A stretch of 41,765 nt of DNA from positions 1 to 41,765 of the IMG/VR virus record IMGVR_UViG_3300050821_000824. One strand, given 5' to 3'. Under the pieces are notes generated by a model, which searched no databases, was not told the origin of the DNA, and saw nothing but the letters and a program-made list of their open reading frames with translations. This document shows, in pieces, positions 1 to 41,765 of the stretch. The first letter of the stretch is position 1. Each line of letters starts with the position of its first letter. The translations under genes were made by a program, and so were the position numbers. Source of the DNA: a virus.

Positions 1-1377
1 GACACGTTCGAGCAGGTACCGGATCTGTTGTGGCCCAGCAGTGTTCGTACCTACACGCGGATGGCTCGGGAAGATGGCCGGATAGCGTCGATTGAGGCCG
101 CGGTCGGGTTGCCGATTCGGCGGACGGCGTGGCGCGTCGATAAGGCTGGCGCTTCGGATGCGGTCACCGAGTTCGTTGCACGCAATCTCGGGCTGCCGAT
201 CCGGGGCGCGGAGGATGTGGAGTACGCCGACCGCACCCGGGATCGCTTCTCGTGGGCTGAGCACCTCCAGCAGGCGTTGCTGATGCTGCGCTTCGGGCAC
301 AGCGTGTTCGAGCAGGTGTACCGGATCGGTGACGATGGCCGGGCGTACCTGCGCAAGCTTGCGCCGCGTCCCAGCGCGACGATCGCGTACTGGGATGTGG
401 CTCGCGACGGCGGCCTCGTCGGCATTCAGCAGTATCCCGAGGGAAGCATGGGCGGGGCTGGTGGTGGCGTGATCTACGCCGGCCGAATGGGCAACCTGAT
501 CCCGGTCAGTCGGCTGGTCTGCTACACCCGGGACCGCGATCCCGGTGTCTGGACCGGAAATTCGATGCTACGGCCGGCGTACAAGCATTGGCTGCTCAAG
601 GATGAGCTGATTCGCATCGAGGCGACGGCAGCCCGACGCAACGGTGTCGGTGTGCCGGTGGCCACGGCACCAGAAAACGTGTCCGACAACGCTATCGGCG
701 CCAACGATCTGGCACCGTATCTGGCGATCGCACAGTCGTTCCGGGGCGGAAACAACGCTGGTGTGGCGTTGCCGTTCGGTGCCGAACTTGAAATCAAGGG
801 CGTACAGGGCACCCTCCCAAGCGGTTTCATTCGCCAAGCCATCGAGTATCACGACAAGCAGATGGCGTTGGCCGCGCTGGCGCACTTCCTGAACCTGGAC
901 AAGGGCGGATCGTATGCCCTGGCCAGTGTTCAGGCCGATGCTTTCACCCAGTCGGTGCAGACGATCGCCGAGATGATCCGCGATACCGCGCAGGCCCACA
1001 TCGTCGAGGACCTGGTTGACATCAACTTCGGCCTGGATGAGCCCGCGCCGCGCATCACTGTCGATGAGATCGGTTCCCGCCAGGACGCGACGGCTGCAGC
1101 ACTCCAGATGCTTGTCACCGCAGGGCTTCTCACGCCCGATTCTCGGCTGGAAGCTTTCGAGCGCCAGACCCTGGGACTGCCCGCAGTCGACCCGGACGAG
1201 ATTGACGACGAAGACGAGCCCGATGAGGGACCAGCTGAAACGGCCGCACCGGAGACGGCCGCGCCACCGGTACCCGAGACCAATGTGACGAACGCGCGGA
1301 TGACGCATGCCAGGTCCCATCTGCGACGTCGGGGCCGCATCACCATCGAGCCGAACGGAGCAATGACGCTGTGGTGA
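1..1377 (+). CDS. Phage portal protein (5' end cut by window edge)
   Basis: The frame is open from the first base, so the true start lies outside the window; an in-frame TTG at 28 is not needed as a start. About 458 residues are visible. The protein resembles the DUF935-type portal family: the N-terminal part carries the EDGRIAS and RRTAWRV segments, followed by a long mixed central domain. The acidic, Pro/Ala-rich C-terminus (DEIDDEDEPDEG, then TAAPET repeats) is likely flexible. Portals form the dodecameric DNA channel at the capsid vertex. The position directly before a ClpP-type prohead protease, decoration protein and major capsid protein supports the call. The stop overlaps the protease start by 7 bases, so the two are probably translationally coupled. 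Confidence 0.85.
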   Translation, partial: DTFEQVPDLLWPSSVRTYTRMAREDGRIASIEAAVGLPIRRTAWRVDKAGASDAVTEFVARNLGLPIRGAEDVEYADRTRDRFSWAEHLQQALLMLRFGHSVFEQVYRIGDDGRAYLRKLAPRPSATIAYWDVARDGGLVGIQQYPEGSMGGAGGGVIYAGRMGNLIPVSRLVCYTRDRDPGVWTGNSMLRPAYKHWLLKDELIRIEATAARRNGVGVPVATAPENVSDNAIGANDLAPYLAIAQSFRGGNNAGVALPFGAELEIKGVQGTLPSGFIRQAIEYHDKQMALAALAHFLNLDKGGSYALASVQADAFTQSVQTIAEMIRDTAQAHIVEDLVDINFGLDEPAPRITVDEIGSRQDATAAALQMLVTAGLLTPDSRLEAFERQTLGLPAVDPDEIDDEDEPDEGPAETAAPETAAPPVPETNVTNARMTHARSHLRRRGRITIEPNGAMTLW

Positions 1378-2588
1378 ACAAAGAACATCCGCCCTGGTAC
1401 ACCATCAAGGCACTGGCCGCCGATGAATCCGGGCCTGTGGAAATCCTGATCTACGACGAGATTTCGCCGATGTGGGGCGTATCAGCGGTCGACTTCGTTC
1501 GGGACCTGGCGGCGATCGACGCCGACGAGATCACTGTCCGGATCAACTCGCCCGGCGGCTCCGTGTTCGAGGGCATCGCGATCCTCAACGCCCTGCGCGG
1601 CCATCCGGCGACGATAACGACTGTCGTGGACAGTATTGCGGCCTCCATCGCCAGCGTGATTGCGATGGGCGGCAACAAAGTGGTGATGAATCAGAACAGC
1701 CAGATGATGATTCACAACGCCTGGAATGTCGCCGTCGGTAATGCCGATGAGTTGCAGAAGGTCGTCGACGATTTGCGGCGCATGTCCACGAATATCGCTT
1801 CGATCTACGCCGGCAGGGCTGGTGGCACCGTCGAGGACTGGCAAGCGCTGATGGACGCCGAGACCTGGTACAGCGCAGAAGAAGCCGTGGCCGCTGGCCT
1901 GGCCGATGACGCGATAACCGATGCGGCGAAAGACAAGACGACTGGATTGTTCGCCCGCGCGTCATTCGACCTATCGAAATTCAAGTTCGCCGGCCGCGAG
2001 GCCGCACCCGCGCCGCAAATCCTGCCACGCGCACAGACCCCTCTGCCGAACGAGGCCGAGGTCAACAGAAAGGAGCCAGTAATGGCGACCCTCAACGAGA
2101 GCCTCGTGGAAAAGCTCGGCCTGGCGGCCGACGCCGACGACGACGCAATCCTGGCAGCTTTCGAGGCGAAAATCGCCGAGAAGCCAGCCAACCCGGCCCC
2201 GGTAGCCGAGCCGACAACCGACCAGATCACCAGTGCCGCAGCGAAGTTGGGCATGACGATGGTCGACAAGGTCCAGTACGACGAGGCCGTTGCGGCGATA
2301 AATGAACTGCGGGTCGAGCGCGCGAACGCGCTCAAGACCGAGGACGCGCGCCTGGTCGACGAGGCCGTCTCCGACGGCAAGATCGCGCCGGCCAACAAGG
2401 CCAGCTGGCTGGACCTGATGGACAAGGACCGCGCCGGCATCCGCGCCAGCCTGGCCGCTGTACCCAAGGGCCTGATCCCCGTCAGCGAAATCGGCCACGG
2501 CAGGAGCAGCGAAACCGAGTCCGTCGACAACGACATGGCTCGCGCCTTCGCCAAGATCACTGGCCGTGAAATCGGAAAGGACAACTGA
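1371..2588 (+). CDS. ClpP-type prohead protease fused to scaffold
   Basis: 405 residues. Residues 20-185 form a ClpP-like serine protease: an INSPGGSVFEG segment, probable nucleophile Ser92 in the IAASIAS motif, His115 in MMIHNAW and Asp162 in the MDAETWYSAEEA segment, which is the expected Ser-His-Asp order. A Pro/Ala-rich linker (about 205-237) leads to a charged, helical C-terminal third that looks like a scaffold (delta-domain-like) region. In phages with this arrangement the protease matures the capsid after assembly and degrades the scaffold. The start is a tandem GTG-GTG overlapping the portal stop. The C-terminal part can also be made separately (see the nested gene). Confidence 0.88.
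   Translation: MVNKEHPPWYTIKALAADESGPVEILIYDEISPMWGVSAVDFVRDLAAIDADEITVRINSPGGSVFEGIAILNALRGHPATITTVVDSIAASIASVIAMGGNKVVMNQNSQMMIHNAWNVAVGNADELQKVVDDLRRMSTNIASIYAGRAGGTVEDWQALMDAETWYSAEEAVAAGLADDAITDAAKDKTTGLFARASFDLSKFKFAGREAAPAPQILPRAQTPLPNEAEVNRKEPVMATLNESLVEKLGLAADADDDAILAAFEAKIAEKPANPAPVAEPTTDQITSAAAKLGMTMVDKVQYDEAVAAINELRVERANALKTEDARLVDEAVSDGKIAPANKASWLDLMDKDRAGIRASLAAVPKGLIPVSEIGHGRSSETESVDNDMARAFAKITGREIGKDN
2082..2588 (+). CDS. Nested in-frame scaffold protein, internal start
   Basis: An ATG in the protease frame (codon 238) is preceded by AGAAAGGAG at 2067-2075 with a 6-base gap to the ATG, the best Shine-Dalgarno sequence in this part of the window. It falls exactly at the boundary between protease and scaffold regions. 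The product would be 168 residues, starting MATLNESLVEKLGL, acidic, Ala-rich and mainly helical. This is the same logic as lambda C/Nu3, where the scaffold is translated alone from inside the protease gene. Seen: ribosome site, frame and domain boundary. Inferred: use of the start in vivo. Confidence 0.65.
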   Translation: MATLNESLVEKLGLAADADDDAILAAFEAKIAEKPANPAPVAEPTTDQITSAAAKLGMTMVDKVQYDEAVAAINELRVERANALKTEDARLVDEAVSDGKIAPANKASWLDLMDKDRAGIRASLAAVPKGLIPVSEIGHGRSSETESVDNDMARAFAKITGREIGKDN

Positions 2589-2590
2589 CC

Positions 2591-2956
2591 ATGGGCGTGT
2601 ATTCACCAAGCAATCTCCCCGGCGAGAAGCTCACTTTCACTGCGAGCGCAGCGATCTCCGCTGGAAACCTGGTCGCGATCAGCGGCAACGAGACCGTGGC
2701 GCCGACCGCTTCCGCCTCCGGTGCGTGGATCGGTGTGGCGGCGTTCGACGCCGCCAGTGGCGCGACAGTCACGGTGTACACCAAGGGCCGCCACATTCTG
2801 GCCGCTTCCGGTGCCATCGCGGCCGGCGCCAACGTGATCCCGGCTGCGGCGGGGGCTGTGGCAACAGTCGGGTCCGACGCGTCCGATGGTCAGGACGTCG
2901 TCGGTGTCGCAACGAGTGCGGCGGCCAACTCGCTTGTCCCGGTATTGATCCGATGA
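2591..2956 (+). CDS. Capsid decoration protein (DUF2190-like)
   Basis: 121 residues, small and rich in Ala, Gly, Val and Thr, with a beta-rich pattern (SAGNLVAISGNE, WIGVAAFDAASGATVTVYTKG, DGQDVVGVATSAA) typical of the DUF2190 / capsid-cement group that sits on the capsid surface. It lies between the protease/scaffold gene and the major capsid gene, the usual position for decoration proteins. The ATG is 2 bases after the upstream stop and is served by GAAAGGA at 2575-2581 within the end of the scaffold gene. Confidence 0.7.
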   Translation: MGVYSPSNLPGEKLTFTASAAISAGNLVAISGNETVAPTASASGAWIGVAAFDAASGATVTVYTKGRHILAASGAIAAGANVIPAAAGAVATVGSDASDGQDVVGVATSAAANSLVPVLIR

Positions 2957-2959
2957 TCC

Positions 2960-2988
2960 GCGCAGCCCTGTCCACTCCAGTGCTGCGC
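2960..2988 (+). promoter_or_regulatory. Stem-loop in leader of capsid gene (SL element 1)
   Basis: GCGCAGC (2960-2966) pairs with GCTGCGC (2982-2988). Inside, a single C/T mismatch is followed by 3 more pairs (CTG/CAG) and a 7-base loop (TCCACTC). It ends 28 bases before the GTG of the capsid gene, just upstream of the ACGAAAGG ribosome site. There is no T-run, so it is not an intrinsic terminator. The same geometry with different sequence recurs at 31559-31587 and 35374-35404. Confidence 0.6.
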
Positions 2989-3015
2989 TCGCAGCGAAAC
3001 GAAAGGTAGGCCATC

Positions 3016-3966
3016 GTGCCGATCGAATTCCCTCCCGCTGCGCCAACGCTCTCGGGTGATTTCCTCACAATCTCACGGTTCCTCAAGGAGCCGCTGCTGG
3101 TGCTGCGCGCGCTGCGCACGATTTCCGAGCAGCTGTTCATCTCCGACAAGATTCTGACCGGTGAACTCAACACCGAGTCGGGTTCGGTGCTCTACGAGCA
3201 GAACGAGTCGATCTACGCCGATCGGCCGCCGCAGCCCGTCGCGCCGCTGTCTGAATACCCGCTCACCTCCGTGAGTACCGGACCGGCACTGACCGCCAAC
3301 ACGGTCAAGTGGGGCAACGACACTGAGATCGCCGACGAGTCGATTTCGCGCCAGAAGTACCCTGTCGTGGCCCGCGGATTCCGCAAGCTGATGAACTCGC
3401 ACATCCAGCAGATCGACTCTGTGGCATTGTCCGCCATCTCGACCGCGGTCACGCAGAACACTCCGGCGGTCAACTCATGGGCCGGTAGCGGTGCCGCTCC
3501 GGTCATCCTGCGCGACCTGATGCGGGCACACGCCAACATCATCAACCTCAAGCAGGGCTACATGCCCGACGTCGTGCTGTGTGGCCTGACGACCTTCGCG
3601 AACGTGGTGTCGGACCCGGCGCTGCAGCTGCTGCTGCCGCGTGAGTACCCGGGTGTGGAGACAGCACCTGTCGCTCAGGGCCTTTCGAGCACGCTGATGC
3701 GGCGTATCGGTGGATTCACCTTCATCGCGTCGCCGAACCTGCCGGTCACCGGTGTGGCCACACTGCTGGACTCCACACTGTTCGGTTCATTCGTCGACGA
3801 GCTGATCCCCAGCGAGGGTTACGTCAGCGATGGCGTGGACAACCTGCAGGTGATGACCGAGCGCCTCGGCAAGGTTGACGGCTGGCGCGTCCGTGCCCGC
3901 CGCACCGTGGTTCCGATCATCCAGGAGTCGGCGGCGGCGTGGAAGATCACGGGGGTGGACGCCTGA
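3016..3966 (+). CDS. Major capsid protein
   Basis: 316 residues, the normal size for an HK97-fold capsid subunit without a long N-terminal delta domain, consistent with a separately made scaffold. Features in order: an N-terminal helical arm (SRFLKEPLLVLRALRTISEQLF), a beta-rich E-loop region (GSVLYEQNESIYAD), a long central helix set, and a C-terminal segment ending in a basic WRVRARRTVVP strand. The gene order (protease, decoration, capsid, connectors) fixes the role. The GTG start has the GAAAGG site at 3000-3005 and the stem-loop leader upstream, which may support high expression. Confidence 0.87.
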   Translation: MPIEFPPAAPTLSGDFLTISRFLKEPLLVLRALRTISEQLFISDKILTGELNTESGSVLYEQNESIYADRPPQPVAPLSEYPLTSVSTGPALTANTVKWGNDTEIADESISRQKYPVVARGFRKLMNSHIQQIDSVALSAISTAVTQNTPAVNSWAGSGAAPVILRDLMRAHANIINLKQGYMPDVVLCGLTTFANVVSDPALQLLLPREYPGVETAPVAQGLSSTLMRRIGGFTFIASPNLPVTGVATLLDSTLFGSFVDELIPSEGYVSDGVDNLQVMTERLGKVDGWRVRARRTVVPIIQESAAAWKITGVDA

Positions 3967-4292
3967 TGTCCTACGTGGCGATTTCCGCACTGGTGCTGGT
4001 CAAGGTGCGTGACGAGGTCGGCGACGGATTCCGCATCGACTACCACTATGCGGGCTCGGTCATTCCGCACCTGGACGCCGAGCAGCGTGAGCGTCTGCTC
4101 GGCGAGGGGCATGTCCGGGACCTCGGCGGGTCAGTCACGGCCGAGGTCGAGGGCGGCTCCGGCGATCCGGGACAGCCCCCGCCTAAGGCCGGCTCTCTGC
4201 CTGCCTGGCAGGAGTGGGCGAAGTCCAAGGGCGCCTCTGGTGAAGACATCGAGAAGCTGACCAAGGCTGACCTGATCGAGCTGTACGGCTAG
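3966..4292 (+). CDS. Small head protein with C-terminal SAP/HeH-like motif
   Basis: 108 residues. I chose the ATG that overlaps the capsid stop (ATGA) over an earlier in-frame start inside the capsid gene. The N-terminal half is beta-like. A Gly/Pro-rich linker (GGSGDPGQPPPKAG) leads to a C-terminal helix-turn-helix of the kind SLPAWQEWAKSKG...IEKLTKADLIELYG, which resembles SAP/HeH or Rho-N-like motifs often found at the end of small head proteins. Such genes often sit between capsid and connector genes. A DNA-contacting or connector role is inference. Confidence 0.6.
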   Translation: MSYVAISALVLVKVRDEVGDGFRIDYHYAGSVIPHLDAEQRERLLGEGHVRDLGGSVTAEVEGGSGDPGQPPPKAGSLPAWQEWAKSKGASGEDIEKLTKADLIELYG

Positions 4293-4295
4293 GTC

Positions 4296-4763
4296 GTGAC
4301 CTCACCGCCAACCCCGTTCCTCACATCGCAGCAGTTTCTGTCGATGTGGGACGGTCCGACGCTCACCCCGCAGCAGCAGGCACAGTTGAGTCTGCTGCTG
4401 CAGGTGGCGTCGAACTGGGTGTATCAGCGGGTCAGTGGTATTGCGTCGAATGACCCGACGGCGCAGGCGGTGATTTTCGGTGTCATCTCCAATTTTCTGC
4501 GGTACGCGAAGTATTCGCCGTTGTCGAGCTTCCACAAGGCGGTTGGGCACCGTATGGAGTCCGGGTCGCTCGCGGCCGATGTGACACGGTTCTTCACCGA
4601 CGACGATAAAATGTTGCTTGGCATCCCGCTCAAGTCTCTGCCTATGTCATCGTGCGCGCCAGGCGATTTCGAGGCATCGGACTGGGATCAGGGCTGGCCA
4701 ACGTGCTGGTCCGATCAGACCGAGAGCACCGGAAACATCTTCTGGGGCGCCAACGATGACTGA
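4296..4763 (+). CDS. Head-tail connector (adaptor)
   Basis: 155 residues, strongly helical over the first 100 (FLTSQQFLSMW, QQAQLSLLLQVASNWVYQRV), the pattern expected of HK97 gp6/SPP1 gp15-type adaptor proteins that form the ring below the portal. The call rests on helical content, size and position immediately downstream of the capsid block. GTG start 3 bases after the previous stop. Confidence 0.65.
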   Translation: MTSPPTPFLTSQQFLSMWDGPTLTPQQQAQLSLLLQVASNWVYQRVSGIASNDPTAQAVIFGVISNFLRYAKYSPLSSFHKAVGHRMESGSLAADVTRFFTDDDKMLLGIPLKSLPMSSCAPGDFEASDWDQGWPTCWSDQTESTGNIFWGANDD

Positions 4764-4769
4764 CCGCCC

Positions 4770-5177
4770 ATGACGGTGTACCCGGGCGGCGAAACGGTCG
4801 GCATCGTCACCTACGTTCCGCAGGTCGACGGCAGCGGTAATCCGTTGACGGACGGCCTGAATCAGCCGCTCGACCCGGTGCGCACGGTGTTGTGGAAGTA
4901 CGGGTGCGTGTTCGAGCCCGAGCATGTCTCCGAAGAGCAGACCAACACGATCACGAGCCGTGAACGGGCGTGGGTGTTCATGCCTGTCGACCCGGACACC
5001 GCGAAGATCACGAACGCGAATTTCCTCACTCCACAACGGCCATCTTTGGACGAGAACGGGGCCGACGAGTCAGCCGCCCAACGCGACTACAAGGTCCATG
5101 GGCTGCCCCTGATCGAGTACGACATGGACGGCAAACCTGATCACATCTGGGTGATCTGCGAGTACGACGGTGGCTAA
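4770..5177 (+). CDS. Head-tail connector (stopper / head-closure protein)
   Basis: 135 residues, beta-rich, with an N-terminal MTVYPGGETV strand and a C-terminal LPLIEYDMDGKPDHIWVICEY segment resembling head-closure (SPP1 gp16-like) proteins, which plug the portal channel after packaging. It follows the adaptor gene in the usual order. The stop overlaps the next start. Confidence 0.62.
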   Translation: MTVYPGGETVGIVTYVPQVDGSGNPLTDGLNQPLDPVRTVLWKYGCVFEPEHVSEEQTNTITSRERAWVFMPVDPDTAKITNANFLTPQRPSLDENGADESAAQRDYKVHGLPLIEYDMDGKPDHIWVICEYDGG

Positions 5178-5754
5178 TCCACTGGCGGAGCTGATGGGCA
5201 TCAGCGACAAGGAGTTTCTGGCGCTGGTCGCCAAGGATGCCGGCGCGAAGAAGGGCCTGCGCGACAAGGGGAAACAGGTCACGGAGGTGTGGCAGGGCCA
5301 TGCCCCTGTGTTCGGTGACAAGGATCCGCGCCGCGCCGCGCCGGAGCATGGTGAGCCCGAGGACTACCGGAATTCGATCGCGCCGGGGGAGCCGTTCGTG
5401 AACAAGGAGGGCAACCTCGAGCTCCGTGTCCGCAGCGATGATTTCAAGGCGGTGTGGATCGAGCTGGGTGCCAGGCATATGCCGATCTACGCGCCTGCGA
5501 CGCAGACGATGCAGGAGTTGGGCGCCGAGGACGGTCCGATTGTCACCAGTGGCGACCAGCGCGGGGTCGACGAGGCTCAGCATCATCTTGTTGGTGAGCT
5601 GGAGCGCCTGGCGGAGCTGCGCGGGGTCGGCGCGCACGCTGATCACATTGCACGCCAGCAGGGCCGTGTTGATGCGGCGCGGCAGGCGCGGTCGGCGGCG
5701 TTCAAGGCGGCGAAGCCGCGGCGCGGCTCGCGGGGCCGGAAGAATCGCGGATGA
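5170..5754 (+). CDS. Neck / tail-completion protein (HK97 gp10-like)
   Basis: 194 residues. The N-terminal 120 residues carry the pattern of gp10-type tail-completion proteins: a helical start, then PEDYRNSIAPGEPFV, beta strands LELRVRSDDFKAVWIELGARHMP. The C-terminus is a basic tail (AAKPRRGSRGRKNRG) that could contact DNA. It overlaps the stopper gene by 8 bases and the tail terminator gene by 4, so this block is tightly coupled. Confidence 0.6.
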   Translation: MANPLAELMGISDKEFLALVAKDAGAKKGLRDKGKQVTEVWQGHAPVFGDKDPRRAAPEHGEPEDYRNSIAPGEPFVNKEGNLELRVRSDDFKAVWIELGARHMPIYAPATQTMQELGAEDGPIVTSGDQRGVDEAQHHLVGELERLAELRGVGAHADHIARQQGRVDAARQARSAAFKAAKPRRGSRGRKNRG

Positions 5755-6152
5755 CGCTGGAGTGGGGGCGCCCGAAATCCCCTGAGGCGTATGTCATTGC
5801 GGTGCTAAAGCCGCTTGGCCTGCCGGTGGTGCCGGAGCGCGGCGACGGTGACCCTCTGCCCTCGTACATGGTGACCGTCATTCCCGGCGCCACGTCGGAC
5901 CGCGTCACGCTGTGCGCACTGGTGCAGGTCAATTCGTTCGACGCGACCCGCGACAAGGCGCGGATCGCCGCCGATAACGCCGATCACGCACTGATGTCGA
6001 TGAACGATTGGGATGTCGTGACGTTGCCGGACGGCTCCACGACGACCGCGATCGTGGACTGCAAGATGTGGCCCAACTGGCATGAGTACCGCGACCCGCG
6101 GGTGAAGTGCTATATCGCCCGCTACCAAATCGAATTGCGCTTCACCTTCTAA
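5751..6152 (+). CDS. Tail terminator protein
   Basis: 133 residues, mixed alpha/beta (SPEAYVIAVLKPLGLPVVPERGDGD, then SYMVTVIPGATSDRVTLCALVQVNSFD), with a C-terminal strand IARYQIELRF. This fits lambda gpU/HK97 gp10-type tail terminators that cap the tail tube. It is the last gene before the major tail protein, the canonical slot, and is followed by a hairpin terminator. Confidence 0.68.
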   Translation: MTLEWGRPKSPEAYVIAVLKPLGLPVVPERGDGDPLPSYMVTVIPGATSDRVTLCALVQVNSFDATRDKARIAADNADHALMSMNDWDVVTLPDGSTTTAIVDCKMWPNWHEYRDPRVKCYIARYQIELRFTF

Positions 6153-6170
6153 CCCAACCCCCACATACGC

Positions 6171-6200
6171 CCCCGTCACCGCCTGGTGTCGGGGTTTTTT
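6171..6200 (+). terminator. Intrinsic terminator after head genes
   Basis: CCCCGTCACC, loop GCCT, GGTGTCGGGG, followed by six T. The 10-bp stem has one T/T mismatch. It separates the head genes from the highly expressed major tail gene and may be a partial terminator, since no clear promoter is visible before 6241. Confidence 0.75.
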
Positions 6201-6240
6201 AATGCCCCGACTGGGCGAAATCCATTGAAAGGAAACGGCT

Positions 6241-7950
6241 ATGGCATCGACCTTGCCCAGCACCGGCAGCACATACGCGCTGCTGCAGCAGACGGCACTC
6301 AACCCGGCCGCAGTCATCAAGGCCCGGGTGGCGAACATCCTGGTTCGCGATACCCGCAACGCTGACGGCTCGCTCTTCAACCTCGCATCGCCGAGCGTCG
6401 GCCTGAATGCCAACGGCGTGTTCTCCCCGTTCGCCGCCGACGGCACCCTGCGTTCGGACCTGCTGGCCTCGGCTCCGGGCGCGAACCTCGGCTTCTACAA
6501 CGTCGGCCACCTCAAGGGTGACGGCATCAAGGGCGCGCAGGATTTCGCCAGCGATGAAACGGACTCGGCGCAGACTCTCTACCCGATCCGGATCGACCCG
6601 AGCAAGGACGGCATCTCGCTGAGCTTCACCCCGCGTGAGGTGAACGCGATCACGCTGGCGTTGGCGATGGAGCTGCCGTTGAACTCCAACCCGTCTCAGA
6701 TGATCCAGATGGGTCAGGCGCAGTTGTCGATCGCGGCGCCGTCCGACTCGCCTCTGGTGGAGCGCGTGGTCATCGCGCTGTGCTTCGACGGGCAGGGCAA
6801 CCGGTTCGCGCTCACGTTGCCCCGTACCGGCCCGAAGAAAAAGGGCGGTTTCATGATGAACCGCAAGGACACCGTCCTTGGCGACTACGAGGCCGAGGGG
6901 CTGCTGGACCCGAACACCGGAACGACCTACATCTACTCGCAGGATGGTTCGAGCTGGCGCGGCCAGGCAGGTAACCCGATCTGGTCGATGGCCGTCCCGA
7001 CTGCGACTGCGCTGGCCGGCAAGCAGGCCACTGTGGCGTTCGCTGCCCCGACCGACCCGCAGGCATCGATCGAGACGTTCACGTTCTCGGTGAACCAGGT
7101 GACCCCGGCGGCCGTTCCGGCCACCTCAAACACCGCGACTCTGCCGGTTCCGTCCGCTCCGACGGTCACCACCTCGGGTACTGCGGGGACCACGAACTAC
7201 TTCTACAAGGCCGTGGTGCACTCGGTGAACGGCACCGTGACGTCGGCGGAAGGCACCATCGCCACCGGCAACGCGACATTGACCGGCACGAACTACAACA
7301 TCGTGTCATTCACGCTGCCAGCCGGTGGCGTGACCTGGGACTTGTACCGCGGTTCCACCACCGGGTCTGAAAACCTGCTGGTTGCTTCGGGTTTGACCGG
7401 GACGTCGTTCAACGACAACGGTGGTGCCACCAGCTCGGCGACGCCGCCCGTCACCAACACCGCGACCGTCGCATCGCCGGTCGCGACGGCAACGTTCGTC
7501 GCGTCGGGTGGTTCGTTCCCGTCCGGCCTGAACGAGTTCTACAAGGTGTCGGCCATCACGGTTGCTGGTGAGACCACGCCGTCCGCCGAGGTGTCCGTGG
7601 TGACCTCCGGTACCACCGGTTCGGTGGCGCTGGCATGGCCGCAGGTTGCCGGTGCTACCGGTTACCGCATCTACCGCGGGACCGTGGCGGGCGCTGAAAT
7701 CGTCTTGGTCCAGGCGATCGGTTCCGGCACCACGGTGACGTTCACCGATACCGGCGCGATTCAGCCGACTGTTGCCGCGGTGACACAGTCGCCGACCGGT
7801 GCTCAGCCGGCGGCCGCGTCGGTGACCGACACCGTGACGGGGCCGCTGTCCGTGGGCGCGACCTACGCCTTCCAGGTGGTCGCTACCGGCGGGGTGAACA
7901 ACGCAACGGCCAGCTCGGCGTGGTCGAACGTCATCACCGCCCTCACCTAA
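6241..7950 (+). CDS. Major tail (tube) protein with Ig-like repeats
   Basis: 569 residues. Residues 1-240 form the tube-protein domain (STLPSTGSTYALLQQTA start, later GQGNRFALTLPRTGPKKKGGFMM and GSSWRGQAGNPIWSMAVPTAT). The rest is Ser/Thr/Ala-rich with two or three Fn3/Ig-like modules, seen as the repeated strand pattern YKAV..NGTVTSAEGTIATG and YKVSAITVAGETTPSAEVSVV, each followed by a TWDLYRGS or GYRIYRGT segment. Such C-terminal modules project from the tail surface and may bind host glycans. Well-placed GAAAGGAAA ribosome site. Confidence 0.8.
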   Translation: MASTLPSTGSTYALLQQTALNPAAVIKARVANILVRDTRNADGSLFNLASPSVGLNANGVFSPFAADGTLRSDLLASAPGANLGFYNVGHLKGDGIKGAQDFASDETDSAQTLYPIRIDPSKDGISLSFTPREVNAITLALAMELPLNSNPSQMIQMGQAQLSIAAPSDSPLVERVVIALCFDGQGNRFALTLPRTGPKKKGGFMMNRKDTVLGDYEAEGLLDPNTGTTYIYSQDGSSWRGQAGNPIWSMAVPTATALAGKQATVAFAAPTDPQASIETFTFSVNQVTPAAVPATSNTATLPVPSAPTVTTSGTAGTTNYFYKAVVHSVNGTVTSAEGTIATGNATLTGTNYNIVSFTLPAGGVTWDLYRGSTTGSENLLVASGLTGTSFNDNGGATSSATPPVTNTATVASPVATATFVASGGSFPSGLNEFYKVSAITVAGETTPSAEVSVVTSGTTGSVALAWPQVAGATGYRIYRGTVAGAEIVLVQAIGSGTTVTFTDTGAIQPTVAAVTQSPTGAQPAAASVTDTVTGPLSVGATYAFQVVATGGVNNATASSAWSNVITALT

Positions 7951-7962
7951 CCCCTCCTAGTC

Positions 7963-7992
7963 CCCGGCCGGCTGCCCGCATGGGCTGCCGGG
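7963..7992 (+). promoter_or_regulatory. Hairpin between tail protein and chaperone gene
   Basis: CCCGGC (7963-7968) pairs with GCCGGG (7987-7992), and inside GCCC/GGGC close a GCAT tetraloop. No T-run follows. It may attenuate transcription or protect the 3' end of the major tail message, which usually needs far more product than the chaperones. The role is inference. Confidence 0.4.
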
Positions 7993-8038
7993 TAGTCGGC
8001 CGGTCCGCAGCCCACCGCAGCCCTGATTGGAAACTGTT

Positions 8039-8476
8039 GTGTCTCAGGAAGAATTTCAGGCGCTGTCCATCGAGGAAGCCCGCGCCCAAGCCGCCGACTA
8101 TCTCGGATTCGTCCAGTGCAAAGTCGTCAAGGTCGACGACAAGGAGTTCACCATCTCCAATCCAGCACTGCTGACCTACGAGCAGCAGGAAGCCTACGAC
8201 ACGCTGCTGATGGAGCTCGAAGAGCTGGACCGGCATCCCGACATCCTCGATGAGGACGGAAAGGTGTTGCGGCGCGGCGCGATCAAGGAACCCCACCGCA
8301 AAGACGGCGTGAGGGTCGAGAACTACGATGCACGGCTCGCGCGCGCGTTGTTCGGCGACGACGACTTCACTCTGTTCGTGGCCGGCGGCGGACGCCCGTC
8401 GGATGTATCCCTGTTCTGGGGAGAGATGAACAAGCGCCTGGCAGATAAGCGGGCAGCAGACTCCAAAAGTTCTTGA
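8039..8476 (+). CDS. Tail assembly chaperone, upstream frame
   Basis: 145 residues from the GTG at 8039 (MSQEEFQALSIEEARAQ). A TTG 12 bases upstream is possible, but GGAAA at 8029-8033 suits the GTG. Acidic and helical, with LADKRAADSKSS at the end. It occupies the lambda G / G-T position between the major tail and tape measure genes. Its 3' end overlaps the upstream part of the next reading frame, where a programmed shift would make the longer fusion product. These chaperones coat the tape measure during tail assembly and are absent from the virion. Confidence 0.75.
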   Translation: MSQEEFQALSIEEARAQAADYLGFVQCKVVKVDDKEFTISNPALLTYEQQEAYDTLLMELEELDRHPDILDEDGKVLRRGAIKEPHRKDGVRVENYDARLARALFGDDDFTLFVAGGGRPSDVSLFWGEMNKRLADKRAADSKSS

Positions 8477-8876
8477 TGCACTGTCGATTTGGCGTCGATT
8501 CCCGACGCAAATAGAGGCCAGTCTGCGTGCCCACTATCACGGTGTGAGCGTCGCGGACTGGCACCAGGGTCGCATGTCGTCACGTGAATTCCTGGTGCTG
8601 GTCAACAAGCTGCCGGACGAATCCGAGTACAAGCGGTTCCGCGCCGGCTATTCCCACGGGGTGCGGGACTGGACGCCGGAGGAATACCGGATGGCCCGCT
8701 TGGTCCGCGAAATCGCCGCAGCCCGGTACGACGGCCGCGACGCCGGTGAGCCCGATCTGACCGGCCTGTATTCGCCGCTGGACCTGGCCTATATGGCTGC
8801 CGAGCAAGAAACGTACGACGCCGCATACAACCGCAACGAAGACGAGCTGTACCGCGGACAGGAAAGGGGTGACTGA
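8430..8876 (+). CDS. Tail assembly chaperone, downstream frame (via +1 frameshift)
   Basis: This frame opens after a TGA at 8427 and reads through as TPKVLDALSIWRRFPTQIEA, then SVADWHQGRMSSREFLVLVN, the typical downstream half of actinophage tail chaperones (IWRRFPT and ADWHxG...SSRE). Coding continues well upstream of the first usable start codon (GTG 8544), so the part at 8469-8543 needs frameshift entry. The frame is +1 (or -2) relative to the upstream gene. The likely site is TCC-AAA-AGT at 8462-8470: tRNA-Lys on AAA (8465-8467) can slip to AAA (8466-8468), reading on as GTT-CTT-GAT. The fusion would be about 278 residues. A separate 110-residue product from GTG 8544 is less likely. Confidence 0.7.
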   Translation, partial: TSAWQISGQQTPKVLDALSIWRRFPTQIEASLRAHYHGVSVADWHQGRMSSREFLVLVNKLPDESEYKRFRAGYSHGVRDWTPEEYRMARLVREIAAARYDGRDAGEPDLTGLYSPLDLAYMAAEQETYDAAYNRNEDELYRGQERGD

Positions 8877-11800
8877 TGCCGGTTGAGATTCCTGTATCGA
8901 CGCGCCTTGATGTTCGTAGCGCCGAGGCGGCGGCCAATGCTGTCAAGGCCCTGTTCTCTCGTACCGGCCGGGAGATCAGCAGCGAGTACGACAAGCTTGG
9001 TTCGTCACTGTTGAACTCGTTCAACGGGTCTCGGTTCGCTGAGCAGCAGGAGGCGATGCGCGCCGAGATGGCCAAGACCGTGCGTGCCGAGCAGGAGGCT
9101 GCACGGCTGGCGATCCGGGCCGATAACGAAGTCATCGCGTCGAAGCGGCGTCTTGCAGAGCAAACCGCCAAGTATGGCGACGAGTCGTCGCAGGCTGCGA
9201 AAGCCGCTGGCGCCTATGCCGACAAGCAGGCTCTCGCAGCCCAAGCGCATCGTGAAAGTGCTGACGCGATACTCGCGGCGGACGCCGCGACGACGAAGTT
9301 CGCGGGCTCGCACGACAAGGCGGCGGCGTCGGCGTCGAATGCGGCGCGGATTTTCAACGCTGCGGGTGTCACCTCGATAGCCGCCCTCGGGATCGCGTTC
9401 GCTGAAACCGGCAAGTTGGCTGGCGATTTCCAGCAGGGCATGACCAAGCTGTCGGCATCGGCGGACTTGCCCATTGATCAGATCAAGGCCGTTCAGGACG
9501 GCATTCTGAAAATGACTGGCACCGTGGGTTATTCGGCCGGTGAGTTGACCAACGCGTTCTACACGATCCAGAAGGCTCAGCTACAGGGCGCCAACGGTGC
9601 TGCGACGGCCGCGGAGAAACTGGACGTACTCAAGGCTTCCGCGCAGGGCGCAACCGTCGAGCAGGCACCGCTACCGGAAGTGATTAACGCAGTGACCACG
9701 TCACTGACGGACTTCAACCTGCCTGCCGATCAGGCGGCGAATGTCATGTCGAAACTCGTTACCGCCGTCGGCGAGTCGAAAACCAACCTCAATGACTTCG
9801 CCGGGTCGCTGCATAACGTGGAGCCGGTCGCCAGGCTCGCCGGCGTGAGTATCGATCAGGTGTACGGGTCAATAGCCCGTTTGACCCAGTCGGGCACCTC
9901 ACCGGATCAGGCGACGCAGAACCTTGCTCAGACGATGCGCAATTTCATGAATCCGTCTCAGCAGATGCGTGATTCACTCGGCAAGCTGCATCTGAGTGCC
10001 GAGCAGTTGCAGAAAGACATGGCCGACCCGCAAGTCGGCATCGTCGGGGTACTCAAAGAGGTGTCCGAGGCGATCCGTGGCCAGGTCGGTCCATCGGGGC
10101 AGGTGGCCATTGACACGTTCTACAAGAATGCGGACGCGTCCCAAGCTCTCAAGACGGCGTATGAGGGTCTGACACCGGCATCGAAAGCTTTTGCCGACGA
10201 ACTGAATTCGGGTGTGGCTCCGAATATGAGAAAGCTGCATGAACAGGCCTTGGCTGATCCGAAGCTCGCTCAGTGGGTGACGTTGCGTAACCACGTCGAC
10301 GGCCTATCGCAAAACCTTAGGCGGCTGCAGCCTGAATTGGAAACGGTGCAGCAGGCGTGGAAAGAGGCGACAGGCGGCGCCGAGACTCTGAATGTGGCGT
10401 CACAGCTTGTCGGTTCGCCGGAGGACATCCAGAAGACCTTAGACGCCATCAAGAAGGTGTCCCAGTCGACGACCGACGCCGGTAACAACGTCAAGGGGTT
10501 CAACGAAACTCAGGACACGCTCAATCAGAAGATGCGCGATGCCAGGGCGGCGTTCGGTGCGGCGGCCATCGAGTTGGGGACCAGCTTTATCCCGGTGATG
10601 ACCGACGTCGCCAACGTGGCCAAGACGGTCGGTGACTTGCTGGCGCAGAATCCCGGGCTGGCGCGCGATGCTGTCGATGCTATGGAGGGCCTGGCCGGCA
10701 TCTGGCTGGCGTACAAGGCTGTCACGAGCCAGACCGCGCAGGATGCGGTCAAGGCGCTCAAGTGGATTGGCACGCAGACCGGCCTGCTGAAAGACCAGAC
10801 GATCGCCGATTCCGCCGCCGCCTCGGAGAAGCAGATCGCCGATCAGGGCCGTGTGAGTGGCGCTGCGGAGAAAACGAACGCGGCTCTCGGTCCGCAAAGG
10901 GCTACGGCCGCCGCGGAGGGTGAGCGTGGGGTGGCGGCGGCAGCTACCGCCGAAGTTGGCGAGGAGAACGCTGTTGCTGAAGCCGCTGGGCGTGCTGATG
11001 GTGCCATAGCTGGCGGTGCTGCAGGTGCGGGCGGTGGCATGGCGGGTCTGCTCGGCCCTGCTGCGGCTGTGGCTGGTGTGGATATGGCTGCGCATCAGAC
11101 ACCTGCGGGCTCGCCTTTGCGCTCAATCGTTTCTAGCGCACTGCCTTTCGACCCGACATTGAAGCCGGACGCTGGACCGGACGCACCGTGGTACAAGCGC
11201 GATGCCATGCGTGATCTTTGGAATTGGGCAACGAAGCCCGAGGGCCATGTGGCCGGTGGCCCAGTCGACGGCCCGGGCCCGAAGGGTAAGGATTCGGTGG
11301 CGTCGTGGCTGGCCCCCGGCGAGCATGTCCTGACCGCTTCCGATGTCGATGCCGCAGGCGGCCACTCCGGTGTCTACGCGTGGCGTAACGCGCTACACCG
11401 TGAACTCGGCGGCCCGTCGGACGCTGATCTTCCGGACGGTCCCGGTGACTACGTTGTCAGCCCAGACGGACTCACCACGGCCATGCAGTACGCGGCCAAA
11501 AACAGTGGGCGCCAATACCAATACGGCACCTTGTGGGACTGCAGCGGCTTCATGAGTCAGCTGTACGGCATCGTCACGGGCAAGCCCGCGCCAACTGGCC
11601 AGCGGTTCTTCTCCACCGAATCGGATTTCACGAAGCTCGGTTTCCTGCCCGGCTATGACCCAAACTCCCCGTTCAACATCGGCGTGCACAACGGTGGCGG
11701 CGGGATGAACTCGCACATGGCGGGGACCATCGGCGGCCACAATGTCGAATCGGGTGGCCACGGTGTGCAATTCGGCGGCCAGGTGGGTGCACTCGACCCG

Positions 11801-13603
11801 CAGTTCGAGCACCACTATCACCTGCCTGGGTCGATGGGCACAGGCGGCGCGGACGGCTATTACTCGCCGGACCCCGACAAGGTCGCCAAGGTCGAGAACG
11901 AGATCAAGCGCAAAAACGACAACATTCACGACCTGGAGGAGAAGCTCGCCGAGCTGAAGTCGAACGCGAAACAGTCTGAGCGGGACCGCATTCAGCACGA
12001 GATCGACCACGCCAAGGATGATTTGAAGCTGCTGGACAGGAAGCTTGCGGAGGCTCAGCAGGGTACGTTCCACCGCGGCCGGTCTGGCGGGCGCGGTCGT
12101 TCCGGTTCTGGCGGCTCGTGGCAGCCGCAGTTCGGCGCTCCGCTGCCTGCGAACTTCGGCCTCGACAAGGGCTTGTCGGGGCTCGTCGAGTGGGCGATCA
12201 CGGCTGCAGCTGATGCGGCGATCGGTCCGGTCGAGGGCGCGGCGTACGGCGATGCGCTGCGGTCGGGCGCGTTCGGTGATATCGGCGGAGGCTCTGGCAG
12301 TTTCGGTGATGTCGCTGATGCCATGGGTGTACCGACGTCGTCACTGGCCGGTGACTATAGCGCTGGCGCCGGTGGCAGCGGATCGTATGGCGGCGGCTCC
12401 GGTGGGGGCGTTGGCTCGGGCGGCGGTGGTTCTGCCGGCTCGCAGTGGTGGGCTCCCGGATCAGGGAAGGCCGCTACGGGCGGCGCTGGCGGTTCGTGGT
12501 GGTCGCCTGGATTCACCACTGACGCCAACAAATACGCCAACGAACCATCGGTGCTGCCCCCAGCGCCCGGAGCACCTTCTACCCCCAGCGCCGCGCAGAT
12601 GGGGCCAAACCGCATCTTCGCCGGCTTCCCCGGGGAACTGCCGCTCAATAGTCTCAGCGGTGCTGGCGGCACAGGCGCGCTTCCCGGCATTGGTCCAGCG
12701 GGCGGCTCGGCGTATGCATCGAAGACCGCTTTCCAGGGCTACATGGACGCATTGGGGGGGCAAAGCAACGCGGCGCAGCAGGACCGCGACAGTGCCCGCG
12801 CGGCACGTGAAAAAGCCGCCAGCGATGCCGTATCGGCTGCCACAACACCAGGACAGCGCGCCGGCGACAATGCATTCCTCGACCAGCTGTATCCCAGCGC
12901 TATTCACCGGGCTAACGGCGGCCCATCAGGAACCGACACGATTCCGGCGTGGCTCTCGCCCGGCGAATACGTGCTCAACAGCAGCCAGGTGGACAAGCTC
13001 GGTGGCCCCGATGCCGTCCAGAAGTTCATGAAGGCGCACCGCTACGCCACCGGTGGCGAGGTCGACGACGCCGAGAACGGTTCCCGGCAGCCGTCGACCG
13101 CGCAGAACGCCAGCGGCGGCCTGGACGTCGGTGGCGGCAGCCTCGGCATGGCGGAAGCCGCCGGCGCGATGGCCGTCAACGGTCTGGCACCCGGCGCCGG
13201 CCAAGCCGTCCAGGTCGGTACGCAGGAAGCGAACCGGGCCGTCAAGTACGGCGCGCAGCTCGGCGGCATCGCCGTGCAGGGCCTGTTCGAGACCCTGGCC
13301 CTCAACGACTCGGTGCTGTCCGATCCGTCCAAGAGCTGGATCGGCCGCTTCGGCGCCGGTCTTGCTGGTGCGCACCCGAGCTCCCCGAACAGCGCCGGTA
13401 AAGCCGCGCCGCCGCTGAAAAAGGAATCCAACCACGAGGATGGTGGCCGCAGCGAGCACCTCGGCACCGGACAGCCGCCCGGGCCGTCCGGCAACGCGCC
13501 GCTCATCGGCAACATCAACATGGGCAACAACGGTGACCCGCACGCCGCGGCCCGCGAAATCAACCGCCAGGTGGGCGCCTACCCCGGCATGGGTGGCCGG
13601 TAG
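8876..13603 (+). CDS. Tape measure protein with internal peptidase-like domain
   Basis: 1575 residues, the longest gene in the window, matching a long siphovirus tail. Order: coiled coil (about 35-150), a hydrophobic TP901-type core (about 165-480), Ala-rich helices with a membrane-like stretch near 700, an NlpC/P60-like domain (about 865-990) with Cys889 in WDCSGF and His947 in NSHMAGTI, a second coiled coil (1005-1060), then Gly/Ser-rich linkers. The motif WL[AS]PGE[HY]VL occurs twice, near residues 810 and 1360, each followed by a DxxGG-type turn. The peptidase-like part probably cleaves peptidoglycan during DNA entry. ATGA overlap with the chaperone gene; GGAAAGGGG ribosome site. Confidence 0.88.
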   Translation: MPVEIPVSTRLDVRSAEAAANAVKALFSRTGREISSEYDKLGSSLLNSFNGSRFAEQQEAMRAEMAKTVRAEQEAARLAIRADNEVIASKRRLAEQTAKYGDESSQAAKAAGAYADKQALAAQAHRESADAILAADAATTKFAGSHDKAAASASNAARIFNAAGVTSIAALGIAFAETGKLAGDFQQGMTKLSASADLPIDQIKAVQDGILKMTGTVGYSAGELTNAFYTIQKAQLQGANGAATAAEKLDVLKASAQGATVEQAPLPEVINAVTTSLTDFNLPADQAANVMSKLVTAVGESKTNLNDFAGSLHNVEPVARLAGVSIDQVYGSIARLTQSGTSPDQATQNLAQTMRNFMNPSQQMRDSLGKLHLSAEQLQKDMADPQVGIVGVLKEVSEAIRGQVGPSGQVAIDTFYKNADASQALKTAYEGLTPASKAFADELNSGVAPNMRKLHEQALADPKLAQWVTLRNHVDGLSQNLRRLQPELETVQQAWKEATGGAETLNVASQLVGSPEDIQKTLDAIKKVSQSTTDAGNNVKGFNETQDTLNQKMRDARAAFGAAAIELGTSFIPVMTDVANVAKTVGDLLAQNPGLARDAVDAMEGLAGIWLAYKAVTSQTAQDAVKALKWIGTQTGLLKDQTIADSAAASEKQIADQGRVSGAAEKTNAALGPQRATAAAEGERGVAAAATAEVGEENAVAEAAGRADGAIAGGAAGAGGGMAGLLGPAAAVAGVDMAAHQTPAGSPLRSIVSSALPFDPTLKPDAGPDAPWYKRDAMRDLWNWATKPEGHVAGGPVDGPGPKGKDSVASWLAPGEHVLTASDVDAAGGHSGVYAWRNALHRELGGPSDADLPDGPGDYVVSPDGLTTAMQYAAKNSGRQYQYGTLWDCSGFMSQLYGIVTGKPAPTGQRFFSTESDFTKLGFLPGYDPNSPFNIGVHNGGGGMNSHMAGTIGGHNVESGGHGVQFGGQVGALDPQFEHHYHLPGSMGTGGADGYYSPDPDKVAKVENEIKRKNDNIHDLEEKLAELKSNAKQSERDRIQHEIDHAKDDLKLLDRKLAEAQQGTFHRGRSGGRGRSGSGGSWQPQFGAPLPANFGLDKGLSGLVEWAITAAADAAIGPVEGAAYGDALRSGAFGDIGGGSGSFGDVADAMGVPTSSLAGDYSAGAGGSGSYGGGSGGGVGSGGGGSAGSQWWAPGSGKAATGGAGGSWWSPGFTTDANKYANEPSVLPPAPGAPSTPSAAQMGPNRIFAGFPGELPLNSLSGAGGTGALPGIGPAGGSAYASKTAFQGYMDALGGQSNAAQQDRDSARAAREKAASDAVSAATTPGQRAGDNAFLDQLYPSAIHRANGGPSGTDTIPAWLSPGEYVLNSSQVDKLGGPDAVQKFMKAHRYATGGEVDDAENGSRQPSTAQNASGGLDVGGGSLGMAEAAGAMAVNGLAPGAGQAVQVGTQEANRAVKYGAQLGGIAVQGLFETLALNDSVLSDPSKSWIGRFGAGLAGAHPSSPNSAGKAAPPLKKESNHEDGGRSEHLGTGQPPGPSGNAPLIGNINMGNNGDPHAAAREINRQVGAYPGMGGR

Positions 13604-14709
13604 TGGGGCTGTACCCGCCCGGCCAGATCATGCCGTACGGCGCGAAGCTGCTGACCCAGGGCATCGACGAAAACATCTGGTACACAAGCCCCGGCGGCAC
13701 AGCGACCGCAACCGGCATCACCGCCGGCCAGTCCCAGTTCTACCTCGCGGGCGCGGCCCGGTCGTGGCCCGGGGTCACTGACGGCATGGTGATGCCCGGT
13801 GGCCTCAAAGGGATGTCGCCGAACTTCAAGCACCTCGACCTCAAGGGCGCGCGCCAGGCCGGTGTGACGTGGACAGGAACCGTCTACGACGCCATGGAGA
13901 TCGACTGCGTCTTGGAGGCGCACGCCCGTACGCCGCAGGGGCTTTCGGCGCTGTCGTCCGAATGGGTCGGCTCGTGGGACCCGACGCAGCGTGGGACGCT
14001 GGAGCATTGGACGCTGGACGGCGGCTACTGGTTCTGCAATCCGCGTCTGCATTCGGTGTGGGCCGATCAACCGAAGAAGTCGCCGCGCCGGCTGCTGTAC
14101 CGCAAATTCACCCATGCGATGCGGGTGGACGACGCCTTCTGGAAGTCGATCGACTCGATCAACACTTTCCAGCCTGGCGTGGCGAACGCATCGACGTTCA
14201 TGATGCTCAGCAACATCGGCACGCAGGTCGCATACCCTCGATTCCTCTGCTACGCAGGCACTTCCGACGGCGCAACATTCTCGTTCTCGAACGGCCCGTC
14301 TGGCGCGCCCGGTAGCACGAACATGATCACCTTCGGACCGCTCAAGGCCGGGCAGATCGTGTTGCTCACCACCGAGGACCGGCTGCGCGGCGTCGTGGAC
14401 CTCACGCCCAACCAGGTGCTGACCGGCAGCCAGACGTCGCAGAATTTCATGCAGCAGTTGATCTCGTTGGCGTTCAACAACAACACGCCGCCGCTGCTGG
14501 CGTGGTTCGAGTCGCTGTTCGGGATTCTCCCGCCGCAGGGCCCGCTGTATGCGCTGCTGCAAGGCCGCTGGACGAACGGCATGTCGGGCGTGGCGCGGCC
14601 GTCGTGGGCGCAGCCGCAGTACTACACGGTGCAGATCAGCGGCGGCAACGCCGCGACGAAAGTCATTGGCTCCGTGACCCCGCTGCGGACCTGGCCAGAG
14701 GGCAACTGA
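13603..14709 (+). CDS. Minor tail protein, distal-tail (Dit)-like
   Basis: 368 residues. It is the first gene after the tape measure, the usual Dit position. Features include an early LAGAARSWPGVTDG segment, TWTGTVYDAMEIDCVLEAHARTP, and a Trp-rich central part (LEHWTLDGGYWFCNPRLHSVW) seen in actinophage minor tail proteins. It would form the hub linking the tail tube and tip. The GTG start overlaps the tape measure stop by one base. Confidence 0.68.
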   Translation: MGLYPPGQIMPYGAKLLTQGIDENIWYTSPGGTATATGITAGQSQFYLAGAARSWPGVTDGMVMPGGLKGMSPNFKHLDLKGARQAGVTWTGTVYDAMEIDCVLEAHARTPQGLSALSSEWVGSWDPTQRGTLEHWTLDGGYWFCNPRLHSVWADQPKKSPRRLLYRKFTHAMRVDDAFWKSIDSINTFQPGVANASTFMMLSNIGTQVAYPRFLCYAGTSDGATFSFSNGPSGAPGSTNMITFGPLKAGQIVLLTTEDRLRGVVDLTPNQVLTGSQTSQNFMQQLISLAFNNNTPPLLAWFESLFGILPPQGPLYALLQGRWTNGMSGVARPSWAQPQYYTVQISGGNAATKVIGSVTPLRTWPEGN

Positions 14710-14715
14710 CCCCCC

Positions 14716-16434
14716 GTGACAGCACCGCAAACCGGTGGGCGCGTACCGCTGCCCCCCGGTAATTCCGCATGGTTTTCGGCAGCACTGCAGTCGGCAGACC
14801 CATCCGTCGCCATGGCCGCAGCTAACGCCCTCGCCTACGTCGAGCAGAACCCGCCGCAGGATGCCCGACGGCGCCTGTTCGACCGCACATACAACGAGAT
14901 CGACGAGATCAACGACCACATCGACCTGAATCTGTCGATTCCCCGGCTGGCGCTGCCGACCGGGATGCTGACGCTCAAAGGCACCGATCCGCTCGTCGAC
15001 TACGTGTTGCAGTGCGACACAACGACGATCCCGTTCGTCTGGGACAAGGGCGCGGTCCGCTGGTCGGGTCGGGTCGACGTCGCGCACGACCGCCTCAAGG
15101 ACGGTGTCAACACCGTCGAGTGCGAGCTGGTGCACGACAAAGTGTGGCTTGACCGGATCCTCGCGTGGCCTGATCCGTGGGCTCCGATCCTGGCGCAGGT
15201 GCCGTTCCGCGAGTGGTGGGGGATCGGCCCGGCCATCACGGTCATGAAGACCCTCATCGCCGAACAGGCGCTGCGGATTCAGACAGGCCTGTGGGAGCTG
15301 GTCAACAACGCCGGCTCGCTCAACCCTGATGTGCGGGCATGGTTCGGCACGCTGCTGATCCAGAACTCGCTGTCGTTCAACGATCTGATGCAGGCGGTCA
15401 CCACGCCGATCGCGGTGGTGTTCACTGACCCGCTGTTCGACACGTCGCCGTGGATCGAGATCGACGGCCGCATGGACACCGTGTGGAAGTTGCTGCAACA
15501 GCAGTTGCAGGACAACGGTTTAGTGCTCGAAGTTAATGTGTGGCTGCCCGGTGAGCCGCAGCCCGAGGGCATGATCATCCCGCTGCAGGTGGCCACGATC
15601 GTCGTGGACATCAAGGACCGCAGCAACCGCACCGGTTTCTCGGGGACGTTCCTGGACGGCCTGGAGCTGGACCTGACTGACCTGATCGACTCGACGGTCG
15701 GTGATGTTGTTGCGCCGCTGCTCAACCCGCAGAACGAGTTCGCCCCGGCGGGTGTGAACATCGCCCCACTGATTGGCGTGAACTTCGTCAAGCCGTGGGT
15801 GATGTTCAACGCCGACAACCCGTATGGCGGCGTCATCGAACACGATGTGGCGCACCATCATCCCCTCGCATGGCAAATCGTCGTCGGGGGCAAGAGCCCG
15901 AAGTGGCTGGACGATTTTTTTAACGCCACGTTCGAATACCTGATCGACGCCATCGGAATCGTTGCGGGCGTTGCGATTCCGAACAGTGTGCTCGACGGCG
16001 CGCTCGACGACCTGTTCCTGGCATTCAGCCTCGTCGAATACTTCGATCGCAGGCTAGACCTCGGCCCGTACGGGCTGCCCGAAAAGTTCTTCCCGTCTGG
16101 CGCATCAGCTTTCACGCTCGACGCGTTCCTGACCGAGATACGAGCCGGGTGGGATACCCGCGGCTACGTCTCGGCGATCGTTACGTTCATCGACGGATAC
16201 CCGTACGAATACGGCCGCGACCTGTTCCCCGGCGCGCTGGCCCTGGTGATCCGCCGCGGAAAGATTTTCGTCGACTACGTGGAGAACGTCGACATCGAAG
16301 ACTCCGTCACCGTCCGCAACAAGATCAGCGTCCAGATCGGTGACGGCAAACACGAAGAAGCACCAATCGCCAAGATACAACGCAAGATTGTAGGGGTTGA
16401 GCAATGGCTGAACATCGTCTCGATGGCGAACTGA
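14716..16434 (+). CDS. Minor tail protein, tail-hub (Tal / Gp37-like)
   Basis: 572 residues. It follows the Dit-like gene and has the hallmarks of the Siphovirus Gp37-like tail-hub group: a double-strand start (LTLKGTDPLVDYVLQCDTTTIPF, WSGRVDVAHDRL), a middle helical ring domain (ITVMKTLIAEQALRIQTGLW), and a C-terminal domain with VTVRNKISVQIGDGKHEEAPIAKI. These proteins form the trimeric tip that opens for DNA exit. GTG start 6 bases after the previous stop. Confidence 0.65.
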   Translation: MTAPQTGGRVPLPPGNSAWFSAALQSADPSVAMAAANALAYVEQNPPQDARRRLFDRTYNEIDEINDHIDLNLSIPRLALPTGMLTLKGTDPLVDYVLQCDTTTIPFVWDKGAVRWSGRVDVAHDRLKDGVNTVECELVHDKVWLDRILAWPDPWAPILAQVPFREWWGIGPAITVMKTLIAEQALRIQTGLWELVNNAGSLNPDVRAWFGTLLIQNSLSFNDLMQAVTTPIAVVFTDPLFDTSPWIEIDGRMDTVWKLLQQQLQDNGLVLEVNVWLPGEPQPEGMIIPLQVATIVVDIKDRSNRTGFSGTFLDGLELDLTDLIDSTVGDVVAPLLNPQNEFAPAGVNIAPLIGVNFVKPWVMFNADNPYGGVIEHDVAHHHPLAWQIVVGGKSPKWLDDFFNATFEYLIDAIGIVAGVAIPNSVLDGALDDLFLAFSLVEYFDRRLDLGPYGLPEKFFPSGASAFTLDAFLTEIRAGWDTRGYVSAIVTFIDGYPYEYGRDLFPGALALVIRRGKIFVDYVENVDIEDSVTVRNKISVQIGDGKHEEAPIAKIQRKIVGVEQWLNIVSMAN

Positions 16435-16435
16435 C

Positions 16436-17632
16436 GTGACGACGATCGCTGCAGGAGCGGGCGCCGGCACCGGTGCTACCGCGTCGGTGGCGACGGGCAG
16501 CTCCGACTATTTCGGTGCCATCACGATCAACACCGGAACATCGACTGCCGCGGGCATTTTGGCGACGGTGACGTTCGGCAACAACTATGCGGTGGCGCCC
16601 ACGGCGTTCCTCGAAGCGGGCACTGCTGGGTCTGCCGGGTTGCAGCATTATGTTTCCGGCACCAGTGTTTCCACGTTCGTGGTGTCGGTGGCGAACGTCC
16701 CCACGGCGTCGACCACGTACACGTTCTATTACCGGGTGATGGGCGCCTACACCGGCTCGGGTATCGGCAACACCTGGACCACGAACAGTGACGGCTCAAC
16801 CGATTTCAACGGCAACGTGCACTTTCCGGCGGGCACCAACCTCGCATCCGGGATGGGTGTCGTCGTTTTCGGCCCGAACGGCGGCCAGGCGAGCTTCCCC
16901 GCTACGCAACAGGGGCCTGCGGGTCCGGCGCCGGTCATCAACTGGTCATCGACGCCGGTTCCCTATGGCACGCCGCTGCAGTCTCCGAACCCGGCTGTCA
17001 CAACCACCGCGCCGGGCGTGCAGAACGTCAACCTGCAGTACTGGATAGGGCAACAGGGCCCGGTGGGCACCATGGCGGTTCTGTCGGCGTCCGACCTTGA
17101 GGGCGTCACGATGCCGGGCACGCCGCCCGCCGCGAAGAACGTCCTGGCCTTCGATGCCAGCACATCCAAGGTGCAATTCGTGGATCCGCGCGTCGGCGGC
17201 ATGTATTCGGTGCTGGTCAGCTCCACCACCGCGACGGCCGGGCAGGGGCGGCAGTTGGGCAGCGGTATCGCGGTTCCTGCGCTGCCGTATGCGTGGTGGC
17301 CGTTGTGTGGCGCGGTCATCCCAGTTTCCGCGTCGGACAACACATCTCAGGTCAACCTAGTGGCACGCGTGAACAACGCGACCTCGGGCGATCAGTGCGG
17401 TATCCATCTGGGCACGCTCGGAGCGCTCGGTTACACCGGCGTTGTCGAACCAGCCTTCGGGGCTGTGCTGCCCGGTGGGTCCACCGCGGGTGCGATGGGC
17501 TCCTACTACGGTGCGGTGCCAGCGGGAACCGCGGTCACGATCTACCTGCGCGCCGAACAGCAAGCCTCCACCACGTCCGGCTACGCCACGGGCGGCGGCT
17601 ACTTCTGGCTCAAGGTGAACCCGGTCCCGTGA
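16436..17632 (+). CDS. Minor tail protein
   Basis: 398 residues, rich in Gly, Ala, Thr and Val, with low charge. It begins with an all-beta region (VATGSSDYFGAITINTGTS, then TYTFYYRVMGAYTGSG), contains a collagen-like or linker stretch (QQGPAGPAPVINW, IGQQGPVG), and ends in a beta domain with GYATGGGYFWLKVNPVP. No enzymatic motif was recognised. Probable tail-tip or fibre component. GTG start 2 bases after the hub gene. Confidence 0.55.
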   Translation: MTTIAAGAGAGTGATASVATGSSDYFGAITINTGTSTAAGILATVTFGNNYAVAPTAFLEAGTAGSAGLQHYVSGTSVSTFVVSVANVPTASTTYTFYYRVMGAYTGSGIGNTWTTNSDGSTDFNGNVHFPAGTNLASGMGVVVFGPNGGQASFPATQQGPAGPAPVINWSSTPVPYGTPLQSPNPAVTTTAPGVQNVNLQYWIGQQGPVGTMAVLSASDLEGVTMPGTPPAAKNVLAFDASTSKVQFVDPRVGGMYSVLVSSTTATAGQGRQLGSGIAVPALPYAWWPLCGAVIPVSASDNTSQVNLVARVNNATSGDQCGIHLGTLGALGYTGVVEPAFGAVLPGGSTAGAMGSYYGAVPAGTAVTIYLRAEQQASTTSGYATGGGYFWLKVNPVP

Positions 17633-19674
17633 CGCAAGCCAGCGGCACACCGTACTGGCCGGCGTCCACCACCCCGGACACGGCCGTTCACTCCGGCAAC
17701 CCGGACGCCGGACTGCACGGACTGTCCCAGCAGCAGGTCAACGCACTGCGCAACGAGCTGATCCAGATCACCGTGCAGACGGTGTATCAGGCGCTCACCG
17801 GAATCTTCCCGCTGGGCGCATCCGCGTTCGGGCTGTTGGCGTCCTGGGCCGGCGTGGTGCCGCTGGTGAACCCGGTGACCAATCAGCTACCCACAGGGGT
17901 CATCCCGGATACACCCTTGGTGTTGGGGTCCGCGCAGGCATTGTCGCAGCAGGCCATCGCCAAACCCGGGTACCTGGCAGTGGATGCCTCCGCTGACGCG
18001 GTGTTCCCGATCGCGAACATTCAGGGCACTACGCCGACGGTGGTATCGGTCTCGGCTGGCGCGTCGGTCATCGGATTCATACCGACCCCGGACAACGGCA
18101 AAAAGAGCTCGATCATATGGCTCGGCCAAAACACCAGCGGCATAACGGGTTTCTTCATCAACCTGTACAAGCTGAACACGTCCACCGGGGCGCTAACCCT
18201 CGTGCAGGGTTCCACGAACATCGTGTCGTCAGTGTCGAACACGCTGGCCTGGAATTACTACAACCTGACTGCGCCGACCACCACCAGCGTGAGCGACGTC
18301 TACGCCGTCGAGGTGGTCGTCACCGGCAGCGGCACCTACCAGATCGCCGGGATGCCCAACCATTGGCTACCCGCGAACGCCTCGGTGTACCCGCGACAGA
18401 TGGGCGCCACCCGCGCCCCCATAGCAGTCACCTACGACGCTACCGGCGCAGGCTATACCGCTTCCCCCAACGCCTCCACAGCATCCGGTTCCTGGTCCCA
18501 CACCGCGGCAGCGGGGGCCACGGTGATCGTCTCCGTCGCAACTCAGCAGAACTCCAGCACGCCAACGACCACGGCAACCTACGGCGGCGTCGCGATGACC
18601 AGCCTCGGCATCAGCGTCAACCCGACCGCAGGCAATACGTCGGTTCAGTTGTTCGGACTGCAGAACGTAGCGGGCGGACCCAAGACCGTCGCCGTCAGCC
18701 TCAACGCTGGAAGCAACACGGTTCAAAACTTTGCGGGACAGTCGGCTTCCTACACCGGGGTCGGGGGACTGCAGACTGCCGTCACCAACGGCGGCACCTC
18801 AGGGTCCTTGTCGTCGGGTTCTGTGCCATCCGCACTGCAAAACATGGTCGTCTGCGCCTTCGTAGCGGGCGCGGGCAGCGCATTCTCTATGACGAGTTAC
18901 AGTGGTACGCAACGCGCTTCGCAGTCAGTCAACAGCGGTGGCAACTATCTCGTCACGGCCCTCGGTGACACCCCGGGAACATCGTCATCCAGTATCACGG
19001 TGACTGCATCCGATGGTGGCGCGTGGTGGGCTTCGGTGGCCGTGGACCTGATCCCGACCCTGGAACCGGCCCCTACCACCCCGGCCTTCACCTACTCGGG
19101 GAATGTGCCGTGGTTCGGCCTCGGCGGCTTCCTGTTCGCCGGCCCACTGACCACCCAATACAACACTGCGGGCAGCCACACCTACACCATCCCCACCTGG
19201 CTCAAATGGGGCGACAAGATCGACATCGCCGCCCTCGGCGCCGGTGCGGGCGGCCTGTCATCGGCGGCGTGGCTCGCAGGCTACGGCGGACTAGCCGGCA
19301 GTTGGATGCCCCAGACGTTGGTGTACGGCGTCGATATTCCGGCCACCACAACATCATTGACGGTGACCGTGGGCGCAGGCGGCAGTGGTAGCGGCGGCTC
19401 AGGCGGCAACTCGACCATCACCGGTACGGGCGTCACCACGATCACCGCAAACGGCGGCACCGGAAACACCGGAAGCGCAAACGCCGGACCCGGACCCGGA
19501 AACCAGGCGCTAAACGGCATCACCTACACAGGCGGCGGCGCCCAGAACACCCAAGGTGGCAACGGTATTGCACCGGGCGGCGGCGGCGCTGGCGGCTTCC
19601 CCTACGGCCCCGGCGGCGCCGGCGCGGACGGCTCAGTCTGGCTCGTCGCCTACCAAGCCGGAACAGCCCCATAA
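17629..19674 (+). CDS. Minor tail protein with glycine-rich C-terminus
   Basis: 681 residues from the GTG overlapping the previous stop; an in-frame start further upstream lies inside the preceding gene and is not used. The start (TQASGTPYWPASTTPD) leads to a short helix (QQQVNALRNELIQITVQTVYQALTG), then beta domains. The last 110 residues are a glycine-rich carpet ending GAGGFPYGPGGAGADGSVWLV. The same type of Gly-rich domain recurs at the start of the protein at 21661. Such domains occur at phage adhesin tips, so a receptor-binding role is plausible. Confidence 0.58.
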   Translation: MTQASGTPYWPASTTPDTAVHSGNPDAGLHGLSQQQVNALRNELIQITVQTVYQALTGIFPLGASAFGLLASWAGVVPLVNPVTNQLPTGVIPDTPLVLGSAQALSQQAIAKPGYLAVDASADAVFPIANIQGTTPTVVSVSAGASVIGFIPTPDNGKKSSIIWLGQNTSGITGFFINLYKLNTSTGALTLVQGSTNIVSSVSNTLAWNYYNLTAPTTTSVSDVYAVEVVVTGSGTYQIAGMPNHWLPANASVYPRQMGATRAPIAVTYDATGAGYTASPNASTASGSWSHTAAAGATVIVSVATQQNSSTPTTTATYGGVAMTSLGISVNPTAGNTSVQLFGLQNVAGGPKTVAVSLNAGSNTVQNFAGQSASYTGVGGLQTAVTNGGTSGSLSSGSVPSALQNMVVCAFVAGAGSAFSMTSYSGTQRASQSVNSGGNYLVTALGDTPGTSSSSITVTASDGGAWWASVAVDLIPTLEPAPTTPAFTYSGNVPWFGLGGFLFAGPLTTQYNTAGSHTYTIPTWLKWGDKIDIAALGAGAGGLSSAAWLAGYGGLAGSWMPQTLVYGVDIPATTTSLTVTVGAGGSGSGGSGGNSTITGTGVTTITANGGTGNTGSANAGPGPGNQALNGITYTGGGAQNTQGGNGIAPGGGGAGGFPYGPGGAGADGSVWLVAYQAGTAP

Positions 19675-19683
19675 AGGACAGCG

Positions 19684-20001
19684 ATGACTGACATTCCGCT
19701 CACCCCCGCGACCGTGAACCTGATCGGTATCGTCCAAAACGATTCCTGGTCAGTGAATCTCGTCATCACCAACGGCACGGCACCGTACAACCTGACCGGC
19801 GCGACCATCGTGTCGAAGATTTCCACGTCGGCCGGCAGCTACCCGCTCACCGTGACCGTCACGGACGCGGTCAACGGCAAGCTCACCCTGTCCATGACGT
19901 CATCGCCCCTGATCCCATACGGGTCGACGTGGGCGCTGCGCATCAATGCCCGCACGCTCATGGAGGGCACCGCCACCGGCATGGCGGACGTGCTGCTGTG
20001 A
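19684..20001 (+). CDS. Small tail-tip protein, BppU-like N-domain
   Basis: 105 residues: DIPLTPATVNLIGIVQNDSW, then a beta-sandwich pattern NLTGATIVSKISTSAGSY...VNGKLTLSMTSSP, similar in layout to the N-terminal domain of baseplate upper proteins that anchor receptor-binding parts. AAAGGACAGCG upstream of the ATG supports the start. The stop overlaps the next GTG. Confidence 0.5.
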   Translation: MTDIPLTPATVNLIGIVQNDSWSVNLVITNGTAPYNLTGATIVSKISTSAGSYPLTVTVTDAVNGKLTLSMTSSPLIPYGSTWALRINARTLMEGTATGMADVLL

Positions 20002-20294
20002 CCACCCCGATCAACGTGGTGCTGACACCCACTGTGGTGACCAGCGCACCGACACCAGCGGCGCAGACGGTGAACGTGACCGATCCGGCGCCGATCACAG
20101 TCAACGCCTCACCGGGCGCGGTGGCGGTCTCGGTCGCCGCCACCCCGGTACAGGTGGCGATCGGCGCACCCGGCGGCCCTATCCCCGTGCAGCAATTCGT
20201 GTTCGGCGGTAGCCAGCCCGCACACACCACCGAGCCGATCCTGTGGCTCCAGCAGACCGGGCCGAACACCTACCAGCCCTGGATCATCCCGTGA
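19998..20294 (+). CDS. Small minor tail protein, Val/Pro/Thr-rich
   Basis: 98 residues from the GTG coupled to the previous stop. The first 60 residues alternate Val, Thr, Ala and Pro (PINVVLTPTVVTSAPTP, AVAVSVAATPVQVAIGAPGGP), which suggests a fibrous beta segment. The C-terminus (EPILWLQQTGPNTYQPWIIP) is a common ending of small phage tail-tip proteins. Function otherwise unknown. Confidence 0.5.
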   Translation: MTTPINVVLTPTVVTSAPTPAAQTVNVTDPAPITVNASPGAVAVSVAATPVQVAIGAPGGPIPVQQFVFGGSQPAHTTEPILWLQQTGPNTYQPWIIP

Positions 20295-20686
20295 GCAGCC
20301 CGATCAACGTCCAGCTCGGCCAGGGTGCACCCGGAACGACACCGTGGCCGGTCACCGACACCGCCGCGGAGGCCACGCTCGGCAACCGGTTCGCCGGCGG
20401 CCTGACCTCCACAGCGGCTGTCTTGTCGGCCGCCGGCAACAACACACTGATCACACCACCTGCCGGTAAATCCGTTCGCCTGCAATGGGTCTCCATGATC
20501 CCCGACACCGACAACGCGACCGCGAACTTGGTGACCGTGCAATTCCTGACCAGCGGCCAGGTGCTGTACATCGCCTACGCGATGGCGCACTGGGAACTGT
20601 TCACCGGCAACGTCAACGAACCGCTGACCGTGACCCTGGCCAACGCCCAGCCGGTCGCGGTCACCGCCCACTGGAAGGCCATCTGA
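20291..20686 (+). CDS. Small minor tail protein
   Basis: 131 residues from the GTG that overlaps the upstream stop. Its start (SSPINVQLGQGAPGTTPWPV) resembles that of the previous gene (TTPINVVL), suggesting an old duplication of the leading strand. The rest is a compact beta domain (LITPPAGKSVRLQWVSMIPD, then TSGQVLYIAYAMAHWELF). Part of the coupled tail-tip block. Confidence 0.5.
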   Translation: MSSPINVQLGQGAPGTTPWPVTDTAAEATLGNRFAGGLTSTAAVLSAAGNNTLITPPAGKSVRLQWVSMIPDTDNATANLVTVQFLTSGQVLYIAYAMAHWELFTGNVNEPLTVTLANAQPVAVTAHWKAI

Positions 20687-20844
20687 TGGACCACCTCGCA
20701 CGTTCAGCGCCGCGCGTCTCGGCCAATGTTGTTGTCCACCATTGCGGCCGCGATTGGAACCTCGGGGACCTCACGGCACGCGGCAACTGGCGGCTCTGGC
20801 GATACAAGCTGCACCACTTCATCCACCACCGAAAGGAATGCTGA
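20686..20844 (+). CDS. 52-residue protein, function unknown
   Basis: ATG overlapping the previous stop (ATGA). The product is basic and rich in His, Arg and Trp (HHCGRDWNLGDL, GNWRLWRYKLHHFIHHRKEC). The His/Cys content suggests possible metal binding. Its stop lies inside the start region of the HNH gene. It may be a native tail-region gene or part of the mobile HNH insert. Confidence 0.5.
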   Translation: MDHLARSAPRVSANVVVHHCGRDWNLGDLTARGNWRLWRYKLHHFIHHRKEC

Positions 20845-20846
20845 TC

Positions 20847-21284
20847 GTGGCGCGGCCAGTAACCCCGTTGAAATTGCGCATCATGTCAAAGGTCCAAAAG
20901 ACCAATGGTTGCTGGTGGTGGACCGGCAGTCACACAGAGGTCGATGGCTACGGCCACTTCGCATATCGGGAAGCCGGACGTATCCACGGCCAATGCGCCC
21001 ATCGTGCGGTTTGGGAACTCTTGCGAGGCCCGATTCCGGACGGAATGCAACTCGATCATCTCTGCCGGAATAAGCGATGCGTGCGCCCGGATCACCTCGA
21101 AGTAGTAACTCCGCGCGATAACACCATGCGTTGCGCCGAGGCCCCCGCCACGATCAATGCCTCCAAAACGCATTGCGTTCATGGTCATGAGTTCACGCCC
21201 GAGAACACATACGTCCCGCCAAAGCGTCCAAACCGACGCTATTGCCGGACCTGCCAAAACACTCGATCGAAAGGACGTGGTTAA
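20847..21284 (+). CDS. HNH homing endonuclease in tail gene cluster
   Basis: 145 residues from the GTG, which has GAAAGGA (20831-20837) 9 bases upstream; an ATG at 20838 directly abuts that site and is less likely. The HNH_3-type core is visible: GCWWWTGSHTEVDGYGHF, HRAVWELLRGPIPDG, then the catalytic region LDHLCRNKRCVRPDHLEVVT with DN following. The C-terminus has a zinc-type CVHGHEF...YCRTC pattern. It sits among structural genes unrelated to DNA cutting, the typical position of a free-standing mobile endonuclease. It ends inside the ribosome site of the next tail gene. Confidence 0.8.
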   Translation: MARPVTPLKLRIMSKVQKTNGCWWWTGSHTEVDGYGHFAYREAGRIHGQCAHRAVWELLRGPIPDGMQLDHLCRNKRCVRPDHLEVVTPRDNTMRCAEAPATINASKTHCVHGHEFTPENTYVPPKRPNRRYCRTCQNTRSKGRG

Positions 21285-21660
21285 AATCGCTACAGTCGTC
21301 ACGAACGTCGGAAAAGCCTACGCGGCCAACAAGATCAGCAACGGCAACAACGCTGCCACCGCCAACTTCATCGGCTGGGGGACTGGTGCCGGTACCGCGG
21401 CCGTCGCCGATACGACCATCTTCACCGAGGCCGCCGAGGCGCGGGTGTCGGGCACCCAATCGCGGGTGACCACCACCGTGACCAACGACACCGCCCAGAT
21501 CGTCGGCACCCTGACGTCCGCGAGCGGCCAGACCATCACCAACGTGGGTCTGCTGGATGCGTCAACGTCCGGAAACCTTTGCATCCATTCGGATTTCGCC
21601 GGTCTGCCGCTGCTGACTGGCGACAGCATCCAGTTCACCATTAAGTGGCAATTCTCCTAG
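21277..21660 (+). CDS. Minor tail protein following the HNH insertion
   Basis: 127 residues from a GTG (MVKIATVVTNVGKAYAANKI). The body is beta-like (NFIGWGTGAGTAAVADTTIF, SRVTTTVTNDTAQIVGTLTS) and resembles small actinophage tail-tip proteins. The start is the weak point: GAAAGGA at 21269-21275 leaves only one base before the GTG. The upstream boundary may have been rebuilt when the HNH gene moved in. The frame stays open upstream to 21157, but that part overlaps the HNH gene and lacks support. Confidence 0.55.
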   Translation: MVKIATVVTNVGKAYAANKISNGNNAATANFIGWGTGAGTAAVADTTIFTEAAEARVSGTQSRVTTTVTNDTAQIVGTLTSASGQTITNVGLLDASTSGNLCIHSDFAGLPLLTGDSIQFTIKWQFS

Positions 21661-23415
21661 ATGCCCGGTAACAACAGCACCACCTACTCGACGGCGGGCA
21701 CTTTCACGTGGTCGACGCCGACCCCGTGCTCGCAGGTGTGGTTCTACTGCTGGGGTGGAGGCGGTGCTGGCGGCAATACCGGCGTCGGGTCCAGCGGTGG
21801 TGGTGGCGGCGGTGGCGGGTTTTCGATGACCACCGTTGTCAACCCTTCGGGCAACTACACACTCGTGGTCCCGGGGGCTGCGAGTGGGGCGAATGCGAGC
21901 GGCAGCTCGGCGACCGTCAACACCACGCTCTGCGTTGCCAACGGTGGTGGCGGCGGCGCGACTGGCGGCTTCGGCACAAACGGCCCCGGGGGTGCCGGCG
22001 CGACAGCCGGTACCGGGTCAGTGACCTACACCGGTGGCGCTGGCGCTACTGGTGGCGGTGGTGGAGGCGGTGCTGGTTCGGGTGGCAATGGTTCGGCGAG
22101 CACGTCGGGTTCCGGCGGTAGCGGCGGCATTACGGACGGCTCTGGCGGCACGGGCGGTGCTGGCGGCGGCAACAACTCCAGCGGGTCAGCCCCCGGTGGT
22201 GGTGGCGGCGGCAATTCGGGTACCGCAGTAGGTTCGGGCGCGGCCGGCAAGATCATCGTCTTCTGGCTGTCGAACACCACCTATCCGGTGTCGGCGAGCG
22301 CCAGCTCGACAGGTTCAGCAAGCTTGGTCCGCCGGGTGGGTAAACCGTTTGCGCTGACCACCACCGACACCGTGGCGTTGGCGCGCATGGTGAGCAAGAC
22401 TGCTAGCCCGGTGTCGACCGACGTGGCGGCCCTCGCCAGAACTGTCGGCAAGCCCCTGGCCGCCGCGTCGGCGGACACCGCCAGGGTTACCCGTTCTGTC
22501 GGTAAGGCATTGGCTGCGGCATCCACGCAGAGTGTCGCGATCATCCGGCAGCTCGGCAAGACAATCGGGGGCGCCGCCCAGGCGACAGCCGATCTGGCCA
22601 GCGTTGCCAAGCAGATCGAGAAAGTTGTGACCGTCACCGTTGCCGCGGGCAGCGTCGCGACCATCGTCCGCCGGGTGGCCCGAACATTCACGGGCAGCAC
22701 TTCTGATGCCGCGACATTGAATCGCCAAGTGGGAAAGCCTTTCTCCGCTGCCATCGCCAACGCTGCGGCGCTGATTCGGGTCGCGTCATTGTCGCGGACA
22801 CTCGCCCCTGCGACATCTTCTGCGGCGTCCTTGGTCCGCCAGATCGGCCGGACCCTCAACGTGGCGGAAGTGGATGCTGCATCCATCACACGCCAGATTG
22901 ACCGAACTGTCACAGGTACTTCGTCCGGTGTCGTGGCACTGAATCGCCAAGTGTCGAAGGCGTTATCCAGCACCGTTACCGGTACCTCGGTATTGAGCAA
23001 GCAGGTTGGAAAGTCCCTCGCCGCGGCGGTCGCTGGTGCCGCGTCTGTGTCTCGTGCCTTGGGTCTCACGCGAGTTGTCGCAGTGGCCACCACCAGCACC
23101 GCTGCACTCGCAAAAGCAGCGTCCCGCACGCTCACCGCCGCCTCAACGAACTCCGCGGCTACGGTCCGCCAGCTCGGCAAGACGCTGACCTCTGCCGCAG
23201 CCAGCGGGGGCGCAATCACCCGCGTGCTCTCTGTCAGCCGCACAGCCGCAGCAACCAGTGTCAGCGTCGCAACGCTGACCAAGCAACTATCAAAAGCATT
23301 GGCCGCTAACGCAACCAGCGCGGCCGAAACCATCGTCGGCATCCCCGCCGCGATCCTCGGACGACTGGGCAACGCCACCGTCGTCAAACGCATCATCCAG
23401 ATTTTCGACGACTAG
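21661..23415 (+). CDS. Tail-tip adhesin: Gly-rich domain plus about 18 short repeats
   Basis: 584 residues. Residues 1-200 are extremely Gly-rich (GWGGGAGGNTGVGSSGG onward), similar to the C-terminus of the protein at 17629. From about residue 205 to 570 come roughly 18 degenerate repeats of 18-21 residues with the pattern S/T-x3-A-x-L-x-R-q-V-G-K-x-L-x-A-A, for example ADTARVTRSVGKALAAAS. The regular hydrophobic/basic alternation suggests a repetitive fibre. The last residues (ATVVKRIIQIFDD) form a helix. It begins right after the upstream stop and is the last structural gene before lysis, so a fibre or receptor-binding role is likely. Confidence 0.6.
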   Translation: MPGNNSTTYSTAGTFTWSTPTPCSQVWFYCWGGGGAGGNTGVGSSGGGGGGGGFSMTTVVNPSGNYTLVVPGAASGANASGSSATVNTTLCVANGGGGGATGGFGTNGPGGAGATAGTGSVTYTGGAGATGGGGGGGAGSGGNGSASTSGSGGSGGITDGSGGTGGAGGGNNSSGSAPGGGGGGNSGTAVGSGAAGKIIVFWLSNTTYPVSASASSTGSASLVRRVGKPFALTTTDTVALARMVSKTASPVSTDVAALARTVGKPLAAASADTARVTRSVGKALAAASTQSVAIIRQLGKTIGGAAQATADLASVAKQIEKVVTVTVAAGSVATIVRRVARTFTGSTSDAATLNRQVGKPFSAAIANAAALIRVASLSRTLAPATSSAASLVRQIGRTLNVAEVDAASITRQIDRTVTGTSSGVVALNRQVSKALSSTVTGTSVLSKQVGKSLAAAVAGAASVSRALGLTRVVAVATTSTAALAKAASRTLTAASTNSAATVRQLGKTLTSAAASGGAITRVLSVSRTAAATSVSVATLTKQLSKALAANATSAAETIVGIPAAILGRLGNATVVKRIIQIFDD

Positions 23416-23422
23416 GAGCATC

Positions 23423-23839
23423 GTGGAATCGCTATGGCACCATCACCCAGCGGTGCGCACCGGCACTGACCTGTCGCTCGGTGAACGCGCCGCGGACCTG
23501 CTGCGCAACGGTATGGGCTCCTGGCCGTTCGTATTCAGCTTCCTCGGATTCATGGCGCTGTGGGCGGTTGCGAACAGTGCTCTGTACCTGGGTGGTTCGG
23601 CGGATGGACAGCACGGCTTCGATCCGTACCCGTACATCCTGCTGAACCTCGCGCTGTCGATGGTCGCCGGCCTACAGGGCGCGATCTTGCTCATTGCCGC
23701 CAAGCGGTCTGATCAGGTCGCCAGCGAGGTCGCACATCACACGCTCGAAAACACCGAGGCCCACACAGAGCTGCTACGCCAGGTCCACGCCGTCGCTCAG
23801 GAAGTCCGTGACCTCCTACATCCAGGTGACTCGAAATGA
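23423..23839 (+). CDS. DUF1003-like membrane protein, possible holin
   Basis: 138 residues. A short cytoplasmic N-terminus (SLGERAADLLRNGMGSWPFV) leads to two membrane segments (about 33-52, SFLGFMALWAVANSALYL, and 66-88, PYILLNLALSMVAGLQGAIL), then a charged C-terminal coiled coil (SDQVASEVAHHTLENTEAHT). This is the DUF1003 layout, found next to lysis genes in many actinophages. Holin or holin-regulator is an inference from position. GTG start with TAGGAG upstream. Confidence 0.6.
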   Translation: MESLWHHHPAVRTGTDLSLGERAADLLRNGMGSWPFVFSFLGFMALWAVANSALYLGGSADGQHGFDPYPYILLNLALSMVAGLQGAILLIAAKRSDQVASEVAHHTLENTEAHTELLRQVHAVAQEVRDLLHPGDSK

Positions 23840-24255
23840 CCGACACCCCAGCGCATGACGCCAACACCACGCACCACTACCTGCTGCACTATCCGGCGCA
23901 CCCGCCGCGCGCCGGCGACCCACATTACGTCGACTTCGAGGCCTACCGTCGCCGCACCCACGCGACTGCGAAGTGCGCGATCGGCGAACACCGCGACGAC
24001 TTCAGCGAGTGTCACGGCCAGCTCGAATTGCACCATGCGCACGTCGAATTCAGCTTGCAGAACGGCGTCAAGCTCAAGTGGCTCGAAAAGGACTACCCCG
24101 GCATCTCCAACCCCGACGAGGTGGGCGCATGGGTTGAGTCAGCCGCAAATCTCATGTGGCTATGCGAGTTTCACCATCGCGGCCACGGCGGCGTGCACTG
24201 CGCCTCCTACGCCGACTTCGAAGCATCCAAGTACGTCAGGGGACTCATCCAATGA
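23836..24255 (+). CDS. HNH-like nuclease fold protein
   Basis: 139 residues. The C-terminal half shows a His-Asn-His arrangement: LELHHAHVEF, then ESAANLMWLCEFHHRGHGGVH. Cysteines near residues 50 (KCAIG), 60 (ECHG) and 113 may bind zinc. Similar proteins are often found beside lysin A in actinophages. Whether it cuts DNA is unknown. It overlaps the genes on either side by 4 bases, so it belongs to the cassette and is not an obvious insertion. Confidence 0.6.
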   Translation: MTDTPAHDANTTHHYLLHYPAHPPRAGDPHYVDFEAYRRRTHATAKCAIGEHRDDFSECHGQLELHHAHVEFSLQNGVKLKWLEKDYPGISNPDEVGAWVESAANLMWLCEFHHRGHGGVHCASYADFEASKYVRGLIQ

Positions 24256-25373
24256 GCTTCACATCATTCAACATCGCTCCGATGATGAGCCGCGAGCAGA
24301 TCGCCGCCGCGGTTCACAAGGTGTCGATCGCCCGGGGTCTAGACACGCTGGCTACGGTCCTGTGCTGCATGGGCATTGCCACCGAGGTGGGTGCCGTTAA
24401 CGGCCAGGGCGTCTACGGCTGGTGGTGTCCGGCCAACCCGACCGCGTGGCCGGATTCGACGAACTATCCCCATGATTCGATATCGAACGACAGCCGGTCA
24501 TCGGGGTATCTGCAGCAGCAGCCGGGCCCCCACGGCGAACCGTGGTGGGGGACCACCGCCGACATGATGACCCTCGCCTCGGCCGCCAACAACTTCCTGG
24601 ACCGGCTCACCGACAACTGGCAAGCCGCAGCCAACAACCCCACCGTCGCAGGGCATTTCGTCCAGCAAGTCCAAGGGAGCGAATTCCCCGACCGTTACGC
24701 CCAGCGGTGGCAAGAGGCGTGGGACGTCGTGAACCGTGCACTCGCCACCCCGCCATGCCCACCACCCGCCCACCTCGGAGGATCTGTGAACCGACCCGAC
24801 TTCAACGAATACGCGAAATGGTCACCAAATAGTCAGTCCCGCAACGGCGTAAAGCCCACGCTGTGGCTGCTCCACACCGAGGAATGCGCCGGGTACGACA
24901 ACGCTGACGGACTCGCCAACTTCCTCGATAACCCGGCCAGCCAGGTTTCGTACCACTACACGATCAGCAAGGGCCAGAACGATGATGGCGTGACGGTCGT
25001 CGACGTCGTCAACACCGACCTCGCTTCCTGGTCCGTCGGCGATGCGAACAACCGCAGCATCAACCTGTGCTTCGCCGACTCACACGCGGCGTGGACCCGC
25101 GACGAGTGGATGGCCAACGTCGGCCGCGCGATCGACGTCGCCGCCTACCTGGCCGTGCAGGACTGCCGAAAGTACGGAATCCCCCTGCTGGTGATTCCGC
25201 CGCCCTACACGGCGGGCAACGCTGGGGTTTCAGATCACCGGTACGTCACCGACGTCATCGGATGGGGCACCCACACCGACGTCGACGGTCCCGACGGGCC
25301 AACCGCACCCCCATGGACCCGGTTCCCGTGGGACTACTTCACCGCGTCGTTCAACAAGTACGCCAACCAGTAA
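24252..25373 (+). CDS. lysA: Endolysin (lysin A), N-terminal domain plus amidase
   Basis: 373 residues from the ATG overlapping the previous stop. Residues 1-165 form an N-terminal domain (SREQIAAAVHKVSIARGL, YGWWCPANPTAWPDSTNY) like that of mycobacteriophage lysin A proteins. A Pro/Cys linker (TPPCPPPAHLGGS) follows, and residues 180-370 are an amidase-2/PGRP-type N-acetylmuramoyl-L-alanine amidase: His208 in WLLHTEE, VSYHYTISKG with His235, SINLCFADS, and His329 in SDHRYVT followed by THTDVDGP. No signal peptide, so export needs the holin. It cuts the peptide from the glycan of peptidoglycan. Confidence 0.85.
   Translation: MSFTSFNIAPMMSREQIAAAVHKVSIARGLDTLATVLCCMGIATEVGAVNGQGVYGWWCPANPTAWPDSTNYPHDSISNDSRSSGYLQQQPGPHGEPWWGTTADMMTLASAANNFLDRLTDNWQAAANNPTVAGHFVQQVQGSEFPDRYAQRWQEAWDVVNRALATPPCPPPAHLGGSVNRPDFNEYAKWSPNSQSRNGVKPTLWLLHTEECAGYDNADGLANFLDNPASQVSYHYTISKGQNDDGVTVVDVVNTDLASWSVGDANNRSINLCFADSHAAWTRDEWMANVGRAIDVAAYLAVQDCRKYGIPLLVIPPPYTAGNAGVSDHRYVTDVIGWGTHTDVDGPDGPTAPPWTRFPWDYFTASFNKYANQ
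24786..25373 (+). CDS. Nested amidase-only endolysin isoform
   Basis: An in-frame GTG at codon 179 of lysA is preceded by GGAGG at 24777-24781 with a 4-base gap. It falls at the boundary between linker and amidase domain, and would give a 195-residue amidase-only protein (MNRPDFNEYAKWSP). An embedded second endolysin from an internal start is established for mycobacteriophage Ms6 lysA. The spacing is a little short, so use of the start is an inference. Confidence 0.5.
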   Translation: MNRPDFNEYAKWSPNSQSRNGVKPTLWLLHTEECAGYDNADGLANFLDNPASQVSYHYTISKGQNDDGVTVVDVVNTDLASWSVGDANNRSINLCFADSHAAWTRDEWMANVGRAIDVAAYLAVQDCRKYGIPLLVIPPPYTAGNAGVSDHRYVTDVIGWGTHTDVDGPDGPTAPPWTRFPWDYFTASFNKYANQ

Positions 25374-25385
25374 AGGGGACCATCC

Positions 25386-26411
25386 ATGAACATCAACGGC
25401 CACTACATCGGTCTCGGCATCGGCGATACCGGCGCGGAGATTCAGAAGATCAAAGCATTCATGCGCAAGAAATTCTCTTACGCTGCACTGCTTTCCGACA
25501 ACACCGTCTATGACGCCGCGCTGGCTGCGGTCGTCTCGGACATGCAGGCACGCTACGCCGCCAGCGGCACGCTCAAGCCGGGCACCTACACACCGGGCGT
25601 GATCAACCTCGACACCAAGTATGCGATGGGCTACCTCACCCGGCCCCCGGCTGAGTTGCCGATCTTCTTCACCGTCGAAGGGCACCTCTCGGACATGTGG
25701 GCCGGACCGTGCGCGGCCACCGCGCAGGCGCTTGAGGCCGAGGGGCGTTGCCGTTGGCAGCCGGTCGGATATGACAACGTCAGCCTGCCGTTCGATGACA
25801 GCTCAGGCATCAACGAGCTTGATCGACTGTTCTCCGACACCGCCGCATTCCCGCTGGCCCGGCCGTGGTTGGCGTCCTGCTTCTCGCAGGGCGCGCTGGT
25901 GTTCTGCCAGTTCTTCATGGATCAGGTGCAGAACCCGAACGGTAAGCACCACAACCGGTTCGCCACGTGGCGGGGGACGCTGGCGCATGGCAACCCGATG
26001 CGCGAGAAGGACGTCAACGCAGAGTGGGTACCGGACCCGCCGAAGCCCGGGACGCAAGGCATCTACGACCGGCACATGACGGGCACCGGCCCCGGTGGCG
26101 TCCTGGCAGCCCGCTGGCGGGAAGTGAACCGCACCGGCGACCTGTACGCAGAGAACTCCGACGACGAAGCGGGCAAGGACCGCACAGCCGTCTGTCTGGC
26201 CGTCGTCGACGGGCAACTGATGGGCGCCGGATCGCTGGCTGAGCGCATCTGGTTGCTGGCCAGCAACATCGGTGGCGAGGTGTGGCCGCTGTTCCAGGCC
26301 ATCGCCGGGGGCGTCCGATTCCTGCTGAACATGGCTCCTCACGGAACTTACGACCTTGGCCCCGGCATCGACTTCATGCGCGAGCGCCTCACCGAGCAGG
26401 TGGCGGCGTGA
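25386..26411 (+). CDS. lysB: Lysin B, mycolyl-arabinogalactan esterase
   Basis: 341 residues. Residues 1-85 form a peptidoglycan-binding-like domain (IGLGIGDTGAEIQKIKAFMR). The alpha/beta-hydrolase domain follows: IFFTVEGHLSDMWAG with the oxyanion region, nucleophile Ser167 in ASCFSQGALVF, and a C-terminal His319 in MAPHGTYD; an acidic residue in the DDEAGKDRTAV segment may complete the triad. Lysin B cleaves mycolic acids from arabinogalactan to release the outer membrane, which restricts the host to mycolate-bearing actinobacteria. The nucleophile motif is C-x-S-x-G in place of G-x-S-x-G. AGGGGACC ribosome site before the ATG. Confidence 0.87.
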   Translation: MNINGHYIGLGIGDTGAEIQKIKAFMRKKFSYAALLSDNTVYDAALAAVVSDMQARYAASGTLKPGTYTPGVINLDTKYAMGYLTRPPAELPIFFTVEGHLSDMWAGPCAATAQALEAEGRCRWQPVGYDNVSLPFDDSSGINELDRLFSDTAAFPLARPWLASCFSQGALVFCQFFMDQVQNPNGKHHNRFATWRGTLAHGNPMREKDVNAEWVPDPPKPGTQGIYDRHMTGTGPGGVLAARWREVNRTGDLYAENSDDEAGKDRTAVCLAVVDGQLMGAGSLAERIWLLASNIGGEVWPLFQAIAGGVRFLLNMAPHGTYDLGPGIDFMRERLTEQVAA

Positions 26412-26620
26412 AAATCAACCTGCTCCAGCCGACGCCGCAGCAGCGCCGGTACATCTATTTCGTGGCCCTCGCGGCGCTCGGCGTCCTGGTCGGCTACCAC
26501 TTGATCAGCTCGGACCAGGTTCCATTGTGGGCCGACCTGGTGGGCGCTGTGCTCGGCATGGGCGCCCCCGCCGTAGCCATCCCGGCGGTGAACCAGAAGA
26601 TCAACGAGGCAAAGCAGTGA
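26408..26620 (+). CDS. Small two-segment membrane protein, probable holin
   Basis: 70 residues from the GTG overlapping the lysB stop. Two hydrophobic segments (about 15-32, YIYFVALAALGVLVGYHL, and 41-60, WADLVGAVLGMGAPAVAI) with a short charged tail (NQKINEAKQ) give the profile of a class II holin. It would form the membrane lesion that releases lysin A. Confidence 0.62.
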   Translation: MKINLLQPTPQQRRYIYFVALAALGVLVGYHLISSDQVPLWADLVGAVLGMGAPAVAIPAVNQKINEAKQ

Positions 26621-26925
26621 GCGGCCAGGAGTGGATCGCTATCGCAGCGATGAGCATGACGCTGATGGCCGCGATCATCGGCGCGGTTGCCACGCTGTGG
26701 GGCAACCGCGACACCCGGAAGATCAAGGGGCAGGTCGTCAATGGTCACGGCGATGATCCGCCTTTGCGCGATGACATCGATTCGTTGAAGGCGCAGGGCG
26801 ACCGGACGGAGGGCCTGCTGAAGCTGCTGGTGGATCGGCAGCTCGAGCAAGGCCGCGACATCGGCGGCATCCGCGAGGAGCTCCGTGTTGAGCGGCAGGA
26901 GCGCATCGCCGGGGACCAGCGGTGA
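26617..26925 (+). CDS. Membrane-anchored coiled-coil protein (DUF2746-like), lysis cassette
   Basis: 102 residues from the GTG overlapping the previous stop. One N-terminal membrane segment (WIAIAAMSMTLMAAIIGAVA) is followed by a charged region and a coiled coil (DDIDSLKAQGDRTEGLLKLL, then RDIGGIREELRVERQERI). This matches the DUF2746-type proteins that sit beside holins in mycobacteriophages and may work as a holin partner or regulator. Confidence 0.6.
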   Translation: MSGQEWIAIAAMSMTLMAAIIGAVATLWGNRDTRKIKGQVVNGHGDDPPLRDDIDSLKAQGDRTEGLLKLLVDRQLEQGRDIGGIREELRVERQERIAGDQR

Positions 26926-27176
26926 CTGGGCGCCGCGCTGATCGTGGTTGGCTGACGATCGTCGAGTTCGTGCTCGGGCACAATGTCGTGGCCGCTGGGC
27001 GGGGCGACGAGATGCTGTCGGAGGCTTTCGACCGGTATCTGGCCAAGTATCCGGTGCTGATGCACGCGGTCGTGGTGCTGGTCGGGCTGCATCTGCTGAA
27101 TCGGCTGCCACGATTCGCCGACCCGCTGGCCGCGGTGATGGGCGGATTGGCCCGCGCTGTCGGACCTCTGCGATAA
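26922..27176 (+). CDS. Small membrane protein at end of lysis cassette
   Basis: 84 residues from a GTG overlapping the previous stop. An N-terminal segment (WLTIVEFVLGHNVVAAGRGD) precedes one clear hydrophobic segment (YPVLMHAVVVLVGLHLL). Similar small proteins close the lysis cassette in other mycobacteriophages, but the function is not known. The strong terminator follows within 25 bases. Confidence 0.55.
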   Translation: MTGRRADRGWLTIVEFVLGHNVVAAGRGDEMLSEAFDRYLAKYPVLMHAVVVLVGLHLLNRLPRFADPLAAVMGGLARAVGPLR

Positions 27177-27196
27177 CCTCCTGCATCAAACCGAAT

Positions 27197-27233
27197 AAAT
27201 CGCCCCCGACCCTCACCGGTCGGGGGCGATTTT
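27197..27233 (+). terminator. Strong intrinsic terminator closing the late operon
   Basis: A perfect 15-bp stem (27197-27211 with 27218-27232; core CGCCCCCGACC / GGTCGGGGGCG), 6-base loop CTCACC, and TTTT on the 3' side. The AAAT/ATTT flanks make it usable in both directions. It insulates late transcription from the lysogeny cargo genes. Confidence 0.88.
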
Positions 27234-27246
27234 CGTTTGCCGGGAG

Positions 27247-27252
27247 TACCGT
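27247..27252 (+). promoter_or_regulatory. Possible -10 box for leaderless exported nuclease
   Basis: TACCGT fits the mycobacterial TANNNT -10 pattern and ends 6 bases before the GTG at 27259, so transcription would start at or next to the start codon. No -35 hexamer is obvious, and no well-spaced Shine-Dalgarno exists. Suggestive only. Confidence 0.35.
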
Positions 27253-27258
27253 CGATCT

Positions 27259-27747
27259 GTGCGTAGTTACGTTGCCGCAGCGCTTCTCATAGCCTCGGGA
27301 TTGTTGCCGACCCCGAACGCCTCGGCCGCCACATGCCAGGCCCACAACGGGCTACCCGACTCCAGCTGCACGCCCGGCGACCGGGACCCGCGCGTCACAC
27401 CGGGCACCCTCGCAGACACCATCTGCGTGAAGGGCTGGTCCAAGTCTGTCCGGCCAGCGAAGAACGTCACCGACCAGATCAAGCGGGAACGCATGGCCGC
27501 CTACGGTGTCGAACCACCCGCCGGGCAATACGAGCTCGACCATCTGATCCCGATCGAGCTGGGCGGCGCGTCGACCGTCGCGAACCTGTGGCCGGAGCAG
27601 TGGGACGGACCGCTCGGAGCGCACCAGAAAGACCGGCTGGAGGATCGCCTGCACTCGCTGGTGTGCACTGGCCGGATGCAGCTCGATGCGGCGCAGCAGG
27701 TGTTCGCGACCGACTGGGTGAGCGCCTACCGGCAGAGCTTCAGCTAG
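27259..27747 (+). CDS. Exported HNH-type nuclease-like protein
   Basis: 162 residues with a Sec signal peptide: MRS, then a hydrophobic core YVAAALLIASGLL and a cleavage-type ASA end near residue 23. The mature part carries TICVKGWSKSVRPAKNVTDQ, then the HNH-like motif YELDHLIPIELGG (His/Asp centre) and ANLWPEQW. Cysteines at about 26, 37, 56 and 136 may form disulphides, consistent with export. Homologues of this ELDHLIP..NLWP group occur widely in bacteria and phages. It stands alone after the late terminator and next to attP, so lysogenic expression and a role in attacking incoming or environmental DNA are plausible but unproved. Confidence 0.65.
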   Translation: MRSYVAAALLIASGLLPTPNASAATCQAHNGLPDSSCTPGDRDPRVTPGTLADTICVKGWSKSVRPAKNVTDQIKRERMAAYGVEPPAGQYELDHLIPIELGGASTVANLWPEQWDGPLGAHQKDRLEDRLHSLVCTGRMQLDAAQQVFATDWVSAYRQSFS

Positions 27748-28202
27748 TCGGGGAGGTTCCTCGGGTTCACGCCGAGCAAGAACAACATGAGCCGTGCCGC
27801 GGCGAACAGGTACGCCATCAGTACCAGGGCCGTGACGATCAGTGCCAGCATGTAGCCGGTGCCGCCGGATGCCGTGTCCCAGAACGCCCAGACGAACACG
27901 CCGCCGATGATGGCGATCGGTGACGTGATGACGAGTGCGGCGATCAGACAAAGGATCGACTTGGTCCTGGTGATCGGGGCGACGGTCGTGGGCGGGGTGC
28001 TGATCTTTCCCGCGCCGATCTTTCGGGTGTCGCGATAAGAGAGCCCGGTGCCCGGGAGTCCGGCCGAGAGGGTGCGCTGACCTTTGCTGTTCACGGTGAC
28101 ATGCGCCCCTCGCAGGCCACCGGTCACCGATACCGACTTGGCATTGAGGTTCAACTTCACCCCAGGTGCCAGTTTTACGATCTTGCGGAACCGCATTCCC
28201 AT
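27744..28202 (-). CDS. DUF4236 membrane protein, probable lysogeny gene
   Basis: 152 residues on the reverse strand. The N-terminal 55 residues match the DUF4236 pattern: FRKIVKLAPGVKLNLN, VSVTGGLRGAHVTVNSKGQR, then SAGLPGTGLSYR. Two membrane segments follow (about 83-108, ILCLIAALVITSPIAIIGGV, and 118-143, YMLALIVTALVLMAYLFAAA). The first of two close ATGs is favoured because AAGGGG lies 7 bases before it. It converges on the exported nuclease gene with a 4-base overlap of the 3' ends. Its partner upstream is the secreted four-cysteine protein, 32 bases away. Confidence 0.68.
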   Translation of the reverse strand: MGMRFRKIVKLAPGVKLNLNAKSVSVTGGLRGAHVTVNSKGQRTLSAGLPGTGLSYRDTRKIGAGKISTPPTTVAPITRTKSILCLIAALVITSPIAIIGGVFVWAFWDTASGGTGYMLALIVTALVLMAYLFAAARLMLFLLGVNPRNLPD

Positions 28203-28234
28203 GGCAAAACCCCTTCATCGCGAACGATAGAGGT

Positions 28235-28561
28235 TCACGACGGCAACCTCCAGCAGTCCTTGTTCTCCGCTTCATTGATCATGATTGGGACGAAAGCCTG
28301 GTTACTCAGCACGCCACTGGGAAATGGCGGCGTCATGGTGAGTTCGGCAAGATAGTTCCCGTCGCCCGGCTGCTCACTGGGAGATAGATGGCACCGCGGT
28401 CGCGGATCGGCTGACATGCAGTCACCGCGCCCATCAATACCGTGAGCGACGAACGCACCCCCCACGTCGGCGCAGGTCCATGTACCGGGGCTGGCGGATG
28501 CCGATGGCGTGACGCTAGCGGCGACTACCGACATGACGATCAGAGACAGCGACCAGCGCAT
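28235..28561 (-). CDS. Secreted small four-cysteine protein, probable lysogeny gene
   Basis: 108 residues from the ATG at 28561, chosen because GGGAGGGAGC sits 6 bases before it on the reverse strand. Signal peptide MRWSLSLIVMSVVAASVTPS with an ASA cleavage end near residue 23. The mature protein has four cysteines (TWTCADVGG, GRGDCMSAD, RPRCHLSP, KDCWRLPS), suggesting two disulphides. No family recognised. The location between lysis genes and attP on the opposite strand to the late genes is typical for genes expressed from a prophage that alter the host surface. Confidence 0.6.
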   Translation of the reverse strand: MRWSLSLIVMSVVAASVTPSASASPGTWTCADVGGAFVAHGIDGRGDCMSADPRPRCHLSPSEQPGDGNYLAELTMTPPFPSGVLSNQAFVPIMINEAENKDCWRLPS

Positions 28562-28598
28562 AGCAAAGCTCCCTCCCGGTGACCCAACCGAGAAGTGG

Positions 28599-28604
28599 AG
28601 CATA
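28599..28604 (-). promoter_or_regulatory. Possible -10 box for the reverse lysogeny operon
   Basis: On the reverse strand TATGCT lies 38 bases before the ATG of the secreted protein gene, at a distance that leaves room for the GGGAGGGAGC ribosome site. No good -35 hexamer was found at 16-18 bases. Confidence 0.35.
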
Positions 28605-28689
28605 GCGCCGGAATGGTCGCTCAGCCGCGCAATTCAGCTAACGCTCAGGTAGTGCCCCGGACGGTACGCCCGGCCACCGACATGCCCGT

Positions 28690-28713
28690 GTGGATGTGTG
28701 GATGCGCATCCAC
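28690..28713 (+). repeat. GTGGATG repeats with 16-bp palindrome in attP region
   Basis: GTGGATG occurs at 28690-28696 and 28698-28704, and the second copy forms the left half of the perfect palindrome GTGGATGCGCATCCAC (28698-28713). It lies about 90-110 bases upstream of the tRNA-like core. Candidate binding site for excisionase, integrase arms or the repressor. Confidence 0.5.
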
Positions 28714-28775
28714 GTCGGCGCCAGTTTTCCCAGGTCGTGACGCGGATCTACACGTACCGCAAATGGGCTGTTTTT

Positions 28776-28851
28776 GCAGGTCAAACCCCCGTGACCTGCG
28801 ATTTGCAAGGGGTTCGAATCCCCTTAGCTCCACCGTTTACGCAGGTCAAAC
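28776..28851 (+). other. attP: integrase arm-type repeats flanking the core
   Basis: GCAGGTCAAAC occurs at 28776-28786 and again at 28841-28851 in the same orientation, with a partial inverted copy (GTGACCTGC) at 28791-28799. They bracket the tRNA-derived core. The layout (core between direct arm sites, 70 bases upstream of int) is that of a tyrosine-integrase attP. The stretch 28562-28918 has no convincing gene and holds only these sites and the palindrome. Confidence 0.7.
28803..28834 (+). other. attP core: 3' end of a tRNA gene, probably tRNA-Ala
   Basis: T-stem AGGGG/CCCCT (28808-28812, 28820-28824) with loop TTCGAAT, then acceptor strand TAGCTCC, discriminator A and CC. No D-arm or anticodon arm precedes it, so it is a tRNA 3' fragment of the type carried by phages to restore the target tRNA after integration. 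The acceptor strand would pair with GGGGCTA to give G3-U70, the alanine identity pair. That assignment depends on an unseen host sequence. Confidence 0.72.
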
Positions 28852-28906
28852 GGTACGGATTAAGGCAAAACGCCAATCCACACCACCAATCCACAAACCG
28901 AGGTTT

Positions 28907-28912
28907 TACAAT
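28907..28912 (+). promoter_or_regulatory. Candidate -10 for a leaderless integrase mRNA
   Basis: TACAAT differs from TATAAT at one base and ends 6 bases before the int ATG at 28919, placing the transcript start at the A of the ATG. The nearest purine-rich run (GAGG, 28900-28903) is 15 bases from the ATG, too far for a normal ribosome site. No consensus -35 seen. Confidence 0.5.
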
Positions 28913-28918
28913 CGGTGT

Positions 28919-30037
28919 ATGGCATCAGTCCGGCCCGGCCCGCTGCTCGCGGACGGCACCCGAAAATGGCAGGTCCGCTACCGCATCGGCGGCCGCCAAT
29001 CCTCGCTTACCTTGGGCGATGAGCAAGAGGCCTACGACTTCGCCGCGCTCGTCGACGCCGTGGGTCCACAGCGCGCCCTCGATGCCCACCACGTCGACAC
29101 CGAGCGGATTCGTGGCGCCAACAATGGCATGACCGTGGATAAGTGGCTGGGTATCCACATCGACGGCCTCACTGGCGTCAAGCAGTACACGCTCGACAAG
29201 TACCGCGAATACCGAGCCAACGACTTCCCGGCACTCGGCCCGATGCCGCTCGCCGCGCTCACCGAGGCTGACATCGCCGAATGGGTCCGGTGGTTGGAAG
29301 CCAAGAAGAACAAGCCGAAGACCATCAAAAACAAGCACGGGTTTCTGTCTGGGGCGCTGGGCAAGGCCATCCCGAAGCACCTGGCAACCAACCCGGCGGC
29401 TGGCACACGGCTACCGCGTCACACAGGTACCGGCGACGAATCCGACACCGACGACATGCGGATGCTCACCACCACCGAGTTCGATGCGCTGCTTGCGGCC
29501 ACGTCCGAGTACTGGCGCCCCATGGTGTTGTTCATGGGCCGATCCGGCGCCCGCTGGGGCGAGGTGGCCGCGCTCAAGCCGACCGACGTCGATCGCAAGA
29601 ATGGCACCGTCCGCATCCGCCGCGCCTGGGAGTACTCGACCAAGGGCTACACGATCGGGTCAACGAAAACCGTCCGCTCCGATCGCACCATCAACGTCGC
29701 TACCAAGGTGCTCGAGCAGCTCGACTACACGGGCGAGTGGCTGTTTACGAACAGCGGGCGCGGCAGACGTGGCGCTGGCGGTGCCGTGCGGTACCAGAAC
29801 TTCCGCCGCAACGTCTGGATTCCGGCCGTCACCGCAGCCAAACTCGACCCTGCGCCCACGCCGCATGACCTTCGGCATTCCTGCGCGTCGTGGATGATCG
29901 GCGCCGGCGTACCGATCGCGATCGTGTCTAGGCATCTCGGGCACGAGTCCATCAAGATCACGATGGACGTATACGGCGACGTCGCCCGCGACAGCTTCGC
30001 GCAGGCCGCCGACGCGCTAGACAAGCTCTGGGACTAG
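28919..30037 (+). CDS. int: Tyrosine integrase
   Basis: 372 residues. N-terminal arm-binding domain (VRPGPLLADGTRKWQVRYRI), core-binding domain (about 85-165, TVDKWLGIHIDGLTGVKQYT to the helical GFLSGALGKAIPKHL), catalytic domain with Arg212 in RSGARWGEVAAL, His316-x-x-Arg319 in HDLRHSCASWM, His342 in LGHESIKIT and nucleophile Tyr352 in DVYGDVA. All key residues are present. It joins attP to the bacterial tRNA attB. I use the ATG at 28919; the frame is open upstream through attP but gives no phage-like protein there. Confidence 0.92.
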   Translation: MASVRPGPLLADGTRKWQVRYRIGGRQSSLTLGDEQEAYDFAALVDAVGPQRALDAHHVDTERIRGANNGMTVDKWLGIHIDGLTGVKQYTLDKYREYRANDFPALGPMPLAALTEADIAEWVRWLEAKKNKPKTIKNKHGFLSGALGKAIPKHLATNPAAGTRLPRHTGTGDESDTDDMRMLTTTEFDALLAATSEYWRPMVLFMGRSGARWGEVAALKPTDVDRKNGTVRIRRAWEYSTKGYTIGSTKTVRSDRTINVATKVLEQLDYTGEWLFTNSGRGRRGAGGAVRYQNFRRNVWIPAVTAAKLDPAPTPHDLRHSCASWMIGAGVPIAIVSRHLGHESIKITMDVYGDVARDSFAQAADALDKLWD

Positions 30038-30514
30038 GAACAGCTCAGCCGCCGGTACCCGCGAATCGTTGATTGCTGTGGGTGTTGCTGTGGCGAGTTC
30101 CCTAGAATTGCGGTGGCAACTTTGGTATGTGGACTAGCTTTCTGCAGCGCGAGGCCTTCGGGCGTATCCGCGTGTCGGTGCTGAGATTGTCTGCACCATG
30201 CGGTTTTTCGAAAAATGACGACGGCAAATTAAGCCCCCCCCCCCCGCTGTTTTGGAGGTACCGCTACCTGTGGGTTGTTGTCTACCTGGCAAACGGTGGG
30301 GGCATTGTTATCGGGCTCGGTGGGACTACCACCCACAATCTTCTAATACGTAAATATTGGGTGTCGTTGGCGTGCATACTCACCGGTAGCAGCGGAGCTT
30401 CGAGGGTGGGTGTGCCAGTGCGGGGAGACGTTGTCTGGCGGCCCTGACGACCTCGATCGTCTCCGTCGTGAATACCTTCACCGCATTGAGGACCATCCGC
30501 CAAGCACATGGTCG
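30038..30514. other. Gene-poor interval with C12 tract and palindromes
   Basis: Between int and the repressor gene lie 477 bases with a more AT-rich, irregular composition. Visible structures: the perfect palindrome TTTTTCGAAAAA (30204-30215), a run of exactly 12 C (30234-30245), and a short hairpin AGGTA-CCGC-TACCT (30256-30269) next to GGAGG. The forward frame at 30127-30447 crosses the C-run and has no protein-like character. The interval must contain the 3' end of the leftward repressor transcript, but no clear T-run terminator was found. Confidence 0.5.
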
Positions 30515-31033
30515 TCAAGCCTTCTCGCGGTTGTCGTCAACGCCATAGATATCCAGTTCGGCCCCGGCGGCGGCGGTGGCGGCGTCGATGGTCGCCCCAA
30601 TCTCACCGTCGTCCGCTAGATCGCCGGGGGTCTTCTGGTCTTCGGCCGCTTTGCTCGGTGTTCCCGCCTGCGTGGCCGTACTAGACCGGAATTGCCGCAG
30701 CATGACGAGCAGCGTGTCCTTGTCGCGATCGGATAGCCGAGTGTCGAGCCGGATGGCTTGCTCGGGGTCCATGGTGCCGTAGGCCGGCAGTGTGATGCCC
30801 ATGGATTCGATGGCAGCCGTGGCGACCTGGGCGGGCGTGATGCGCAGCCCTGCGGCGAGTGCATAGATGATTTCGCCCTTGATGGACACCAGCGGATTTC
30901 GGTACCGCGAGATGTTTGATTTCGATAGGACATGACCCTGTTCCTTTGCGTTGCGCACCAGGTCCGGATCGGACCAGCTGTTGGCGGCCTTAATGCCGTC
31001 AATCAGCCTGGCTAGCTGGTGCTTTGATGCCAT
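30515..31033 (-). CDS. Immunity repressor (helix-turn-helix)
   Basis: 172 residues on the reverse strand. The N-terminal half is a Cro/CI-type helix-turn-helix (SKHQLARLIDGIKAANSWSD, KEQGHVLSKSNISRYRNPLV, then IKGEIIYALAAGLRITPAQV), a pattern shared with actinophage repressors and mycobacterial HTH proteins. The C-terminal part is acidic (QKTPGDLADDGEIG) with no peptidase motif, so induction by self-cleavage is not indicated. I use the ATG at 31033 because GGAG lies 9 bases before it; a second ATG at 31048 has no ribosome site. It is divergent from the Cro-like gene, with operator-like repeats between them. Confidence 0.8.
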   Translation of the reverse strand: MASKHQLARLIDGIKAANSWSDPDLVRNAKEQGHVLSKSNISRYRNPLVSIKGEIIYALAAGLRITPAQVATAAIESMGITLPAYGTMDPEQAIRLDTRLSDRDKDTLLVMLRQFRSSTATQAGTPSKAAEDQKTPGDLADDGEIGATIDAATAAAGAELDIYGVDDNREKA

Positions 31034-31099
31034 ACGCAAAGGCTCCATCTTTACTGGAGGGTTCGTCCACTGGCGGTGGGCACTGGTCCCGGTTTAGCA

Positions 31100-31109
31100 C
31101 TGGACACCA
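31100..31109 (+). promoter_or_regulatory. Operator-like site O1
   Basis: CTGGACACCA, the first of three near-identical 10-mers in the repressor/Cro interval. It lies about 67 bases upstream of the repressor start, where it could control the repressor's own promoter. Confidence 0.55.
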
Positions 31110-31181
31110 ATTGATGCCTGCCGCCTAGGTCGAATCGTTGCAGGTGGGCGCCTATCTGGCAAAGCACATGAGTGTGATTTC

Positions 31182-31211
31182 TTGACAACTGGGCACCAGC
31201 CGCGCTCTAAT
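31182..31211 (+). promoter_or_regulatory. Strong rightward early promoter (PR)
   Basis: Perfect TTGACA (31182-31187), 18-base spacer, then TCTAAT (31206-31211), the best sigma-70/SigA-type promoter in the window. Transcription would begin near 31218 and run into the Cro-like gene and the early operon. An operator-like site fills the spacer and another lies just after the start point. Confidence 0.85.
31189..31198 (+). promoter_or_regulatory. Operator-like site O2, within PR
   Basis: CTGGGCACCA inside the PR spacer, two bases after the -35 hexamer. A bound repressor here would block polymerase. Confidence 0.6.
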
Positions 31212-31222
31212 GGACAGGAAAG

Positions 31223-31232
31223 CTGGACACCA
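31223..31232 (+). promoter_or_regulatory. Operator-like site O3, just downstream of PR
   Basis: CTGGACACCA, identical to O1, beginning about 5 bases after the expected start point and 34 bases after O2. A further 9/10 match (CTGGACACCG) lies inside the Cro-like gene at 31429-31438 and may be chance. Confidence 0.6.
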
Positions 31233-31248
31233 CGGACAGGAGCATGTA

Positions 31249-31554
31249 ATGTCGAGCACATCCCAAATCGCACGAAATCTCGGGGAGGTGTACATGATCC
31301 TGCGAGACCGCAAGAAGTTGGCACGCATCATGGTCATTCAAGAGGAGACCCAGCGGTCACTGTCATCTGCGGCCGGCTGGAAGTCGCACTCGTACCTCGG
31401 GCGCCTGCTGCGGGGTGAGGTCAAGACTCTGGACACCGACGCCGCTCTGCGCATCGCGCACCGCCTCCGCGTCCCGGTCGACGATCTTTTTTTGATCAAA
31501 GTGGACAGTAATTCTGGCGATATCAGCCAGGGAAACAGTCCACACGCTGCATAA
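31249..31554 (+). CDS. Cro-like helix-turn-helix regulator
   Basis: 101 residues from the ATG at 31249, chosen for ACAGGAG at 31236-31242 six bases upstream; the ATG at 31210 lies within the promoter. The protein has an HTH fold: QIARNLGEVYMILRDRKKLA, SLSSAAGWKSHSYLGRLLRG, then TDAALRIAHRLRVPVDDLF. It is the first gene of the rightward operon and divergent from the repressor, the usual Cro position. It may repress the repressor promoter through the same operator-like sites. Confidence 0.75.
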   Translation: MSSTSQIARNLGEVYMILRDRKKLARIMVIQEETQRSLSSAAGWKSHSYLGRLLRGEVKTLDTDAALRIAHRLRVPVDDLFLIKVDSNSGDISQGNSPHAA

Positions 31555-31558
31555 CAAA

Positions 31559-31587
31559 GCGCCCACCGCGTGCAAGGCGATGGGCGC
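31559..31587 (+). promoter_or_regulatory. Stem-loop in early leader (SL element 2)
   Basis: GCGCCCA pairs with TGGGCGC, then a single C/A mismatch, 3 pairs (CGC/GCG) and a 7-base loop GTGCAAG. The geometry is the same as at 2960-2988, with different bases. It is followed by ACCGACAACCGAAAGGA, the ribosome site of the gene at 31611. No T-run. Confidence 0.6.
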
Positions 31588-31610
31588 ACCGACAACCGAA
31601 AGGACCTTCG

Positions 31611-31760
31611 ATGTCAGAACTAGATCATACCGGCGAGGACCGCATCCGCGAGATCGTCCGCGAAGAGGTTGAAAGCATCGCCACCGAGTCGGTGCGGGAA
31701 GCACTTAAAGCTTTGACCAAGGCCGGAATCTTGGAAGTTCGCGGCGGTGGTGAATCGTGA
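31611..31760 (+). CDS. 49-residue helical protein, function unknown
   Basis: ATG with GAAAGGA at 31598-31604 (6-base gap), one of the clearest ribosome sites in the early region. The product is short, charged and helical (GEDRIREIVREEVESIATES, ALKALTKAGILEVRGGGES). The segment EDRIREIVREE is close to EDRVRQIIREE near the start of the protein at 32206, so the two may share an oligomerisation or protein-binding helix. Confidence 0.65.
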   Translation: MSELDHTGEDRIREIVREEVESIATESVREALKALTKAGILEVRGGGES

Positions 31761-32209
31761 CCACGCTCTACGACATTCCAAAGCTCCCCGAAACGGTCGG
31801 GCGCCTACTAGCTTCCGCCCGTACAGAACTCGGACATGATCGTCTCGATCAGGTCGTCAGGAATTCCGGGACGCCCAGCCAACCTCTCGGCCTTGTTGTC
31901 CAAAGTGATGAGGCCGAACGTCGTCAGCGCCAGCAGTTTGTTGACCAGCTGCTGGAGCTTGCCGAGATCTATCTCTCCGTCCTCACCCTTGACGGACCCG
32001 ATGCGGCTCAAGGTGCTCATTACCCCGATGCTGGCCTCCATCGTCCCGGGAATCTGGTTGAGGATTGCGTTGAATCCGGCTTTGATGTCGTCGGGTTTGT
32101 TCATCAGGCTTCTCCCTCTGTTGGTGCCGACTCGGCAACCGTAGGAGATGGGCACTCCGGCCCGGCGCGAAACGCTGGGCCCGGGCACGCCGAGGGCGGT
32201 GCCGAATGA
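31757..32209 (+). CDS. Doubtful forward frame overlapping a reverse gene
   Basis: 150 codons from a GTG overlapping the previous stop. The first 17-25 residues (TTLYDIPKLPETVGRLLASA) look like a real gene start, but the rest is codon-aligned antisense to the reverse gene at 31808-32104 and has a poor composition (many T-ending codons, low-complexity end). It may be a remnant of a forward gene interrupted by the reverse gene, or only an open shadow. Confidence 0.25.
   Translation: MTTLYDIPKLPETVGRLLASARTELGHDRLDQVVRNSGTPSQPLGLVVQSDEAERRQRQQFVDQLLELAEIYLSVLTLDGPDAAQGAHYPDAGLHRPGNLVEDCVESGFDVVGFVHQASPSVGADSATVGDGHSGPARNAGPGHAEGGAE
31808..32104 (-). CDS. Reverse small helical protein, repressor-regulon candidate
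   Basis: 98 residues. GGGAG lies 7 bases before the ATG on the reverse strand, and codons follow the G/C-ending preference of the genome. The protein is amphipathic and helical (NKPDDIKAGFNAILNQIPGT, GEIDLGKLQQLVNKLLALTT), with no recognised family. It stands on the strand opposite to the early operon, so a function in the lysogen (immunity, exclusion or regulation) is more likely than one in lytic growth. Its leader matches that of the gene at 32368-32607. Confidence 0.6.
   Translation of the reverse strand: MNKPDDIKAGFNAILNQIPGTMEASIGVMSTLSRIGSVKGEDGEIDLGKLQQLVNKLLALTTFGLITLDNKAERLAGRPGIPDDLIETIMSEFCTGGS
32105..32148 (-). promoter_or_regulatory. Leader/promoter A with operator-like site
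   Basis: Read on the reverse strand: TCTCCTACGGT with -10-like TACGGT (32143-32138), then TCGGCACCAA (32130-32121) at the expected start point, then GAGAAG and the ATG. Distance from TCTCCTACG to the ATG is 35 bases, the same as in leader B. TCGGCACCAA resembles O1 (TGGACACCAA). Confidence 0.5.
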
Positions 32210-32715
32210 GCGCCGGCGCCTACATCCCGATCCTCACCGAGGACCGCGTGCGCCAGATCATCCGCGAAGAACTCGCCGCCCACGGGATAAAGCCACCGGT
32301 ACCCGACACTCCCGAGCGGCGAGCCGAGCGAGAACGTCAAGACGCTCACACCGCGGCGCTCATGCACCTATTCGGCGTCGAGCTCCTCCACGACGACCTC
32401 ATCGTCCGTGACGCGGCCCTTGCGCTCATCAAGCGCACGAAGACGGTTGGCCGCCTCCAAATGACCAACGAGCGCAAACAGATCAACCAATGCACTGTGG
32501 ACGACCTCGGAGTCCGGCTCATTCCGTGCGATCCGATCATTCAAGGCGCGCAGGCGCTCGGAAGTAACGAATGCCGAGTCGGGAATGTTGGCGTTGATCT
32601 TGTCCATGAATCTTCTCTTTCGTTTGGTGTCGACAACCAGAGCGTAGGAGACGGGTCGGCGGGGGGCGCCGAGGAAGCGTCCCCCGTCACGACCGACGTG
32701 GGCGGTGCTGCATGA
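32206..32715 (+). CDS. Early protein with EDRVRQIIREE helix, 3' half antisense to a reverse gene
   Basis: 169 codons. The first 55 residues are convincing coding sequence lying outside any reverse gene: SAGAYIPILTEDRVRQIIRE, then a charged stretch PDTPERRAERERQDAHTAAL. From about codon 55 the frame is codon-aligned antisense to the reverse gene at 32368-32607, so the true end may be earlier or the two strands really share the DNA. The ATG-AGC start has weak GC-rich ribosome-site support and the stop overlaps the antirepressor ATG. Function unknown. Confidence 0.5.
   Translation: MSAGAYIPILTEDRVRQIIREELAAHGIKPPVPDTPERRAERERQDAHTAALMHLFGVELLHDDLIVRDAALALIKRTKTVGRLQMTNERKQINQCTVDDLGVRLIPCDPIIQGAQALGSNECRVGNVGVDLVHESSLSFGVDNQSVGDGSAGGAEEASPVTTDVGGAA
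32368..32607 (-). CDS. Reverse small acidic helical protein, repressor-regulon candidate
   Basis: 79 residues (MDKINANIPDSAFVTSERLR start, VVVEELDAE end), acidic and helical, with codons that follow the genome preference. AAAGAGAAG before the ATG is the ribosome site. No family recognised. It is the second reverse gene within the rightward operon and shares its leader layout with the first. The two proteins are not clearly related in sequence. Confidence 0.58.
   Translation of the reverse strand: MDKINANIPDSAFVTSERLRALNDRIARNEPDSEVVHSALVDLFALVGHLEAANRLRALDERKGRVTDDEVVVEELDAE
32608..32651 (-). promoter_or_regulatory. Leader/promoter B with operator-like site
   Basis: On the reverse strand: TCTCCTACGCT with -10-like TACGCT (32646-32641), then TCGACACCAA (32633-32624), then GAGAAG and the ATG, with the same 35-base spacing as leader A. 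TCGACACCAA differs from O1 (TGGACACCAA) at one base. Confidence 0.5.
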
Positions 32716-33524
32716 GCGCCGACGATTTCGCCGCACTCGAGCACGCGACCCCGATCGTCCAGGTTGCCGATGGCGTCGCGACGACGACATCCATGCGGAT
32801 CGCCAACGGCACCCACAACGAGCACCGGGCAGTACTCCAGCTCATCCGCGACAACATTGCCGACTTTGAAGAGTTCGGAGGGGTCGCATTTGAGATGCAA
32901 CCCTTCGACACCGCCGGCGGGACGCAGCAGCGCAACGTCGCGATCCTCAACGAGGACCACGCGACCCTGCTGCTGACGTACCTCCGCAACAACGATGTGG
33001 TCCGCGAGTTCAAGAAGCGGCTCGTCCACGCGTTCCGGGAACTGCGCCAGGAACTGGCTTACCGCGAGCCTGCACTGCAAGGCGCCGAACTGATGGCGGC
33101 TGGCTACGTCGAGGCGATGAAGCAGCTCGAGGCACGAGACGCGCGCATCCACCAGCTCGAGACCAAGGTGACCGCCGATGCCCCGAAGGTCACCTATGTG
33201 GACATGTACGTCACGGACGCGGATCTGTTGTCCTTCTCGACTGTCGCGTCGAGCAACAACGTCACAGAGAAGGCGTTGCGGGAGCTGTTGATTCGCAAGG
33301 ACTGGATTTACTGCCAGTCAGATTCGCGGTGGTCGGAACGCAAACAGCAGAAGGTGACTCGCAACCGGTATTCCGAGAAGGCCGACAAGAAACGGTACTT
33401 CCGCCGCGTCGAGAACCATGAAGCCCCGCGCTTCCGTGGCTCCGAGGTCATGCACACGCTGAAAATCACACCGCAGGGCGCCGAGGCCGTTGCCCGGTTG
33501 ATCGCGAAAGGGGTTGCGGCATGA
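32712..33524 (+). CDS. Antirepressor-type protein: Rha domain plus KilAC
   Basis: 270 residues. Residues 12-115 form a Rha-type domain (VATTTSMRIANGTHNEHRAV, then NVAILNEDHATLLLTYLRNN and VREFKKRLVHAFRELRQELA). A coiled coil (about 118-152) leads to a KilA-C/ANT domain (160-265: YVDMYVTDADLLSFSTVASS, LRELLIRKDWIYCQSDSRW, HTLKITPQGAEAVARLIAKG). Proteins of this layout antagonise phage repressors or act as early regulators. It is placed in the early operon soon after the Cro-like gene. Confidence 0.85.
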   Translation: MSADDFAALEHATPIVQVADGVATTTSMRIANGTHNEHRAVLQLIRDNIADFEEFGGVAFEMQPFDTAGGTQQRNVAILNEDHATLLLTYLRNNDVVREFKKRLVHAFRELRQELAYREPALQGAELMAAGYVEAMKQLEARDARIHQLETKVTADAPKVTYVDMYVTDADLLSFSTVASSNNVTEKALRELLIRKDWIYCQSDSRWSERKQQKVTRNRYSEKADKKRYFRRVENHEAPRFRGSEVMHTLKITPQGAEAVARLIAKGVAA

Positions 33525-33775
33525 AGCGATTCCCCCTCACCCAAGTCGCCGAGGAAGACGTGCCCGATGACATCAAGCATCCGAAGCGGTGGCTAATGGA
33601 GCGTCTGCGGGATGGCCGGCTGGAGGGCTACAAGTTCGGCAACCGGTGGTACATGACGGCGGAACAGAGGTCGCGGATCGGCTGCGTGAATCGGCGGCCT
33701 GAACCTGTTGCGTCGGAACAGGAGACGGTGACGTTGAAGTCTGTGTCTCCGCGGCGTTTGCGGAGGTCGGCGTGA
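33521..33775 (+). CDS. MerR-like DNA-binding protein, possible excisionase
   Basis: 84 residues, ATGA overlap with the antirepressor. The N-terminal 55 residues form a winged-helix of excisionase type: FPLTQVAEEDVPDDIKHPKR, then WLMERLRDGRLEGYKFGNRW with YMT following. Small early proteins of this kind often serve as the recombination directionality factor. The palindrome and repeats near attP are possible targets. A purely regulatory role is also possible. Confidence 0.62.
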   Translation: MKRFPLTQVAEEDVPDDIKHPKRWLMERLRDGRLEGYKFGNRWYMTAEQRSRIGCVNRRPEPVASEQETVTLKSVSPRRLRRSA

Positions 33776-33981
33776 GCACCCCGGTTCGTCCGTCGATTGT
33801 GCGGGCGTTGTTGGATTCTCGTCCGTCGCATCCGTCGAAGCGCGAGGGGGAGTTGCTCGCGGAGAATCATCGCCCGTCTACCCAGTTGGCTGCGGCGAAC
33901 GTTCGGATCACGGAGCTTGAGCGTCAGGCGGATTTGGTTGCGCGGCAACGGAATACGGCGGCTTGGGGGCGAGGCTGGTGA
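33772..33981 (+). CDS. 69-residue coiled-coil protein
   Basis: GTG overlapping the previous stop. A basic start (STPVRPSIVRALLDSRPSHP) leads to a helix with heptad character (LAAANVRITELERQADLVAR). Codon use is slightly poorer in GC at third positions than that of its neighbours. No family recognised. Confidence 0.5.
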   Translation: MSTPVRPSIVRALLDSRPSHPSKREGELLAENHRPSTQLAAANVRITELERQADLVARQRNTAAWGRGW

Positions 33982-34133
33982 TCACGTCGATGATTGTTGG
34001 GTCCATCATCTTGGCGTTGACGTTCCTCGCGTCGTGGTTGTTGTGGCCGGACTTTGAGCGGGAGTTCGACGCGGACATGCGGCGCCGGCTGGCTGAGTTG
34101 GATGCTGACGAGCGGCGTCGGAGGCAGTTGTGA
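33978..34133 (+). CDS. 51-residue single-pass membrane protein
   Basis: GTG overlapping the upstream stop, and the stop overlaps the next GTG. One membrane segment (MIVGSIILALTFLASWLLW) is followed by a charged cytoplasmic helix (EREFDADMRRRLAELDADER). Too short for a family call. Confidence 0.6.
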   Translation: MITSMIVGSIILALTFLASWLLWPDFEREFDADMRRRLAELDADERRRRQL

Positions 34134-34498
34134 TCGGCGACAGGATCGACCGGCTGATTGTCAAAGCTCTTGTCGTCCTGGGCTATCCGTTCGATGCGTG
34201 GTTCCTGCCTGCTGATCGCAATGTGCGTAAGGCGATGCGTGGCGAGTATCAGGCGCCGGAATGGGTTGAACGTCCTGCCGCTGGGGATGCGGCGGGCATG
34301 AGCGAGGGGGCGGCGATGTGTTCCAAAACACCCGCCCCCTCGCGCCCCGAACCGACTGAGGAACTGCTGCTCGCGGCGGCCAACTGGCTTGACGAGTACA
34401 GCCGACACCTGCACTTCAACATCCAGCGCCAGGACTACCTGTGTGGGTTGGTGCGTGATTTGCGTGACCGGGCAACGCTTTTCGCCCAAAACAGATAA
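34130..34498 (+). CDS. 122-residue protein, possible fusion of two small genes
   Basis: GTG coupled to the previous gene. The first 55 residues (DRIDRLIVKALVVLGYPFDA, ADRNVRKAMRGEYQAPEWVE) and the last 55 (EELLLAAANWLDEYSRHLHF, QRQDYLCGLVRDLRDRATLF) look like separate modules, joined by a low-complexity linker with internal Met residues (MSEGAAMCSKTPAPSRPEP). The linker DNA forms a very strong hairpin (34302-34343). It may be a deletion fusion or a linker with an RNA role. Function unknown. Confidence 0.55.
   Translation: MIGDRIDRLIVKALVVLGYPFDAWFLPADRNVRKAMRGEYQAPEWVERPAAGDAAGMSEGAAMCSKTPAPSRPEPTEELLLAAANWLDEYSRHLHFNIQRQDYLCGLVRDLRDRATLFAQNR
34302..34343 (+). promoter_or_regulatory. Strong hairpin inside an early gene
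   Basis: GCGAGGGGGCGG (34302-34313) pairs with CCGCCCCCTCGC (34332-34343), a perfect 12-bp stem. After a 4-base bulge (CGAT), GTGTT/AACAC form 5 more pairs around the loop CCAA. No T-run follows. It lies where the coding sequence is low-complexity, so the RNA structure may be the selected feature. Confidence 0.55.
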
Positions 34499-34527
34499 AT
34501 GAATCAACCAACGAAGGGAAACCAATC

Positions 34528-35358
34528 ATGTCTATCGATCTCGACCGCATCACCCATCCGCTGCGACTGGCGAAGGGTTCGCACGAGCCTGGTAGCGGCA
34601 AAGGATGTGCGATGAATGTGATCTCGTACATCAACGGCGACAGCAAGATCACCGACTACCCAGAATGCTCGGCCCGTCCGCTGGCCCGCATCGTGCAGGG
34701 CATCAACGACATGCTGGCTGGACCGGACGGCTACCTGTCTCCGGAGAACAGCGTGTTGGTTCTGGACCTGGGTTGGGCGACTGTGGGTACGGCCGGCGTG
34801 CTGGATTCGGTGCTGTGGCAGTGGATGTCGGACCTGTTGGTTCATCCGGAGCGCGGCGTGGTCAAGTATGCGCGACCTGATGGTGTGGCCCCAATCCGGC
34901 GCGTGGCTGAGCTGTTGGCGTTGAAGGCGTCGGGCGTCCAGGTCTCGTTGGCAGATTGGCGCGCTGCGCGCGACTCGGCCTATGAAGCACGCCGTGCCGC
35001 AGCCGCAGACGCATACGCAGCCGCAGCCGCATACGCAGCCGCAGACGCAGACGCATACGCATACGCAGACGCATACGCATACGCATACGCAGCCGCAGCC
35101 GCATACGCAGACGCAGCCGCATACGCAGACGCAGCCGCAGCCGCAGCCGCATACGCAGACGCAGCCGCAGACGCAGCCGCAGCCGCAGCCGCAGACGCAT
35201 ACGCAGCCGCATACGCAGCCGCAGACGCATACGCAGACGCACGAATTGACTTCGTCCGCTGGGCAATCCAGCACTGGCGGGACCTCGCGGGGCTTGATCA
35301 GCCGGCCGACATCAGTGCCGACGACGTCAACGGCGCACTCGTCCGCATCAACGCCTGA
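34528..35358 (+). CDS. Early protein with (Ala-Ala/Tyr/Asp)40 repeat
   Basis: 276 residues. Residues 1-150 are a normal domain (SIDLDRITHPLRLAKGSHEP, VISYINGDSKITDYPECSAR, LVLDLGWATVGTAGVLDSVL). Residues 158-237 are a strict dipeptide repeat in which every first residue is Ala and the second is Ala, Tyr or Asp. A short C-terminal domain follows (RIDFVRWAIQHWRDLAGLDQ). The repeat should form a long Ala-rich helix with stripes of Tyr and Asp. Ala/Tyr-rich repeats occur in some actinophage proteins, but function is unknown. GAAGGGAAACC ribosome site before the ATG. Confidence 0.68.
   Translation: MSIDLDRITHPLRLAKGSHEPGSGKGCAMNVISYINGDSKITDYPECSARPLARIVQGINDMLAGPDGYLSPENSVLVLDLGWATVGTAGVLDSVLWQWMSDLLVHPERGVVKYARPDGVAPIRRVAELLALKASGVQVSLADWRAARDSAYEARRAAAADAYAAAAAYAAADADAYAYADAYAYAYAAAAAYADAAAYADAAAAAAAYADAAADAAAAAAADAYAAAYAAADAYADARIDFVRWAIQHWRDLAGLDQPADISADDVNGALVRINA
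34999..35238 (+). repeat. 40 tandem hexanucleotides of three types
   Basis: An uninterrupted run of 40 hexamers, each GCAGCC (16 copies), GCATAC (13) or GCAGAC (11). The first codon is always GCA; only the second codon varies. No other hexamer occurs in the run. This is far more uniform than protein selection needs, since Ala has four codons, and points to recent expansion or gene conversion. Confidence 0.9.
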
Positions 35359-35373
35359 CTCAACAAATGAAAC

Positions 35374-35404
35374 GGCGTCGTCCCGGTACCAGCGAGACGA
35401 CGCC
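35374..35404 (+). promoter_or_regulatory. Stem-loop in early leader (SL element 3)
   Basis: GGCGTCGTC pairs with GACGACGCC (9 bp), then a C/A mismatch, 2 pairs (CG/CG) and a 7-base loop GTACCAG. It is followed by ACCAACGAAAGGA, the ribosome site of the next gene. Same design as elements 1 and 2; the loop GTACCAG resembles GTGCAAG of element 2. Confidence 0.6.
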
Positions 35405-35423
35405 ACCAACGAAAGGAACTCTC

Positions 35424-35684
35424 GTGTCAGAGAACAGCTTACCGGATGGATTCAATGTGATCCATCTGTCGTCGGGAACGCGCATGTGGGTTGGACCCGA
35501 CACACTCACTGAACCGATGGTTGTCTATGCGTTCCCGGTTGACCTGGACGCATGGAAAGCGACGTTCACCAACGGTTCTGGAGATTCGTCCTGCGAGAAA
35601 GGCATGTTTGAGACGGTCGACGAGCTGGAGAAGGCTGCGGCTGAGTGGTGCGGTCGAGTGCTGGCGGCAGGAGTGTCGGCATGA
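35424..35684 (+). CDS. 86-residue early protein, function unknown
   Basis: GTG with GAAAGGA at 35411-35417, six bases upstream; an earlier in-frame start lies within the stem-loop and is rejected. The product is a compact alpha/beta protein (FNVIHLSSGTRMWVGPDTLT, EPMVVYAFPVDLDAWKATF, FETVDELEKAAAEWCGRVLA). No family recognised. It is coupled to the next gene by an ATGA overlap. Confidence 0.62.
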   Translation: MSENSLPDGFNVIHLSSGTRMWVGPDTLTEPMVVYAFPVDLDAWKATFTNGSGDSSCEKGMFETVDELEKAAAEWCGRVLAAGVSA

Positions 35685-35827
35685 GCACCACCGACCACCT
35701 CGCCCAGGCGAAGATCAACATCCGAGGCGACGCCGAGGACGTCCAAGCGGCAATCGCGAACGCGCTGATTGACATCGCCGAATCGTTGCGCACCATCGCC
35801 GAGCAGGGTCCGGGTAGCGCGCAATGA
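35681..35827 (+). CDS. 48-residue acidic helical protein
   Basis: ATG overlapping the previous stop. [20 protein letters not shown], then [20 protein letters not shown], probably two helices. The stop overlaps the next ATG. Function unknown. Confidence 0.55.
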
Positions 35828-35958
35828 TCGACCCCCGCCTAATCTCCGTCGCCGACCAGGTCCGTGCCATCCGCCGCATGACCGTCACCGAACTCGCCGA
35901 CACCCTCGCAACCATCCACCAGACGTATTCCAACGAACTCGAGGCGGTACCAGCATGA
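35824..35958 (+). CDS. 44-residue helical protein
   Basis: ATG overlapping the previous stop (ATGA) and itself ending in an ATGA overlap with the pentapeptide gene. It reads [20 protein letters not shown], then [19 protein letters not shown]. The tight coupling at both ends is the main support for it being real. Confidence 0.5.
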
Positions 35959-36725
35959 TTGAGATAAAGACTGTCGGTGGGCGTGTGTTGTACACGGCCA
36001 CAGCGGCTTCCGACGTCAAAGCGGCCTTGATTGAGGCTGTGAAGGGCGGCGCGAACCTGGGCGGCGCGGACCTGGGCGGCGCGAACCTGTACGGCGCGAA
36101 CCTGCGCGGCGCGGACCTGGGCGGCGCGAACCTGTACGGCGCGGACCTGGGCGGCGCGGACCTGCGCGGCGCGGACCTGCGCGGCGCGGACCTGGGCGGC
36201 GCGGACCTGCGCGGCGCGGACCTGCGCGGCGCGGACCTGTACGGCGCGGACCTGCGCGGCGCGGACCTGCGCGGCGCGAACCTGTACGGCGCGAACCTGT
36301 ACGGCGCGAACCTGGGCGGCGCGAACCTGTACGGCGCGAACCTGGGCGGCGCGAACCTGTACGGCGCGAAAAACGCCGAACTCGCCATCGCCAAAACCCG
36401 CATCATCCCCGACGAAGGCAGTTACATCGGCTGGAAGAAAGTGACCGGCAACTGTGTCGTCAAGTTGCGAATCCCCAGCAAGGCCAAGCGTTCTCACGCA
36501 TCGGGTCGTAAGTGCCGGGCGTCTCAGGCGAAGGTCTTGGCGATCTTCAATATCGAGACGGGCGCTGAAGTGTCGGAGGCGTACAGCTTGCGTGACCATA
36601 CGTTCGTGTACCGGGTTGGGGAGACGGTTATGCCGCGTGAGCCGTTCGACGATGACATGTGGAACGAGTGCGCTTCCGGAATTCACCACTATATTTCACG
36701 GATCGAGGCTGAGAATCATGTCTAG
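35955..36725 (+). CDS. Pentapeptide-repeat protein with DUF5758-like C-terminus
   Basis: 256 residues. After a short N-terminal domain ([20 protein letters not shown]) come 21 consecutive pentapeptides A-[DN]-L-[RGY]-G (about residues 33-137), which should form a right-handed quadrilateral beta-helix. The C-terminal domain (about 148-256: [78 protein letters not shown]) matches the DUF5758 pattern found with pentapeptide repeats in phages. MfpA and Qnr are pentapeptide proteins that mimic DNA and bind gyrase, so a DNA-mimic role is possible; the Asn/Asp/Arg mix here is less acidic than a strict mimic. Confidence 0.82.
36048..36362 (+). repeat. 21 tandem 15-bp units encoding pentapeptides
   Basis: Every unit reads GGCGCG-[GA]AC-CTG-[GGC, TAC or CGC]. 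Only two positions vary and all other codons are identical across 315 bp. As in the hexamer array 1 kb upstream, synonymous sites show no drift. Confidence 0.9.
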
Positions 36726-37053
36726 ATTTGCCGCCGCCTTTTGGCTGTCTGCTGTGTGGTTGATCCCCGTCGTTGGTTTCTTCCAGCCTGTTGCCCGCGC
36801 CGACACCCTGACACCCACCGAGTCGGCGTATGTGCAGGCGTACGGGGGCGACGTGTGCGCGGCTCTCGATAAATTCCACACGATCAGCGGTGTCGTCTCG
36901 GTCGTCAAGGGCGTTGTGAACTCGGGGTTTACACCGGATCAGGCGGTCACGGTGGTCAATGTCGCCGTCGCAACGTACTGCCCGGCTAACTGGGCGCTCC
37001 CGCAGCAGACCGGGGCCTACTTCCGCGACCAGCAGAAAGGACAACGGGTATGA
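36718..37053 (+). CDS. Secreted DUF732-family protein
   Basis: 111 residues from the ATG at 36718, overlapping the pentapeptide gene by 8 bases. Sec signal peptide ([20 protein letters not shown], ending VARA near residue 27). The mature part matches DUF732: [20 protein letters not shown], then [20 protein letters not shown], with two cysteines that probably pair. DUF732 proteins are small secreted proteins of mycobacteria of unknown function. Their presence in a phage early region suggests capture from a host and a role at the cell envelope. Confidence 0.72.
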
Positions 37054-37385
37054 GCGAGACAACGCCAGAACAAGCCAAGGCTGCAGCGGAAGTGCTGCGG
37101 GCGTTCCAAATGCCGCCGCACGTGTGGACCCAAAGCGAGTCAGAAGCAATGGGCCGTAGCGCTCGAATCCTCGACGGCATCGCGGGTCGTCTCGAACGCG
37201 AACAGGCCGCGAAAGCCAAGCGGGACAAGCGCATCGAAGAACTAGCCGATCTGCTGTTCCGCTTCCGCTCCGACTATCCGACAATTGGTGACTACTCGAT
37301 GAGTAAGGCGAGTGGTTACCACCGGTACGCCACTGTCTTTCTCGACCGTTACCCGTGCCTGCTCGACGAGGACGCTGGGCAATGA
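37050..37385 (+). CDS. 111-residue helical early protein
   Basis: ATG overlapping the previous stop. A helical start (ETTPEQAKAAAEVLRAFQMP) with a coiled coil (DGIAGRLEREQAAKAKRDKR) and a Tyr-rich end (SKASGYHRYATVFLDRYPCL). No family recognised. Coupled to the next gene. Confidence 0.6.
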   Translation: MSETTPEQAKAAAEVLRAFQMPPHVWTQSESEAMGRSARILDGIAGRLEREQAAKAKRDKRIEELADLLFRFRSDYPTIGDYSMSKASGYHRYATVFLDRYPCLLDEDAGQ

Positions 37386-37582
37386 GCGCACCGAATCCCG
37401 CCGACCGCATCACCGATCTCGAGCTGCGCAACGAGAACCTGCACCTGCACAACGAGGCACTACGGCGTCAGATTGCGAGCCTGGAACGCCGGCTGTCATT
37501 GGCGAACGAGACAAGCCGCGAGTTGGCCGGGCGACTACGTGAAACCCGTTGCGGCGCGACCATGAACGGAGTATCAGCGTGA
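37382..37582 (+). CDS. 66-residue coiled-coil protein
   Basis: ATG overlapping the previous stop. A continuous coiled coil (DRITDLELRNENLHLHNEAL, RRQIASLERRLSLANETSRE) of about 50 residues covers most of the protein. Function unknown. Confidence 0.58.
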   Translation: MSAPNPADRITDLELRNENLHLHNEALRRQIASLERRLSLANETSRELAGRLRETRCGATMNGVSA

Positions 37583-37746
37583 ACGACAGCAGACTTCAGC
37601 GGGCACTCACCCTGCTCCAGGACGCCAAGGGTCTACTGAATGCACTCGCAGAAGAGTTGCCAGAGTCTCCCGACCGCACAACATTATGGCTGTCCAGCGA
37701 CGGAATCGCCCGCTCCGTCAGTGGCATCAAGGCGGTGATGAAGTGA
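37579..37746 (+). CDS. 55-residue early protein
   Basis: GTG overlapping the previous stop; the stop overlaps the exonuclease GTG. A helical start (NDSRLQRALTLLQDAKGLLN) then LWLSSDGIARSVSGIKAVMK. Function unknown. Confidence 0.55.
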   Translation: MNDSRLQRALTLLQDAKGLLNALAEELPESPDRTTLWLSSDGIARSVSGIKAVMK

Positions 37747-38552
37747 CGCTCACCAGCTACCCCAACGTCGAACAACGCAGCGACGAATGGTTCAACCAGA
37801 GACGCGGACTCGTCACGGCATCGGTCGTCGGCAGCCTCATCTCCATCGGACGCCAAACCGCAGCCGACTTCGACTGCCCCGAATGCGCCGCAGCCGTGGC
37901 ATTCCCGTGCATCGGTAAACGTGGCGGCGAACTCAAGCAGATGCACACCGAACGCGCCGACTACGCACGGAAGAACGGGAAGTTGGTCATCGAGCCGGCG
38001 AGTAACACTGAATCGCTAGCCACCACAGAGCGCCTGGTTGCCGAGCGAATCACCGGATACACCGAGCAGACGCCGTTGTCAGATGCCATGTGGCGCGGGG
38101 TAACTGACGAACCGCTCGCCAGGGCCTTCTATGCCGAACATCACGCACCAGTCAATGAAGTCGGTTTCATGGTCGAAGATCGCTGGGGATTCCGGATTGG
38201 CTACTCGCCCGATGGCTTGGTCGGTGACGTGGGCCTCATTGAAGTGAAGTCCCGGAATCAGCGGCTTCAGTTACGCGCCGTCCTGGATGGCACCGTGCCG
38301 ACCGAGCATATGGCTCAACTTCAAACGGGACTTCTGGTGTCTGGTCGTCAGTGGATCGACTACATCAGTTGGTCGGGCGGCATGAAGTTCTGGGTGAAAC
38401 GCGTGTATCCGCAACGTGATTGGTTCATCGCGATCGTGAAGGCTGTCGCCAAGTTCGAGCAGGCGGCACCGGAGTTGATGCGCCAGTACGACGAGGCTAC
38501 CGAGGGCCTGCCCATGACCGAGCGCCGAGTTGATGAAGAGATGGTGGTTTGA
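37743..38552 (+). CDS. YqaJ-type recombination exonuclease with zinc-finger insertion
   Basis: 269 residues. The YqaJ/lambda-Exo nuclease fold is visible: QRSDEWFNQRRGLVTASVVG, then LATTERLVAERITGYTEQTP, a GYSPDGLVG segment with Asp157, and IEVKSRN with Glu167-x-Lys169, the catalytic PD-(D/E)xK residues. Between the first two segments lies an insertion (about 42-75) with Cys45-x2-Cys48-x7-Cys56-x11-His68, matching the phage DNA-binding zinc-finger pattern (CPEC...PC...MHTER). The enzyme would resect double-stranded ends for recombination with the partner at 39258. Confidence 0.82.
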   Translation: MTLTSYPNVEQRSDEWFNQRRGLVTASVVGSLISIGRQTAADFDCPECAAAVAFPCIGKRGGELKQMHTERADYARKNGKLVIEPASNTESLATTERLVAERITGYTEQTPLSDAMWRGVTDEPLARAFYAEHHAPVNEVGFMVEDRWGFRIGYSPDGLVGDVGLIEVKSRNQRLQLRAVLDGTVPTEHMAQLQTGLLVSGRQWIDYISWSGGMKFWVKRVYPQRDWFIAIVKAVAKFEQAAPELMRQYDEATEGLPMTERRVDEEMVV

Positions 38553-38553
38553 A

Positions 38554-39255
38554 ATGGAAGACGAAATTTGGCGGCCACTGCCGGAATACGAAGGCTCCTA
38601 CGAGGTTTCCAGCCTCGGCAGGGTTCGGTCGCTAGCCAGAATTGATAGTCGCGGTCGTCGGATTCGGGCGCGCCTCCTAAGTCAGTGGCCGCATCCGACC
38701 GGGCATCTCTATACGAAGTTGTCTCTCAACGGAAATAGCCGATTGTGCAAAGTTCACCGCCTGGTCCTGCTCGCGTTCGTAGGTCCCCCTCCAGCTGGAT
38801 GTGAAGCACTCCATGGCGATGGGAATCCGGCGAACAACCGGATCGAGAACCTTTCGTGGGGAACGCGGTCGGAAAACATGTACGACAGGGTGCGGCATGG
38901 AACCCACCCGATGTCTATGAAAACGCATTGCCCGCAAGGCCATCCGTACGATGATGCAAACACCTACATCACCCGCGATGGCAAGCGCCGGATGTGCCGG
39001 ACCTGCCTGCGCGACAGGAACCTGGCAACTCGACAAGCCCGAGGCATTCCCCGCCCCAAGGTAGCCAGAACCCACTGCAAGCAAGGGCACCCTTTAACTC
39101 CCGACAACATATACACATCGAGTGGGTATCTGGCTTGTAAGACCTGCATCAAAGCTGCTTCGGCACTTAGACATCGGAACCTGAGCAGGGAATCTGCGGA
39201 TGCAAAGAACGCCCGGCGACGTGCGCGGCGGGCTGCCGCAAGGAAGGCGGCCTAA
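38554..39255 (+). CDS. NUMOD4-HNH homing endonuclease
   Basis: 233 residues. NUMOD4 motif at the start (EIWRPLPEYEGSYEVSSLGR), HNH_3 core (CKVHRLVLLAFVGPPPAGCE, ALHGDGNPANNRIENLSWGT), then two copies of a zinc-type motif C-x2-GHP...N-x-Y...C-x2-C (about 117-147 and 170-200), and a basic tail (ARRRARRAAARKAA). I use the ATG at 38554 because NUMOD4 begins directly after it. It sits between the exonuclease and its likely partner, a typical mobile-gene insertion. It may cut phage genomes that lack it. Confidence 0.82.
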   Translation: MEDEIWRPLPEYEGSYEVSSLGRVRSLARIDSRGRRIRARLLSQWPHPTGHLYTKLSLNGNSRLCKVHRLVLLAFVGPPPAGCEALHGDGNPANNRIENLSWGTRSENMYDRVRHGTHPMSMKTHCPQGHPYDDANTYITRDGKRRMCRTCLRDRNLATRQARGIPRPKVARTHCKQGHPLTPDNIYTSSGYLACKTCIKAASALRHRNLSRESADAKNARRRARRAAARKAA

Positions 39256-39257
39256 CC

Positions 39258-39842
39258 GTGGACATGTCGGAAACCATCGCTGCGGATTCGACGCAGATAA
39301 ATGCAGTAGATCTGGCGATCCCGGTGACTGTGACAATCACAGGATCGTCCAAGGGTCCTGACGCTAAGCAGCCGGTGAACCTCGAAGTCGCCGAGTTTCC
39401 GGGGCGCGTATATCGGCCGTGCAAATCAATGCGCCGGTTGATCATGGAGGCGTGGGGCAAGGATTCGAACACGTATGTGGGTCGTCGGATCACGCTCTAC
39501 AACGACAAGCGTGTCCAGTTCGGTAACAGTGCGACCGGTGGCATACGCATCAAGGCTCTCTCGGACATCGTCAAACCGTTCACGTCGACGCAGATGGAGT
39601 CGCAGCGCAAGTACGTGACATACGCGGTCGAGAAGCTCCGCGACGCACCAGCCGCACCCGCCCCGATCACCACCGATGACGATGCTGTCGACTTTGCGCG
39701 TGCGATTGCCGAGTCCGCCACGTTGCAGGCGCTCGAAAAGGTTCGTGCTGATTTGAAGGCTGTGAATTTGGGTTCTCATGCGGTCAAGTTGCGGGCCGCG
39801 TGGAGTGAACGCAAAGCCGAGATCGAAGGCGGGACAGCATGA
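39258..39842 (+). CDS. Probable recombination partner or DNA-binding protein
   Basis: 194 residues. The N-terminal 110 residues form a beta-rich, possibly OB-like domain (DLAIPVTVTITGSSKGPDAK, VNLEVAEFPGRVYRPCKSMR, YVGRRITLYNDKRVQFGNSA, GIRIKALSDIVKPF). The C-terminal half is helical (DFARAIAESATLQALEKVRA). Similar proteins accompany YqaJ exonucleases in actinophages. A single-strand binding or annealing role is inferred from this partnership and is not proved. The start could be GTG 39258 or ATG 39264. Confidence 0.5.
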   Translation: MDMSETIAADSTQINAVDLAIPVTVTITGSSKGPDAKQPVNLEVAEFPGRVYRPCKSMRRLIMEAWGKDSNTYVGRRITLYNDKRVQFGNSATGGIRIKALSDIVKPFTSTQMESQRKYVTYAVEKLRDAPAAPAPITTDDDAVDFARAIAESATLQALEKVRADLKAVNLGSHAVKLRAAWSERKAEIEGGTA

Positions 39843-39985
39843 CTGGCGGAAATTCGGAGCCCTGCGGGTACGAGCACGAATACGAAGGCTACGTGTTCTT
39901 ATGTCCGTACTTGTCTAACGAAGAACACGTACACGCGCCCGAGGGTCAGCCCCCGTATGCCAACTATGTAGACGAGGTTTGTTAG
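39839..39985 (+). CDS. 48-residue acidic protein
   Basis: ATG overlapping the previous stop. Acidic and aromatic (EPCGYEHEYEGYVFLCPYLS, APEGQPPYANYVDEVC) with three Cys and several His, possibly metal-binding. It ends directly before the next ATG. Confidence 0.5.
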   Translation: MTGGNSEPCGYEHEYEGYVFLCPYLSNEEHVHAPEGQPPYANYVDEVC

Positions 39986-40294
39986 ATGAGTTTGCAACAG
40001 AAGTTCCGTAAGAAGCCAGTCGAAATCGAAGCGATGCAGTACGACGGGAAAAACTCGGCGAGACCAATCATCGACTGGGTTCTAGCCAACGGCGGAACGG
40101 CCCGCTACATCTGCTCCGATACCGAACGGTGCATTAAGAACGCGGGCGACTGCCCACATTACATCGGGATCAAGACGCTCGAGGGAACGATGCGTGCGAC
40201 CATCGGCGACTGGATTATTCGCGGCGTAAAGGGCGAATTCTACCCATGCAAACCAGACATCTTCGCCGCCACCTACGACCCGGTGGTGTCATGA
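39986..40294 (+). CDS. Conserved phage protein (GDWIIRG...[11 protein letters not shown] type)
   Basis: 102 residues. The sequence [14 protein letters not shown], then [20 protein letters not shown] and [16 protein letters not shown], is a pattern recognised in many phage and prophage hypothetical proteins. Function is unknown. The ATG immediately follows the upstream TAG, and the stop overlaps the next ATG. Confidence 0.7.
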
Positions 40295-40464
40295 CCGCCG
40301 ACCTGTCCAACCCGACCGATCCTGCTGTCCTGGATGCCCTGACCCGAACCTGCTGCATCTGCCAGGTCGATCCGGACAACTGGTGTGCGCGGCCTGATGG
40401 TGGCCCGTTCATCGAATCAGCGCGCGGGCAGATTGTGCACGACGGAAGAACGGCACTGACGTGA
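40291..40464 (+). CDS. 57-residue phage zinc-finger protein
   Basis: ATG overlapping the previous stop. Cys21-x2-Cys24-x7-Cys32 followed by His50 and Arg53 resembles the phage DNA-binding zinc-finger group. The C-x2-C-x7-C spacing is identical to that of the insertion in the YqaJ exonuclease. Probably a small DNA-binding protein. Confidence 0.62.
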
Positions 40465-40640
40465 GTGACCAACCTGTAGACCTCTGGATCGGGCCGCCTC
40501 CATACCGGCACGTTGTCTGGCGCGGAGACCCCGACTTCTGCCCTCACGGCGGATTGAATGCTTGTCCATCCTGCGCCGACCTCGACGCCTACGAAGCCGA
40601 GGCGATGCGCAGATTCATTGCAGGAGAGCCCAGACCATGA
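40461..40640 (+). CDS. 59-residue Cys/His protein
   Basis: GTG overlapping the previous stop. Contains FCPHGGLNACPSC, a likely zinc knuckle, followed by an acidic helix (ADLDAYEAEAMRRFIAGE). The stop overlaps the next ATG. Function unknown. Confidence 0.58.
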   Translation: MSDQPVDLWIGPPPYRHVVWRGDPDFCPHGGLNACPSCADLDAYEAEAMRRFIAGEPRP

Positions 40641-40888
40641 CCACCGCTGCCCGTCTCGACTGGAAACCCGCATCCCCACACCTATGGCACGCGACTGGTG
40701 TTCGTGGCCGCTACAAGATCGTGCGCGTCGACCCCAACGCCTGGACCCTGTACGGCACCGAACCCGGCGGCTTGACGATGATGTCGATGCCCGCCACTGG
40801 AATCGCCTGCGACAGTTTGCACGCCGCACAGTTACGCGCCGAACGGGTTGATCGCGAACCACCCTGCGGTGAGATGTCAGGTTGCTAG
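40637..40888 (+). CDS. 83-residue early protein
   Basis: ATG overlapping the previous stop. The start (TTAARLDWKPASPHLWHATG) continues with VRGRYKIVRVDPNAWTLYGT, a short beta-rich protein of a type seen often in actinophage early regions. Function unknown. Confidence 0.58.
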   Translation: MTTAARLDWKPASPHLWHATGVRGRYKIVRVDPNAWTLYGTEPGGLTMMSMPATGIACDSLHAAQLRAERVDREPPCGEMSGC

Positions 40889-40890
40889 AG

Positions 40891-41082
40891 ATGCCCAATC
40901 ACCCCTACCCGCAACCCATCCCACACGAACCCGGCTACAGCTGGAACCTCGGCGTCTGCACCATCTGCCGCCACACATGGTTCTACCAACATGATCACAG
41001 CGACTACATGATCATCACCCGCATCTGCCCCACGTGCATACCGAAAGTTGCTGCGGGGCAAGCGGGAAGGAGAAGCGCATGA
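40891..41082 (+). CDS. 63-residue zinc-ribbon protein
   Basis: I use the ATG at 40891; a TTG at 40882 is also possible and would overlap the previous gene. Two Cys pairs (VCTICRHTWFY and RICPTCIPK) separated by about 20 residues suggest a zinc ribbon. Function unknown. It overlaps the methyltransferase start by 4 bases. Confidence 0.58.
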   Translation: MPNHPYPQPIPHEPGYSWNLGVCTICRHTWFYQHDHSDYMIITRICPTCIPKVAAGQAGRRSA

Positions 41083-41762
41083 GACCGCTCTTGCTTGATC
41101 TCTATTGCGGGGCCGGCGGAAGCGCAGTTGGTTACCATCGCGCCGGCTTCGATGTTGTAGGCGTTGATATCAACCCACAACCAAACTACCCATTCGAGTT
41201 CCATCAAGGAGATGCGCTCGAGTTTCTACATACACACGGCGCCGAGTTCGCAGCCCAACACGCAAGCCCACCCTGCCATGACCACTCGACCGTGTCCGGC
41301 AGGGACCGCAAGGTCAACGGCATGAAGGGTACCGGACATCTGCTGGACGCCACTATCAAAGCCCTTTCCGAAGCCTCTGGGGTGTGGGTCGTGGAGAATG
41401 TCGCGACAGCCCAATTTCCTCCTGACGTCCACCGAGTCCAGCTGTGCGGTTCGAGTTTTGGTCTCGATCTGCGTCGGCATCGCTGGTTCGCGTCGAACAT
41501 TGGTGTGCTCGCGCCACGGTGCGACCACTCATGGCAGAAGCCCCGATTCCGCAGCCTGGATTCGCGCATGGTTGCGAAAGGAAAGCTCGCCTGTGTTGTC
41601 GGCGTTCACGGAAATATTCAATACGCGGGCGAATCTGAGCTACGGAAGAAAGCCATGGGCATCGACTGGATGACCAACGCAGAGCTTTCCCAGGCCATCC
41701 CGCCGGCGTACACCGAGTACATCGGCGCACAACTGATCCAGGTGTGCGAGGTGGCCGCATGA
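41079..41762 (+). CDS. Cytosine-C5 DNA methyltransferase (Dcm family)
   Basis: 227 residues, short for the family. Motif I is clear (LLLDLYCGAGGSAVGYHRAG, then VVGVDI), followed by an aspartate in FHQGDALEF, catalytic Cys66 in the PPC motif (ASPPCHDHS), ENV in motif VI (VWVVENVATA) and a motif VIII-like LRRHRWFAS. It probably methylates phage DNA as protection from host restriction. The target-recognition region between motifs VIII and IX is short. GGAAGGAG ribosome site. The stop overlaps an ATG at 41759 that starts another gene cut by the window end. Confidence 0.8.
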   Translation: MRPLLLDLYCGAGGSAVGYHRAGFDVVGVDINPQPNYPFEFHQGDALEFLHTHGAEFAAQHASPPCHDHSTVSGRDRKVNGMKGTGHLLDATIKALSEASGVWVVENVATAQFPPDVHRVQLCGSSFGLDLRRHRWFASNIGVLAPRCDHSWQKPRFRSLDSRMVAKGKLACVVGVHGNIQYAGESELRKKAMGIDWMTNAELSQAIPPAYTEYIGAQLIQVCEVAA

Positions 41763-41765
41763 CGA

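Follow-up and report, generated by a model that had tools for sequence, protein, structure and literature searches.

A predicted immunity switch and a recurrent start element before antisense genes in a phage early operon

The immunity switch

The window analysed here, 41,765 bases long, is a complete virus record from IMG/VR. Divergent repressor and Cro-like genes are present in it near an integrase and an antirepressor, with the following features in and around the interval between them.

30515-31033, minus strand: immunity repressor of the helix-turn-helix type, assigned by homologues; ATG start at 31033, an upstream ATG at 31048 being possible
31077-31085, plus strand: candidate operator O1, TGGGCACTG; position conserved in relatives
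31101-31109, plus strand: candidate operator O2, TGGACACCA, the first site of the preliminary description; 24 bp from O1 in relatives having both
31140-31159: GCAGGT-N8-ATCTGG, an imperfect dyad between the operator pairs that is conserved in the alignment of relatives
31182-31211, plus strand: probable early promoter read from the sequence, TTGACA (31182-31187), 18-bp spacer, TCTAAT (31206-31211)
31190-31198, plus strand: candidate operator O3, TGGGCACCA, in the promoter spacer, from the relatives' alignment
31224-31232, plus strand: candidate operator O4, TGGACACCA, within the Cro-like gene's leader; 34 bp from O3 in every relative checked
31249-31554, plus strand: Cro-like gene; HTH_3 match weak, just below cut-off, place conserved in relatives
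31559-31587, minus strand: leftward hairpin resembling an intrinsic terminator, between reverse gene 1 and cro, with an 11-pair stem
32712-33524, plus strand: Rha/ANT-type antirepressor (Pfam Phage_pRha and ANT; PHROGs), next in the forward chain

Homologues of the repressor occur in 21 phage records, and several carry the annotation immunity repressor. No Pfam entry matches it above cut-off and no solved structure matches it by sequence; its AlphaFold model is weak, too weak for a fold search. The integrase gene (28595-30037, plus strand) converges on the repressor gene, and in RitSun and ThetaBob both genes lie on one strand. The region between these two genes contains a run of 12 C (30234-30245), possibly a weak point of sequencing or assembly, and at 30282-30294 CTACCTGGCAAAC, which resembles the right half of the dyad block (CTATCTGGCAAAG, 31152-31164) and may be a second site of that kind. 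A simple promoter scan of the window did not call the TTGACA/TCTAAT promoter at 31182-31211. Terminator-like hairpins of the type at 31559-31587 number two, with 1.3 expected in shuffles.

The preliminary description listed five related 10-mers, whose letters, positions and strands are all as it gave them, and saw an asymmetric, one-orientation operator-like array overlapping the Cro promoter region. Our comparison bears this out and finds the array conserved across repressor homologues. The site at 31190, there called O2 and here O3, does lie in the promoter spacer; the three intergenic sites listed are joined by a fourth that had been overlooked, TGGGCACTG at 31077. We compared the switch in eight relatives (RitSun, ThetaBob, Mao1, prophiGD91-2, Kamaru, Mbo4, Budski and the IMG/VR contig L017), and all eight carry same-strand sites resembling TGGRCACYR between the repressor and the Cro-like gene, four each except for three in Budski. 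The sites of the window are spaced 24/89/34 bp apart; most relatives have 24, 88-89 and 34, and Mbo4 has 24, 78 and 34. CGG replaces TGG at single sites in some relatives. When 83,504 positions were scored with a matrix derived only from sites of the relatives, excluding the window, O1 to O4 ranked 11, 6, 3 and 1. Position and conservation thus point to O1-O4 as sites that the repressor most likely binds, and the Cro-like protein may have its site in the dyad between the pairs.

The full motif, T[CG]G[AG]CACCA[ACG], occurs seven times in the window, with 1.56 expected, and two of 100 shuffles reach seven. The excess comes from the switch, because four of the seven matches sit at 30883-31233, three in the gap between the repressor and the Cro-like gene and one within the repressor gene; the remaining three (25609, 32121 and 32624) are roughly the number expected by chance. 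We propose a repressor/Cro-type switch in which the repressor would act through four asymmetric operators, all on one strand and all within the repressor-cro interval, with O3 inside the early promoter, O4 in its leader, and O1 and O2 adjoining the repressor gene.

A start element before two reverse-strand genes

Downstream of the Cro-like gene, a chain of forward open reading frames (ORFs) runs toward the antirepressor, and two small genes lie antisense within it.

31611-31760, plus strand: small early gene, 49 aa, N-terminal motif EDRIREIVREE; stop overlaps a GTG at 31757
31757-32209, plus strand: forward ORF of 150 aa crossing reverse gene 1, with a GTGA start overlap and an ATGA end overlap; kept open, seemingly for the most part a shadow of the opposite strand
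31808-32104, minus strand: reverse gene 1, 98 aa, predicted to be helical; its family also occurs in other Mycobacterium prophages
32106-32196, minus strand: putative start element 1, with hairpin at about 32150-32191 (weak z), TCTCCTACGGT (32148-32138), leader with TCGGCACCAA (32130-32121), and GAGGGAGAAG
32206-32715, plus strand: forward ORF of 169 aa, with its own N-terminal part containing EDRVRQIIREEL, then crossing reverse gene 2; ATGA overlap at each end
32368-32607, minus strand: reverse gene 2, 79 aa; relatives in contigs L081 and L209
32609-32699, minus strand: putative start element 2, with hairpin at about 32654-32694, TCTCCTACGCT (32651-32641), leader with TCGACACCAA (32633-32624), and GAAAGAGAAG

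Each junction of the forward chain (31611-31760, 31757-32209, 32206-32715, 32712-33524) is a four-base overlap. The motif EDR(I/V)R(E/Q)I(V/I)REE is common to the early genes at 31611-31760 and 32206-32370, and similar N-termini precede backward genes in L185 and L188. Both reverse proteins are encoded, at 100% identity, by an 11.5-kb IMG/VR contig (3300021420_000162, L142), which also carries the two elements (1892-1919 and 2395-2422). Reverse protein 1 has no match in the PDB at E 0.001, the reverse proteins tested have none in PADLOC or NCBIfam, and tblastn of P0003-P0006 and of the L017 reverse protein found none in isolated phages.

Upstream of both reverse genes of the window and of one reverse gene of L017 stands TCTCCTACG[CG]T, followed by a leader and GAGAAG. 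The general form of this start element is a GC-rich hairpin, TCTCCTACGCT with its -10-like hexamer TACNNT, a short leader and a ribosome site of the GGAGAAG type. By pattern and covariance model, it precedes 37 small genes of many families in phages and prophages of mycobacteria, rhodococci and gordonias, many of which lack the repressor of the window, and the TACNNT hexamer is present in all 37. A strong hairpin of variable sequence lies just upstream of nearly every element, as judged against shuffles that kept base composition only; the hairpin of element 1 is no better than shuffles (z -0.5). No -35 hexamer was seen in the element. The -10 hexamer of mycobacteria is TANNNT, and the element is probably a promoter with a ribosome site, because its hexamer fits that consensus and its leader is short.

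The pattern scans covered viral contigs and the genomes of 84,980 species. Among the matches listed from a first, loose scan of viral contigs, most were due to chance. Genome matches having both hairpin and gene fall in relatives of Mycobacterium and in Rhodococcus; those outside Actinobacteria have neither and look like chance. The covariance model added 12 further genes. Isolated phages carrying the element are Pipp, UmaThurman, GEazy and REQ2, with a similar match in HannahD and a decayed copy in Mbo4. The Mbo4 copy (L199 3512-3590) keeps hairpin and leader, has TACTGT for TACGCT, and has no start codon at the usual place. In L183, from the first set, the element is present with no gene of 40 codons. 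An Rfam search gave no significant match, and we found no published description of the element in the open literature searched, an absence that is no proof of novelty.

The hairpin could also be read as a device of RNA control, in which UCUCCU pairs with the ribosome site so that only transcripts starting after TACNNT are translated and read-through transcripts stay silent. RNAalifold does pair TCTCCT with AGGAGA across 24 aligned elements. Both sides of this pairing are nearly invariant, however, so covariation is uninformative, and the pairs are broken in element 2 of the window (AAGAGA) and in Pipp (AGGAGT). We regard RNA control as doubtful, if the strongest of the alternatives.

The frame opposite the antisense genes

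Several lines of evidence suggest that the reverse genes look real. GC is richest at the third codon position in most of them, differences between homologues by reverse codon position number 784/612/977, highest at the third, and two match DUF7882 above its curated cut-off. Their normal codon-position pattern and matches to a curated family lead us to reject the view that only the forward ORFs are genuine. The first 25 genes form 16 groups by BLASTP. DUF7882, encoded by some backward genes (L074 8434-8830; L198 3556-3912), is a family of unknown function. Records of the same locus type differ in the annotated strand, which is forward in Pipp and Mbo4 and reverse in GEazy and REQ2 (L196 3175-3825; L197 3511-3918; L198 3556-3912; L199 3172-4008).

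Each element-borne gene lies antisense inside an ORF of the early operon, and the reverse gene is wholly within an open forward ORF in all 24 genes tested. In the first set (2,258 codons), the codons TTA, CTA and TCA, which read as stops in the codon-aligned antisense frame, are absent against 24.0 expected (P about 4e-11); with one gene per BLAST group, there are none against 14.9 expected (P about 3e-7). These expectations come from a background rate set with a simple GC-frame gene picker and from computed gene starts, for genes selected by the element and partly of shared ancestry. Stops in the three antisense frames of the first set number 0/46/99. The 12 genes found by the model (1,163 codons) have no codon-aligned antisense stop and 21 and 64 in the other frames, a set not fully independent of the first, since several genes come from families represented earlier and the first set served to build the model. 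Joined, the two sets give about 3,420 codons with no codon-aligned antisense stop against about 36 expected, a figure that applies one background rate to the first set and to the 12 genes added later.

Phase and coupling are regular as well. In the first set the start codon lies 41, 44, 47 or 56 nt from TCTCC, and the distance from element to start is 2 mod 3 in 37 of 37. Of the 37 forward ORFs, 34 terminate in ATGA or GTGA, and in the first set a frame of 45 codons or more begins at the overlapping start in 20 of some 24 cases; the forward ORFs of Pipp and REQ2 end in TAA without coupling. Four model hits were left out of the 12: L218, where the ribosome site is lost, L219, which has no gene of at least 35 codons, and the identical L217 and L220, with the start at a distance of 43 nt (1 mod 3). 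The antisense frames of L217/L220 contain 1, 8 and 0 stops, and the frame with none is the one predicted by the element's phase, as read post hoc. From the absent aligned stops, the constant phase and the shifted frame that matches a shifted start, we conclude that the lytic-strand frame is kept open and in phase across the element and each backward gene.

Selection on the sequence of functional forward proteins, and not on openness alone, might keep this frame. Such proteins would fit the four-base overlaps with neighbours on either side, and some annotators call the forward ORF (Pipp gp41, Mbo4_038). Yet where the codons align, reverse position 3 is forward position 1, which is thus the most variable, and in the codon-aligned frame forward identity is lower than reverse identity. 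We consider this explanation unlikely. Because forward position 1 varies most, the forward protein sequence seems to be unselected in the overlap.

That GC-rich codon use leaves the antisense frame open as a by-product, under no selection, is highly improbable. TTA, CTA and TCA are indeed rare, making up about 1.0% of codons in these genomes, and all three are also missing from 49 of 134 short control genes. Rarity of this order still predicts the stops missing from the first set and from the 12 further genes, while other A-ending codons are undepleted (213 in the first set, 221 expected); the constant leader phase and the ATGA/GTGA ends would also be left unexplained.

Two systems and their relation to known phages

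The preliminary description had joined the switch and the two antisense genes through one asymmetric repressor operator, forming a small phage regulon, a reading that is now most improbable: the reverse copies differ by one or two bases from O2 and lie at the expected transcription starts, downstream of the -10-like hexamer and upstream of the ribosome sites, but they rank only 26th and 48th in the window by the relatives' matrix, with 15 and 29 stretches of equal or better score expected by chance, their TCG replaces the invariant GG of the operators (G to C), and the 37 element leaders contain no TGGRCACY and T[CG]G[AG]CACCA in only three. Start element and repressor are also distributed separately (INDEPENDENCE from repressor). 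Pipp, UmaThurman, GEazy and REQ2 have the element without the repressor, being absent from the repressor homologue search; the repressor is present in RitSun, ThetaBob, Mao1, prophiGD02-2, prophiGD91-2, Kamaru and Budski, none of which shows a convincing element; the covariance model gives weak hits (E 0.02-0.04) in Budski and RitSun. The two occur together in the window, in L017 and, with the element decayed, in Mbo4. On matrix rank, invariant base and separate distribution we reject the reverse copies as operators. The original observation is therefore partly confirmed, and its reading partly supported.

We favour the explanation that two systems meet in the window, operators at the switch and a separate start element before the reverse genes, and judge it, mechanism included, to be probable. 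The two reverse-strand genes would be accessory genes, each with its own start element, carried antisense inside early-operon ORFs. In the prophage state the early operon would be silent, and the element, acting as a promoter, would express the backward genes. During lytic growth the forward RNA would cross the backward gene and ribosomes would translate straight through it. An open, coupled forward frame could thereby spare the downstream early genes, here the antirepressor, from Rho-dependent polarity or broken translational coupling; polarity as the reason for the open frame is one possible explanation among others. For the broader proposal, that temperate phages of Mycobacteriales share a standard way of carrying backward genes in lytic ORFs, pairing a start element with a gene in which the opposite frame is under selection for openness only and not for protein sequence, with the early operon escaping polarity, we see the chances as evenly balanced.

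Temperate phages carry moron-type accessory genes, which are extra small genes with their own expression signals. The reverse genes of the window are likewise small and extra, with a predicted start element of their own and a patchy presence among relatives sharing the repressor; unlike morons, they are nested antisense in an open forward ORF.

Operators and stoperators are known from L5-type (Cluster A) mycobacteriophages and MabJ prophages (PMC9283540, PMC9934374). The sites of the window resemble L5-type stoperators in being asymmetric and in one orientation at an early promoter, but they are local, four at the switch, and their sequence and, probably, the repressor differ. Repressors of the L5-type system are related to L5/TipsytheTRex gp71 and bind as a monomer. 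The stoperator-like regulon that had been suggested is not supported: an L5-like dispersed set, with many sites in short intergenic spaces oriented with transcription, was not found, motif hits outside the switch are scattered in the relatives' whole genomes, and in the window the matrix hits outside the switch are at chance level. Paired sites around the repressor-cro interval recall the BPs gp33 operator, whose half sites relate to a 12-bp palindrome (PMC4557955), whereas those of the window are asymmetric direct repeats 24 and 34 bp apart. Like the start element, the SAS/ESAS of Cluster K are conserved sequences directly before the start codons of unrelated genes, some with upstream inverted repeats (PMC3203893). 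The element differs in its sequence (by the published description), its hairpin of variable sequence, its TACNNT hexamer and the antisense position of its genes in the early operon.

Embedded antisense overlapping genes are already known from bacteria and viruses, with the complete nesting and codon-aligned (-0) frame seen here (PMC7457138, PMC8903798). Those are single cases or annotation statistics, whereas the present arrangement is recurrent, with a shared start element across many families, and translation of both strands is predicted from sequence. We did not find such a shared element over many families in the open literature searched.

With spacing conserved in nine phages, the repressor and its asymmetric operators make a good subject for footprinting. 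If our reading of the backward genes is correct, TCTCCTACGNT with the hairpin and GGAGAAG would serve as a marker for unannotated accessory genes in phage genomes, and it would account for one locus type being annotated on different strands in different records. The loci would also constitute a repeated natural experiment in antisense overlap, in which unrelated families share the same codon-aligned arrangement and selection on the opposite frame can be measured, and would thus bear on the question of whether selection maintains antisense frames.
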